Origin: Hysterium pulicare CBS 123377
Taxonomy: Eukaryota; Ascomycota; Dothideomycetes; Hysteriales; Hysteriaceae
Assembly: GCA_000467715.1 (NCBI GenBank)
Contig: AJFK01000036.1
Coordinates: forward strand, 62,001 to 126,000
Direction: 5' to 3'
Length of the DNA: 64,000 nt
Part shown: one piece after another, positions 1 through 64,000 of the stretch
Position numbering within the stretch: the first letter of the stretch is position 1
Layout: every line of letters begins with the position of its first letter
The notes under the pieces: generated by a model
Told to the model about the DNA's origin: nothing
Databases searched by the model: none
What the model saw: the letters and a program-made list of their open reading frames with translations, nothing else
Program-made: the position numbers and the translations under genes

Positions 1-1095
1 TTTGCATATTGACGCGTCGCGGCCTGCGTTCTCTCGATAGATGATGTTCTCAGCTTTGTAAGCTCTGCTTCCGAGGCTGTGTCATCAGTAAGAGCAGCGT
101 GATACGGGAGAAATTCCTTGTAACCGATTGAGACCCATATTCCTCGTGACTGGGCAATACGAGCTTTCGATGATGCTTCATAAGATTCGCGGAAGGCAGA
201 AAGAGTCTCTACTTCAGAGAGAAGCCCTTTGTCAAGCATCTTGATAATACGTGAGTCAAGACGCTCATGGAGTGCTTCTTTTGAAGCATGAACCCAGAGC
301 AGCAGAGTTGGGCAACGCATTCCGAATCCAGAGTCCAGGTCATCAGTGTCTAAAGAATTCTGCCGCCTCAGATGTTGTGCTTCGTATATCTGAGAAGCTG
401 GCTTCCCGGTTTTGAGGTATAATTCCAAGGAACGTTGAATCTTTCGACGGTCATTTGGATGCCAACGTGCTGCCATTACTGGATCCACCTCTTCTAACTT
501 CGCCAGAATGACACCCGTACGCTCGTCAAGAATAGAGAAGTCTTGATCGTCTTGCTGTGACTCTCCATGGCCATCTTTCAATGGCTCATCTGCTAAAGCA
601 TCGCCGAAAAGGAGAGATTGCGTATAGTAATGCGTCCCTCCGACCAGAATCGGGAGTTTACCACGTGCTCGGATCTCATCAATCTACAAAACATTTTTAG
701 TCTGGAATACTTTCAGATAGAAGCTCACATACCACTCCTGACGCCTTTTCCACAAATTTGCCAACCGTCCATGTCTCCTCTTCAAGTCCTATGCAGCCCA
801 AGAGATGATGTGGTATGCCATTCATCTCAGCATGAGAGATTTTGTTGGTGATAATAGGCAACCCCTGATACAACTGCATAGCATCCCCATTGATGATCTC
901 TCCATCGAATCGCCTAGCTATTTCTACAGCTAACTACCTGTTGTGATTAGTATCATTCATTCATTTGAAGATGTGAGCCATAACATCACATACCTCCGAC
1001 TTCCCTGTCCCCGTAGCACCCACAATAGCCACCAAAGGATTCTTCGGCGCTCCGAACATCCTCAAAGATGAAAAGTGCTTCACCGCTCGAATCAT
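1..1095 (-). CDS. mod5: tRNA dimethylallyltransferase (MOD5/MiaA family), 3' end outside window
   Basis: Transfers the dimethylallyl group of DMAPP to A37 of tRNAs reading UNN codons; the yeast enzyme acts in cytosol, nucleus and mitochondria. Exons read on the minus strand are 1095-994, 933-733 and 683 to the window edge, with introns 993-934 and 732-684; both junctions are phase 0. Visible motifs are the P-loop GATGTGKSE (residues 26-34), [18 protein letters not shown] for the DMAPP/tRNA region, the GGTHYY motif, and RQYAK at the truncated end, which is the conserved MiaA segment. The N-terminus begins [13 protein letters not shown]: basic, free of acids, with a second in-frame Met at residue 13. 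Yeast MOD5 also uses two starts. No in-frame ATG lies upstream before a stop. The family call is secure; the C-terminus, including any zinc-finger tail, is not visible. Confidence 0.93.
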
Positions 1096-1329
1096 GCAGT
1101 CAATAGACTCTAAAAATATTGGCTTTTCAACTGGCCTGACTGGTGAACTGCCGAAAATATTGGGATAATAGAATTCCCTTCCGCCTTCTAGTTCGAGTCT
1201 AGCGCGTCAACTTTCTGCCGCTATCATCATCACGTCTTTTGTCCTTGACTCTACTTCGTCCTTGCAGTATAATTATGTAGCCTGTTCCTCTCTTCTTTAT
1301 CCCGTGGGCTTCGAGTCAATTCAACCATC

Positions 1330-2249
1330 ATGTCGGAACAGGGGAATACACAGAAGGAGATTGCACCTTCAATTGACGTTACAAATCTCAGCTACGCGTT
1401 CCCGGATTCATCGAGTGGGCTACGAGATGTCATTCTTAGCCTTCCTCCAGGAAGCCGTACACTGTTGATTGGAGGTGAAATTCCTCATTCCATCATACAT
1501 GGTCGACCGAAACTGACTTCTATGCAGCCAATGGCGCAGGCAAAACAACCCTTCTCCGCCTCCTCTCCGGCAAGCGCATGGCCCCCGTCGGCTCCGTCGC
1601 CATCGCCGGCGTTGACCCCTTCAAAGATGGCCTTGAGGGCGTCACATACCTAGGTCTCGAATGGGTGCTCAATCCCATCGTGCGAACCGACATTGACGTC
1701 CCTACCCTTCTAGCCTCCGTCGGTGGAGACTACTACTCCGACCGCCGAGATGAACTTGTTCGAATCCTGGATATTGATCTAGCATGGCGCATGCATGCCG
1801 TCTCAGATGGCGAAAGAAGAAGGGTGCAATTAGCTATGGGACTGCTGAGACCGTGGACAATATTGCTCTTGGACGAGATTACTGTTGATTTGGATTTATT
1901 ATCCAGATCGAATTTCCTCTCATTTTTGAAAAGGGAGACAGAGACGAGAGCTTGTACGATAGTATACGCGACACATATTTTGGACAATCTAGCTACATGG
2001 CCAACACATTTGGTACATATGTCGCTTGGGCGAGTCAAAAAATGGGGGAGCATGGAAGACCTGAACGTCCAGCCTGCACCTGGAGCAAGAGTGATCTCCG
2101 GGAACAGTCAGTTAGGCGAATTGGTAATGCAATGGCTACAAGAAGATCTAGACGAGCGAGGTCCAAGGAATGGGAAGAGAAGTGAGGGCAAGACCTATGA
2201 GAACTTAGAGGGGAAGGGAGGTTATGGAGCTGAGAAGAAGAGCTCTTGA
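1330..2249 (+). CDS. caf16: CAF16-like soluble ABC ATPase
   Basis: Single ABC domain without membrane segments, 288 aa, like yeast Caf16, a CCR4-NOT-associated ATPase of unclear biochemical role. Exons are 1330-1474 and 1528-2249; the intron splits Walker A codon Ala (phase 1). Motifs in order: Walker A ANGAGKTT (about residue 50), signature VSDGERRRVQLA, Walker B ILLLDEITVDLD and switch-region YATHILD. The Walker B acidic stretch and the E-I-T-V-D-L-D sequence fit the Caf16 subfamily. It lies head to head with MOD5, whose start is 234 bp away, so the two probably share a promoter. The last ~40 residues are charged and low in complexity. Start chosen because it is the first ATG in frame before the beta-strand that precedes Walker A. 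Confidence 0.9.
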
Positions 2250-2818
2250 AATGAGGGATCAAGGAGTAGAGGGAAGCCCATTTATTAGTGTAGGCATATG
2301 AGTCTGCTTCAACAATGCAGATTTTTGGCGAAGGGGTTTTTCCGGTCAATACGGCGTTACGGACCGGAGGGCAAGGATACTCAACGATACCCATCTCGCA
2401 TTTCAACACGGGCGCATCAGGGATACCATTTTGTTAGCATAAGAATGTCGCATACTCAACGTAACAATGCGAATTGTCCTTTCAACATCAAATGAGTCAC
2501 AAGTATTTCTAGACTATAGAACAGCACCAGGAAGAAATCTAATAACCTTACGTTCTTCAACGGCATGGGCTCAGAAGTTTGAGTGTAGGAAATAAAAATT
2601 TAACGTGATTTGCTTGCGCGCATTACAGTATAGCCATCAACGAAGCGAAAGAAGCAGGTATTTACATTCAAAGCAGGCGGCCCTAACCCCCAAGTCTAAA
2701 CAGCCGAAATGCGCAGTCTAAAAAACGCCAAACTCCATCTACTTCTCCTTCCACACCAGGCTGTACTCCACAACATGAAAACCCGCCCAGAAAGGAAATA
2801 CACTTGGGTCCGACGGGT
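2250..2818. other. Convergent intergenic region, no gene seen
   Basis: Lies between the CAF16-like gene and the PFK-2-like gene, which point toward each other. It should hold both 3' UTRs. The only open frames are short (65 aa or less) and have no recognisable domain. Confidence 0.6.
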
Positions 2819-4362
2819 TCAATCCGAAGGACTGATAAATGTCTTCCTCAAGCTCAACGGCTGAGGGGTCCCAATCGGCGTGCCAGCCCCCGATTCTTGT
2901 CTCGGCGTGCCTAATCCACTGAATGGCGAAACGGCGCCGGAAGGTGGTACTGGAATTTGGATGTCCTCTGGACTGCCAGGCACGATGCTGTCAGGGAGGC
3001 CAGGGATATGAATACGTTTGCTGACATTGTTATAGGACGAGGGGATGATTTCAATAATCTCATCACGTGGGAATTCGAGCCTGGGAATGTCGGTGGCATT
3101 GCACGCCATCAAATATCCGTAGAGAACGCGGAGCACGCTCTCATGGGCAATGATTAGGAGATCATTTTCTTCGCGCTCGAGTTCGAGGATTATGGGTTCC
3201 ATTCGGACGGCTAGGTCATGGTAGGACTGGGTTATGTAAGTGAACTATTGCTGTATATAGATTGTGGGGTTATTACCTCCGCCCTTGGATATCTATGATG
3301 ATATGGATCCGCCTCGTGCTTCGATACTTCCTCCGGGAGCTCTTGTCTTATCCTCTTTTCTGACATCTTCTCGCAAACACCAGGATTCAATTGACTCATC
3401 TGTGATCTCTGCTTGAGGCGGTAACCCATGGCGGCCAAATAGTCAGCTGTCTCGATAGTACGTCGACGAGTAGACGTCCATATTGTCAATGGTCTGAGCG
3501 CCGCATCATGTGCGCCTTCCTCCATCATTTTCTGGCGCTCTTCTTCGCGATGCTTGAGCAAGATGTCACTCATTTTCTTGGCATAATCATGTCCTTCAGT
3601 CGACAACGATGCATCGGCTTTGTAGGAATCCTCCTCTCTAGTCGTTCCAGCTCTCGCGAAGTAGGTTTGTCGGTTCTTGATATGCAGATTCAGCAAGTAG
3701 AAGACGATTCGTTGGGACAAGTAACCAAAGGCACAATTGTTGACCACGACTCTTTCTCCAGCATTGATCATCTTGATCCAGTGGAGATCTGACTCCTCCA
3801 TGGTCTCGAAATGGGGTATCCGAGAGTTTATTCGTTCAAGATAATCCGCAATGGCATCGTCGTCGTTCCAGTCTTTATAGTCGGGTGACGAAATCTTCAC
3901 TCTACGAACATTTTCCTGAATGATCCGCTCGTCGGTGCAATGGGATTCGATGAACAATGTCTGGATGTTATGTTTTGCAAATTCCTTGGCGAGAGACTTG
4001 CGTCCCATGGATATCGCGTTAACGGCATCGTAGATGGCTACTTGGCCGTTTTCGTGTTCCAGGAAGTGATAGATGTCTTCTCGGCATTTTTTAAGGATCT
4101 TGTTCCGGAGTAGAACTGATGTTGGAGAAGCGTTCAGGAAGAAGTAGTCATCTGGTACATCCTTTCCTGGCCCAAGAGTGGCTCTTCGATAATCACCCAG
4201 GTGGAAGACGTGCGTTTTGACTCCTAGCCATCGCAGGTAACGTGCTACTGCAACGGAGATGTGAGTCTTTCCTCGAGCAGGTAAGCCAACGGTTGCAATT
4301 ACGATTCGTCCTGAGTGAAACAGTCGTCCAGATTCTGTACTGTATAGTTGGGCCGGGGCCAT
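2819..4362 (-). CDS. 6-phosphofructo-2-kinase/fructose-2,6-bisphosphatase-like protein with degenerate phosphatase site
   Basis: Makes fructose 2,6-bisphosphate, the allosteric regulator of glycolysis. Exons 4362-3277 and 3226-2819 (phase 0) give 497 aa from the Met used here. The kinase half has the P-loop GLPARGKTH (26-34) and the HLGDYRR and YDAVNAISMGR segments of PFK-2. The C-terminal half is the histidine-phosphatase fold, with WTSTRRRTIETA and RYPRAESYHDL-like segments. The phosphatase signature R-H-G-E is here R-A-G-T (237-240): the phospho-accepting His is Ala. The second His survives in IIAHESVLR. So kinase-only activity is predicted. The frame stays open above the chosen Met for at least 31 codons (up to about 4455) and looks coding (SPRFRRRSSTFVDAIHDLP), so the true start is probably in an upstream exon that I could not place with certainty. 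Confidence 0.88.
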
Positions 4363-5222
4363 TTCCTCTTTCTCCGGTAAATCATGGATGGCGTCTACGA
4401 AGGTACTAGACCTTCGCCTGAATCGGGGAGAGTTGGCATAGATTTCTGCCGTTCTATCATACGAGATTAGGCAAGAGGAAGAAACTATGTGAAAGTATAG
4501 TAAAGGGTTTGAGAAAATCCCCCAAGCTCATGAGATAAGAAATGCGCTTCGGGTAATACGTACAATAACGTATCCATGGCGAACCACCACTCACAAGGCT
4601 CCAGTAATGATTCTGAACTGAGAAATAATATGAAATGAAAGCAAGTCTATATCAAGTACACAAATGAAGGTCGGCAACTATCTTTCCCACTGGGAAAGTG
4701 GATGAAGCTGGTTTTGTTGGTGAATGATGCGAACCGCGGAAATACCAGGATTCCGGGGTGTATGTCACGATTCCCGAGACTCGGGCAGGTCTGCGATAGA
4801 TGGCCGTGGTGGGTTTCCCTTCACTTCGACGTCTAGAGTAGTCAACACAGGTATCAGTTAGGTCGCGTGAGGGACATCAAGGGTTTTAAGTCTTTGAAGC
4901 TCTGCGACGGCGCAAAAGCAAAGAGAAGTGACCCAGCAAGGTTGCCGGAGCTGAGATAGGACTCGGCCCGCGAGTCAGCGTTGGGCTTGGCGGAGTGGAT
5001 GACATAATACATAATGTTCACGTTCTTGGCGGTCTCCTTGGGAGAAAATGTTCGCGAGGGAGATGAATTGAACATCAGGCAGCGTGACCATCAACAACCC
5101 GTCCATTCACCCATTTGTCTGCTGCAAAGTCATCCCATCTCCCTCTTGGCATCTTCTCCTCCTTTTCTGCATCTTCAGGCAGCCTCTCTCTCTCCACCTC
5201 CTTCACCTCTCCGATCTTCGTC
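4363..5222. other. Divergent upstream region; probably holds 5' exon(s) of the PFK-2-like gene
   Basis: From 4455 down to 4363 the minus strand carries an in-frame coding-like extension of the PFK-2-like protein with possible acceptors at 4455/4454 (TAG) and 4447/4446 (CAG). A further coding-like patch on the minus strand near 4765-4830 reads VEVKGNPPRPSIADLP and ends at a possible phase-2 donor that would fit the 4454 acceptor, but the intron would be about 310 nt, long for this genome. The right part should be the TOM40 promoter and leader; it is C/T-rich from about 5150. Confidence 0.45.
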
Positions 5223-6412
5223 ATGGAACTCGAAAAGTCCAACCAGTCGGCCTTCGACTTCTTCACCCACAATACCCTCGCTCTACGGCTAACAGACGTT
5301 TACACATCCTTTTCCGATCGAAGAGAAGCATTAGGGTTATCGAATCCAGGGACCGTCGAAAATATCGCAAAGGAGGTCCAACGCGATGTCTTTCTCAACA
5401 ATCTTACCTTCTCCGGCCTACGAGCAGATCTTACAAAGGCGTTCAGTGTAGCTCCTCTATTCCAGGTTTCTCATGCGCTGTCAATGGGACCGCAAGGTCA
5501 ACCACCTTACACATATGCTGCGCTTTATGGATCACCGAAGGTAGGTTGAGCTCTGCTGGAAGCTAATAATACTTCACGATTGCTTACGAAACTATATGTA
5601 GGTTTTCTTACAAGCCAACATTGATAATGAGCTTCAACTCTCTGGCCGCTTCAACTACCGATGGAGCAATGCTTTCGTCACGAAATCGAGCGTGCAACTA
5701 GCACCTGGCCCCGGCGCCATGTTCTCCCTCGAAAATGACTACACCGGCGCTGACTTTACCGCAAGTGTCAAGGCTATTAATCCATCGTTGTTGGATGGAG
5801 GAATAACCGGTGTGATTATGGCAAGTTACCTTCAATCAGTCACACCGAGGTTAGCGCTTGGTCTCGAGGCCATCTGGCAGCGCGCTGCTATGACCCATGG
5901 CCCTGAAATGGTTGTCTCATATGCTGCACGATACAAAGGGTTCGATTGGATTGCTAGTGCCCAATTGCTTGCCCAAGGTGGTATTCAAGCATCGTACTGG
6001 AGGCGATTGACAGAAAAGGTGGAGGCTGGTGTGGATGTCAACCTTCAGTTCGCCGGGTTAGGGATGGCCGGTAACCCGCTTGCTGGAATCAGGAAGGAGG
6101 GTGTAGCGACAATTGGCGCCAAATACGACTTCAGAGCTTCCTCTTTCCGGGCGCAATTAGACAGCCAGGGCAAAGTTGGATGCTTGTTGGAGAAAAGAGT
6201 TGCACCTCCAGTACAGGTGACCTTTTCTGGGCAGATCGATCATCCAAAGGTATGTTCATTTGCGCTTAAAAAGACCAAGATCTCCGCTAATGATGTTGGC
6301 ATTACAGAACCAAGCCACACTCGGATTGGCCGTCTCGATAGAGGCCGCCGACGAAGCAGTCATGGAGCAACAAGAGAAGGTCGCTAGCGATCAGCCACCA
6401 ATCCCTTTCTAA
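5223..6412 (+). CDS. tom40: Mitochondrial outer-membrane import pore Tom40
   Basis: Beta-barrel channel of the TOM complex, through which nearly all nuclear-encoded mitochondrial proteins enter. Exons 5223-5540, 5602-6249 and 6308-6412 give 356 aa, close to the Neurospora protein; all junctions are phase 0. Diagnostic stretches are [20 protein letters not shown] near the N-terminus, [20 protein letters not shown], the [12 protein letters not shown] and [20 protein letters not shown] segments, [34 protein letters not shown], and an end with the fungal [15 protein letters not shown] tail. An in-frame ATG lies at 5115, but the region between is Ser-rich and unlike Tom40 starts, so the ATG at 5223 was chosen. 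It faces TOM22 tail to tail. Confidence 0.95.
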
Positions 6413-6962
6413 ACATCTACCTCGATCTCTAATATAATCCATCCGTCCACATGTACTAAAAACCTTCTCTTCGCTGTATTACCAAATTCTCGTTGGAGCT
6501 CTTTCGCTTCAAATACCGCTTTTTCCTCGTTCACCATCACATGGCGGTTGGTTATAGGGTACTGCAAGATTAGACTTCTGTTTCTTCTTTCTCAACAATT
6601 CTTGACAGCGGCACGCATTTCCTGATCTAATGGGCCATGAGTCGTGTTAGTAGATGGGGGTAAATGGAATAATGTCCAGGCTGTTTCCGGGTGGAAAGAA
6701 GGCAGTCCTGGGCTTGTAAATATAGCATTGCAAAAATCCAATTCACTCCGCTTGCATTACAGCATTTTGGAATTCGTGATGGTGGATTGGCCTTGTGAGG
6801 GCAAATATATGATGAAATTACATAATGTGAAGAGTCGAGAACCTAAAAGTACACCGCCGTCACTCCTTCTCCATTCCGTATCCCTAGCTCTATAAGACAA
6901 TTGTACAAGAAGATCTCCTGACCGGAAACGCGGGCGGGTGGATATTTATCGCTCGATAGCAT
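6413..6962. other. 3' region between convergent TOM40 and TOM22
   Basis: Contains the two 3' UTRs. It is A/T-richer than the flanking genes, with no coding signal beyond shadows. Confidence 0.6.
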
Positions 6963-7624
6963 TTACAACGCCGGTTTGGCCTGCGGTGTTTGCGTTGTCG
7001 TTCCAGGAGTTAAAAGCTATAGAGCAGGAATCATTAGCCATCGGAATCCAATGCAATAATACAATGGCGCCTTTCATCCACCCCCTTTCTTCCGCCTCCT
7101 ATCGTCTGACTTGCTGCGTCTCCTTTCACCCTCGAGTCTCTCCTGTCACATCCCATCCCCATCAAAGAAAATGTACTCACATCGTTAGCGCTTTGCTGAT
7201 ACTTCATCTCCCTCTCCATCTCAACCATCTGCTGCTCCTCCGCATACGCCAGCGCCCACGGCACACCCAACAACAGCGCACTCGTGCTCACGACCCACAG
7301 ACTCTTGCCTCCAAATACTAAGCCGCTCTTCAACCAACCCGACGTCGTGGAGACTTTAGAGGAGAAGGAGCGTCGGAGGGAGGGAGGTAGCATGTCTTGG
7401 AGCGCGAGAATACGCTCGAAGACGGTTTCTTCTGCGGGTTCGGAGATTATGCTGGAGGCGTCGGATTCTACACAGGTCGGCGTTAGTGAGATTTACAGCA
7501 GAGGGAATGGGAGAGCCTGGAGGGTAGACGTACCAGAATCTGTATCCCAGTCGTCGGCATCGTCGATGGGCCCTTCCTGTTGGCGGGTGAACTCCTCATC
7601 CATGACTTCTTCGAGCTTGACCAT
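6963..7624 (-). CDS. tom22: Mitochondrial import receptor Tom22
   Basis: Central receptor and organiser of the TOM complex; its acidic cytosolic domain passes presequences to Tom40. Exons 7624-7534, 7467-7181 and 7016-6963 give 143 aa. The N-terminus MVKLEEVMDEEFT is the standard fungal Tom22 start, followed by an acidic stretch to about residue 48. A single membrane segment at about 87-104 (LWVVSTSALLLGVPWALAYA) is followed by AEEQQMVEMEREMKYQQSAND. The tiny last exon (18 codons including stop) supplies the Tom22-like end LLTPGTTTQTPQAKPAL; it was found only by joining the GTGAGT donor at 7180 to the TAG at 7018-7017. The partner Tom40 is the adjacent gene. Confidence 0.94.
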
Positions 7625-8204
7625 TTTGTCGGAGTGTTATAGAGGCTTTTAAAGGAGAACAAAGGTTGAAATAGAGAGTGTGGGGATGTTGTAGGGGCTC
7701 AATGTGATGTAGGGATGCGATTCGGGATGATGAACTTTTCGAAGCTTGGACTTGAGTTTGGAGATGCTAAGACCGGTGCCCGGGAAAAGGTTTGACCGAG
7801 AGGGTGAAAGACGTTTCCCGGATAGCTTCCATTTTAACCACAGAGACTCATGTATTGTGTTTTCTTTCATCAAGAATATCTCTTAAGCCCAAAGGCGCTA
7901 TTTTTAAGTCACAATAGCATTTCAAATACTACTTGCTCCCTAATTAAGCATATAGAAACAGAGATAGGGTCAAGCTGGAATACCCATCAACCGACGGTGC
8001 CCGCAGTCTACAGAACCCATTCGACCTCTGGGAGCTGACGCATCCCAAGGTCGCACCGCTCCGACAACAACCTGCCTTCCTAATTTCAACTCTCCAGGAA
8101 AGCATAGCCTGGAAATTCTTAAGACAGTAGAACATATAAAGAGAGAGCCAAACAATAAACGCCAAGACTTTTGAAAACAACAGTAATGTATATAAAAGCC
8201 CATA
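7625..8204. other. Intergenic, no gene seen
   Basis: Upstream of TOM22 and downstream of the unknown gene at 8205-9141. Open frames on the minus strand (up to 84 aa) overlap each other in different frames and have no recognisable feature. Confidence 0.55.
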
Positions 8205-9141
8205 TCAGGCCTCCTTTGCAACATAGTCAGCCTTGAAATTGAAAGAAGAGCACATTAAGTTGACTTCTTCATCAGTATAAACCCTTCCAGTGAACTGGAA
8301 ATCGGTATCTTTGGTGTCGTCGAGGGGAGCGATATGACTTTTTTCGAATGGAGTGGAGGAGATGCTGCTCTCCTCTTCTGATAGCAGTTCTTCGTCATCC
8401 AGATCACTGAAGCTATCCTCATTCATGTCGGTGGATGGAGCTGCTTTAACATCGTCGACGTGACCAGAAGGCGAATCCGCGGTTGTAGGTGGGGTATAAT
8501 CGGACTCGGTGCTGTGAGCAGAAATGCTGAATATGTTGGAAACAGGGGAGCCAGAGGTATTCGATGACATGCTGATATCATGGGTAGAGGAATTGGTATC
8601 AGCCCAATTCAAAGCTGCAATCGCAATTTGACGATTTTCCTAGGTTGTATTAGCCTTTCTATCCAATATGAGGTCGGCATCATAGGCATACTTCACTCAT
8701 CCCTTCTAGGGCATGGGTATCGGTAAGATCCTTGTCCTGATAGGAGATCCTCGTTACGGTGATGGTCGGATTATAGCTCCCACGCACAGGCAGTGGCTTT
8801 CGCGGTATTACCATGCGATGGTATTCGGATGGCCGTGGGGCGCAAGGAGTGTATGGTGGTGTATTTCCCCCTGAACACAGGCTGAATGCTCTGTCGTCAT
8901 CCCAGTTCAGACTCCCGGAAGAAGGAAATTCGGTGGTCGGGTCAAGAGCAGAAAGCGGCAAAGCGTAGGCAGCCACAGGCACGTAGGTTGTGTCGCGGTG
9001 AAGCCTTGTTCTAACGCTCGACTTTAGAGAATTCCACAGGAAATTCGTCTCCGTCTTCGCTGAAGGGCTAACGTCTTGTTCTTTCCTTTTGAGGCAAGGG
9101 ACGAGCTTCTTGAGAAGAGGCTTGAGTGTGAAGTGTTTCAT
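8205..9141 (-). CDS. Uncharacterised Ser/Thr-rich protein, 294 aa
   Basis: I do not recognise the family. Exons 9141-8692 and 8639-8205 join in phase 0 across a 52-nt intron with a GTATGCC donor and CTAG acceptor. The N-terminus is basic and amphipathic (MKHFTLKPLLKKLVPCLKRK). The middle is rich in Pro, Ser and Thr with SGGNTPPYTPCAPRPSEY. The C-terminal half is acidic (LDDEELLSEEESS) and looks disordered, ending in FKADYVAKEA. No membrane segment, signal peptide or catalytic motif is visible. Codon use and the clean splice signals suggest a real gene, possibly a regulatory or scaffold protein; no function is claimed. Confidence 0.65.
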
Positions 9142-9728
9142 GATGGAATCGGATCTGGAATGAACAGAATAATTGTTGTGTGTGATGGGAAGCTGAGTGT
9201 GTCACAATGGTTGTGAAGTTGAAGTTGTATGTGACGAAAATGAGTGAGGAGGTGGAGAGAAGGGAGGCTTTTGTGTCGAAGTCGGAACAAGGTTAATGCG
9301 TTATGTCATGTGGACGGCCGAAGTCGCGGTGAATGGTGATGACGTTCATCATTAAGGAGTGTAATTGGCAATGAATTGACCTTGGGGAAAGGTGATGGAG
9401 TTATCTAGGGAAATCTCGACAAGCCAGAGATTTTCACAGATTTGTGATGCAGATATGATAAGTGCGAAAAAGGTAAGACCTCACAAGTGTTGGAAATGAA
9501 TCCAAGCCGTCATGGACTCGATGAGACGCCCAAGGTATAGCTCAATGAATACCGGGGCTTAACGTAGACTAGAAAAACAAAGATATTTACTGAGATATCA
9601 AACCAACCTTATCTAACTCCTTACGGTCCTGATCCGGAATCTATGCACGCCATCAGATCACCCTGATGGCCGCTCTATCATGATATACATATCCCGCGCC
9701 AGCCAATGCTTCAAACCCAAAGACAAAG
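9142..9728. other. Intergenic, no gene seen
   Basis: Separates the start of the 8205-9141 gene from the end of the UBC6-like gene. It should contain the former's promoter and the latter's 3' UTR. Nothing coding was seen. Confidence 0.55.
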
Positions 9729-10645
9729 TCAAAACATTTTCCGAAGGATCATGAATATCAACGCAGCAATTATTCCGTAGATTGCCGTATCAATCCATGC
9801 CGGTGCTCCTTCGGAGGAGCGCTGCACAACTTGTTGCATAGGGGCAGGTGGAATGGTGCGGGTTGGCTGCGGTGGAGTAGTAATCCTCGACACGGAGAGC
9901 GGCGTTTGACTTGAAGAACCTAATGTTGATTCGACTGCCTTTTCCTTTCCCTTGGACTGCTTCTCGGCTTTCGGCGCATCTCCTTCGCCCTTGCCCAACT
10001 CATCCCGATATGCGAGTCTCAGCTCCTCGGGCACTGCGACCTCTTTTATCTTCCCTCCATCCTCTTCCATTGCTCTCGCAGCCTCTTCCCGTTCCCGAAT
10101 AATCACCGCATTCGACTTCCCGCAAGTCGCACACTTGTATATCACACTCTCCCCTGCCATCCTCTTCCTCGCCTGCTCACTACAGTCAATTCCACCCACC
10201 TGACCCTTCGCTTCTGTATCCATGAAGCTCCGTATGGCTACCATAGCGGTCCGAATCCCCCACGCCGGTTGCCAGGTCTCCTCATGATGTCCGCTTATCG
10301 ATAAGCATATCTCGCGGTTAACTTCGAAGCGGCCAGTTGGAGTAAGGAAGCGAAATGAAGGTGGACGAAGTGGGTATGTTGGAGGTAGAACAATCCGTCC
10401 GTGGTAGAGGCCACCGTCATAGGGAGAGGGTGAGGGAGGACCCCGGAGGGTAAAGTGCCATTCGAAGAGGTTGTCTTCTAAAGGCTCGGCATGGAAGTCG
10501 GGCGAGGCATTTGAAGCAAGCTCGGAAGCTTCCTTTACTATTCAGGATGGTCAGTCGGTGATGTTCTTGAGGGTATTGGGAGCTGAAACATACGTATCCG
10601 CTTTATCGTGGGGTTCTTGGTGTTGAACTGTCCGCGGGTAGACAT
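9729..10645 (-). CDS. ubc6: Tail-anchored ER ubiquitin-conjugating enzyme (UBC6/UBE2J type)
   Basis: E2 enzyme of ER-associated degradation, anchored in the ER membrane by its C-terminus. Exons 10645-10594 and 10537-9729 give 286 aa (phase 1). The N-terminal UBC fold runs from about residue 10 to 150: KRILKEASELASN, SPDFHAEPLEDNLFEWHFT, GPPSPSPYDGGLYHGRIVLP, and the active site NREICLSISGHHEETW with Cys96. As in the UBE2J group, the usual HPN is replaced by TPTGRFEVN. A Cys pair (YKCATCGKS) follows, then a disordered Pro-rich linker and a terminal hydrophobic anchor, IYGIIAALIFMILRKMF. The UBE2J1-like EPLED stretch supports the subfamily. Confidence 0.92.
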
Positions 10646-11516
10646 GGCGTACTGGAGTTTGTTTGTAATTTCAAACCATGGAAGTTGGAAATGCGTCTAG
10701 TTCGTGGCTATATGGGTAGAATCCGACCAGGAGAAGTGAAATGATTGGGGGGTTGGCGTTTCGTGAAGCTGACACTTGGTCCTTCAACGGATTGGCACAG
10801 GTTGACGTTGACACTTCGCTTTCAGCGTAAATGGTCAAACGTACCTCGGGGCTTGGCTTTCTTCAGCCTTGTCCGGACCGTACCCGCACCAAGTCAACGT
10901 AGCAATATGAATGAACAATATGAATGGACAATACGGATGAATCCATGATTCCCATTCATCAAGCACCACGTGCATTTACTCATACGCTCAAACCTCCTGT
11001 CTTTTCACATGCTCTTCAGTCATTTGTTTGCTCATTTCATAGATGATTTACAGTCCTGCAACAGTGTACGCGTTTTTATGGGACTGCAACTGGCAGTCCC
11101 AACATATGCAAGAATTGTTTCCTCTCGCCCTTTTCTCTGATGCTCCCATGGAAGATGACCCGGTGAAGATGCCGCCCTATGATTCCATGATCGGGGTTGT
11201 GACAGGCAGGCCAGCCATCGCCCTTTTCGGGCGTAAAGTCAGCTGGATGCATGTCTCAGCCTTGCATATGCTCTCGCCCCGTTGTCTTGCCTGTTCCTTA
11301 AAGCGGCGAGCCATCTAGAATCACAAATTATAGATTGGCCTTGCTATCCTGCTCCTGGGCCCTGCCAAAATACCACCCTCTCCCTCCCAAGCTCGTCCTA
11401 CATATCGCCACTTTTCAAGGCATCAGCTTTCAACTAATCCGACGTCGTACTCAACCCTGCACATCACGCCGGACTAGTACGCTGCAGGTTCGCTACTCCT
11501 TCCAATCGCTTGCAGG
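10646..11516. other. Divergent intergenic region with a small tandem repeat
   Basis: Upstream of both the UBC6-like gene (minus) and the C2H2 gene (plus). The 91-codon frame at 11043 has no recognisable domain and is taken as chance. A short tandem repeat lies at 10903-10941. Confidence 0.55.
10903..10941. repeat. Three tandem 13-bp units
   Basis: Three consecutive 13-bp units starting CAATATGAATGAA, CAATATGAATGGA and CAATACGGATGAA. The first two differ at one position; the third at a few. It lies in the divergent promoter region. Confidence 0.8.
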
Positions 11517-12917
11517 ATGGAGGATTTCGGGTGAGTTTTTTTTTTTACACTTTGCTAACAAAAAGGGCGGGGAACCGACAGTATTAACACCCACTTCGAC
11601 GTCCAAGGCTCACACCAACTCGAGACCAATCATCATGCACTATACATCAATGGTCCCGTGAACGGCGAGCCAAACACTGGAGCTTGCACTTCTGAAAATT
11701 TCAATTCTCACGCTGATCATTATGATGTCCTCGACAATCTGGATACATCAGTAGCCAACTCAACGAACTTGTTACAAGCTGAAGATTACCAAAATCTTGG
11801 CGATTATCCGGTCGCTTCTGGTATCTTTGACATCAACGATGCCTATTTCACACACCAGATGCCTCAGAACGGCGACTATGGACACATCTATGGTACTGGC
11901 GAATACTGGAATGATGCGTCGCTGTTGCCATCGGTTGTTGGCACAACTTTGGAGGACCACACGGCTCTTCCGAACCATTTCTCTACAGCCTCGGATGTTT
12001 TCAGCTGTATCGAAGGTATCCAGGATAATTTCGAACCAGCAACCCACGCAGACTCAAGCGGTGTTGGTGAATCAGGGGTTCCCCTGTCATCCGCACATTT
12101 TGATACTACAGAGTATGTTCTCAAAACTGTCTTTACATTGTCTTCGATGCTCATAGTAAGAAGATTAAAGTCTTGCTCCACCGCTGAAGCTACCAATCGT
12201 TACGTCTGCGCCGAGTGCAACCATGCCGTTGACAGCATGTCCACATTGAGATTTCATGGTCGTAAAGAACAGCACAGGCCGTTCACATGCCAAGTCCAAG
12301 CGTGTTTCTTTACTTACCTCGGACACTCTGAATATGTCGCACATATACGAGCTGCTCACCCCGAACTGGTCTCTTGCAATGAATGCAAGAAAGTATTTCA
12401 GTCTCTATGGGAAGTGAGCGATCACGCCTTGCGAACTGGTCATTCCGCCTTGACTTGCGAATATCCGGACTGCAACTCCGCATTCTCTCGGTTTGATACG
12501 TATGAAAGGCATCAGAAAGTCCATCAAGATGATATCAAACGTTATCCTTGCAAATATTGCAAGAAACACCGAGGACCGAATGGCTTCAAGCGCAAGGATC
12601 ATCTCACTCAGCATCTGAGGAACTACCACCATATAGGGGAGGACGATGCAAGACGCTATGGTCATGATGAAAAAAGATCATGTCCCCATCAGGATTGTCC
12701 TGATTACAGACCAAATTGGATGGACCTCGTTTTCATGAAAGTTTCTGATTATACAGGTCATATGAAGAAGGTCCATAACGAATCCCCCTTCCCCTGTCCT
12801 GAGCTTGGATGCGATCGAGTTGAAGGTAAAGGGTACTTCCGCAAGCGAGATCTCCTTGCGCATCAGAAGAAGGTGCACAGCAAGGCTGAAGGAATGGAGG
12901 ATGGTTTGAATACTTGA
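11517..12917 (+). CDS. C2H2 zinc-finger protein, probable DNA-binding
   Basis: Likely nuclear. The model uses a tiny first exon, 11517-11530 (ATGGAGGATTTCGG), a 51-nt intron with GTGAGT, a TGCTAAC branch box and CGACAG acceptor, then exon 11582-12917; together 449 aa. Without this exon the frame has no ATG near its start. The first ~170 residues are acidic and rich in Asn and Thr, as in activation regions. From about residue 200, at least seven C2H2-type units follow, for example YVCAECNHAV, FTCQVQACFFTY, VSCNECKKVF, LTCEYPDCNSAF, YPCKYCKKHR, CPHQDCPDYR and FPCPELGCDRVE. A possible extra 48-nt in-frame intron lies at 12113-12160; removing it would delete a hydrophobic stretch that looks out of place. 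Family not recognised beyond the fingers. Confidence 0.8.
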
Positions 12918-13580
12918 GCGAAGGATTGAAATTGTTGGACCGATGATGTCACTCTTCCGCTTGCACTCGTTCGTATGTGGTCTTTCTAGGCGTATCTTCT
13001 GGGTTCCCTTACTAGATCTTCAAAACGAAACACAAAAAACATATCAAAGAATGGAGAAAACAAGGAGAGGCAGGCTTCTTCTTGGGCACATTTCAGTAAT
13101 GGATCTCACGATTGCTTTTCGGTTTTCGTATTTCGTCTCTCTTTATTGCGTTGACTAGAATGCCAAATTGATTTCTTTGTCGCGAGTGTCTGCCTGTGAA
13201 GTTCCCTGCCACCGTGAGTTGATTAAACCACATGAGCGCCCTCTAAAGTGATGTCAAGTAGGAATAGAAGATGAGGCTTCGACTCTCATAATCAGCATGA
13301 TATTTGACTACTACACTGTTCACACAAAACCGCCAGCTAAACTCTCAGGAGCATAGTAGAGGCTCATCATTGACAAAACGATATGATTCTTCGTGTTCAA
13401 AGCAATCTATGGGGTATCCCGTGTGTACCAAAGCCATTTCCGCCCGCTCAAACAACCTCTAAGATGCGAATCCACCCATCAAAGTAAAAGTATGACAACA
13501 CATGCAATCAGTACCCAAGTATTATGCGATGCCCAACGCTTAATTCCAACACCAGAAGATGCACCGACGAAAACCCCACG
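12918..13580. other. Convergent intergenic region
   Basis: Between the C2H2 gene and the HMX1-like gene, which converge. Nothing coding was recognised. Confidence 0.55.
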
Positions 13581-14639
13581 TCAATATAAGCTCCGCGGAT
13601 CATAATGATAAATAGCCACCCAAGCAATGCAGCCCAAAGCAAGCAACGAACCCGTAATTTCCGGTCTATGAAACCATAGTTTCGTCGCTGGGCGAAGCAG
13701 TACGATCAACTCTTCAATGTCTTTCGCTTTCTCGGTCCCGAGATCTCGTTCAGGGGTTTGACTAGTCTCGACAGCGGCGACTTTTTCGAGATTCGTGGCG
13801 AGTTTGGCGTCGAGCTCATAGACCAAATTGGCGCAACGTTTGAATATCTCCTGCGCTTCTGAAATGACTTCCAAACACTCTTGGGGCGTGAATAAGGAGT
13901 CTGCGGCGGCGAGGCGTTTCTTGAATTCGCTCTTGATATCTTCGCCATCTTCCTGGCCGTCGAAATACCAGAATGACAGCCCTCTCCCTTCCAACGACAC
14001 GGGCTTCTCACTCTCGGTCTGCATCCCGCTCCAAAAGCCGTCCCCGGGCTTCCTCAACTCCGCCCTAATATACCTCCCACCTGAAAAGACAGCCATATAG
14101 AAACACCATGCGTATGCGACTAGTACGTGCGGCCTTGCTTTTACACTCTTCCTAATATCCTGACAGAACTCTTGCACTTTTGCGCCTGGGAATTGCGATA
14201 ATTGCACTTCGAGATCCGTCCTGCTCAGCCGCGTCAACCGCTCTAAATCCCTCTTCAGTCTCCCCGACCTTGCTAAGCCCTTTGGCCGTAGTGTTCGCAG
14301 AAACTCCAGCATGCGAGGGGAGGGTGGTGTGTTAATTTCGGAGGAAGAGGAAGGGTCGGCGTCCCAGAGGTCAACCAAGAGGAAAGAAAGGAGAGGGGAC
14401 GAGGGCCCGTTAAATGATATGGGGAATTGATCGTTCCATAATGACTCGAATGTCAAGTATATGTGGGCGAAGTGGAGGAGGCCAGTGGTGTATAGATCAG
14501 GCGTGGGAGCGTAAGGGGGGAGGGCGAGGGGTAGACGCGAGGTTATTAAACGATTCAAGTTTGTGTGTAAGGCTCTCGTTGCTATGTTGATCTCCAACGA
14601 TAGCGAAGTAGGTGTTATAGGGTCTTTCTGGGTCGCCAT
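13581..14639 (-). CDS. hmx1: HMX1-like heme oxygenase, tail-anchored
   Basis: Intronless, 352 aa. Heme oxygenases open heme to biliverdin, CO and iron; yeast Hmx1 is ER-anchored and serves iron reuse and oxidative-stress responses. The N-terminal helix reads NIATRALHTNLNRL with His25 as likely axial ligand. The distal helix reads FYMAVFSGGRYIRAEL, matching the remembered yeast LALFAGGKLIRSNL pattern. A later helix with EVISEAQEIFKRCANLVYEL also follows the Hmx1 layout. The C-terminus has one membrane segment (about 325-345, GSLLALGCIAWVAIYHY). The bacterial/mammalian GDLSGG aspartate is replaced, as I recall it is in yeast Hmx1, so activity cannot be taken for granted. Confidence 0.85.
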   Translation of the reverse strand: MATQKDPITPTSLSLEINIATRALHTNLNRLITSRLPLALPPYAPTPDLYTTGLLHFAHIYLTFESLWNDQFPISFNGPSSPLLSFLLVDLWDADPSSSSEINTPPSPRMLEFLRTLRPKGLARSGRLKRDLERLTRLSRTDLEVQLSQFPGAKVQEFCQDIRKSVKARPHVLVAYAWCFYMAVFSGGRYIRAELRKPGDGFWSGMQTESEKPVSLEGRGLSFWYFDGQEDGEDIKSEFKKRLAAADSLFTPQECLEVISEAQEIFKRCANLVYELDAKLATNLEKVAAVETSQTPERDLGTEKAKDIEELIVLLRPATKLWFHRPEITGSLLALGCIAWVAIYHYDPRSLY

Positions 14640-15438
14640 CGCTGAATATACTATGAAGCCCTTGTCAGAACGCAGATTTATGTTTACGGCGTGGAACAGG
14701 AGCGCGAAGGGAGGAGGCTGATAAAGGTTTATTTACCTTTCCGTAAAAGTCTGTCATAGGCAACCGTGAATGATCAAGTCCACAAGGCTTCCTTTGAAGA
14801 CAGGTGACCATGAATGTTGTCGCAAAGGCATGCGGCGCGCCCACAAAATCGCATCACGCAGGCGGTCGTCGTCTTCGGCCATGTCTCAAAAAAACCGGAC
14901 AACGACCCTAGCGATGTCGCGCTCTCATGATACATTGCCACCGAGTATCTCGCCGAGCGAACATGCTGCGAGGATTTCAGCGACCAAGTTGAGATGTCGT
15001 AATGAAGTCAAATGGATGTGTAGGATCGCATTCCGAAAGATGGGATTTCGATTTTGGCGATAATTTGTACCACTTTCCCATGTTAAGGCTGAGTAAATTG
15101 GATATGCTGATGTCACGTGCAGAGCGGAGAGCTGCGAATCTCGGCTGGGCTTTCACGTCTCACGCGTCTGCATCCCACAACGACGAGCAGCATTCGATTG
15201 TTTCACGCATCATCACTCGAGGGACAGCAGTGTAGGGCCAGGCTGAGTCATCATTTTCTGCTCTATCCTACAATCATAAACGGTATTCTCAATCGCTTGC
15301 TTTGGCTGGCAGGTAGTATCAGAACCATTTCTTCTGTCTATAACCTTCCCCCCCCTCCTCCTAATGCCTGTGTTCAAATCCAACCTCCTATATTGTGTGC
15401 TTGGCATACTTCAAATTTTGGGGTCTACTATGGCTTCC
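14640..15438. other. Intergenic, no gene seen
   Basis: Upstream of the HMX1-like gene and downstream of the rhodopsin-domain gene. It includes a pyrimidine-rich run near 15345-15360. Short open frames on both strands lack coding features. Confidence 0.55.
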
Positions 15439-16677
15439 TCAAGCAGTATGCATGTAAGTCACCGACACCTCGTCTGTCCTCTTAATACCTTCCCTCATAC
15501 TTGACGTTGAGTGCGCATTCATTTCCCGCAAAATACTCTCTTCGCTCACATTGTCGCTCTCGTTATACTTGACTGTTGTTCTGAGTGCCGAGGAACCTGG
15601 ACCAATGTATATTCTTGATGAACCCTCGCCGGCCTTTGATGAAGCCTTCTTGTCATAGTCAGGTAGCGGATAGCCTTTGGATCGAGTAGAGCTGTCGCCT
15701 CGGCTACCGTGAACGATTTTAACATACAAGGGACGGAGGACTGGGATGCAGGCGCAAATGATCGTAACGAGAAACTCCGTGGAAGACCAGATGAGCATGG
15801 GTATGGTATCGTCTGTGGCTAATGTCAGAATAAGATGAACTCAGCGAAGATCGAAAGCTTACAGAGATACTCAGACGCACTAAGAGTCTGAAGCTCGACA
15901 GTACGAACAATACCACAGACACCGGCAAGGACACCAAGACTCAGACCGAATGCCACCGTTAACTTTTCTTTTTTCTTCATCTGGAGACCCCAAACCACGT
16001 CCCAAGGCAATAGGGCCAAGACAAAATCCATCAGAACGGACCAAGCTGAGGTAAGTCAGTCGTTTCCCCAACAGGATTCGGCTTGGATACAACTCACATC
16101 CAGTGAACAACCCCATCTTGGTGAAATCCAACCAACAGTGACCCCCTGGAATGGTTCGATCCCAGACATAACTGACCGGATTGCATTGGACAAAGAGAAG
16201 GATTGATGCGAGAGTGCAGACGATGGTGGTGGAGATAATGCAAAACCACAAGAGAGCAATATGCCACTTCTTCATAACAATACGAAGAAGGAACACTGCG
16301 ACAGAACTTTTACTCGTGGCAATGCCCATAATGCACCAAGCTTGTCCAATGGTTTCAAATTTGATAGCTTTGGAATACACAACAGGATTGTTGATGTCGG
16401 CGTACTTCCTCCCCAGCCCATACATGGATGATGCTGTGCTAAAAGCATTATATCCAGCGAAAAGGAACTAAAAGATGAAGCATGTCAATGACACCACCAC
16501 CAACGATCATGTATCTCAGCTTACCACGTTCACGATCATCAAAATATCATCCCATCCCAAGCTGCGAATAATGGCCTGGCGCGTATACAGCCTGAGGGCA
16601 ACGAAAATGAAGGCGAGAACAAATTGCGCCCACATGACACCATTGGTCATAGGACCAAGACCGCCTAGGAAGCTCAT
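15439..16677 (-). CDS. Fungal rhodopsin-domain integral membrane protein (PTH11-like)
   Basis: Seven-helix membrane protein of the large Pezizomycotina family related to the PTH11 receptor core; ligands are mostly unknown. Exons 16677-16525, 16467-16098, 16045-15863 and 15812-15439 give 359 aa with consistent phases (0, 1, 1). Family hallmarks are GWDDILMIVNVV after the first helix, NPVSYVWDRTIPGGHCWLD in the extracellular loop with its Cys, SVLMDFVLALLPWDVVWGLQM, LSLGVLAGVCGIVRTVELQT, and IPMLIWSSTEFLVTIICACI. The cytosolic tail of about 90 residues is Ser-rich with RGDSSTRSKGYPLPDYDKK. There is no N-terminal CFEM domain. Symbol withheld because the family is large. Confidence 0.88.
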
Positions 16678-18086
16678 GATGATAAGAGGGGTATCTCGAA
16701 TGACAAAGAGCGACGGGGAGATGCTGAAAGGGCATGGATGAAATTATACAACTACGCGCCGTACTTCATGTTCCAAACAAATGGACGCGGGAGCGTTCAG
16801 TGCCTCTTACTTTTGCGTACCTGACCCTTGCAGGTGACACAGGCCTGGGGAGGACTTCTATAGGAAGGGATGGACGTGCTCTGAAACAAAATTCCCCTTC
16901 TTTACATAAGCATCTACCGGATAGTCATGGCCATATCGCGGCATCGTTGCTGGGGCCATTAATGTGTACACGCGGTCCCAGGCGGCTTGAGGCTACTGGC
17001 AGGAGAAGAAACTATGGGATAGGGAAATCCCTTTCTGATCGTTCTGGTGCCATTTGCCCTCGGGAGCTCTTGAAGGAGGCGGGTGAGAAGAACCCGCTTC
17101 ATCTTGGCATCAGCTGCATTTGGTGAATGTGGATCGAGGACAACCAATCATAAACCACTCACTGCGCGCTCAAACTCTAACGGGTCCTTTCCCGCTGCCG
17201 ACGGCTGGGCATCCAGGTGCCCGTTCTCTGCTGTAGTAACCTGAAGACCCGGCGGGAGGCCAAGTGTTGTCAGTTACAGGCACGGTCCGCTCCCGGTTCT
17301 CACAGCTACCGTCGACATCTGGATGCCAGCCAAGACTGTCCCAAAAGGCCTGTTTGGTCTTCTCTTTTGAAATAACGACATTCTGAGTACATAGTAACAA
17401 GTCCGAAGAGAGAACCCCAGATCTGGCTGTCACTGGTCCCAATGAAGAACTGCAGAGGTCGATATGGATATGCAAGCCACACAGGATGAAGCCCTATGTC
17501 CGGTCTGGGGATGCGGTTGAGCAGGTGCCATGACTCGTTGGTGGTGGCTACGCCTAGTACAGTTAGCCACAAGTCTGGGGTCCCGATCCTCACGGCCACC
17601 ATTTCCTCATTTCCTTCTACACCGTTCACACTGTTGACTGCTGTTCCCGCCATCAACCAGACCTTCATGCATGTCTCAGCCATCTGCTAGCAAGATTGGA
17701 ACATTGACTACTTGCGAGCCCTTAGGAACTTGCCGTGTTCATATTTCTTTTTCTTCCCATGCTCCACTCGCTGCTGAACCCCGCGAGAGATACGCACACA
17801 TATTGGGCTTGAGACAATCCAGCAAATCTTTCCTTCTCTGCCATAATCTAGACTTTGACTACCATGTCGGCAATCCTGGTCTCATCCCTAATAATCCGCA
17901 TGAATCATGGCTGAGCGGAGACCGACTGTCTTTGACTGCGTCTCCGTCTTTTGAAAAGCACTGGCAACTTTAGAACGTGACATGATAATGGTCTGCAGCA
18001 TGTAAAGGGGTTTTAGATATTGGATGGCAACTAATAGCTGTGAATGTCAACACTCGTCAACATTGCTATTCACAAAGAGTTCCAAC
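16678..18086. other. Intergenic 1.4 kb, no supported gene
   Basis: Divergent promoter of the rhodopsin-domain gene and the P450 gene. A 125-codon minus-strand frame at 17306-17683 has no domain, no homology I recognise and no supporting splice structure. Confidence 0.5.
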
Positions 18087-19889
18087 ATGAGCTTCGCACC
18101 TCTGCTCCTCAAGGCAGTTAGCCTTAGTCTAGTTCTATTACTTTCTCGCTTCGTTTGGCAGTATATCACCTCTCCAATCAAGAATATTCCTGGACCATTC
18201 TTGGCAAAGTTCTCCGACATCTGGAGGCTTCTCAATCATTGGAGTTGTAAACATATCGAAACGCAAAGAGAACTACATGAGAAATATGGCTCTGCTGTTC
18301 GAATTGGGCCCAATTGTGTGAGCCTCAGTGATGCGAGCTTAATAAAGGTGATTTATTCAACGAGGGGTAATTTCCTCAAGGTCTGTAGCACTCCATCCCC
18401 TCTATATGCGAGATGTGGACTTATGGATTATCTTGGGGCAGAGCGAATACTACTCTATCAATGATGCCCTCCAAGACGGACACGTCATTCAGAACGTATT
18501 TGGCACACGAAGCAATGCCTTCCACTCGAAATACATGCGACCGATCCAGAAGCTATATACAATGAATAGCATGCTTAAGATGGAGCATCTTATTGATAAA
18601 ACTATCGAGTCTCTTTGCGCATACCTCGAAACAAGGTTCATGGAGGGAGCTAATACGGGAAAGTCTTGTGATATTGCTGATTGGATTCACTACTGTGAGA
18701 AAGTTTTCTCGAATTATGCCTCAGTATTGCTAATGTCACTGGGTCTCTAGATGCATGGGATGTTGTGGGCGAACTCACATTCAGTCAAGAAATGGGCTTC
18801 CTGCAGACTGGCGGAGACGTGAGCAATCTGATGGCCACCGCGGAATCTGTCATGCGGTACTTCTCAGTCGTATGTATGCCGCTCCCAAAAATTGTGCTCA
18901 TATTGATGGACTGAATTTCAGGTTGGTCAAATGCCAGTTCTAGACATGTGGTTGGGCAAGAACCCAAACTGCCCTGTTAAATTCGCAACATTTGGGAATG
19001 CTGCTGGCTACTGTGTGCAGCGGATAATGGAGCGTGTCCAGAACCCGGATCAAGCCAAGGGCAACGATTTCTTGAACAGCTTCTTGCAGGCAAAGAATGA
19101 GTTTCCTAATGTTGTCACCGACAATGAAGTCGTTGGTTACCTTCTCCTGAATGTAAGGGTATCCTGTCGTATGTTGTTTACACTTCCGCTGACCCTCACA
19201 GATCCTTGCCGGCGCGGACACCACAGCCATCGTCCTCAAGGCCATCATTTACTACGTTATCAAGAACCCCGAGGTCTACGCAAAGCTGGTTGCAGAGCTC
19301 GATGCTACCAAATTGGCTTTTCCAGCACCCTACGAGGCCGCCTCGCAACTCCCATATCTCGACGCGGTGGTAAAGGAGGGTCTCCGTATTCACCCACCAG
19401 TGGGCCACATGCTAGAACGCATTGTCCCTGCTACCGGTTTGACTCTGCCGGATGGAAGAACCATTGCTCCGGGAACGATTGTTGGTATCAATGCTTGGAC
19501 TATTTCTCGGGAAAGCGAGATCTACGGTGATGATGTGGATACGTATAAGCCTGAAAGATGGTTCCAGCGCAAAGATGAGGATCCTGTGGCTTTCGAAGCA
19601 CGATTGAAGAGGATGAAAGAAGCTGACTTCTCCTTCGGTGCTGGAAATAGAGTTTGCACAGGGAAGCCTCTTGCTATTATGGAGCTTTATAAGGTTACCG
19701 CAACCCTATTCAGCAGGTTCAACGTAGGTTCCTCTCTTCTCTTAAATCAGTCCCTGGCAGAATACTAATCAAAGCGCGCAGTTCGAGTTCGAAGACCCAA
19801 GCAAGGAATGGCATCTTCTCAAGAACTGGTTCGTCTTCCCCAGCCAGATCAACGTTAAGATGTCTCGGCGGACTGCCATAAAAGCATAA
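18087..19889 (+). CDS. Cytochrome P450 (pisatin-demethylase-like group)
   Basis: Heme-thiolate monooxygenase, ER-anchored. Six exons: 18087-18380, 18442-18694, 18751-18869, 18922-19152, 19202-19723 and 19782-19889; 508 aa, all junctions in phase. The N-terminal anchor LLLKAVSLSLVLLLSRFVW is followed by the PGP hinge (NIPGPFLAKFSDIW). The I-helix is ILAGADTTAIV (300-310), the ExxR is EGLR (358-361), then KPERW and the heme loop FSFGAGNRVCTG with Cys451. Every conserved position is intact, so the enzyme looks functional. The stretch YYSINDALQDGHVIQNVF and the overall layout resemble fungal pisatin demethylases and relatives. No polyketide synthase, NRPS or terpene enzyme lies nearby, so there is no sign of a biosynthetic cluster in the window. 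Substrate unknown. Confidence 0.9.
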
Positions 19890-20614
19890 ATTTACGTCTA
19901 TGAACATTCGAAAAATAGTATTTGTAGGGCCAGCAGGGAATGTATAGATCTGATATTCGAGAGATGTATCGTAAAATGATTGTCTGTCAATAGACAGCAG
20001 CCAAGAATACGTTCAACTCAAATGTACTCGGGGAAAAAAAGACGGCCGCAGAGACGATCCCTGTGTACTGCAGTGTTTTTCGATTCAGTCCGCCGACATT
20101 CACCTAGCATCCTGCACACCGTTGTCACGCCTAGTGGATCTTCCCAGCGTTCCGCACTCCCCGACCCGTCTTGGCATTTTATTAGTACCCAAGCCTTAAC
20201 TCCAGATCTGCATCATCATGACTCTCTGTCCTAGGTTCTCCTTTGATGCACGATTCTTTGCCGAACTTGCAAGCCTCGCTTTCCGCCTCGCCTTCTTCCC
20301 CGCTGCATGATGAACATGGGGTAGGTCCAATCATTAAAAGGACCTCCTGAGAAACCAAGGTCTTGGTATATCGTATTTAGAATATATACTTTTATTATAG
20401 AATATTCTCCCTGAACACCACAGTATCCAACAGAGACTAGCTCCGCTCTCCACCACCCTGTGACCCACGGTGCCACCGCTCTACATAACACAATTGGCCT
20501 GTGGGAGCCAACACAAATCCAGTTCGCGTCCCTATCAACAGGATCAAGCCTTGCAAATATCCAAATCCTAAGACAACATAGCTAACTAATCTACACATCT
20601 CTCATCTTCTCTAT
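19890..20614. other. Convergent intergenic region
   Basis: Between the P450 gene and the APH-like gene, which converge. No gene seen. Confidence 0.55.
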
Positions 20615-22294
20615 TCACTTTAAAATACATCCGAATTTCCCTTTCAAGCCCTCCGGGGTCAGGCTACAAAGGTTGTACGCTGCCATGTAAAGCTCCCCTA
20701 ACTCCAGTGAGCCCTCCTTCAACGGCGTGTTGAAGGGTGATTCTAGCTCATTCAATCTCGACTTGAAAGCATCCTTTCGACAAATCCAGTTATCGTACTT
20801 TTCCTTGTCAGTAGTGATTCCACCATATTTTCGAGGCTCCTCGATCAGGGGTGGGTATGGAGCTTTGACGGAAAATGGCTCAGTTGCAGCAAACTCCCAA
20901 TCCAAAAGTGCGACGGGCTTGTTATCCTCGTCGATCATGAGATTCCTGTCAGCAATGTCGAAATGTTGAAGGAAGGTAGACTCTGAGCCGAGGGGTGCGG
21001 CGCCTGCAATGGTGGAAATAAGCTCATTCATCCTCTCTTCAACAAAGGGGAGGTTGTCAAGCTTTTCTGCACTCCAGATGGTCCACCGCTTGTCCAACCC
21101 TTCCTGTCGGGCTTCATATTGTGTGATTTCATCCTTTGCTTCCGCTATCTGGATATCAACGACAGCCTTAAGAAACTGCCCCAGGCACTGGTAGGGGCCT
21201 TTGAAGATCCGGTTCTCGGCTGGCTGGAAGGGTTGCATAAAGACTTGAGTAACCAGCGGTCCGATCTCGTAGTTTCCATAGGTCGTGGATTCGGGGTTCC
21301 AGTTGCGATAGAGAGATCCGATTTTATCGAATTTGAGGCGGCTCAGTTGGTCTATCCACTCGGCAGCTTCGCGATGGATATTGAGATGCTCTTCTTCTTC
21401 GAGGCTGTCGCAGCAGTCTTGGTAATTCCGCCCTTGAATGAACTCCATCAGAATCCATTCGTACCCAATCTGATTCTCAGTTGAACTGTCAAATGCGTAA
21501 CATTGCGGGACTGGAATCGAGGTGTTCTCCCGTACATATTGAACAGTCGCAACCTCAGACTGGACTTTGAACCAAGGGATTACTGGGAGAGCGGCTCGAA
21601 AGACTGCTTCAACAGGTTCACTGGTTGTGCTGTTGTGTGTACGGATTATATAAGCGCGGTTAAATGTGCCAGCACCCAGGTATTCTACATCAACCGTCCC
21701 ATCGTTGTCTGGAGCGAAGGTGTCGAGGTATGGCCGAACCGTTTCTGCTATATCCGCTTCTTTAATGAATAGTTGATCCCACACAGGGTCCGATACATCT
21801 TCAGGACCCGACACCCATCTCACTTTGCCTCTTTGTATTTCGGTTGGATCGGTAGGTGGTCCAGTGAAGCTGACACATAAAGGAGGACGTATGTCTTTGC
21901 TGCTTGGCGAGTTGGGTATAAGCTCATGAAGAGTGTCTCCATCGATATCGGCAAGGGCATTGACGTCAGAGTCATTAAGAGTAGTAGCTCTGGAGAGAGT
22001 GCTGGAACAGGAATGTCGAGAAGAGAAGCGGTGGGATGGTGAAGGTGCCCCTGAGCGACGCCGACTTTGCGACTTTATCTGCTTGTTGACAAGCTGGATG
22101 AAGGGTACTCTACGGTCGCTTGAATGGTGTTGACCGTCATGAGGATTCGCCTTCAATCTCTTGGATGAAGGAATAGAGATGGAGGCTACTTCCTCGACGG
22201 CTTCGGTGGCGGACCGCTTCCGCGGATTAATGTGTAGTCCGAGAAGCTTGAACGAAGGTTTGACGTAATCGAGCAGTCGTGAGAAGAAACTCAT
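20615..22294 (-). CDS. Aminoglycoside phosphotransferase (APH)-fold protein
   Basis: Intronless, 559 aa, member of the large fungal group of APH-domain (protein-kinase-like fold) proteins, most of unknown substrate. The first ~170 residues are basic and Ser-rich with an Arg/Lys stretch (PRKRSATEA, SSKRLKANPH), perhaps nuclear. The kinase fold starts near residue 200 with YLGAGTFNRAYIIRT, a Gly-rich loop. WILMEFIQGRNYQD resembles the hinge. The catalytic loop reads HFDIADRNLM, matching H-x-D-x4-N, and the metal-binding element is VALLDWEFAATEPF. All catalytic residues are present. These fungal proteins are not resistance genes by default; no such role is inferred. Confidence 0.85.
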   Translation of the reverse strand: MSFFSRLLDYVKPSFKLLGLHINPRKRSATEAVEEVASISIPSSKRLKANPHDGQHHSSDRRVPFIQLVNKQIKSQSRRRSGAPSPSHRFSSRHSCSSTLSRATTLNDSDVNALADIDGDTLHELIPNSPSSKDIRPPLCVSFTGPPTDPTEIQRGKVRWVSGPEDVSDPVWDQLFIKEADIAETVRPYLDTFAPDNDGTVDVEYLGAGTFNRAYIIRTHNSTTSEPVEAVFRAALPVIPWFKVQSEVATVQYVRENTSIPVPQCYAFDSSTENQIGYEWILMEFIQGRNYQDCCDSLEEEEHLNIHREAAEWIDQLSRLKFDKIGSLYRNWNPESTTYGNYEIGPLVTQVFMQPFQPAENRIFKGPYQCLGQFLKAVVDIQIAEAKDEITQYEARQEGLDKRWTIWSAEKLDNLPFVEERMNELISTIAGAAPLGSESTFLQHFDIADRNLMIDEDNKPVALLDWEFAATEPFSVKAPYPPLIEEPRKYGGITTDKEKYDNWICRKDAFKSRLNELESPFNTPLKEGSLELGELYMAAYNLCSLTPEGLKGKFGCILK

Positions 22295-23021
22295 GATTGC
22301 GGTCTGCTGTCGGATAAGACGTTGCGACTTGTGAGGGAAGGGTGATGTTGTTGAAGGAAGAAAGAAAGTCTGAATGGCTTCATGTAGCCAAAATCCCGGA
22401 TAATAGCAGTGCCGAACAATAGCTTATGTCATCTATTAAGTGAATGGTGGAAAAACGAGATGTGAAGGTGAAAGGTCTGGACGGAAAAGTCATTCGCCGA
22501 TGTTCGCCAAGGCGTGTGTGTGAGGATAGTGAATGTCGATGTGGGTCCATTATAGAGTGGCACCGAGCCGGGAGTAACCTTTTTTAGGAAACTTTAGCTG
22601 TAGTGAATGCTATTTAAAAGATTAGATAAATAACATTATTCCAGTAGATACTGAAAGGCTATTAGAGCACAAGGCTTGAATAATGCTAGCGGTAAGGGAT
22701 CATGACGTTAAGCTCGGTTCCCCGAGCGCAAAATGGATAGGTATCACAGCGGATTACCATTATGTTGTATGATGTTCATAAGACGAAAGCGTGAATGGTG
22801 GTGTGGAAATGAGGCGGAACGAAAATTATGTAAAGAGTATGTATTGAAAAGAATCAACTGATGGTTATTATGGAGACATATACTCTTACTATAAGTACAG
22901 ACAAATTTCCAGTACTTTCTACAGACCTGTTTCATTTCAGGATGCCGATAGTGTTGGAACGTTCCGAATTTTTACAGATAGCGCCGCCAAAACGCCATAC
23001 AATGCACCGTATGCCAAAGCC
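22295..23021. other. Intergenic, A/T-rich patch
   Basis: Upstream of the APH-like gene and downstream of the PFA3-like gene. The part around 22600-22940 is A/T-rich. No gene seen. Confidence 0.55.
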
Positions 23022-25115
23022 TTAGCCGCCCCATTCCTGCCATTCATTGTCCTTCTTCGGCCTCTCCTGGCTTCTCTCACTACTCTTCCCCCTGCCCTTT
23101 CCTTTTGGCGGTGGCTGTAGGAAGTCCTCAGGTATATCGTTCCAGTTGCTCGTAGACTTCGGCATTTGCGGGTTGCGCCTATCTGCCCTCTCCTCGTCGC
23201 TAGACATCTCGTAACCATCATCATCAGAGACGTAATTATACTGGTCAAATCTTTTCCGGTCCATGGGCTGTAAGGGCATATCACTGTCAGCGTACATGCC
23301 ACGCTCGCGGCCAAGTATCTGATCTGCCTTCCCTGGACTACGCCGACCTTCCAGCGGAACCATGGCGACGCCAGTGGAGGTAGTCAGGTAGCGATTCTCT
23401 CCGTCATTACGACTCGGCGACTGCCACTCAGGTCGTCGAGGAGCATGTGGATGAGAAGTGGTAGTCGAGAAGTTGTTGGTCCGGTAGCCATACGGAGCTC
23501 TCCCATGGCGCATGATCTCCGCTTCAGTAGGTGAATCGACGCCCCAGCCTGCAGCACGTTCGCGCTCCTTCTGTATTCTCGCTTCCACTTCGCGGTCCTT
23601 TCGTATTCGATCTCGTGCGGCAAGCCATCTTGGACTCGCTTCCCAGGACCAGCCATCTCCAGTTGTGTTAATGATTGGAAGGAACGATAGCCAAGGAGAA
23701 GGTCCGAAGACGTGGGCTAGATTACGTCGCCAACCCAAATCGAAGGCATTGGGCAGGGTCTCGTTGTCTTTTTCGTCAAGGTAAGAGTCGTAGCGATCAA
23801 AATCGCGTTGGCGTTCCCGCTGCTCGTATGTATTAAATGATGGAGGTGAATATCCATTGCTGGAAGAACTTGGATCACACGCAGGAGATCTGGACATTGA
23901 TCCTGCCGGCGAAGACTCGCCCTCTTCAGGTCTAGTGATACCAGGAAGGGCGTTCGCGTGAATCTCCCGTAATTGATCGCCGATGCTTGGACGTCCGTTT
24001 GGTGAAGAATCCACATAGTTACGATCAAGTTGTTGCTTCATCGAATTGCGGAGAGGTGAAAGATATCGTGTTTTCTCCAAACTTTCAATAGTGGTTTGAC
24101 CCCTACTCGCTAACCACAGATGCCACGAGGTAAATCCAGTGATGACAAGTCCAATGATTCCTGAAAGAACAGCGAGTAGAACATAATTTACGGGCATAAA
24201 AGTCTCAGTAAATTGACTGTCGCTAAGAACTTCGTTCCAGACCCACGAGGCTGAGGTCGCGAAGCAAATCCAGCAAAAGAAAGTCAGGTACACCAAAAAC
24301 AGGACGAATGGCTTGTAGTTGCGAAGTCCAACGCATGTTGCCAGCCAAGGACAATGGTGATCCATTTTCAGCACACATCTTCGGCACGTAGAGCAATGGT
24401 GTGCCCGATCAGGCTTCTTTGTCTGACATTTCTTACAATATCGTATGTCACCGGTGGATGATTTCACAGTAAAGGAGGTATATGCCATTGTTTCTTGGGT
24501 AGGAAGGTGGCTATATCCATTTTTAGTGCTGAGCGGTGAGCCTGGATCCGTAAAGACGGCGGTCGTATAACTCCAATTTAGGAGGATGTAGAAGAGGATG
24601 CCGATTGCGGATGATGTTTTGCCTGTAATTTCAGATTATCAGCACGCCATTCATCCACATCTCAGCAGCCAAGAAGGAAAACTATCGAGTGCGACCAGAA
24701 AGCACCTCAAATCTCCATAGTAACGCGCGAGTGATAGTTATCGATAGACCTGATACGTCAAGCAATCCCCTTCACATGTCTTGGCATTTCTCAAACAGAT
24801 ATTTCTTTCCATGGTTTGAGGCGCTTCTGCCACTTGATGAGGCGCTTATCGCATTCACGCCAGCCTCGTAGTGTTCCCTCAGTATAGTTGTGTATTTGCA
24901 AAAGGGTATGATGTACCTGTCCAGCCATTTTTGGTCGGCGCAACGCCGATGCCAGCCTCAACCCAAGCAGCCCAAGTAGTCAATCCATAGACGAAGGCAA
25001 GCGGAAAGTATGTTACCACGTTGCAACAATATCGCTCACATTTCCGGGCCCAACCCCGGCGGCGCATGGTTCGAGAGGGCGAGGATGGAGGGGAGGGTGA
25101 GGCTAAGGTGGCCAT
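23022..25115 (-). CDS. pfa3: DHHC palmitoyltransferase, PFA3-like
   Basis: Protein S-acyltransferase; yeast Pfa3 modifies Vac8 at the vacuole. Exons 25115-24917 and 24622-23022 (phase 1) give 599 aa. Exon 1 supplies the first hydrophobic segment (YFPLAFVYGLTTWAAWVEAG); exon 2 starts with GKTSSAIGILFYILLNWSY, the second. The DHHC cysteine-rich domain follows: YCKKCQTKKPDRAHHCSTC and MDHHCPWLATCVGLRNYKPF, with the catalytic DHHC intact. Two further hydrophobic segments (FLVYLTFFCWICFATSASW and NYVLLAVLSGIIGLVITGF) are followed by a cytosolic tail of more than 300 residues, Arg- and Asp-rich and ending in a Lys/Arg/Glu-rich patch. The 294-nt intron is unusually long for this window but joins in phase. 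Confidence 0.9.
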
Positions 25116-26072
25116 TGTCCGAGGGTGAGGTTGCAGAGTAAGCGGAGGGCGATGATTTCACCGATAGCTAAAAATGGAGCAAGTTCGATCCATCTGTGAG
25201 AGCAGAGCGTCGATGAAACTACATTCCAGACTGCGGTTCGAAGGGGGAGCGTAGGGGAGGGCGCGGGTTGGTGAAGGAGGTGGAGCAGGAAGCGTTTCAG
25301 GAGGATGCCACATGCAGCGACGTAGGGAAAAGGCCACACGTGTATAAGGAACGAACGTAGACACCTGGTGCCACGACAAAGCCGTATGAGAAGGGCGCTG
25401 AGGAGAAAGAGACGGCGGAGACGTCGAAAGCTACGATGGTGAGCATTCGTCCTCAGCGTCGTCGAGCAACAGGGGTTCGGGGAAGCTGGCAAAGCTGGCG
25501 GAGCAGTGGCTGGGGCGCATCACGTGAGATGTGGCTTGCAGAACCTGAGGCGCTGAACAGGCCTTGGTTGATATTTGGAGGGTGCAGGTGAGATGGGGCT
25601 TTTAGGGTGCCCTAGGATTCGCTACGGGCGCTTCTGGATGCTTAAACCCTCTGGGCCTCCAGCCTTCCTGTCATCTTCGTATCGCGAGACTACTCGGCCG
25701 GGGCCCAGGGGAGGCGTGGGTGAAACTGAATACCCATGTTCACCATGATAATCCGATGCACAGATACTATTAGACAGACACTCTGTCCTGCCCTGCCCTG
25801 TAAAGCTTGTGCCGCCAACCATAATATCTGCATATTAAGCCCCACCCGTGGCCCCTGTGCCTGGTCCCGTACTGCATCTTCGTCCTTCGCTCTCCGGTCG
25901 GACTGACTGGCCAACTGGGATTTCTGAGTCTATAGATAACCTTGGCCCACCCCAACGCCCATCGCTGCTTCTCCACCGTTCGTCATCACTTCGTTTCCTC
26001 CGTGACCATAAACCTCGTACACAAGTCTCTCCCTCGAGCGATGAGCCTGTGCCACGACGTCCAGCAGCCCTC
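25116..26072. other. Divergent promoter region
   Basis: Between the starts of the PFA3-like gene and the GT25 gene. A 129-codon minus-strand frame at 25103-25492 and a plus-strand frame that runs into the GT25 gene from 25848 without an ATG were judged non-coding. The region is GC-rich from 25620. Confidence 0.5.
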
Positions 26073-27486
26073 ATGCTCGCCCCAAGGAAACGCCCGTTTC
26101 ACTTGCTCATAGGCCTCACCTTCCTCGTCTTCGTTGTTTTTGTCTACCACAGGAATGCCCACGATATCTACTCTCAGCTACCCTCGTTCGGTCGCGTAGG
26201 TGCCATCGCCGACCATGCTCCTGCGAACTCAACTCTAGGCTTTGGCGCCGTCGTTGTTGTGTCGAAAGAAGGATCCGTTCGGCGTCAGGCGTTACTTCAA
26301 GCTGCCAATGTTACCGACATTGAACTCACCATACCGACCCAGCCAGTATGGACCGACGAAGATGTAAGAAAGTTCCGGTCGTCGGACGATTCAAAGTTGG
26401 GAAGGGGTTCAATCTTGGCTTGGCTCGGTCACCACAACGCCTTGCGATGGTAAGCATCTCGTATCTACTCTTGTAGCCTCTTGGCCTCACCACAACGGCC
26501 ACCAAAAAGCAACGATAACGCCTTACGCGCAATGTGGCTGACTGAATCTCTCCAGGTTTCTCGACTCCGGCCTTGAGACTGCTCTCATTCTCGAAGATGA
26601 TGTCGATTGGGATGTTCGCCTCCGCAGCATTCAAGCCCCTTTAGCCGCCACCGCCGCTCGCGCTCTGCTTCCACCCTCCAGTCCTCTCTTCTCTTTCTCC
26701 AAAGACATCGAGAACATACACCAGCAACAATACTGGGGCAATCCTAAACAATGGGATCTGCTCTATTTAGGGCATTGTGGTGACTATTTCGGGCCCGTCG
26801 AATATGAAGGAATTGTTCCCACCCTCTCCCCAGAAAACCTGACTGCGGTTTCGCATCAAGTCTATTCGGATCCAACCCTTCCAGATCGGTCGAGTCTCCA
26901 TCCTTTCACGGCGGAACTCTTCAATAGCTTCCAAGTACCTGAAAAAACGCGCATCTTTCATCGGTCAAACTTCCCCCTCTGCACCTTTGGATATGCAATC
27001 ACACGAACCACTGCTGAACGTCTCCTAAATGACCTTGCGCCCGCGAAAGAACCACCTAAAGGGGTGAAGCCGCATCCTGGTGCCTTTGATATCGCCATAT
27101 TAAACGCATGTCGCAAAGGCTCCAAAACGCCCTCGCCCACCCCACGCAAGAATCCTCATCCTCACCCAAACCCAAAGCTTCGACATAAGTACGCGAGCCC
27201 CGGTCTGCGATGTTGGACGTACAACTCAGAATTCTTCCATCATATGCCAGGCGACAGCGAGATCGCATTAGAAGACGTCAAGAGCAACAAGCATACTGGT
27301 ATTCCTCCAGTTGATTTCGTTGGAGCTGAACAAGTCATGGATCGCAAAGAAACGAGCAACATTGATTGCGGGTTCTGGGGCGGCAATTTCAGGTTCGATT
27401 CAGATGACAAGGATCGGCTGAAATATTTGCAAGAGGAGGTAGGCAAAAAAGGCAAGTGTATAAAGGAGGGGAAGGCTCAAGCATGA
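26073..27486 (+). CDS. Type II membrane glycosyltransferase, family GT25
   Basis: Probable Golgi galactosyltransferase-like enzyme of the GT25 family (LPS and collagen galactosyltransferases). Exons 26073-26449 and 26556-27486 (phase 2, splitting a Trp codon) give 435 aa. The signal anchor is PFHLLIGLTFLVFVVFVY (about residues 8-26). The GT25 start is VVVVSKEGSVRRQALLQAAN, followed by KLGRGSILAWLGHHNALRWF. The acidic metal-binding segment is LILEDDVDWDVRLR, then WDLLYLGHCGDYF and CTFGYAITRTTAERLL. ATG 26073 was chosen because the open frame upstream of it has no other ATG. A low-complexity insert (TPSPTPRKNPHPHPNPK) interrupts the C-terminal third. Substrate unknown. Confidence 0.87.
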
Positions 27487-28310
27487 TCTTTTGTGGTACA
27501 AGTATCACAGGAGTCGTACCATAACGGCCGCTAGCTCACGTCCGAGAGCCAGTCTTGCGGTAGTCTTAATTCGTTCACATCACATATCCTTGTGTAGCTT
27601 TGCGCAACCACGGACATATCTATCTGTACATTCTACGACACAACGACACATATCCACATATTCTTGGCGTTTCACGGGGTATGCAAGCGGGAACTCGACC
27701 GTAAATTAGGTTTTCATGGGTATATCTTGGTCTTTTCTTTTGTTTGCATACGTGTAAAAACGCGAGGTGAATCCTACTTTACAATGCAGCTAGTCTGCTT
27801 ATGAACAAATGTGCTCTCTTTCAACCCGACAATTACAGTTTGTAGAGCTCGGACTTCTTGTTTTATATCAAAAAATGTTTATAGACATCTTGATATTTGG
27901 TATCTTATGGCCAACGCAAAGATATCGAATCTTCTTCTTCGCCTATTGGAGTACACTTCGTATTGCGCTAATGACGAATCAGATTATCAATCAAAATGAA
28001 ACTCGAGGCCACCTAAATGTCTCAACTCGACATCGAGATTTCAGGGATAAGTGAAGTTCAATAACATTCATCAGGGGCAAACGATCATTACTTAAGTAAC
28101 GTGAAGACCTCAAATACCTAGATTTGAGTACGCTTCCGGTGTCCTTAAACACCAAACCGCGGCCAGCATCATAAAACTATTGCCCAGTCATCCTCATGTT
28201 TACTTCCAGAAATTCTCACCGTTAAAATTGATCAAATAACCATCCTTGGCGAATTGCTTGTTATAGCACTGACTCTTGTGTAAGATATAGATGAGGCAAA
28301 TGCTGCACCC
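27487..28310. other. A/T-rich gene-poor stretch
   Basis: 3' flank of the GT25 gene and start of a 4.4-kb gene-poor zone. Two overlapping frames at 27809-28054 have biased, hydrophobic translations typical of A/T-rich noncoding DNA. Nothing supported. Confidence 0.5.
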
Positions 28311-28559
28311 ATGTATGGAATCAAAGCTCGTAGCTGCCATGTCCCTTGTGTCGATCAAAATGCCTATAACGGAAAAGCAGGGCGAGGTCGCCGACGATTG
28401 TATACAGCCTCATCTCAGCACTGGAAGGATTATGACCGCATCAAAAAGGCCATGTTAACGGAGAGCGCCAATGATTCGACTTCATCAAAACCACCGAAAC
28501 GCCGTCCTTCAATTCGCAGACCTGGGTATTCTATTTCAAGTACGTCGAACGATGTATAA
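28311..28559 (+). CDS. Small doubtful ORF, 82 aa
   Basis: Begins MYGIKARSCHVPC and ends in a basic, Ser-rich tail (SSKPPKRRPSIRRPG). It has no signal peptide, membrane segment or recognised motif. It sits alone in the gene-poor zone 2.2 kb before the pheromone gene. It could be chance, a small secreted-type relic that lost its start, or the last exon of something broken. Included only because its ATG context and length are better than its surroundings. Confidence 0.2.
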   Translation: MYGIKARSCHVPCVDQNAYNGKAGRGRRRLYTASSQHWKDYDRIKKAMLTESANDSTSSKPPKRRPSIRRPGYSISSTSNDV

Positions 28560-28810
28560 ATTTCCTAAACAGGAGTATGCCCGCTCCAACGATAATCTAT
28601 GAGTAAGGAAGCTAGACGCCACTTCGACTACCCTACTTTTTGGCACCACTTTTAGATTTAGCGAAGTCAAGTCAGTAAACACATCCGTTTTCGAGTCCAT
28701 TCCCCGATGGCCGACCTCCTTTCAGTTCACAATTTATAAAATGAGCTCGCCATGTTTTCACACTCAGGACAAATTTGTCGCACCGAACTTTCGTACTGTA
28801 TTTCGGAAGC

Positions 28811-29011
28811 ATGTATACCAAGGCTTTCAGCCTCGCGGCTTCAACTCAACTTCTATTCAGCGTAGTCAACGCGGCGAGCGCCACATTTACTGACTCTGCT
28901 AAGAAGTCTTTCAGCCAGGCCATTGATCATGGCGACACATCTAAGGGAGCATTTCAACAGCAGTATCAATTATTTACCAAGTACTACAAGCCTGGCGGGC
29001 CTCTGCAATAG
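28811..29011 (+). pseudogene. Truncated S28 (prolyl) serine peptidase relic
   Basis: The 66-aa frame starts with a signal peptide-like MYTKAFSLAASTQLLFSVV and continues SFSQAIDHGDTSKGAFQQQY and then KYYKPGGPLQ before a stop. The family start pattern (F-x-Q-x-x-D-H, then T-F-x-Q-R-Y, then Y-Y-K-P-G-G-P) is characteristic of peptidase family S28 (lysosomal Pro-X carboxypeptidase and fungal prolyl endopeptidases), whose full length is roughly 500 aa. Everything after the GGP turn, including the catalytic Ser, Asp and His, is missing: I found no continuation in any frame in the next 1.5 kb. A 15-bp tandem duplication starts exactly at the break. So this is a deletion relic rather than a working gene. 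Confidence 0.72.
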
Positions 29012-29039
29012 GTTTATACATAACAGGTTTATACATAAC
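29010..29039. repeat. 15-bp direct tandem duplication at the relic's break
   Basis: Two exact copies of AGGTTTATACATAAC, the first overlapping the stop codon of the truncated peptidase relic. It marks the point where similarity to S28 ends. Confidence 0.9.
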
Positions 29040-30614
29040 TTTATGACCAGTGACCAATACAACAAATTGAGAAGCAGAAGCCATTCTCCATTGTCCCCCA
29101 TTCGACGATCGATGTAAGCGCTTCTACTATGCATGAGTTCACCGCTGAGATTCTCGGCCGGCCACTCGATCAGTCACCGAGTCCGGAGGCGCAAAATTCG
29201 GTTCCCGGGACTTCTCAGATGACAATCTGAGACGAGCGTCCAAGTCACCAATCTCCGAATTCGGCAACTGCAAATCTCGGGAGAAATGAGACGGGCATGT
29301 GCGTCAACCCTGCTTGGAAAGCTTGATTGGCCTCGAGTGAGCCATCCGCATTGGGACTAGCACCTTAACCCGCTACCTCAGGACCTCGTCCCGTGCAACG
29401 TCCCCTTCGTCCATCAAACTACCCCCTTCGCATGCACCGACTTGATTAATACCATCACATCGCAAGAGAATGACTGCTGGTTTCAAAGGCTGCTCATGGA
29501 CGGAGAGAGGTCTCCACATCTTCTTCCGCCAGCAGAAATGTACCGTACAGTTTGTCACGACTTGTCTGGCCAAACATCCTCAGACACCTTAATATTAACC
29601 TTGTCCGACAACTTGGCATTTGTGGAGACAGTTCAAGCTTGATCAATCCGTAAGACTGACGGATAATAGCTGAGTCCATCTTGGTTGTTGTAGATCATCA
29701 GGTTTCACCGGCCGATGAGAGAAACTCCTATCTGGTAAGGCTCATTAAAATTCCACTTCCGCAATAGGGTAAATTTTCCAGAACTCAAACCCGCTGTTAG
29801 GCCAAAATGTTGCTTTTACCGTGCTTTTCGTTAAACTTGTCTCAGTTGCTTGTCAAAGCCACTTCTTTCTTCATTATTGTCGCTTCAATTCCTTCCACCG
29901 ATCATGTGGTTCGCTTTGATCTTTTAACATCCATACACGCTATCATGGAGAACTTCCAGAATACTTCTAGGCAAGCGTCGAAGAAAGAGAATCAGGTTTG
30001 CGTGGGTGCCAGGTGGTTGCCACATGGTGTGCCACATGCTTCTAAAGGACGTCGCTGAAGGCCAAGATGTGTGGGGTTGAACTAGCGCTTCAATTTCCAT
30101 CTATGAGACTGCGCAGAATTGTCCAAAAGTGGGAAGCCTCTGCATTGAAGGTGATGAGGGCTTTGATCCCATAAGGCTCGGACCGTCATCTCTCCACGGA
30201 AAGTTTGTTCCGGCGGGTCGGCTGCAACCTTGCCTCCACTGCACGAGCCGAATTCAAGGAAGCAAGCGTAGATCACTTTCACCATTCTCTTCATGAGTAC
30301 AATGGTTTGGTGCCTTGAAGCAGGTTTGTGGGTTCCCATTGGTGTTCCAGATTACTTGGGGATCGCGAACAATATTAAGGAGAACAATACTAAGGGCACC
30401 CGTCACCTCCACCAAAGGACCATACCCTCGCCGATCAACGAACCTCTATCTTCAGAACAAACCCCTCAAAGCCACTCTCTTTATGTCTAATACAAACCCT
30501 CGACGCCGAAACTTCAAAGTCCAGAATCCCTTGTCATCAGATGGAGATAAATAGCAAGTCAGAATCGCTGGATCTCGATTCTTCTTCTCTACCAACAACA
30601 TACAATCATTACAA
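29040..30614. other. Gene-poor stretch upstream of the pheromone gene
   Basis: No supported gene. Short frames (for example 29442-29642 and 29807-30058) have no recognised domains. The right-hand part, from about 30400, should contain the promoter and leader of the pheromone gene; it is A/C-rich on the plus strand, as in highly expressed fungal leaders. Confidence 0.5.
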
Positions 30615-30687
30615 GTCAGTAACACACATTCCAAACGCGACAGAAATACTTCAACGAAACCATCAGGACTAACATAATCAAAAACAG
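30615..30687 (+). other. Candidate intron in the pheromone gene leader
   Basis: A donor at 30615 (GTCAGT) or 30619 (GTAACA), a GGACTAACAT branch box at 30666-30675 and an AAACAG acceptor ending at 30687 give a 69-73-nt intron, 34 nt before the ATG. The branch box and acceptor match other introns in this window; the donor is weaker. Confidence 0.5.
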
Positions 30688-30721
30688 ATTTCACTTCACA
30701 ACCACAAAACAAACAAACAAC

Positions 30722-30790
30722 ATGTCTCCCATCACTAAGACCCAAATCGAGGCTCACCCAGTCAACGGCTACGGCTGCACTGTCATGTAA
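30722..30790 (+). CDS. a-factor-type lipopeptide mating pheromone precursor (22 aa, CaaX box)
   Basis: The 22-codon frame reads MSPITKTQIEAHPVNGYG and ends CTVM followed by TAA. Fungal a-factor-like precursors are 20-40 residues, begin with a polar leader, and end in a CaaX box that is farnesylated, cleaved and carboxymethylated; the Neurospora MFA-1 precursor (24 aa) ends in NGYCVVM. Here NGYG-CTVM has the same Asn-Gly-Tyr just before the Cys, and GC(T/S)VM is a motif reported for Hypocrea hybrid pheromones. The ATG sits in a strong context (AACATG, A/C-rich leader) with a probable leader intron. The mature peptide would be exported by a Ste6-like ABC transporter and sensed by a Ste3-type receptor on the partner. 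No such genes or a mating-type locus lie in the window. It is far shorter than usual ORF cut-offs. Confidence 0.85.
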   Translation: MSPITKTQIEAHPVNGYGCTVM

Positions 30791-30844
30791 ATCCCTATTT
30801 ACATAGACTCCAAATGACTTCTGCGCCCATCGAACTTCGACCCT

Positions 30845-30869
30845 TGCTACTACCACTCTAGTAGTAGCA
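30845..30869. repeat. Inverted repeat, 9-bp stem, 7-nt loop
   Basis: TGCTACTAC and GTAGTAGCA form a perfect 9-bp stem around CACTCTA, 55 nt after the pheromone stop codon, so probably in its 3' UTR. Confidence 0.85.
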
Positions 30870-30897
30870 TGCGTCAACAACCCCTCAGTCAGGTGAA

Positions 30898-30942
30898 CTT
30901 GGCTCCAGCATCGACATGCTACTCCGCTTTGCTGGAGCCAAG
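30898..30942. repeat. Inverted repeat, perfect 13-bp stem, 19-nt loop
   Basis: CTTGGCTCCAGCA (30898-30910) and TGCTGGAGCCAAG (30930-30942) are exact reverse complements. This is the strongest hairpin seen in the window and lies 108 nt after the pheromone stop codon. Confidence 0.9.
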
Positions 30943-30981
30943 GGACTGAATCGAAGCAACTCGGATGGTTACTCAAAAGCA

Positions 30982-31028
30982 ACGATCTGACCCTCCACTC
31001 GCGGGATCAGGGCTCAGCTTCAGATCGT
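30982..31028. repeat. Inverted repeat, 9-bp stem
   Basis: ACGATCTGA (30982-30990) pairs with TCAGATCGT (31020-31028). Just inside, CCCT and AGGG can add four pairs across a bulge. It is the third hairpin within 240 nt of the pheromone stop. Confidence 0.8.
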
Positions 31029-31939
31029 CATCAGCTCGCAGAATCGGTCAATAAACTGGGAACGATCCTGTCTCGTCCCTTTGTCTTACCAACCTTTTTC
31101 CACTTCGACAACGACAGATTTATCCGCAAGGATTACTCTGGCTCTACTTTTACAATGACAAACCCACCATCTCACCGGTCATCCGACCGGCGGAGAAACC
31201 CCCCGCGCGGCTCACGGACTTTCTTGACTTTGTACGACTACGGATATTGTTCATCTAGATGGTGTTCGGAGTTCTTCGGCGTTTGGATTGGATATGGGCT
31301 TGTGCTTTTGATACCTTTTATTGTCGGCGGGATAAGAAAACCTCTTTCTCGGGGGATATTTGTACAAAATCTTTCTTCGAAGTGCTTGTGTCTGGATACC
31401 GTTCTAGGCGCCCGCATGGAGAAGTGGTGGGTATAGATAGGACCAACTATTTTCGATCCTTTACAAACTTTTTCCTTTCATTTATTAACTTCGAAACGTG
31501 ATTCAAGTGATTCGATGTCTTGTACTATTCGACTTTGTGAGACTGGCGATATTTCTCTCGATGTTTTGACGTTAGAAGCTGACTAACCGTATCCGGTTCA
31601 GGGGCATTCTTCCATTGTTTGATGAACTTTCGCCGCTAGCATTGTTCTCCCTTAGCATTGTACCCCAACCACTGTTCACATAAAGGAATGTTTGCCCTGT
31701 TTGACTCATACATCCCATATCATCCACTTCCTTGACCCTGTATGTACTCTGTTGTAGCTCAGGCGGAACAATCAAATGTACTCACTCATCATCATCAACA
31801 TCTTTGATCGAACATCAAAATAGAGAATGTCTTCATGATATTCATACTCATTAATCCGTTCATGTGTATCTTTACAGAAACTAAGAGAACCAACTCGTAG
31901 CATATCTTTATCACAGCCCAAAGCACTCGCCCGCACCGC
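31029..31939. other. Intergenic, no gene seen
   Basis: Between the pheromone locus and the 3' end of the phospholipase D gene. Two overlapping frames (31155-31436, 31259-31501) have no coding features. T-rich after 31300. Confidence 0.5.
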
Positions 31940-34900
31940 TCATGTATAAACTTCCTCCGTAAACGCATTCAGCCCCAACCCCTCCTTCGCGATATCCTCA
32001 TCCTTGAGGAAAAGCAAAGGCATCTCCACCACCGTTCCCTTGATCTGACTCAACACTTCCTTAACATCTCTAACACCACCCGGGAAATCTTCCGCAACTA
32101 CATGTCCCCATTTGTACTGAGAGGGCTTTTGATCCAGCTTCTTGTCCTTATCCTTCTCTTCTTCCTTGAAGAATCGCTCGTAGTAGTCATCATATTGCTT
32201 CCAAGTCCTCACACCATCATGTGGTACAGGATGGAAGACCTTCGCAAAAGCACCCGTGTTCGTGTTGGCGCGGATATTCCAAAAGTTCTGAAAGTCGTCG
32301 GACAGGGGATCTGCAACTTGCTGGTCTTCGGGGGAGTCCCAGTCATAGATGTTGGGAACGCCAATAGGTTCGTAATTCTGGTCTGGATGATCTATGACTT
32401 GGGGTTTGAGAAGACCAAGGTGCTTGCGAAATATTTGGCGACGGAGAGAAGCAGCGAATTTGGAGGCACGATAAGGACGGCCATCCATGTATGATTCGCA
32501 TGGTGCGGGGTCTTCGACTATGATGGCTATTTCAGAGTCGTGGTCGCCAAGTTGGGAGCGATCGTTCAAGTTTGCTGAACCGCAGATGACAATGCGGTCG
32601 TCGGCGATCAGCAACTATATGGAGTCAAAGTATACTCACGCAAATGATGAGGGTTTAGATACTAACCTTGCTGTGAATGTAAAGCTCCTCGCTCACGAAC
32701 GCATCAATCTCATCCATAGCTCCGCCCTCCCATGGCACATTTCGAATGTCTTCACCACCAAGCATGTAGCATTCCGCTACAGAATCCCACCTTCCACTAC
32801 CTAGGCCTTGCATACTTCCAATCTCGGAAGCACCTTGTTGGTATGCCTGATAAGCGTCTGGTTTACTCTGACCAGGAGTTTGACCATATCCGGAATCCAT
32901 CTCGTATACGGGCGCCGGCTCTTGTCCAAGTGATTCAGGAGGTGGCGCACGATATGGCTGATAAGTCTCTTTACTGTCGCTTGCGTAGACGCCGCCATAG
33001 GCAACATCGTGCTCCTCTCGAGCCTGCTCATATGAAACGCCGCTGCGTTGTTCCGCAGCCCGCATTGCTCCGCTTGCATTGATACGATCATAACTAAAGC
33101 TGTTAGTAACGGATTTGATACAGAGCTTGTCTAGCTAAATCTAAAGAAAACTAAAGAAGTGATGTTTGAAAGCCAAACTCATACCTGCGCAGGTTGTAGA
33201 ATCGGATGTATTCCACAGGATTGAAGCCAGCCTTTGCGATTGTCTCATAGATACTGTAACCACCTCTGTTAATGGAATTATATTGAAATTCCATGATGGC
33301 ACGAGTGCTGAGAGCGTCATCGCTCCTAAGATCTCCAGCGAATGCAGGGACTGCCGGCATGAGGACCATCATTTTGTACTTTTCGCCATTTCTGGCGGCT
33401 CGAAGAATGCGCTCCACAATTGCGGCGGCGATCTTATTCTTGATTGGTTTCTGACCATCGGACGTCGCAGTGATAAAAAATTGGTTTTCAATATAAACGA
33501 AGTGCTCGCTGTTGCGAATTACTTCGCAATACGCATTAGCGATTGAATGCTATTAACGTCAGTATGTCTCGCGCAAAGCATTAAAGACAGCAGACGCAGT
33601 AATACTGTCGCCAGCCTTCCCACATCTTACACGATGGAAACGGCGGATACATACCTCGAGTGGAACACCGTGGCTCCATTTCGCGCAGCTGCGAGCAATT
33701 TGACACGTAACACCGTTCCGCGATGCATCAGAGTATTGCTCCCCTTGTTGGCTGTGGTGATGACGTTGTTCCATCCGTTGCATGCCTTCACCGACACGCC
33801 CCCGAAGTTTCTCGCGGAAACTGCCTCCTTGGCCGTCGTTTCCAAACAGTCCACGTTCCCCCTCATGTTCCCCTTCGTATTCGTCGCCACCGAACCCGCG
33901 TTGGTCTTCCTCGCCTTCCTCCATACTGCGGTATTGTTGCGAAGGTGGAGGCGGGTACTGACCCGATGAATCTGGACCAAGGAAGCTTGCCGGAACATGT
34001 CCAGGCGGTGACAGTTTCGAGTATCTGTCGTCCTTGCGAACGTTGTATTTTTCATCATAGATGAAGTTCCATCGTTCGACGAAATGCTCCTTTAGATCTT
34101 GGACAACTGGGCCTGTCAGGCAGAGTGACAAATCAGACCAGCCCATGCGCGAGTTCTTGGTTCTGTCTAATTTATTATTCTGCCAATTGACAACATCCTG
34201 GAAGTCCATTATTCTGGCGTTGTTGTAATCCTGGCCGGGGAAAACAATTCTATCAAGATCTCCTGGGTGGACATCTGCAATGGAATGCTGGTTGGTGTCC
34301 CAACGCCCATAGCAAAGATCCAGCCCTCCCATGAAGGCGGTGTTGCCGTCTATTAGGCAGAGTTTCTCGTGATGAGCCCAATATAACACTGTATCCTCAT
34401 TCATTCCGTAGATGGCTTTCAGACTATCCCCGGGAAGCTGGGCCAATTTTGAGGTACTGAGGGACATGTTTTGTAGCGAAGATATGAAGGAAGACTGAAG
34501 GGTCTGCCGGTCTGGAAGATGGTCTGGATGCCGGAACACGGCGATATTTGGGTGGAGGTCTTCCAAGGCATGCTTTGTATGGGATGAAGAGACTGTAATA
34601 GGCGGAGCAATCAGCGGGTTCGTCTTCTCGACTTCTTCGAGCGATTTGAATATGACGTGTAGGCCCGCACGTGTGAGAGATTTGGTAAAACGGTCCGTTG
34701 AACCAGGAAGAAGGGAATGCAGGTATTCGGGAAGAGTTGGGTTCAACAACTTACGAGTCAATGCTTGAGTTACCTCCTTATAAACAATGATATTGACCTT
34801 GACGCCTCGCTGGGCGGCAGATTGCAACATTCGATCAATTCGATATTGCTCGAACTTGGCTGGAGGTCTCCGGAGATACAGCTCTGGTGAGAGCCACCAA

Positions 34901-35674
34901 TCGAGGATCCATATTGACTCCCTGGCACGCTCCAAAGCCACCGAAACTGCCCACATGTAGCCGCAAGCATCCACATACCATTTGATATCGTTTCCGTATC
35001 TCTCTGGTGCAAAGCTGAGGAATCGATGCTCCGCATGGTGGTCATGAGTGCCGTCACTACATGTGCCACTATCGTGGGTATGGCTGTGTATTTCTCCTTG
35101 GCCGGAAAGCCTATCTTTTATCTCACTGCCAATTCCATGTATAGCCCCATGCAGCTTATCGAACATAGAGGACATTCCGCCGCCGCCGCTAGAGTAGGAT
35201 TGCTGAGGTTGGGAGGAGGATTGCTGGCCAAGGTGGGGCTGGTAGGTCTGCGTGATATTCTATGGGATACGTCAATTCCAGTTCTTTCAACAGTAAAGTA
35301 TGCTGGAGGTATAGGATATAGGATATAGGATATAGGATATAGGATATAGAATATAGATAATGACGGAGGGCCAAAAGGAAATAATGAAAACCTTGGAATA
35401 GAGGGGTAATACTAGGGCCCATGATGGACTAGAGCTCACTTGCTTCAGGGCAAGAAGGTCTCTCGTACTGGAGAGGAGGACTCAGGAACGGAGTTGTAGA
35501 AGGCAGGCATGAATGAAGCATGCAAGAAGATACTCTTACTGATTGCTCGGCCTGTGGTTTCCTGCCAAAAAAGCGTCTCGATACGTCTCCAATAATGCCC
35601 CTCTCTCCTTCGCCCTCTTGTTGGCCATGGTAGTCCCCATACGCCAACGGATCGTCACCACGATTGGAAGCCAT
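31940..35674 (-). CDS. Phospholipase D with two HKD motifs
   Basis: Hydrolyses phosphatidylcholine to phosphatidic acid and choline. Five exons: 35674-35540, 35247-33655, 33549-33185, 33093-32667 and 32614-31940; 1,064 aa, phases consistent. HKD1 is HHEKLCLIDGNTAFMGGLDL (His338); HKD2 is IHSKLLIADDRIVICGSANL (His838), split by an intron right after HSK. IVPSQ-like and FYNLRSYDRIN segments support eukaryotic PLD. There is no PX or PH domain; the N-terminus is Gly/Gln-rich, followed by a His-rich patch. Unusual insertions of acidic/Gly-rich sequence (QRGFGGDEYEGEHEGERG) between the two halves and a Gln/Pro-rich insert before HKD2 lengthen the protein compared with minimal PLDs. All catalytic residues are present. 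Intron 1 carries a heptanucleotide repeat. Confidence 0.9.
35311..35359. repeat. Heptanucleotide microsatellite (ATAGGAT)n in PLD intron 1
   Basis: Five exact copies of ATAGGAT followed by two diverged copies (ATAGAAT, ATAGATA), inside the first intron of the phospholipase D gene. Confidence 0.92.
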
Positions 35675-36178
35675 CTTTGGAGCCAGGGAAGAAGCGCAGC
35701 CCCCAAGCAACTAGGCTCACTCGATATTGTTTGCGTGGTGCAATGAAGCTGGAGTCGATTGCCCGTCTTGGCTGTGACTTTTCCGAGACTTACCCCACGT
35801 CACAGCGCTGTAGCTCCCCGCTAGACCCTGCCCCGATCATCGCCCGTGCATTTCGTGGCTGGCAGGGACTGGCGTGCACTCTGGGCGGCGTACTCATCAT
35901 CGCTCGCCATGCCAAGATACTCCTCAGAGATGCCGCGGAAGTCACTTGTCATGATGGTCTACATGCCGATAAAATACATCAGCAGCCGATGTCGTCGGCA
36001 GAGACCTGGACCGCTCAAGTGGATGACGTTGATCATACCTAACTGACAGTAGCAAGGATGACACACAGCATAGCAGTTCGGCGTTCATTCGGCACCTCCC
36101 CGCACACTTCGCCTCCATCCATGTGTCCCTTTGAAAGCACGAATAACTAGTTATATAGGACATCTCCTCTTGAGCATC
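35675..36178. other. Divergent promoter of phospholipase D and cyanase
   Basis: About 500 bp separate the two starts. No coding feature seen. Confidence 0.55.
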
Positions 36179-36900
36179 ATGCCTCCCGCATCTGCATTCG
36201 CGCTTTCCACCAGACTCACCACGCGTGCAATTGTCCCTGTTGCCTCCCATTTCGTTCGTCCTACAGCAGCATATCTAGCTTCTCGCGGCTTTAAGTCCAC
36301 AGCCTCCAACATGGCAAGCAAGCCCATTGTAACACTGGATGTGAGTGTCTCTGGCCAATTGTCAACCACGCTTTGCTGATTAGGCATGTCCAGTCCTCCC
36401 TCATCCCTCGCCTTCCCGAGTCCTCCCCAACCCTCTTTGAAGCCAAGAAAGCGAAGAACCTTACTTTCGAAGCCATCGCAAAGAAACTCGGTCGTGAAGA
36501 GGTGGCAGTTGCAGCACTATTCTACGGCCAAGCTCAAGCCTCTGCCGAGGATGTGAAGAACCTATCCGAAGTTCTCGATATTCCCTCGGAAAAACTAGAG
36601 TCGCAGCTTATGGGCATTCCCGACCGGGGAAGGACAATGGATATGCCCCCAAGGGAGCCATTGATCTACCGCTTGTTTGAGATCGTGCAGAATTATGGAT
36701 ATGCTTATAAGGCTGTGCTGAATGAGAAGTTTGGAGACGGCATTATGAGCGCTATCAGCTTTTCAACCAAAGTTGAGAAGGAAACGGATGAGAAGGGCGA
36801 TTGGGCTGTCATTACTCTCCGCGGCAAGTGGTGAGTTGTTCTTGTTCCAATAACGTCGCATGTCTAACAAGCTCTCAGGCTCCCATATTCTCGATTCTAG
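36179..36900 (+). CDS. cyn1: Cyanate hydratase (cyanase), possible mitochondrial presequence
   Basis: Converts cyanate plus bicarbonate to ammonia and CO2. Exons 36179-36340, 36394-36830 and 36879-36900 give 206 aa; the last exon encodes only the end of KWLPYSRF. The helical N-terminal domain ([20 protein letters not shown]) and the C-terminal catalytic domain ([31 protein letters not shown]) carry the active-site Arg, Glu and Ser in the YRLFE and IMSAI motifs. The first 44 residues ([20 protein letters not shown]) are basic and hydroxylated without acids, like a mitochondrial presequence, and are followed by [10 protein letters not shown], which resembles the usual fungal cyanase start. So two starts or dual targeting are possible. 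Confidence 0.93.
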
Positions 36901-37875
36901 AACCAGGGTGCAGAATGGAGGCCCTTCCCGTGTATGTACGTATGTGTAATTTTTGGGTAGTATTGAAAACATAATGGTAATCCTAAGGCTATACTATATA
37001 CGACCTATTATCTGAAGTGTGAACTCCTAAACGGAACGGAAGAAATGGTGTTTGGGACGGTTGAAAAGGTAGAGAATGGAGTCGAAATAAAGCGGCCGAA
37101 CAAAACGTTTCCCATGAAAAGGAGCGAGCCATGCTAGCATTACAATTCATCGTGAAAAGGTCGATACCTCTTTTTGGTAGAGCCAGTTGTGAACCAAATT
37201 ACGAGAAGGCTGACGATGTTACTACTTTGTCCAAATGCAAAATTACAAAGTGAGGAGATATGAGTGAGAAGAGAGATTTTCTATTGGGTGCTATTCTCAA
37301 ACATTCAAAATTTCATACAATTACATGGATGACTCTTTCACTTTCCTGATAATAGCTGATTATGAATAGATTACTGCCATAGTACCCCTCATAGTAGATG
37401 TTACGACTCTCGTCCTACGTTGTAAAGTTACTCCCTTCGAACGGGGACCTCTTTTAAAGAATCTTACAAGGCTATCTGTCCCCTTACGCTTTACGGTATC
37501 TGACTTCTCAGTCTTGGCGCCCTCTACTTCCACTCGAACACAAGTCGCGGCTAGGAACAACTTCACTTCTCCTCACCGCCACTGCATTCTCTCACCTCTT
37601 CTTACCAACAGCCGCAGGTTGTAATTCACTTTCACTTCAACTATTCCTGCATCCAACTTCATCTATCAACCGACCACAACTGAAGTCTCAAAACTGCATT
37701 GGATGGGCATAAAAGCAAGCTTTCGTCAACATAGTCCAGCAATCTGCCCGTCGAGCTCAAGTCCACCCGGCTTCAGCTCTTCGGTCAGCCTCCCGTCTGA
37801 ACACGGCTTTATTGTTCAAGCAAGCAACCCGTCCAGAACCCGATCCAGTCGTTCACCAGCTTCCAGTGAGCCATC
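36901..37875. other. Intergenic, no gene seen
   Basis: 3' flank of cyanase and promoter of the C2H2 gene. A/T-rich around 37200-37350; C/T-rich leader-like sequence from 37560. Confidence 0.55.
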
Positions 37876-39500
37876 ATGCCTGCGCCACTTGAACCAATCA
37901 AACGCTTCAAGTGCACATACAAAGACTGTGTTGCATCTTTCGACACAGAGAAGGACATGAGGAAGCACAAAAAGAATAGTCGGGAACATGACTACTGCAC
38001 AAAATGCGACGAAGACTTTGACAGTTGGGACGAATTTGTGCAGCACAAGATCTATCGACCTGAAAAGCATCACACTGCTTGTAGAGTCTGCGGAGAGGAA
38101 TTCAAGTGTATTAGCGGCATGAAACGTCATGTTGAACTTGTAAGTTGCGATTCCACGTGTTCATATATATGACTTCGTCCTTTGCAATCACAGATCACTA
38201 ATGAACTCAAAGTCTCACCCAATCGATCAGCAGATCTCCTGTGTCGGATGTGGAGAAACCTTCCATCGCGCTTTTCAGCTCATGGATCACATGGAGTCCG
38301 GCCACTGCAAGAAGATCACGGCCCATCAATTTGCGGGCCATATCATGCATAAACACATCGTCAAGGCTCTTCTTTCCATACCAAATGAGCGGGATAGGCT
38401 CGAACGAAAGACAGGGAAATTCGAAGCTGCTCAGGACTCCGAGGAATGGGGAGGTATAACGTTGATTGACCAGGAGGAACCTGAAAGCCAAACTTTGCAA
38501 ACTAAACCACTCGAGCCAGAAATCCGACCTGAGGCACAGAATCCACCACAGAAATTAGGGCAGCGCTTCCCCCCTCTTCCATCATCGAAGGCCTCTCAAT
38601 TTGGTGCAGCTACGTCGTCGGCCCTGCTATCTAAATTGGAGAGTCTTTCTCTTTCCGCCAGTTCTGTGGGACACGACCATTATGGCGACAGTATCAACGG
38701 CTCCAAAAGCCAGTGGACCGAGGCCATGTCTATGAAACCACGCCCGACTGAATCGGATGCGGGCATGAAAGGCGGTGAGCCCCCGACGCCATCGTCAGGG
38801 GTTTGGCAAACCGGCAAGGCAGCCAAAACGCTATTCCCAGAGGCGAAATCGACGCCTTTGACGCAAGAGTGGGATCAACAGCTGCTGAAACGGGATGAAG
38901 AAATGGAAAAGGACCATGGTGTCAATATCTTCCGCAATAGATTTTGGGATCCAAGCAGTCAGGACTACAACCCAGAACGTTTCTGGCAACCCACGACTCA
39001 ACTATACAGTTGTCCGTTCCCGGCGTGCGAGTAAGTGAAAAGTAACCGACCAGCACTAGCATTGTGCAGCTGCGCCAATGACTGGACTAGCTGGCTGACT
39101 TTCGAATCTTAGGGAGCAATTCGATACACCTATCATGCTCGAGTCACACATCATGAATGAACATCGCATCTCTGCACAAAAGTGTCCTTCATGTTTGAAA
39201 TACTTCAGATCGACTACGGCTCTCATTGCCCACTTCGAGAATCCAGCCGCTAGATGTTGGATTTCCCAGACCGAGAAGTTCGGTGAATTCCTCGATCTGG
39301 CGTCTGGAGGGTTCCTTGGAGCTAAAGCTATTACACGCCCAGATCACAAAGATAGGAAGACAATAACATATATCAACGAAGATGGTGAACTGGAGAAACA
39401 CCACCCTCCTCGTATTGGGTATATTCAATACGAATCCACCTTGCCGTCGGATTGGAACCCCACCCCGGATCCATATGCTGGTTGGGTCAAAAAGTCCTAA
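37876..39500 (+). CDS. C2H2-type zinc-finger protein of unknown role
   Basis: Exons 37876-38139, 38213-39030 and 39113-39500 give 489 aa with consistent phases. The N-terminal part holds several C2H2-like units: FKCTYKDCVASFDTEKDM, YCTKCDEDFDSW, TACRVCGEEFKCISG and ISCVGCGETFHRAFQ. A low-complexity central part (Pro, Ser, Gln) contains LSKLESLSLSASSVG. After it come YSCPFPACEEQFDTP and QKCPSCLKYFRSTTAL, then a conserved-looking C-terminus ending DWNPTPDPYAGWVKKS. The arrangement, fingers at both ends with a WDPSSQDYNPERFW motif before the last pair, looks like a conserved ascomycete family, but I do not know its function. Confidence 0.85.
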
Positions 39501-40264
39501 GTTTGACATGATTACACCCAGCAGATCGGGCATTGCTCACTTGCAACTTGACGCTTTAGAGCAGCGACTCTTTACTTCAGATGGAAGGAAGTCGTCAACT
39601 TGACATCAATGGTGCAGGATGCAAGCGGCACAGGTTTATTGGTTTGGTTCTCCTTTTCAGGCCATCGAGCATGTCTCTGTCTGGCCTTTCCCCACTTATC
39701 TTTCTTCTCAGGGTCACCCAGCGGCATTTCAGACTCTTCATGTTCATGCATGTTTCCCCAGCGTGGATCCCCTCTAAATTGACTTGAATTCATTTTCACA
39801 GATCCCCACATCATACTCACTCACATAAAACTAGTTCCCCAAAATGTCCCCAAGATTGATTGCTCCCCTTAATCACCCACTACGGATACTTTCAAGGTTT
39901 TCGAGACCCCAGATCATGACAATGTTTACCTAATGGAGAGAGCTAGATAATATATTCATTGCTGATTGAGCAACATAGCTACCCCGTCATCTTCAACCCA
40001 ATTACTATATCATATGATCATCCAGTTGCTTCTTTCACCCATAGAAAGGTGTAGTAATCGACCAACGCCAGGATTAGTATGCCCTGAATTCTGGAAACAG
40101 TGCTCTCCAAGGTAGCTAAGCCATATCCAATACTCTCGGTAATGCCGACAAGGGAAAAATTCTGGCAACAGTAATGATCATTAACGCCCTGCTCCCGCTT
40201 CAATCCATAAATATTCAATCTTCTAAAACGGATATCATTCATTTGTACTCGATATTGCTTTACC
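39501..40264. other. Convergent intergenic region
   Basis: Between the C2H2 gene and the rhomboid gene, which converge. No gene seen. Confidence 0.55.
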
Positions 40265-41921
40265 TTAATACACATTAATGGGCAAAGAAGCATGCTCATT
40301 CAAACTAAACAGATCACGCTTATTGCTCGAGTTCTGAACAATCTGTCCGATATCGCACCAACCATGAACGGGCTAATATAAAATTAGCACATGTCTCATT
40401 TTATATTCTCGACTTCAAAGAGAGGTTATGGAAACTTACCAGACAGGATAACCGGTGGCACCAAGAACATGTATTCCTCCACTCGTAGAAATTCTTCAGT
40501 AGCAGAATAAATCCAATCAAGACGGCTACTAGACAGCCCGCGCGGAACAGCCACCATACCCACCATAGCGGTTTCCGGCCTTTGAAGAAACCAACGGGTT
40601 GTCTGACGAATTTGTTGAGGGGTTGCTTATTCGCCGAGCCTTCGGTTAATGGTTGCGTATCCACAGCCGAATAAGGGGGTTCATCGACGCCGATTCGTTC
40701 GCGGAGGAAAGGTGGAGAGTGGATGATACAGATGCCAAGAACAAGGCCCATCAAGAAACCGCCTATGTGGGAGAAATTGTCTAGTCCGGGAAGGAGCCCT
40801 AGAACGAAGGATATGGCGATGTCGAGGAGGAGAAAGAGGAGGTCTTTCACGGGACTTCGTCGCGTAGACCAATTGTAGAGGAGGTCGAGGAGGGTGAGAG
40901 CCAGGATGCCAAAGAGACAGCCTGATGCCCCGGTGGAGGCTATTCCTGGCGCTGCGTAGTTGCCTCCGAGGACGAACCCGAAGATACCAGAGCTGAAGTA
41001 GACGAGCGCGAAGCGCAGACTGCCAATTTCCTTCTCCATGTCCCGGCCTAGAGTTAACTGTAGGAGCATGTTGAATCCGATGTGGATGATGCCTGCATGT
41101 AGGAATATGGGCACAACGAACCGGAACGATTGATTCGGCTCATGCGAGTGGTCTGTGAGATTTGTGCCTGGGGCCTGATACGGCAAGCCGCCGAAACCAC
41201 ATAGTTGCGAAAGAGAACAGTTACCGGTTGTCGTCGTAGAATTAGGACATGGCCATGGGATTGCGGTGGTGGCATTCGTGACATCCGCAACATTGTGCAT
41301 GCACGGAACGAAGCGCGCGCCCATGTTTATCGTTACGAATGGGGATGGGCCTATCATAGGATTGAAAATCGGATGGATCTCTATCGGAGATTTAGTGAGG
41401 ATTGCGTTGTTGATCAGTTCGCCTATGAACACGGCGATTTGGACGGTTGTGAGAATGTAGCACATCCATGTTACACGGCCAGAGAGCCATCCTTTCTTTT
41501 TGCGCTTCTCTGGGGGGTAACCGTTGTTGTTGTTGTTGTTGTTGAGGGGATATCGTCCTTCGGGATCCGCGTTGAATCGAGTCGGACTCCCGCCCAGCTT
41601 GTTCTGTGAGTGTAACGGGATCGCGTTTTGGTCATTAAATGGGTCCCCATGTTGCTGCTGCCCATATGGATAATTTTGTCGTCCTCCTGTTACGCCGTGA
41701 TACGCCGTGTCCAGCGACGGCTGATGTTGCGGTTTTGTTAATGATGGATAATCTGGGTATGCGTGATCAGAGAAGGGTGATGTGACGGGTGATATATTTA
41801 GGGAGGATGTCGAGGCTCCCGTAGCATTCGGACGAACGTGTGGGGAGGGAGAGCCTGAAGGTACAGGTGGCAGAGGGGCGTCTTCTCGGCGGAAGGAGGA
41901 GTAGTAGTTGTTGGCAGCCAT
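40265..41921 (-). CDS. Rhomboid intramembrane serine protease
   Basis: Cleaves substrates within the membrane. Exons 41921-40440 and 40372-40265 join in phase 0 to give 529 aa; the second exon completes the Cys-rich end begun in CSWCHRLSCL with PVHGWCDIGQI. The first ~145 residues are cytosolic, disordered and Pro/Asn-rich, with seven Asn from a GTT/AAC repeat. The core has six to seven hydrophobic segments: helix 1 (WMCYILTTVQIAVFIGELI), the HAGIIHIGFNMLLQ helix carrying the conserved His and Asn, the active-site STGASGCLFG (Ser333) and the catalytic His385 in NFSHIGGFLMG. Ser and His are both present, so it should be active. A loop after helix 1 is long, with several N-glycosylation motifs. 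Substrates unknown. Confidence 0.92.
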
Positions 41922-42880
41922 TACGGGCTACCGAGGGAGAAGGAAAACGACTTTAGAAGAGAAGATGAGTTGTGAATATCTATTTGGGATTCAGATATTG
42001 CTATCGAGAAAGTAAAGTGAAGGCCAGGGGCAGGCTGGGCTGAGGTTGGCAACGAGTGACTGCGGTAGTAGCGACGGTTTCAGAAGTCGGGGAGAGAGTT
42101 GTGAAACCAGAGCCTCTTAGCAATTGCAATGCCCTCTCTAATCCAGGGTTCATAAGAAAACTGGCAAGTTGGTGTGCTGGGGCTGAGGGTGGAATGCGCA
42201 CGCGTTTTGTTGAAAGCTGAGGTTTGCTTTCGTCTTGGGGACCCGCTTCGTCGACATGCGCAGTTGGCTCTCCAGCCAGGTGCCACTCAGCCCTGCGCCA
42301 GCCAAGGCAAAGCCACAACACTACCTACGTAAGCTGTCGATCCATGTGCTTTAAATAAAACATGAGAGGCAATATGACGGCATATAACACAAATCTTTCT
42401 TTAACATCGGTGTGGTCTTCCGGTACGACTTGCCAACGGCCATCTTGTCCTGAATTATATCGTACTTGTCTCATTCTTGTAGTCTAACGTGCTGAGGCCT
42501 TCCAGTCCCTCAGCCCCCTGAATGTCCGGTTTCAGAATGTTAAAGCTCTTTTTTCTTCATAATCCAAAAACAGGGAAGAGACTGGACGTATGCTGCTCAA
42601 GCTCAAAGTACTCATATAACAGACCTATTACTATGGCGCCACTCTGCTCAATATGGGTAGACATGTCCGCTCTGCCTCTATTACCGCCCCGCTCTAACTC
42701 CCCATCCACCTCACTTCCCACCTCCATCTTCATCCTCTTCATTCTACTGCCCCCCGAGACCTACTCACTCATACTCCACAGATCGATTCGGGGCTTCTGA
42801 GCTAACGACGTGCTACTGGCGACCACTGCTACCAGGCAGCTAGCGGATCAAGACTAAGCCGATTATTCCCTCTTTCACTG
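41922..42880. other. Intergenic, no gene seen
   Basis: Upstream of the rhomboid gene. Frames at 42001-42321 and 42522-42800 lack coding features. Confidence 0.5.
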
Positions 42881-43241
42881 TCAAGGAGCAAACATTTGGG
42901 ATATCATATTCCAAGCCTGCTCTGGAATTGGGACGTGCGTGAATGGAAGCAAATGGCAGAACGACTGTTGTCTGCAGCTGTAATGGAAAGAGAGGAAGGA
43001 AACATACGAAGAAGCTATAAGGTCCGGTGAGATGAGGGAGTTGAGGAGATGCATTGATGACGTGAGCGATTGTTAGGATCGCTAGAAAAGTAGTCAATGC
43101 ATTAGCGATGTTGGAGTGGAAAGGGAGAAAGTTATGTTGAATTAGCACATCCGTACATTGGAGCAGGTTGAGATTTGATTTGAATGTTACACGGGCAGCT
43201 TCTTCCTCGCCTAAGGGAGAAATGCGAAGAAACATGAACAT
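42881..43241 (-). CDS. Doubtful three-exon mini-gene, about 64 aa
   Basis: A possible model uses exons 43241-43157, 43081-43008 and 42916-42881. Its translation starts MFMFLRISPLGEEEAARVTF, continues ILTIAHVINASPQLPHLTG and ends AWNMISQMFAP. The first intron has a GTACGG donor, GCTAATTC branch box and TTTTCTAG acceptor; the second a GTATGT donor and GAGCAG acceptor. Phases agree and a 16-residue hydrophobic stretch could be a membrane segment, but I do not recognise the protein and other acceptors would give a longer C-terminus. It could equally be a chance assembly. Confidence 0.28.
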
Positions 43242-43407
43242 GCAGGACTAAAATAACTTTGCTACTCTGAACTCCCAGCAACCTAAAAAACTATCAGCCC
43301 GAGACGGATGCTTGAGTGATAAATCCGCCTCAGATAATCCTACGCGCCACATAAATGCCATGAATGAGGGTCGCCACATCGTGTGCATCCACCAGAGCTG
43401 GAATAGC

Positions 43408-44546
43408 CTACTGTCGATGAAGTAGAATATTGTCGAGGTCTCTGCTCAAAGCCTCGACCTGTTCCCTTATTCCTCCAGCGGAATCGGTAGATCTCGGAGC
43501 CGGACTCGAGCTTGCGCTTGAGGGTAAGTCCGATTCGCTCCGATCGACTCTTTCAATACGAGATCTCGGCGTTGCCTTGCGTCGTTCAGGGGGCTGCTTG
43601 GGCGGTAGCTTGACTTTGTAGACACGGCGAGAGTTCCTAGAAGAATTCTGATGAGATGGAGTGGAAGCCGAAGAGCTAGCTTGAGTGGGAGTATTTGGTA
43701 ATGTTGTCGACTGATTTGGTGATGCAGTCGTTGCTGGAGTTGCAGCTTCAGAGCGCCTACTGCTTGTAGTTTCAGGAGTCTGGAATGATTAATCTAAATC
43801 CGTCCCAAGGGATGCTGGAGAGGAATACTTGCTTTAGTACAAGTCTCGAAGGGAGGGGATGACGACAACTTTGGCGAGGTTGGAGTCACCGTGACAAAGT
43901 ATCGTGGCACGTAGGTCTCAAAAGGTGCCCTACTCCCTTTGTAATACCCGTTATTCTTCTTCATCTGCATCAAGCCAAAGTCTTCCAGAAATTCTGCCGG
44001 CATGTCCTGCCTGTGCTTCTCAAACCTATCGACCTCCATCCCCCAAGAACATACGTCTACGATCATACGTCGAAGAGGGCTTTCCGGCATCGTGTTGTCA
44101 TAGACGAAGTCAAGAACGACTGGATGAACATTGCCTACTCTTAACATTTTCCTGAATTTGGTCGGAAACAGTGACATGGTGTCATTCTGAAGCTGCGGGA
44201 CTCCGAATTTGTCGGCCATAACCCAAAGCTTGCTAAGTTCCAACCACCCGGGGTTTTCATTGGACGGGAAGATCTTCCCACAGTACATCCACCCTAGGAA
44301 CTCGGCAAAAGTATCTGGGTCATCATCTGGTAGTGGAACGGCTTTAGTCTCAGCCTCAAGAAAGCGGCCGTTCAAGGCGTTGTCAAAGAAGGGTGAAAGA
44401 GTGCATAACAGCTCGATATGGGCGTCGAAGGGCACTTCGTCTGGACCAACATTGATATTGGCGATACCGCCAGTGAGGACGCTGTTGAAGTCAGCAAAAC
44501 GCTGGCAGAAGTGATACCCTACTCACTGCCGTGATAAAGGGGCCAT
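43408..44546 (-). CDS. BTB/POZ-domain protein with a GC-AG intron
   Basis: Exons 44546-44527, 44481-43833 and 43779-43408 give 346 aa. The first exon is only 20 nt (MAPLSR plus two bases). The BTB domain occupies about residues 8-110: FDAHIELLCTLSPFFDNALN, VPLPDDDPDTFAEFLGWMY and LWVMADKFGVPQLQNDTM are the usual fungal BTB strands and helices. The second intron begins GCAAGT rather than GT. Every GT alternative near the junction gives a frame with an early stop, whereas the GC donor restores the long Ser/Thr/Pro-rich tail (TPETTSSRRSEAATPATTAS) that ends SRDLDNILLHRQ. Such proteins often act as adaptors or nuclear scaffolds; no partner is known. Confidence 0.83.
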
Positions 44547-44778
44547 TAGAATCTCAAATGGGTTCAATCAAGCTTCGTTGCTCCTCGCAGCCTCGTTGAA
44601 GCTCAGGCGCAAGGTTGATGAGATGGAGCACAGCCCGACGCTAGGCAAGGGTCTGGAAACGCGAGCACACGGCACGAAAAAGCGTGACCTCAGCCCAAAC
44701 TTCTCCTCTTTGTCTCTCACCAGCCTCGCCGCTATGGCATGTAAACCCATCCTCAATCATTAGCCGCGCTTTTCAGTT

Positions 44779-45869
44779 ATGCTCCCAAGATCATTTCATT
44801 GCCTGTTTGGTCTGCTAGTCCACGCTGGTCTGAGCTTTGGACAAGAGTTTGCTTCCGACATCACCACCGTGATCGAGGGTTCCGAGCTTATTGCAAAGCT
44901 CCCATGCATAGACTGTCCTTTTCTAGTAGCCCATTCTACGGGAAATGGCCGCGAGGGGATGGTCGAGGGATCGTCGTGACAATGCATTGGTATTAGCGTC
45001 CCTTGACTATCTTCAATACTATAGCGAGGACTAATACTCGCATTTGGCAGCTACTCAATGTTTCCTTAGCATATGGCAATAGCTATCTACTGATCAATGG
45101 ACAGCCGATATGGCCTCTGCCTTCTCGGCTACCCAGCATCCAGGCTATCCAAGCCCCAGATGATATTACTGCCGATGCTTTACAGAGACTCGCATCAAAC
45201 GGGGCCTTGGATTCCCATAACGCGACAAAGACAGGATGTGCCTCATTCGGAGTTTCTTATGTCCATTCGATGCGATTCATAACGGAGCCATCCGCTTTCG
45301 TCCTGCAATTTGATGTCTTTGGGCTCTGGACAAATCTACCCAAGAAACCGCTCTCCCACGTGATGAGCGATTCTCGTCAGATGCTTCTACAGGTGGTCTT
45401 GCTCCGAACACCAGTCTATTCAGCTTTAGAGCCTGCATCGTTTGAGATCATCAGAGCAGAGTTACTACTCAGGGACGCCTATGGTACCGAGCACGTTGGA
45501 TCTGCGAGGTCGGGGGACTCGGTTATGCACTTCCTCGATTGGGATGACTTTGGCAGGAGAGGAACGCTCGCGCATGGTCTCTTTTGGTTCGGAAATGCTT
45601 TTGTCTCGCTTCTCGTCCTCGACGCCCGCGTTGTTATCATCATTGCTGGTGGCATAAGTTTCATCGCGCTCCTCCTGGCCTTCTACGCTATATATTACCT
45701 GATTCGATATGGGACTGGGGACGACTACGGCTACGCTCAACAAGGGAAGTCTGTCGTGCAACGTAAGAGAAGGACCGACGATGAAGAGCGTGGAGGGGGT
45801 TTCTTCAATCGGGAAGAGCTAGGAGTATTGCGTCGAGCGCAGATGACCGGATTGGAAAAGCACGATTGA
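44779..45869 (+). CDS. Type I membrane protein of unknown function, apparent one-base frameshift
   Basis: Family not recognised. The first exon encodes a signal peptide (MLPRSFHCLFGLLVHAGLSF), then ELIAKLPCIDCPFLVAHSTG. The frame then runs to a stop at 44979, yet a coding-like phrase in the next frame, WSRDRRDNAL (44960-44989), leads directly to a good donor GTATTA at 44990, a GACTAATAC branch box and a CAG acceptor at 45050, after which LLNVSLAYGNSYLLINGQPI continues to 45869. The likeliest reading is one extra base near 44953-44960, either a real frameshift or a sequence error. The second exon has a luminal domain of about 200 residues, a membrane segment (about VVIIIAGGISFIALLLAFYA) and a basic, acidic-patched cytosolic tail (VVQRKRRTDDEERGGGFF). 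The BTB gene is divergent, 232 bp away. Confidence 0.72.
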
Positions 45870-46001
45870 TCGTATATTGTTTTTAAAGAGATGAGAATCT
45901 CTACTGAGAGAACACAAGGCCACGCCCGTCTATCTATATCCCGATATCTTGTCTATGTTGTTCGTCCAATGCACTGATCCTCAACGACAAAATCCAGTTC
46001 G

Positions 46002-47278
46002 TCACAAATCATCCTCGTTTCCACTCATCAACATATCGGGATCTTGCGCATCAATCATGTACAAAAGGTGAGGATCCGTGGCCAAGTCTCGATTGGTATC
46101 TTGACTGGAGCCGGGTTGATCTAGGTGAAGCCTGGTGGGACTGGAGATTAGAAAAAGTACCATCTAGTAGCTTTTGGACCGTTGGAAAGCGCTGGTACAT
46201 ACGGCTTGATATCATCATCTTCCACCTCATCTTGTTGTTCATCTTGTTTGTTCGTCAGAATCATCCTAATTCTCTCACAGCCTTGCAATCCTTCGCGAAG
46301 TTTCAGTCCAGCTTTCTCGTTGTCTTCCAATGCATCTCGGAGCTTTGTCTCTGTCTCTCGGAGCATGGCCAGGATATCAGTTGACTTTTCCGGGAGTGCA
46401 CTTGACCACCTTTCAATACGTTCTGTATCATCGTTCTTCCTGTGAGCTCTGTTACTCTCACGCTCAATCGAGTTCTGTGGACTTCGAATAATAGCCGCAG
46501 CTCCGACCTCAATAATGCCAGGACTCTGCAGAGCCTGCTCATCCGGATCCATGCGCGAGAACATCGGTGTTCCAACCTCCATCATCTTTGTCTTCGTATA
46601 CGGTCTCATTTGAGGCGAATGCAGTGCCCTTAACAGTGGGCTCGCGGTACTGTAAGACGAGTAGGATACCGAAGTGGGATCAGTTGCTTGTCGCCGTGGG
46701 CTCTCACGGTGCAACCTTCTGGCAGGCCATGAGCATGGAGTCTGAGACTCGCCGATATAAGTGGGACTGTGAACTGATGTTGGCGGACGTTGAGTACGGT
46801 AGAAACTGATTTGTTCTGGCGGCTGACTGTGTGAGCGTTGGTGAAGAACGTGTCTCTGATTGTGTTGGGGATATATGCGTGGAGTCTGAGGTACCTCTTG
46901 GTATGGGGGCGCAGCAGGTAGTGAAGAGTCAGGTGTTTTGTGAACATCGGAGAGCCAGTCGGAGTTAGGAAAGCCTGTCGCATGCTGGCTCTCTTTTTCT
47001 GGCACATATTGCGGATGAGCATTGCCGCTATTTAGATCGAGAAGATCAAACATCGAATCCGGGGTCGACAGTCTCGTTGTTTCCGGGGCGCTAGACGAGA
47101 AGTCTAATGGCTCCGGTGAAGGGAGGTGGAGAGTACCATCGGGATCAATGGAAAATTCTGGTTCGTTTAGATTCTGCAAAAGCTGATCCAAGGACTCGTC
47201 TTGGTTGATTTGAGGCAGAAAAGGATCGTTGGACCCATCATTGAAGGGTGTCTGTGGTATCTCGTAAGACAAAGACAT
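46002..47278 (-). CDS. Uncharacterised 404-aa protein with a C-terminal coiled coil
   Basis: Not recognised. Exons 47278-46203 and 46140-46002 join in phase 2 across a 62-nt intron (GTATGT donor, TTCTAATC branch box, CCAG acceptor). Reading through instead ends 22 codons later in a short tail, so the spliced form, with an acidic end PDMLMSGNEDDL, is preferred. The ATG at 47278 was chosen; the frame upstream has no other ATG. The N-terminal two thirds are Pro/Ser/Gln-rich and disordered (QTPRIYPQHNQRHVLHQR). Residues about 290-350 are helical and charged (SALPEKSTDILAMLRETETK, then KLRDALEDNEKAGLKLREGL), typical of a coiled coil. No domain or membrane segment is seen. Confidence 0.68.
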
Positions 47279-49172
47279 CTCAATAGCCACCACGACGCGT
47301 CGAAATCAGATGGATCTATCAACCGTGGGACTATTTCCGATGGAAAGGTGGAAACCGAATAATCAGAAGAAGCCGAGATAGATGTATGAAGAAGCCTTTT
47401 CTTTGTTTTTGTCACATCTGACGACGCCCGAGACATGCGTCTCAACCTGTTTACTTTAAGTCGAATGAGGTGTTGGAAACTTGGCTGGGGTGTCGGGTAG
47501 GTGCATAATATCGGCCTCAAGCTAGGACACAAACGAGGATGGGTTGGAAGGGGACCATATCATGAAAGACACAAGACGAGTTAGCAAGAGGGAAGATGTT
47601 TAAAGAACAGTTGGGCCAAAATCATCGTATTTGCTAGGTGCTGAGCGTTGCCGCTTGTGAATATTCCAAAGAAGACCAGTTAACTCTTCGTGAAGTTCTA
47701 TAGTGAACAAGGCGTCTGAAGAGCTTTCACTCTACCACATGGAGACTATTGTTCATCAATTCCTAGCTTTTGAAGCCATAGTTTCTTTCACTGGAGGCGG
47801 AAGCTCGGCGAAGGAAACGTGATAGTTGGGTAGTCTCAGCCGATCTGTCGCGCTTGGAATAGGGAGAAAGACATCCGATGCTACAGTTCATGTTTTCGTT
47901 GTATAACTAATAATTATAGGTCCACTGATATAATGAGTCAGAACTGGCTTTAAGATGGTGTACGGAGTCCAAACGCGGTATGTAGAAAAATATGAAAGTC
48001 GATTCGGGGTCTGTAAGAACACGACTTAGTTCATTTCAAGGCTTTACCAGACCAAGGTGTTAACGCTTTTAGCTCATACCCTCATGGCGCAAAAAAAGAT
48101 AAGAATGAGGTAGTGTTGTCCCAATCTGCTGGGTTCTAACGCACACCAAGGTATTAAACTAGATCTTTACGTACACCCAGTTGAATAATCTAACTAGAGT
48201 CTTGGATGAATGAATCCCCCAAATGAGTGTGCTATTTCCACTACCTTACGATGTTCTCGGCTTCTCTAATCCAGCCTTATTTTCCATTTTCCCGCATCTA
48301 CTTCCCCCCTCACACCCGAGCCCCAGCGATCAAACTTCCATAGGTATGCTAGGAGAAGATAAGAGAACGAACCTTCGCGCAAGAGAACGAACTATAACAG
48401 TCGAGGCCTCAGACACAATTTTCGCCAAAGGCAACATGATTCTCGTCCAGATAAGCATTGATGTGGAGAATGACTTCATGTCGCCGAATGTGAAGATGCT
48501 GAGGGACAGATATTTACAGGAGCTGATGAAGTAAACTACTGGGAGCAAGTTCTAAATAGTACAAGAGTGATCTCGAAAAAAACCATTCGAGAGATACCAT
48601 TCAAAATGCAGCCTTGCAACCGGTGATTAAGCATTTTGTCCGATTTTCGCTGTTATCTTGCCCTAGGATCTTTTGCTCCAGAGTACAAGACTAAAAGGAT
48701 TCGTGACTCTGGCTAGACTGTCCCGCCTCTATTTGTTCCTACCAATCCCTACAGTTGATATGAACTCTGTGATAGGATTTCGAGCTTGTTCCCTTCTCAA
48801 GCGAGAGTCGGGAAATAGTATACCAGCTATGCTTTGTTTTGAGGCATGAAGGTAGCCTTGGAATACTATGAATTATCACTCCCGCTATGGACGCCTCCGA
48901 GGGATGGTAGTTCGATAGCTGGAAGTAAGGAATTGTCACTGATTCGCGACGTCCTTGTCAACCATTAGATCTTCATTCCTAGCACGTCGATGCTGGCGTA
49001 GCCAAAGCAGAATGCTCCAAATCCATGTATCATATGGTTAAAGCCGATGTATGTGTGTCCGTGAAACTCCAGCCACGCTATTCCTCCGTACCAATTAACT
49101 TTAAAAAGCTGCTCATATCAGTGATGGTACACCCTACAAAGGCATATATTCCCTCGAAGCATTATCAATACC
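47279..49172. other. 1.9-kb intergenic region, no gene seen
   Basis: Upstream of the 404-aa gene and downstream of the 200-aa gene at 49173. The best plus-strand frame (48223-48534, 103 codons) has no recognisable feature. No transposon ends found. Confidence 0.5.
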
Positions 49173-49775
49173 TTACTGTGACGTCCCCTCCTTGCTCTTC
49201 CTGGCTTCATCTCCACTATTACCGCCATCTTCATCCTTTTTCTTTCCCCAATTCCATACTTCCCAGATCTGCTCCATAATTAAATCCCCATATCCCTTCC
49301 CTTCGTCAAGCGCGTCCTGTTCCTCTCTCAACCTCTTCTCCTTCCATCCTTCCTTCTCTTGTCCCATCCAAACCTTCTCCATCCACCCCTTTTCCTCCTT
49401 TCTCAATGCTTCTTCCTTCGCTCTTCTAGCTTCTTCTGGTAGACTGCTTAGCTCTCTCCGTAATGCACGCTCATTGTTCAGCTTGTGTGTTTCGATGGCT
49501 TTTTCGGTGGGTAGAGGGGCCAGATCCACACGTCGCCCTAAGTGCTGCCATATACTTCGATCGGTGTAGCTCGTTGTGAGGTGGTTTGCTGAGAATACCC
49601 ATGCGCCGCCAAGCGCGAAGGTGTATGCGTCTACTTTGCGCGGAGGGAGGAGAGCGATTGCAGGACATATTAATAGTGCTGCGATCGAGAAATTTCGAGT
49701 TAAACGTTGGTACTGTTCTTCTCGTCGCTGAGCGAGCGTTTGCTCAGGCGGAAGAGGCGGAGAAGAATCCAGCAT
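49173..49775 (-). CDS. Small fungal membrane protein (group often labelled rhomboid-family)
   Basis: Intronless, 200 aa. The N-terminus is Pro-rich, followed by EEQYQRLTRNFSIAALLICP and PPRKVDAYTFALGGAWVFSA, giving two hydrophobic segments. The C-terminal half is highly charged, Lys/Glu/Trp-rich: KGWMEKVWMGQEKEGWKEKR, then EGKGYGDLIMEQIWEVWNWG. The last phrases match a group of Sordariomycete and Leotiomycete proteins I remember as labelled rhomboid family membrane protein. However, no rhomboid catalytic Ser or His motif is present and the protein is too short to be a protease, so that label should not be taken as function. Confidence 0.75.
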   Translation of the reverse strand: MLDSSPPLPPEQTLAQRREEQYQRLTRNFSIAALLICPAIALLPPRKVDAYTFALGGAWVFSANHLTTSYTDRSIWQHLGRRVDLAPLPTEKAIETHKLNNERALRRELSSLPEEARRAKEEALRKEEKGWMEKVWMGQEKEGWKEKRLREEQDALDEGKGYGDLIMEQIWEVWNWGKKKDEDGGNSGDEARKSKEGTSQ

Positions 49776-50710
49776 GGCTGGAAAGTTCTAAATGCTGGCG
49801 CTCGGGAGTAATGAAGAAGCGGTTTGTTGCAACATTAGAGAGTAATTGGATTAAATGAAGTAATGGGAGCACTTGTCAATATGGGCTGATGATCGTGAAG
49901 TCATTGAGGTTATAGAATTGCTTTGTAAAGAGCCGATGAGCTCAAGATCTTAGCGCCAAAAACACAGACCTCCGGCACTAGTCCCGAAGCCCGCTTGGCC
50001 CCGAGGCGTTAACCCCTTTAAACGAAATCAGCAAAAGGGCTGTCTCGAAATAAACCCAAATACAACACGGACAGGATTCGAAAGAGTGCAATTGAAACCA
50101 TGTGATATTGATCATACGCAGGCCCGTGTCACACCTACTTTAGCCAATCTTGGAACTGTTGTAGCGATAAGACATCAAAAATCAAAGAATTTTAAAGGCA
50201 CGGTATATGTTTTGGATGACGACGATTTTTTAGACTCCCGACCCAAGTGTAGCAACGGCCAACCGTAAACCGATTGATCAAAGTATATACGGAGGCAGAA
50301 CACTATTGTAGCGACAGGAGTGACCGATTTCTATCTTCTGGTGTAGCTGTATGCACCGTGTAACTTGAAATGAGGGAATAACCGGCCAGCTAATCCATCT
50401 AACATGAAATCTCGAATGTGAGCAACGGGGGCTTTTCTAAGTACGAAGCAGGCTCAGATGATGTTTCTGTCCTCATCCGTATCCACCTTGCCGTCAACCT
50501 AGAGCAAGAACATTGGGTATTTACTGAAATAACTTCTGCGCCTGTAATGATTCTGGAACTCCCGAGCTCCAGGGAAGATCCAAGGTAATTGAGACCATAA
50601 TTCGAGGTGGGCGTGCGCCTCCCCTACTATTGGCATCTGGAAATGTGCGCCAGACGTCAATTGTAGAACTTAGTCGGTTCACTTCGGAATCTTGCATTCA
50701 CACAATTTCT
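49776..50710. other. Intergenic, no gene seen
   Basis: Between the 200-aa membrane-protein gene and the coiled-coil gene. A 60-codon frame at 50086 has no features. A/T-rich. Confidence 0.5.
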
Positions 50711-51946
50711 CTATATCTCCCCTAGCCTCGGCTTCTTAGAACTCCCTAAAACTTCATCGAGACCTCTACTACCGGGATCCTGCACCATATCTTTCCGTTT
50801 CAATGTCGGATTGTCCGGCCTATGCTTCTTTCGTGGAGAACCTAAAACCGACAATGTGTCCGAGCGATCCTCCGAACTTCCTTCATGTGTCTCCCCGTCA
50901 CCCCTACGTTTCCGTTTTCCGACAGTGCGATGTCGCAGTGCTTGGCTTTCTCTTATCCTATTTTCTACTTCTGCCGATATGTCTTCATAGCCTATATCGA
51001 GTCTAGCCTCCTCTGTAGCTCCTTGGTGCTCTGCAGATTCGCAATCATCGTTTTCATCAAAGCTCGCAGATGATTTCGGCCTCTTAGTATCTCCGTCCTT
51101 ATTTGATGTGGCTTTTCCCTTCGAGCCCGGGGTCTGATCCGACATAGAGCTGTCGCTTCTTTCTAGGTGTAGATCCTCAACATGTAACGCCCTTGTGCCC
51201 TCCGAACATCGCGTTGTCGGTTGATATAATCTAGGTACCCTGGATGGCTGTGGTTGTAGGTCACCGGGCTCCCGAATTTCTGATGGAAAATTTGGATTTG
51301 GGAGGCAGTGGTTCGGCGCTTTTTGAGATACCGCTCTTATACTCTCGGGGGTTGGAGCGTTTGACCTTCCTCTTGTTGCGTCCTTCACGTCCTTCACCTC
51401 ACCTCCTCCAAAATAGCTTGCCTACCACATTATTAGCATACAAGCTTTCTTATGCAAGCATTTCTAGCAACACAGCGAGAAAAAGAGCCAGACTTCGCCC
51501 TGGCGTTTTGAGGTAAATTCACTCACCAACTTCTCTCTCAATCCCTCCATTCGTTTCTTCAAAATTAGCGTTTCGCTCCTCAACACCAAAGCATCATCCA
51601 CAAGAAGAGAGCCATCCTGAAGCTGAAAATGCGGCACGATCACCGACTCAAGGAATTTTGATTGCTCTTGCAGGTTTGAGAGGTGAAGTTCGAGGCCCTG
51701 CAGTTGACGCAAGAGCTTGTTAGCTTCTGTTGACAGAGTGAAACTGCGTACACCGAGTCGGAATAGCCTACAAAGAGAATCGATTTGGTCATCGCTATTA
51801 TTCCTGGTTCAAGGGCGAAAGAATAGCGCTTGGAACAGTATGTGTGAAGTAGTCGCACGGCAGGAGATCCAAATCGCGGTACGTAGTCTTGAATTTAAGC
51901 TTTCTGCGCTAAGGTCGATCTCCCGTTCCATCCACGCACAGGCCAT
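50711..51946 (-). CDS. Coiled-coil nuclear-type protein, unknown
   Basis: Not recognised. A three-exon model, 51946-51883, 51726-51527 and 51421-50711, keeps phase (1, then 0) and gives 324 aa. The second intron is well supported (GTGAGT, GCTAATAA branch box, GGTAG acceptor). The first, 156 nt with a GTACCG donor and CAACAG acceptor, is less certain; it was chosen because it links MEREIDLSAESLNSRL to ANKLLRQLQGLELHLSNLQE as one continuous amphipathic helix. Residues about 5-90 are coiled coil; the rest is disordered, with basic patches (RHRTVGKRKRRGDGE, SPRKKHRPDN) resembling nuclear localisation signals. A kinetochore or chromatin role would fit the layout but is only a guess. Confidence 0.6.
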
Positions 51947-51966
51947 GGCACTTCATCTCATAGGTA

Positions 51967-51977
51967 TTAGGGTTTAG
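51967..51977 (+). promoter_or_regulatory. Telomere-repeat-like box (TTAGGGTTTAG)
   Basis: One complete TTAGGG unit followed by TTTAG, 21 bp upstream of the ATG of the minus-strand coiled-coil gene (AAACCCTAA on the gene's strand). Such boxes bind Tbf1/telobox-type factors in other organisms; a single copy could also be chance. Confidence 0.35.
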
Positions 51978-51993
51978 AGTATAAGGGGCACAG

Positions 51994-52048
51994 CATCACT
52001 AATTCATCACTAATTGGACACTATTTGGACACTATTTGGACACTATTT
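51994..52048. repeat. Five tandem 11-bp units
   Basis: Exactly 55 bp: two copies of CATCACTAATT followed by three copies of GGACACTATTT. The two unit types share CACTA and the final TT, so they probably derive from one 11-bp ancestor. Confidence 0.92.
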
Positions 52049-52324
52049 GAAGGCGAAAGAATTCGATCAGGGTCTTCAACTAGGCTGATCTATTCTATAA
52101 GCATTAGCAACCTCAATTTGTACGAGCGGACATATCGCAAAAAATACCACGAACTATGCAGTCTACAGAGGAAATAGCCTTGCAACCACTGAGATCCAGT
52201 ACGCATTCGTTCTTTTAATTGCATGCTAAAACTCAAAGCGTCCCTGAATTATATTTCTAGATAGCTCGTATGTATTCTGTGTAGCTCATCCAGCATCTCT
52301 TAGGCATCCAAAATCTACCCTACA

Positions 52325-54325
52325 TCACGCTCCGTTCAAGCTGTTCACGCCCTTAGTAACCCTATCAAGAACATCCTCCAAAATCATCAAATCTGACAAG
52401 GTCTGTTTGAAGCCATCTTGCCCCTCGGCCTCCTGCAACTCTCCACCTTCGTCCAAGCCCTCTCTAAACCGAGCACTAGCTTGGCGCAGAGGGTGCAAAT
52501 ATGATCTCGCAATATCATAGGTCTCATGCAACTCAGGAACGCCAATAGCCTCATGAATAAGCTTTGCTGATAGAAGAAGGTAATAGAAATTTAAGGTGGC
52601 AAGATAAAAAGTCAGCTCCATCTTAAATTGAGTCCATGCTTCTGGCAGCGTTGGGGCGCTCCATGCGTGAGTCAAATCTGGGAATAAGTAAGGCGAGACA
52701 GTCGAGAGGGCGACATGTGTGGCGAATATGGAGGGTGGTTCGTCCGAAGATGAATGCTGTGATGCGGACGGGCCTAGATTTGCTTCAAGGGTCTCACCCT
52801 TCAACCAACCCACGGCACTTGCTTTGAGATTTTCGTAGGGGCAGTGCTCGAGAGTATCCCGGATGAACGAGAGTCGTACAATATCTGAAGGATGGGAACG
52901 AAGGATGGTCGAAGCGAGGTAATGGGCATGATATCGCAAAGTCGGTGATCGTGTATTGGCGGAGATGAGAGAAGTAATTTGCAGATATTGGGAAAAATGC
53001 TCATCATCTTCTGGTTCTCCAATCTGATCTGCTTCAAGAGCAATCAGTCCGAGACAAAGGACCGCATCGAGTAGAGCCTCTGGTTCCATGCCGATGCTGG
53101 AGGATCCAAGTATTCCCACAAAGTTGGACAGTACAGCCGCGTGATCTGGGAAGATAAATATCCTATGATCGATGGCGACAGTCTTGAACAGTATTTCTGA
53201 TACCTTTCTTGCTGCCAACAAAAAGAGGGACCCAGCCTTGGACAGGGGGATGTCTTCGGCAGACGATGGAGGATCACTCTCTTCTCCGGGTATTCCAGTC
53301 TTTCCTGACTCTGGCTCGACTATGGCTTGATAAAGATCTTGAGAGGATAGCTTCAAATCTTGTGCGACCGCTAAAAGCTGCCCAACTAGGGTTGATCTTG
53401 CCTGGAAGCTCTCCTCTTTGGCAAACCGATCCGCGTATGTAGTCTTCCCCGGCACGATCTTTGCTGGCTGAAAACTTTCCATGAGTCTGCTGCACCATGC
53501 AAGACCTGGTACATCCAGATCGGAGGATAATGAAAGGATATAGTCCTCAAGAATATGAGTGATTAGGGACTGTAAAAGTCGGTTGCTTAGTGTTGCCTCT
53601 TCCGCTGACGGAAGTTCATCCTGAGCTTCGGGATCTGGTTGAGCAGCGGCTGGCGGTTTTGAGAGTAAATTGCTACTACTAGCTCGTGGTGGAAGATGAG
53701 GTCGTTTTGTACCGGAGAGATCTTTGATGAACTTTATAGTACCCAATGTGCGCTCATCCATGTGCGAGTTGGCTTTTGAGTAGGCTGCTAAGACAGCCTG
53801 GAGGCTAGTGGAAAGAAAACGGCTAGGATATTTCGTCTTTACTCGGCGGTGGAGGGTAGAAAGCATGGAAAGGAGAATATCGAACTGCAAAAGAAAAAGA
53901 GGAGGCCGAGATTTAGGATGAATAGGCTCTTTCGTACTGGACTCTCCGGTTGTAGAGCCTAGGTTTTCGACGGAAAGTTTTTGGAGAGCCTCAACATGAG
54001 CTTCAGCCTCATCCTCCTCAGAATCCTCCTCTGGTTCCTCAAAATCAAGCAGTCTAAGGGCTTCAGTAACCTTTAGAATGACCTCACGAGGATTCCCTCG
54101 CGTAGCAACTTCTTGGAGGCATTTCTCTGAAGCTGGCAACAGCGGCAAGAGAAGATGGACAAGATCCCAACCAATATTGGCTGTGAGGGTCGTATCCTGC
54201 AAGACTTCATGGAGAATCGGTAAATTATCCTCGTTCAGGTTGTATTCAACGATGGTCAGATATGTTAGATAATCCGTGGTCGGCGGCAATGCCGCCAGAA
54301 GTGGATGTTGGCTTTCATCAGCCAT
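52325..54325 (-). CDS. YBP1/YBP2-family protein (Yap1-binding / kinetochore-associated, glomulin-like)
   Basis: Intronless, 666 aa, alpha-helical repeat protein of the Kinetochor_Ybp2 family. In yeast Ybp1 helps peroxide-dependent activation of the transcription factor Yap1, and its paralogue Ybp2 associates with kinetochores. Matching features are the N-terminal DYLTYLTIVEYNL, LHEVLQDTTLTANIGWDLVH and LLPLLPASEKCLQEVATRGN phrases, REVILKVTEALRLL, LFLLQFDILLSMLSTLHRRV, and helices throughout. An acidic insert (EEPEEDSEEDEAEAH) lies near residue 100. It is divergent from LSM3, with only 227 bp between the starts. Which of the two yeast roles applies cannot be told from sequence. Confidence 0.85.
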   Translation of the reverse strand: MADESQHPLLAALPPTTDYLTYLTIVEYNLNEDNLPILHEVLQDTTLTANIGWDLVHLLLPLLPASEKCLQEVATRGNPREVILKVTEALRLLDFEEPEEDSEEDEAEAHVEALQKLSVENLGSTTGESSTKEPIHPKSRPPLFLLQFDILLSMLSTLHRRVKTKYPSRFLSTSLQAVLAAYSKANSHMDERTLGTIKFIKDLSGTKRPHLPPRASSSNLLSKPPAAAQPDPEAQDELPSAEEATLSNRLLQSLITHILEDYILSLSSDLDVPGLAWCSRLMESFQPAKIVPGKTTYADRFAKEESFQARSTLVGQLLAVAQDLKLSSQDLYQAIVEPESGKTGIPGEESDPPSSAEDIPLSKAGSLFLLAARKVSEILFKTVAIDHRIFIFPDHAAVLSNFVGILGSSSIGMEPEALLDAVLCLGLIALEADQIGEPEDDEHFSQYLQITSLISANTRSPTLRYHAHYLASTILRSHPSDIVRLSFIRDTLEHCPYENLKASAVGWLKGETLEANLGPSASQHSSSDEPPSIFATHVALSTVSPYLFPDLTHAWSAPTLPEAWTQFKMELTFYLATLNFYYLLLSAKLIHEAIGVPELHETYDIARSYLHPLRQASARFREGLDEGGELQEAEGQDGFKQTLSDLMILEDVLDRVTKGVNSLNGA

Positions 54326-54552
54326 GATAGATATGAGAAGAGAGGTATTGTTTGCGATTCAGCGAACGTAGGTGTAACGATCAAAACGAGAACTCCTAGC
54401 CGATGTTCATACCTAGGCACCTGCTGGGCGGTGCACAGTGATGTCAATCAAGGTTTAGCTTGAATGACTAAGCGAATCGTATTTACACCACAATTTGGCT
54501 TGCAACCGAAGTCACGGCAGTGAACGCAATCTGAAATTCCCTCACCCTCAAC

Positions 54553-55005
54553 ATGGCCGACGACGACGGCACATCCACGTCCGTATCGGAACCGCTTGAC
54601 CTCGTCCGTTTATGCATCGACGAAATCGTATTCGTGAAACTTCGAGGCGACCGCGAACTGAAAGGACGACTACATGTGCGTCGTCTCTATTTCATTTAAC
54701 TGGCGTATACATATGAGTTAACATAGGCGAATATAGGCATATGACAGTCATTGCAATCTAGTTCTTGGCGACGTGGAAGAGACCATCCATATCATTGAAG
54801 AAGATGAGGAGTCCGAAACTGTGCGAGTGAGTGCGCAAAGCGAAGCAAAGGACTATGGGTCATTTCTAACGGCAAAGCAGACGGTCAAAAAGCAGTCAGA
54901 AATGCTTTTCGTTCGAGGTATGAACACAGATTCCACTGTACGATTTTGTGCTCACCATGCTTAGGAGATTCGGTGGTACTAATATCCCCACAAACGGCGT
55001 CATGA
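54553..55005 (+). CDS. lsm3: U6 snRNA-associated Sm-like protein LSm3
   Basis: Subunit of the LSm2-8 ring on U6 snRNA and the LSm1-7 ring in mRNA decay. Four exons, 54553-54675, 54737-54826, 54881-54917 and 54965-55005, give 96 aa, the usual LSm3 size; phases 0, 0, 1. Sm1 motif: [20 protein letters not shown] and [20 protein letters not shown], including the A-Y-D-x-H-x-N RNA-binding loop. The acidic [10 protein letters not shown] between the Sm motifs is typical of LSm3. Sm2 motif: [14 protein letters not shown]. Three introns in fewer than 300 coding bases hide it from single-frame scans; exon 3 is only 37 nt. Confidence 0.95.
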
Positions 55006-56413
55006 GCGTAAAACATTCGGCGTGTTTTAAGCAGTCTAGACTTCGAAAGGACTACATAACGGATTCGGATAGCATGAGGGATACCACGGTGGCATTGTGA
55101 AGTTAGCCATTGGGCTGGAAAATCCTCGGGTGGGTACATGCTCCAGCATTCCTGACCCGTGTTCAACTTCAACAGCTCTGGGAATCCAAAGCACAGCATT
55201 AGGAGAATTAACTATGGCACCTCAAGCTAAACTGAAAGCTTTTGTCAAGCTTCTGCAAACTCCTCCAATCTCAGAAAGCCACCAATGGGTGAAAGTCAAA
55301 TTACTACTGTGTCCCTCGTTCTTGCTTGTGCATCTAGGCGTTTGCTCCTGTCCTTAGCATGGATTCCCAAAGCACTTCGACATTTACAATCTACCATCCA
55401 ATTCATAGCACGTACATGAGCAGCTATCCTTTGCTCAATAGTCAATTGACTCCGATCTGTATAGTTCCATGAAGCTATCCAATGCACTTACAGGTACGAA
55501 GCCGAGTTATCCGATCCACGATGAGCTTGTCTTCGTCGCCGAATACGCAGCGCATCTAGTTGACAGTTTGAAGGGATGAAATGTTCCGTTCAGGCGATCG
55601 CTCGGAACACGACTTTAAGTACGTCCTATCCCGGGAATAGCCCAAGAGTGATGCCGAAAGAGAACGACAGGATGTAATTTGAAGGTTCGCACTTGCAAAT
55701 TCAATAATCACGTATGCATTAGGAAAACCAGCCAAATATGAGCGTAATATCTCGAATTTTCTTGGTCTTGTATACTGCTGATGAGCCTTTGTATCATGTA
55801 AGCCCAATGCACCAGACACAAGCCTACATACTCCGATCCACCAAGTCAAACAACAAAACCCGATCTATAAGCCCAGACACCGAAGAGAGAAAACAAGCAT
55901 GTAGGGCAGGCCGCAGCAAAGGTGAATTAGTTTGATTGGTAGTCATGTCATCGTTTCTTCGTGATTGCCCATCCCTGCCACGCTCATCAATGCAAGAAAA
56001 GAGAAACTAGAAACCAACGCGTCCGCATTGATGGGAAAAGGGAATCCGATAGCACTACTCCAAAACCGACTGGACCATATTAGCTGTCTCTTGGCCAAAG
56101 AGAGTCTATCGGGAGGGACCAGGAGTCGGCTCGAAGGGATGCAAAATGATCCCTGGATCAGGGACAAGCGAGTGTAATGGGTATAGAAAGGAATGTCATC
56201 CAGTACCACAGTTTTGGAAAGGCAGGTTGACGTATGCTAATATGCAGAAAAAAATAGACAAGAATGCACCAGTGGAGCAGATCTAGCTTGGGGTATGGTA
56301 CACCCAAGACTCTGCGAGCCCCGGTGCTACTGGGGCATCTGTCCCACTAAAATGTGCCGTGAACAGTGCCTTGAAAGATGGTCTGTTGGAGTGCCGGAGC
56401 ATGCTGGTAAGAT
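55006..56413. other. Convergent intergenic 1.4 kb
   Basis: Between LSM3 and the B-type cyclin, which converge. Frames here (for example 55097-55357, 55556-55849) have no recognisable features. Confidence 0.5.
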
Positions 56414-58653
56414 CTATTTTCGTCTCCAGGACTGAGTATGTCCAGCAAGGCTATCTCTCGAAATGAAAGAGAGTTGAAAGCCCTTCGTGACTTCTGTCTC
56501 GACAAAGACGGATGCTCGTTTGTAGCGTTTATCTGAATATTTATCGTAGACAGCGGAATGGTGTTTCTGAGGGTTCTCGCAACACTCCAGAATAACAGAT
56601 ACAAGCTGACGGAGTTGTTGTATCGTATATCCAGAATAATGCACATGAGCCTGGGACTAGCTGATGTCAGTACGTGCGGACCACATCTACGAGGATAGGG
56701 GAAACTCACCCAGTCGCCTTTTTTCAGCATCAAACGAGCCAGGCAATGTGCCCCAGCTGCAGTGAAGCTTGGGGAGCAACCAACAAATCTTTCATCCATG
56801 ACAGTAATTTCAAGGAAGTATTTGGACAAGGTTCGCGTTTCAAGATCATAATCGTCGGCCTTGCTGATTCTCCTGAGGAAACTCATTGGTCCTGGCCATC
56901 CCAGCTCAAAATGCAACATGCTTAACATGAATCGTTCTGCCTTCAAGATCTCGTCACCACTATAAGCTCCATCTACCATGTACACAATCTCTTGTACTGA
57001 GGGACAGTTGATCTCTTCGTATTTTGCGGCGACGAAGAGTGCAGTGGCCCCAACCAATTGCAACTTACCAAGGGAAACAACCTTGCAGGAGAGGAAGCGA
57101 TCCACATAGTTGACGGCGAGAAAGAGAGTCTCTGGGAGAAGTGTGAAACGGTGGTGCACCTGGACGAGCCAGTCAATGAGCACAGATCGCATTGACCATT
57201 GAATCTCTGCTTGATGATCCATATACGAGGCGTTCGGCTTCATCCGCTCCTATGGTGTTCAAATTAGATGCGCTTTGTCACTGGAAAAGAGTTATAACGC
57301 ACTTCAAGCTCCCTCATATACTCGAAAATCTCATCGCCGTACTCCGCGACCATGGAGGTATCCCATTGCTCATCCTCAATATCCTCAGCCGTCTTATGGC
57401 TTTCAACATACTGCTTGGCAGCCTCAAGCTCTCTCTGGGATTTGGCGGTGACCCTTGGCGCCAGGACGAGGGTAACTCCGCCAGTTGTGTTGTCACCTCT
57501 CGATCGAAGCGACCTGGCAGTAGTGTAGCCATCGGCATCGTAGTATTCCTGATCCTCTTCCTCGTCCCAATACTCTTCTGGATCAGATATGTGCACTCCA
57601 TTAGACTGCCTCGCAAGTTCCTCATTGCGTTCCTGTTCGAGCGCTCTGGCTTGCTCCTCAAGAGCGTCCAAGTATTCATACTGTTCATGAATTTCGGCTT
57701 GGACTACTTCATACCCATCAGTAACATCAACCTGTGCATTTTTATCCTCAGGCACGTCACTGTCTTCTACTTTGGAGACAACTGGAGTCTTGTCCAGCGG
57801 CAGAAGATGTGAATTTTGGTGAACTTGAGTGAGGTATGTAGATATCCCTTCTACTGTGCCACTGACTTTGCTCTCTGTCGATGATCGTGCCCGTCCTTCT
57901 GCGGGAATTGCCCTGTGTTTTGAAATAGATACGAGGCGCGATGGAGCAGATGGGACGCCTAGGGAGGGTTGGCTAGTGGTGGTAGAGGATGCAGTCTCGG
58001 GAGCCAAATCAGACTGGGTCTCTTTGAAGATTGTTGTGCACCTTTTGGACAGGACATTCCGTATGTTCGTAGACTGAACACCATTGTCGACCGTTACATG
58101 CTTTGGAACAGCCGAAGCAACCGGTTTGGTGAGATTCGTCTGGCTAGCTTTGGAAACGATACTCGATAGAGGCCGCTGTGCAGGACGTAGCAAAGCCGCG
58201 GGCTTTGAGAGTTCCTTTACACTGATAACGGCAGGACCTTTGAGGACCTCAAGGTTCGTGGCCTTGCCGGGCACCTGCATATCATCCTTGGCTACTGGCT
58301 GTCTTAAGGTGTTGCTGACGTCGGCAAAGACTTGCCGGTTTTTAGATGCAGCTTTGAGCCCGCCAACTTGTAACAAGCTTGACAGAGCTGGAGTAGATTT
58401 GTTCCGTTGATGAATCGACTTTCCTGGTGGAAGCTGGGGCGGTGCATTTTCATCACCACCAATGCGAGCGGCGCGTATTGGTCGTTGAGGCTGTAGTGGT
58501 ACGAAGTTGTTAGCTTAAATGCTCGTAGTCATCCAAAATGCAACACAGTTATGCATAGCGGCGTCTTCGCGTTAAAGTCAATGGTGAGTCGAAGCCTGAG
58601 CTGCAACAACGGCATGTTAGAAAAGAAGAGATTGACATTACCTTTGCATCCAT
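56414..58653 (-). CDS. G2/M B-type cyclin (NIME/Clb-like)
   Basis: Regulatory partner of Cdk1 for entry into mitosis. Exons 58653-58642 (only MDAK), 58490-57303, 57249-56710 and 56650-56414 give 658 aa, all phase 0. The cyclin box begins near residue 405: ASYMDHQAEIQWSMRSVLID, WLVQVHHRFTLLPETLFLAV, and NYVDRFLSCKVV, with the FVAAKYEEINCPSVQEIVYM helix of B cyclins. The second fold runs through MLHFELGWPGPMSFLRRISK and KYFLEITVMDERFVG to the last exon (HYSGYTIQQLRQLVSVILEC). A destruction-box-like RQVFADVSN sits at residues 56-64, with Phe in the position usually Leu. The region between (about 70-390) is long, acidic and disordered. This is probably the sole mitotic cyclin, as in many filamentous fungi, but that cannot be shown here. 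Confidence 0.93.
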
Positions 58654-59924
58654 CTTGATACGTATGGCAATGATTGATGCTGATATAAGTCAGATTGACT
58701 GAAGCCAGGGAGGTTGATGGTGGTGGAGAGCAACGTCAGACCTGTCACCGTGCAGCTGGGATGGGAAGTCGAAAAGGAGAGTGATGCAGATGTTGGAGAT
58801 TAGAAGCGATCGAAGGGATCGAAGCGCTACAAAACAAAAGCAACAATAAAGAAACTCTCCATAGGGCGGTACGCGGAACAATGCAGGCGAGTGGAGGACG
58901 GGGTTTTGTTGTTGTTTTGAAGAAAATATCGAGCTTTCAAGCTGTCGAACTGGAGCTCAAGCGCGTTGCTCTGTGCTTCAAAAACAACTGGCCTAGCCCA
59001 GTAAACAGACAGGGATCTGCTGACTAGCGGCTTGGTGCCGGTGAAACTATTCTCCTAGCTGCCCTAGCCGAGCACAGACCTTCCAAGGTGAACCCAAACG
59101 TCATTTTCCATAACATCGCGTTCTTCAATTTCATACTCGATCAATCTTTGCTGTTCCTCCGCCAACCACCCTCTGTTTCTGCACTCGACAACTTCACTAC
59201 GCTTTGACATGTAGCTCAGGGTTAGTTTCCAACCACTTCCATCACCAAATGATTACGGGATCTTTCTGATCTGCATCTTGGCTTTGCGACGCGACCTTGG
59301 CCCGAGGTTCTGCCAGTTCATCACGACTCACACAGGCCCTCACGTGGCTTGCACTCAACCGCCCAACCAAGCAAAATTTCCTCTACCAACGATTTAGATC
59401 GAACTCAAATGCTTCCATTTAATACAGTGACATGTAGCGCTGCCAGATCAATATCATCAATGCCCAGTTCATGAGGACGGGACGGCACCGCCGCCCGGCG
59501 ACAACCTATCAACCTACCAATTGGGAGCCCTGCCACTGCCCTCAAACTCACCGATACGAACCTCAACTTTGCGACTTTTCCTGCGCCGCCCTCCAGCCAG
59601 TCCGCCAGCCCCCAAAAGGACTCGGAACACCTCAAACCAGAGGTGGCGCATCTTTTCTGTTTAGTCAGGCCTTCGCTATGCCACTACTGTCTGCGCAACC
59701 GGCGTTTTGTTCTGTGTGCAGGCCGAAGCCCCAGAGGCCCTCAAACTACACCTGCTATCACCAAAACATCGTCGTGAATATTTATACGCTAAGTATTTAC
59801 CTTGAGAATTCATCTCTCGCATGAATTACCGGCCACATCTGTGATGCGACGAAGTTGGCGTTTCGAGAAAGCACATCTCTTCTACGAAACATCGCCACCT
59901 TTCACAAGCTTGCTGATCTCGCAT

Positions 59925-59960
59925 TTGACCGAACACTTGACCGAACACCTGACCGAACTA
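59925..59960. repeat. Three tandem 12-bp units
   Basis: Two exact copies of TTGACCGAACAC followed by CTGACCGAACTA. It lies in the long leader region of the Zn2Cys6 gene. Translated in the plus frame it would read repeated HLTE, but there is no support for coding. Confidence 0.88.
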
Positions 59961-61207
59961 TGCAAAAAGGCCTTGAGTGCCTTGCTCTCCGCTGCAAACG
60001 TATAATGATAGGTTTTCATGTACATTGAGCGTGATTCGTCCAAGGGGATGTGTACCAACCAACAGGAGCATTATGCATGCGGTCGAAGGAGATATCATCT
60101 GCCCAACGGAGTAGTTTCCCTAGGAAATCCAAAATCGTTCGATGTGTAGCATCAGTGAGCGGCAGTCGCAAGTTCCACTTCAAAAAGGACGAGGGTGGAT
60201 GGAATTGAGCGGCTACGGAGACTCTCAACCGCCGTACGCCAATAGGTAATCTGGCGCTTCGCAAGCTGCGGAAGAGCAACCTACTCTATTTACTAATTAT
60301 ACACATCCAGGCGACCGCGACTAGTATCGTTGCGAGGCAATAGTGCACACTGAAAGGGTTGCGCATCAGGGTGCTCTTATTTCACTCTGATGGAGCAGGC
60401 CGTCGATTTGTTACACTATCATGTCATTGGCTGCGTTTTGGGGCAGTTCTGGGAAGATCATGGATTTTTTCCTTTGTAGCGAGTAGCTTGATTGTGGCAT
60501 GCATTTATAGTTAGGACTTTTATTGGTTACAGAGGCCGAGAAGATGCGCTCGGGAGTCTGGCTGAGTTTCGACCTTTCAAAACCATGCGCCAATGGCTTT
60601 GGGGTTTGTTGCGCATCTTCTTTCCGGTTCTAATTCTTTAGCCCGCAATTCGTATCAGAATCAGAAGACCGACTGGGCCCTGCGTTCCAAGTGACGGCGC
60701 TGCGTCCAAGTCTGATAGACGCTTTCCGGCTTTAGTCACCGCTAAGAAGATTCCCATTTCCTCGCACCGTGATAGAAACGTATCTTGTTATTGCAATCAG
60801 CTTTGCTGAATCTGACGATTCCGATCCGGCGACCAAGCCAACGAGTGCTTTGATCTGCCCATTCGTTCATAACATTGTTGAGCTGCGCATGGCATGTTAG
60901 CTGTTGGCTGTTCTAGGGTGCCAGACGACTCGCTTCGTAGACTCTCACACCAAGCCTCTTGCTTCCTCCTCACTCAACTCGCTGTCCCCTCAAGCAAGAC
61001 ACTCCCTCCCAATCTTTAGGTCGTAAGTGACTGAATGCATTCTCTGCGTACTAAAAGCACCTTCTTTTGATTTTGGCCCTCCCAACCTCATCTGTCATTC
61101 CCAACTGACTCTCGGACTGCTAACTCAACCGTTCCAGGGCGAGGGTCATCGGAGCTCACGGAAACAGGCCCAAAGACACACGAACAAAGCTCATCTGATC
61201 ATTTTTG

Positions 61208-61445
61208 GTATGTATATTCTTCCATCGGCCTTATGCGACCCCATTTGTACCCGGTTTGATCTGAGGTTGCTCTGAGTTGAGTGGTGTTGATGCTCGTCAT
61301 CGCTCATTCTCCGTCGCCCTTCCATCCTGTTCCAGGACCACCATCGCTCATCCCCGTTCCTACCTTGACGATTCGTACACTTACAAGGCTCATTTGGCAC
61401 AATCGGCATGTTCTTAGTCAGAAGTTGCTAATCTTTATTCATTAG
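61208..61445 (+). other. Probable 5' UTR intron of the Zn2Cys6 gene
   Basis: GTATGT donor at 61208, TTGCTAATC branch box near 61426 and CATTAG acceptor ending at 61445; 238 nt. The leader that follows (61446-61594) contains no ATG before the start codon at 61595. Confidence 0.55.
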
Positions 61446-61594
61446 AGTCAAAACCTGCCCTCGTTCCCCTTCTCTCCTACAGACCCTTGTAACACCGGCG
61501 GGATCGGTGTACCTCCTTTGATACAATACATTGTACATCCATACACTAAGACTGAGAGTTTGGGGGCGAACATTTATTGACCAGCGTGTTCGAA

Positions 61595-63727
61595 ATGGAT
61601 GTTTCCAACCTCCTCACGGACAGTCAATCGCAAGGAACCCGACGTTACCAAGCAACTATAGAGACAATGACCCCAAGTCGGCAATACATGACAAGACAAA
61701 CTGCGCCTTCGTACACATTGCAGTCGAATGAGGATGATTATTCGATGGTAGGTTCATACGAAGGCATGAACAATGTCCCTCACCAGGCTTCGATGTCACC
61801 AGCCAAGCACCCTGAGCCGAAGCACGTTAGTTTTGAGCTCCTACTTCCTCAAGCCCCTCAAGCCAGAGCTCGACTTCCAATGCGAGTAAACATATTCCCT
61901 CATGATACAACGGACTCGATCATCACCACTGTCAAGAACTTTTATGGCCTGTATGAGCGGCGAGGCGTGTGCTTTGAGGACCGCCACGGGAACACTCTGA
62001 TCGCTCGGTATGAGAACTTCACTCATGACATGATCGTATATGTTAGAGTCACAGAAGAAGATCCCGACATGGATCAATGTCCTCCAGCTCCTCGAGAGTC
62101 TGTGTCACCAAGACGACCTCGATTGGATGAACCCTTCCAAATGCTCCCCCCACAGATCCAACAGTCTGCTTTGAGGGCCACGTCTCGTACAGCGGGAAGA
62201 CAAAGCAACTCTCCTCAGCCTGGGCGTGGTAGGCGTAGCGCCTCGGCCAGCACCAACACAAAGTCCCGACCTCGACCAATTGCGAAGAGTCGTGGGTCAA
62301 GTTCTCATGGAAGCTTCGCAGATGCTCACGGGGAGGTTGCTAATGGATACAGCGACAGCGATGGCGGAAGCAACTCCGTAACCAGCTCTCGTCGTGGAAA
62401 GAAAGAACAGGTTGCCAGCGCCGAGATCAGCCTTGACAACATCGTAGAAGGAGGGCGCCGTAAACGAGCCAAGTTCGACAGCTCTGTAAGTGTAAATCGT
62501 CTTGTTGGAATCAATGATGTTTTAAAAGTCTAATGAATGCTTCCAAATTAGGAATTGCCTCTGTTCGTCCCGCCGCAGGTCCCGATGACGGCTTCTGTAT
62601 CGTCAGTATCGCCGCAACGTCGGATTAGTAGCCATAATGGCGCATCACCATTCTCCTACACCAATCAGCAGACTTTTGCATATACCCACCCTCTACCGTC
62701 ACCCCAAAGCTACGGACAGGGGGATGTTTCACATCTCCAAGGCTTAAGCACTCCGTACTCATCAAGTGGTCAAGCGCACGGACATCGGTCCCGTACACGT
62801 GGCTCAGCACAATACGCTCCCTATCGTCACTCTGGCAACGTAGGGCTAGTCTTGCCAACTCCAGATCCCACCGTTGGCAGCGTTATTTCGGATGAGGATG
62901 TCGCTAGACAACTCATGCGACTGGGTGATGCTTCCAACTTCTCCTCTCACGGTCGCACCTCGACATCTACTCTGGATGATGCTTTGAGCGGTAAAGCGGA
63001 AGCCGCGTCATCCAGTGAAGAAAGCGATGAAGGTAGCGATGAAGGTAGCGATGCCGAGGAACATGAACTACCAACATTGCCGTATTCTACAGAGCTCGCT
63101 CCTAGCAACATGGACGGTGTCGTCCAAGGTTTCAATAGTGGTGATACTAGCGGGGAGGAATATGATGATAACAATGATGATTCATTCAAAGGCGAGAGTG
63201 ATGATATAGTACCTGATGAACAGCAGATATTACGATACGGTCTAGATGGGCCTCAGGTACGCTCAGCAGGAAAGGCCTCGAAATCTTCCAAGCCTCGCGG
63301 ACCTAATTTCAAGAGCAAAGTAAAGTCTGGTGGTTCGACAAAAGCCCCCATCTCTCCAACATCACTTCCTCCCCAGTCGCGCAAAGCTTCTAGTGCCTCA
63401 TTAAATCTGCAGAATCATCTCGGCGCAGACGAGGACGACCTCTCTACAAAGCCCCGCTGCCAACGATGCCGTAAAAGCAAGAAGGGTTGCGATCGTCAAA
63501 GACCTTGCCAGAGATGCAAAGATGCCGGGATCGGGGTTGAGGGCTGTGTTAGCGAAGATGAGGGCAATGGCAGAAAAGGCCGATACGGTCGACACATGGG
63601 TGTTCCAGTCAAGAAGACTTCAGCGGATATGCCAGCGCCCCAGGATTTTCCAACATCTGTTACCCCTGCCGGCTATACCTCCGCTTCATTCGCCTCCATA
63701 GAGAAGAGTAAAAAGAGAAAGAGATAA
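61595..63727 (+). CDS. Regulator with C-terminal Zn2Cys6 cluster
   Basis: Exons 61595-62485 and 62552-63727 join in phase 0 to give 688 aa. A conserved-looking N-terminal domain (about residues 80-165; SFELLLPQAPQARARLPMRV, NIFPHDTTDSIITTVKNFYG and HDMIVYVRVTEEDP) has alternating strands and a helix, like a PB1/ubiquitin-type fold, an inference only. The middle is Ser/Pro-rich with basic patches (GGRRKRAKFD), then a long acidic tract. The zinc cluster is at the C-terminus (about 600-630): C-x2-C-x6-C-x5-C-x2-C-x9-C in RCQRCRKSKKGC and DRQRPCQRCKDAG. Most fungal Zn2Cys6 factors carry it at the N-terminus and have a fungal-specific middle region, which is absent here. The frame ends KSKKRKR. 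Target genes unknown. Confidence 0.88.
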
Positions 63728-64000
63728 GGGATTTACGCCGCCCTTTCTCGTATCTTTGACACTTTCACAAAAACACTCGCGTTGATACCTATAATCGAAT
63801 ATTGCTTCGTAAACTACTTCAGATTGATGATCACGAATTTTTTTTCCAACATCATGAGTTCTTTTCTCGGACTTGAGCTTTGGAGTATTTGGCGTCGCCC
63901 CACATTTGGGAGGAAGGAGTTGTTCCCAAGCTTTTTTGCCTTTTTTCAGAATGCGCCTCGAACTCTTTCTCGTTGCATTTGCTCGTCCAATTTGTTTCAG
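63728..64000. other. 3' flank of the Zn2Cys6 gene
   Basis: A/T-rich sequence with T runs near 63838, consistent with 3' UTR and terminator region. No other gene begins before the window edge. Confidence 0.5.

Follow-up and report, generated by a model that had tools for sequence, protein, structure and literature searches.

Introduction

Precursors of a-factor-type mating pheromones pass through an established pathway: the CaaX cysteine is farnesylated (where X = Met), the aaX residues are removed, the cysteine is carboxymethylated and the N-terminus is trimmed, after which the lipopeptide is exported by a Ste6-type transporter and perceived by a Ste3-type receptor. The genes that encode these precursors are tiny and often unannotated, and PMC10569646 notes that, for this reason, few components of mating in ascomycetes are as difficult to locate.

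In Sordariomycetes, the account of the locus in PMC3068285 places the a-factor precursor near a cyanate lyase gene in N. crassa, M. grisea, G. zeae, C. globosum and P. anserina. The locus also contains EBP2 and MYND zinc-finger genes, with varying order and orientation, and the Hypocrea a-factor is described in the same account as having no cyanate lyase link. Ceratocystidaceae a-factor genes, in the published descriptions of their surroundings, adjoin tubulin, laccase-1 or other genes.

A putative Leotiomycete a-factor, represented by B. cinerea BCIN_13g03330, has homologues in at least 111 species. According to the sections of PMC10569646 that describe this family, its members are 45–64 aa long, with a Ser/Thr-rich N-terminus, a GY and an end that is most commonly CTVM; the passage on microsynteny reports no usable result from a search for the a-factor in that class. 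We also searched the literature text for where BCIN_13g03330 lies with respect to the Botrytis cyanate lyase, which gave nothing usable. Fusarium a-factor peptides, as presented in the relevant parts of PMC9769807 and PMC11077750, carry CTVM with GY nearby, and synthetic peptides with these same GY and CTVM elements have been used in chemotropism assays. The h-type precursor HPP1 of Trichoderma and Fusarium is summarized in PMC3068285 as having three copies of (L/I)GC(T/S)VM together with Kex2 sites.

Results

A tiny ORF ends in a rare CaaX box

We analysed a 64-kb stretch of DNA, hereafter the window, in which a sequence-only reading had proposed a farnesylated pheromone gene. The window is filamentous ascomycete DNA of about 48% GC, with genes of the Tom40, Ubc6-like E2, DHHC, rhomboid, cyclin, fungal rhodopsin-domain, P450 and Kinetochor_Ybp2 kinds; a tRNA scan across it returned none. 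Its Tom40 has identities of 57.9% and 55.0% to two PDB Tom40 chains, which we take to be from Sordariales; over that stretch, the identity between the two chains is 75.1%. These identities suggest a lineage outside that of the two chains, without fixing the class. In viral contigs, Tom40 gave pattern matches, and tblastn confirmed no relative among them.

Elsewhere in the window, an ORF at 28811–29014 has a signal-peptide-like start, is truncated by a stop, beyond which no long frame occurs for about 1.5 kb. It has no Pfam match, presumably resembles the start of an S28-type serine peptidase and is possibly a gene relic.

The proposed pheromone gene is as follows:

30722–30790, + strand: very probable a-factor-type pheromone precursor ORF of 22 codons, with CaaX/CpaX box CTVM and Cys19 as the predicted farnesylation site

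The sequence-only reading had described an ATG, 22 codons ending in YGCTVM, a TAA and a strong start context, and the frame reads exactly so. It translates as MSPITKTQIEAHPVNGYGCTVM with TAA next, and its ATG stands in the context AACAACATG, with AACAAC as against the weaker CATCAG at an upstream ATG (30541). By eye, the N-terminus appears polar, MSPITKTQIEAHP. The window contains 797 ATG-to-stop ORFs of 15–100 aa, counting both strands, and no other has a CxVM end. A stricter CaaX pattern closes three of the 797, compared with a mean of 1.51 in shuffles, so a CaaX end is by itself uninformative. The CxVM end, in contrast, is rare: it occurs on average 0.02 times per shuffle in 200 dinucleotide-preserving shuffles of the window, and a GY near a CxVM end arose in none of the 200.

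Codon usage was also considered. C is the third base in 12 of the 22 codons, compared with 28% of 5,015 training codons, and the codon score is among the eight highest for 638 small ORFs (the pheromone ORF included). Equally long coding stretches match or exceed this score in 5.3% of cases; because codon bias in this genome is low, the score adds little, and we dropped codon bias both as proof of coding and as an arbiter between the start codons discussed below. Antisense coding across the ORF was rejected as well: the open frame at 30455–31006 on the − strand has no Pfam match, and its first ATG yields only 49 aa (30452–30601), stopping short of the pheromone ORF. The DNA pattern for NGYGCTVM-stop had no matches in viral contigs, and that for NGYGCxVM, with several residues permitted at x, had none in prokaryote genomes; both outcomes are what a fungal gene would lead one to expect. 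Searches of literature text for the strings GYGCTVM and GYCVVM returned no matches for either.

The ORF resembles published Sordariomycete precursors

For comparison, we used the Magnaporthe and Chaetomium (C. globosum) precursors as printed in section 8 of PMC3068285, the Chaetomium one without its CaaX box. In global alignment to the Magnaporthe precursor, the pheromone ORF ranks first among the 524 window peptides of 15–40 aa, with a score equalled by one of 20,000 shuffles in which the Met was fixed. This match spans both ends of the peptide, starting with MSPxTK. Against the Chaetomium precursor, the ORF ties with one other peptide for first of the 524, a weak match whose score is reached by 458 of 20,000 shuffles. 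The N-terminal 13 residues alone also match weakly: scores as good come from 371 of 20,000 shuffles for Magnaporthe and from 2,623 of 20,000 for Chaetomium.

Several features are held in common with the Sordariomycete a-factors (N. crassa mfa-1 and the Magnaporthe, Chaetomium, Podospora and Gibberella ppg2 precursors). The ORF is likewise tiny and has a Thr/Lys-containing N-terminus. It shares an MSP/MPS start with the Magnaporthe and Chaetomium precursors, a CaaX box with final Met with the former and an NGY near the end with the latter. Unlike these precursors, it has a Gly between GY and Cys. The earlier claim that NGY directly precedes the Cys, as in Neurospora, is inexact in this detail, since a Gly intervenes (NGYG-C).

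The CTVM end and GY are also common to the ORF and the Leotiomycete BCIN_13g03330 family, compared here by its description, and a GC(T/S)VM end is common to the ORF and HPP1. This last motif had been quoted in the sequence-only reading, and it stands as (LI)GC(TS)VM in the abstract of PMC3068285. We considered an h-type precursor and rejected it; the pheromone ORF has one motif copy and no dibasic/Kex2 site.

The ORF lies near a cyanate lyase gene

The published linkage was known to us before the window was scanned for cyanate lyase. Two genes are relevant to it here:

36295–36834, + strand: main open frame of cyanate lyase, the syntenic marker of the a-factor locus (gene about 36179–36900, with two introns, by eye)
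31940–35259, − strand: multi-exon phospholipase D gene, in the interval from the pheromone ORF to cyanate lyase

Cyanate lyase is found 5.5 kb downstream of the pheromone ORF, and is assigned by profile matches and structural-database identity (Pfam PF02560, E 5.1e-31; NCBIfam cynS, 149.5 bits against a cut-off of 113.3; 79.7% identity to PDB 6xgt across 133 columns). Assuming a 40-Mb genome with one cyanate lyase gene, the chance of finding it within 6 kb is about 3e-4, and that of finding it anywhere in the 64-kb window about 2e-3. A nearby cyanate lyase is reported for several Sordariomycete a-factor loci, and since the link is not general even in that class, its presence here is informative. 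The linkage is the strongest single support for the a-factor reading.

The arrangement differs from the published Sordariomycete loci in that a phospholipase D gene separates the pheromone ORF from cyanate lyase. In addition, the ORF lies upstream of cyanate lyase, whereas the locus descriptions in PMC3068285 place the precursor downstream in C. globosum and M. grisea. EBP2 and MYND gave no Pfam match in the frames scanned, which were 54 of the 92 window frames of at least 110 aa and included 26 of the 27 of at least 200 aa. The phospholipase D gene matches a PDB phospholipase D1 chain (E 2.1e-48), with Pfam PLDc_2 matches that fall under the curated cut-off; its protein gave pattern matches in viral and prokaryote contigs, and tblastn confirmed no relative there.

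Two further observations concern these genes. A heptamer microsatellite (TATAGGA, 6.7 copies) occupies 35310–35356, flanking the phospholipase D gene on its 5′ side. The cyanate lyase gene (36179–36900) appears by eye to have an extra N-terminal stretch before its first intron that is mitochondrial-targeting-like.

A predicted intron allows two start codons

The region just before the ORF contains three features that bear on the transcript and its start codon:

30541–30614, + strand: possible first coding exon of a 58-aa precursor, with ATG 30541 spliced in frame; context CATCAG
30615–30687, + strand: predicted 73-nt intron, in the leader or inside the coding region of the longer model
30688–30721, + strand: leader following the intron, A/C-rich (A or C at 29 of 34 nt) and free of G

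The sequence-only reading had called a probable leader intron and an A/C-rich leader, and both were recovered. The predicted intron is well formed, with donor GTCAGT at 30615, branch site CTAAC at 30669 and a CAG ending at 30687, 34 nt before ATG 30722; it is one of four strict intron-pattern matches on both strands of the window. By eye, cyanate lyase shows a comparable GTGAGT...CTAAC...CAG intron. An A+C count of at least 29 is reached by 13 of the 63,966 overlapping 34-mers of the window, the leader itself counted. Judged by these signals, the intron and leader would fit an mRNA. The P. anserina genes MFM and MFP are termed intron-less where PMC3125171 describes them and, if leaders are meant, differ from both models considered here.

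The 22-codon length claimed earlier is less settled than the frame itself. A stretch of 414 bases upstream of the donor holds four ATGs. One of them, at 30541, is in frame after splicing, and translation from it would give MEINSKSESLDLDSSSLPTTYNHYKFHFTTTKQTNN followed by the 22 residues, 58 aa in all with the same C-terminal end. An alternative donor at 30619 joins none of the four ATGs to the pheromone ORF in frame. The same pheromone gene could then encode a 58-aa precursor that starts at ATG 30541, with the intron inside the coding region and a Ser/Thr-rich pro-region of 36 residues. We regard this as a serious contender, if the less probable of the two forms. The spliced frame is open, 12 of its first 36 residues are S or T, and both its length and its Ser/Thr-rich N-terminus agree with the Leotiomycete a-factors as described in PMC10569646 (45–64 aa), a length that the 22-aa model lacks. 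Codon usage is compatible with it too: the 36 added codons score as coding sequence here usually does, above 37% of coding windows. Against the longer form, the CATCAG context at 30541 is weaker than AACAAC at 30722, and the peptide encoded from 30722 opens with MSPxTK, in agreement with the first residues of the Magnaporthe precursor. An in-frame join, moreover, has about a one-in-three chance of arising. Finally, a TATA-like GATAAATAG (by eye) sits just inside the proposed exon, so ATG 30541 may precede the transcript start. On balance, the 22-codon form is somewhat favoured over the 58-codon form. The mature peptide would be identical under both models.

Three hairpins follow the ORF

Downstream of the stop codon, three perfect stems are closely spaced:

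30845–30869, + strand: 3′ hairpin 1, 9-bp perfect stem, z −3.3
30898–30942, + strand: 3′ hairpin 2, 13-bp perfect stem, z −4.2
30982–31028, + strand: 3′ hairpin 3, 9-bp perfect stem, z −1.9, the weakest of the three

Hairpin 2 is the longest perfect inverted repeat in the window with a loop of 3–40 nt, and nine of 200 shuffles fold as well as hairpin 3. Together, they make up three of the ten perfect inverted-repeat clusters (arm at least 9, loop 3–40) in the 64 kb; under random placement, three within 240 bp has a p of 6e-6, for a grouping chosen post hoc. RNA folding of 30791–31060 gave a z of −3.2, and in raw folding energy 99 of 946 equally long windows fold as well or better. Rfam yielded no matches in the window at gathering scores, and none in 30300–31300 at E up to 1. 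The hairpins are likeliest an mRNA 3′ UTR or 3′-end structure.

An upstream repeat carries candidate MAT sites

One feature upstream of the ORF may bear on its regulation:

30367–30395, + strand: tandem repeat of period 15, 1.9 copies, 92% matches, containing two AACAAT sites

The two AACAAT sites lie about 340–355 bp upstream of the pheromone ORF and form the only AACAAT/ATTGTT pair within 20 bp among the 47 such sites of the window. In Verticillium, the promoter analysis in PMC11077750 reports AACAAT as a motif for MAT protein binding in VdPpg2 and VdPre1. The pair is a hint of candidate HMG/MAT protein sites, as a single pair picked post hoc. A TGAAACA site is absent from the 1 kb upstream of the pheromone ORF.

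These sites are relevant to a further alternative, one that overlaps the a-factor identity: the gene could be a true family member with a role outside mating (hyphal cohesion, self-signalling or other) and no function as a mating-type-specific attractant. Such a role is suggested by the sections of PMC10569646 on three Leotiomycetes, in which expression of the putative a-factor was not mating-type-dependent and the authors doubted the classical mating role; the paper also cites a conglutination role for the N. crassa a-factor. Conversely, mating type is described as activating the pheromone precursor genes of P. anserina, and for N. crassa the title of a cited paper states the same. The AACAAT sites would also fit MAT control, but they arise by tandem duplication and are not independent. 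Weighing these points, we consider a purely non-mating role rather improbable.

That the ORF is a chance one whose last codons read CTVM by accident is very improbable: it has only 22 codons, and about 1.5 strict CaaX ends per window are expected at random, but the scarcity of CxVM ends and of GY-plus-CxVM ends in shuffles, the full-length match to the Magnaporthe precursor and the cyanate lyase linkage all speak against it.

Discussion

We conclude with high confidence that the ORF at 30722–30790 is a filamentous ascomycete's gene for an a-factor-type (PPG2/MFA-1-like) pheromone precursor. This identity is based on the ORF with its CaaX end, its resemblance to a published precursor, its linkage to cyanate lyase and the signals of the predicted intron. 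The same identity had been proposed from the letters alone, and it is now supported by the linkage and the Magnaporthe match. The gene adds to the known a-factor family and is not a novel kind of thing; it is easily overlooked in gene annotation.

By analogy with the established pathway, we infer how the product would be processed and used. Translation of the spliced mRNA would most likely begin at ATG 30722 and yield a precursor of 22 aa, which would be farnesylated at Cys19 of the CTVM box. TVM would then be removed and the cysteine carboxymethylated, and N-terminal trimming would leave roughly ...VNGYGC. The resulting lipopeptide would be exported via a Ste6-type transporter and perceived by a Ste3/PRE-1-type receptor on the partner.

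More tentatively, the fungus may lie outside the Sordariomycetes, perhaps in the Leotiomycetes. Its a-factor at the same cyanate-lyase locus would then make the locus older than the split between these classes; the published precursors of 45–64 aa may include a translated leader, with a real length of about 22 aa; and the tandem hairpins may be a functional 3′ UTR element.

An a-factor tied to the cyanate-lyase locus provides evidence of orthology beyond sequence alone. If the species is not a Sordariomycete, the linkage would allow a-factors to be sought by synteny where the published microsynteny search in Leotiomycetes yielded nothing usable, and the correct start codon of the Leotiomycete family would become testable.
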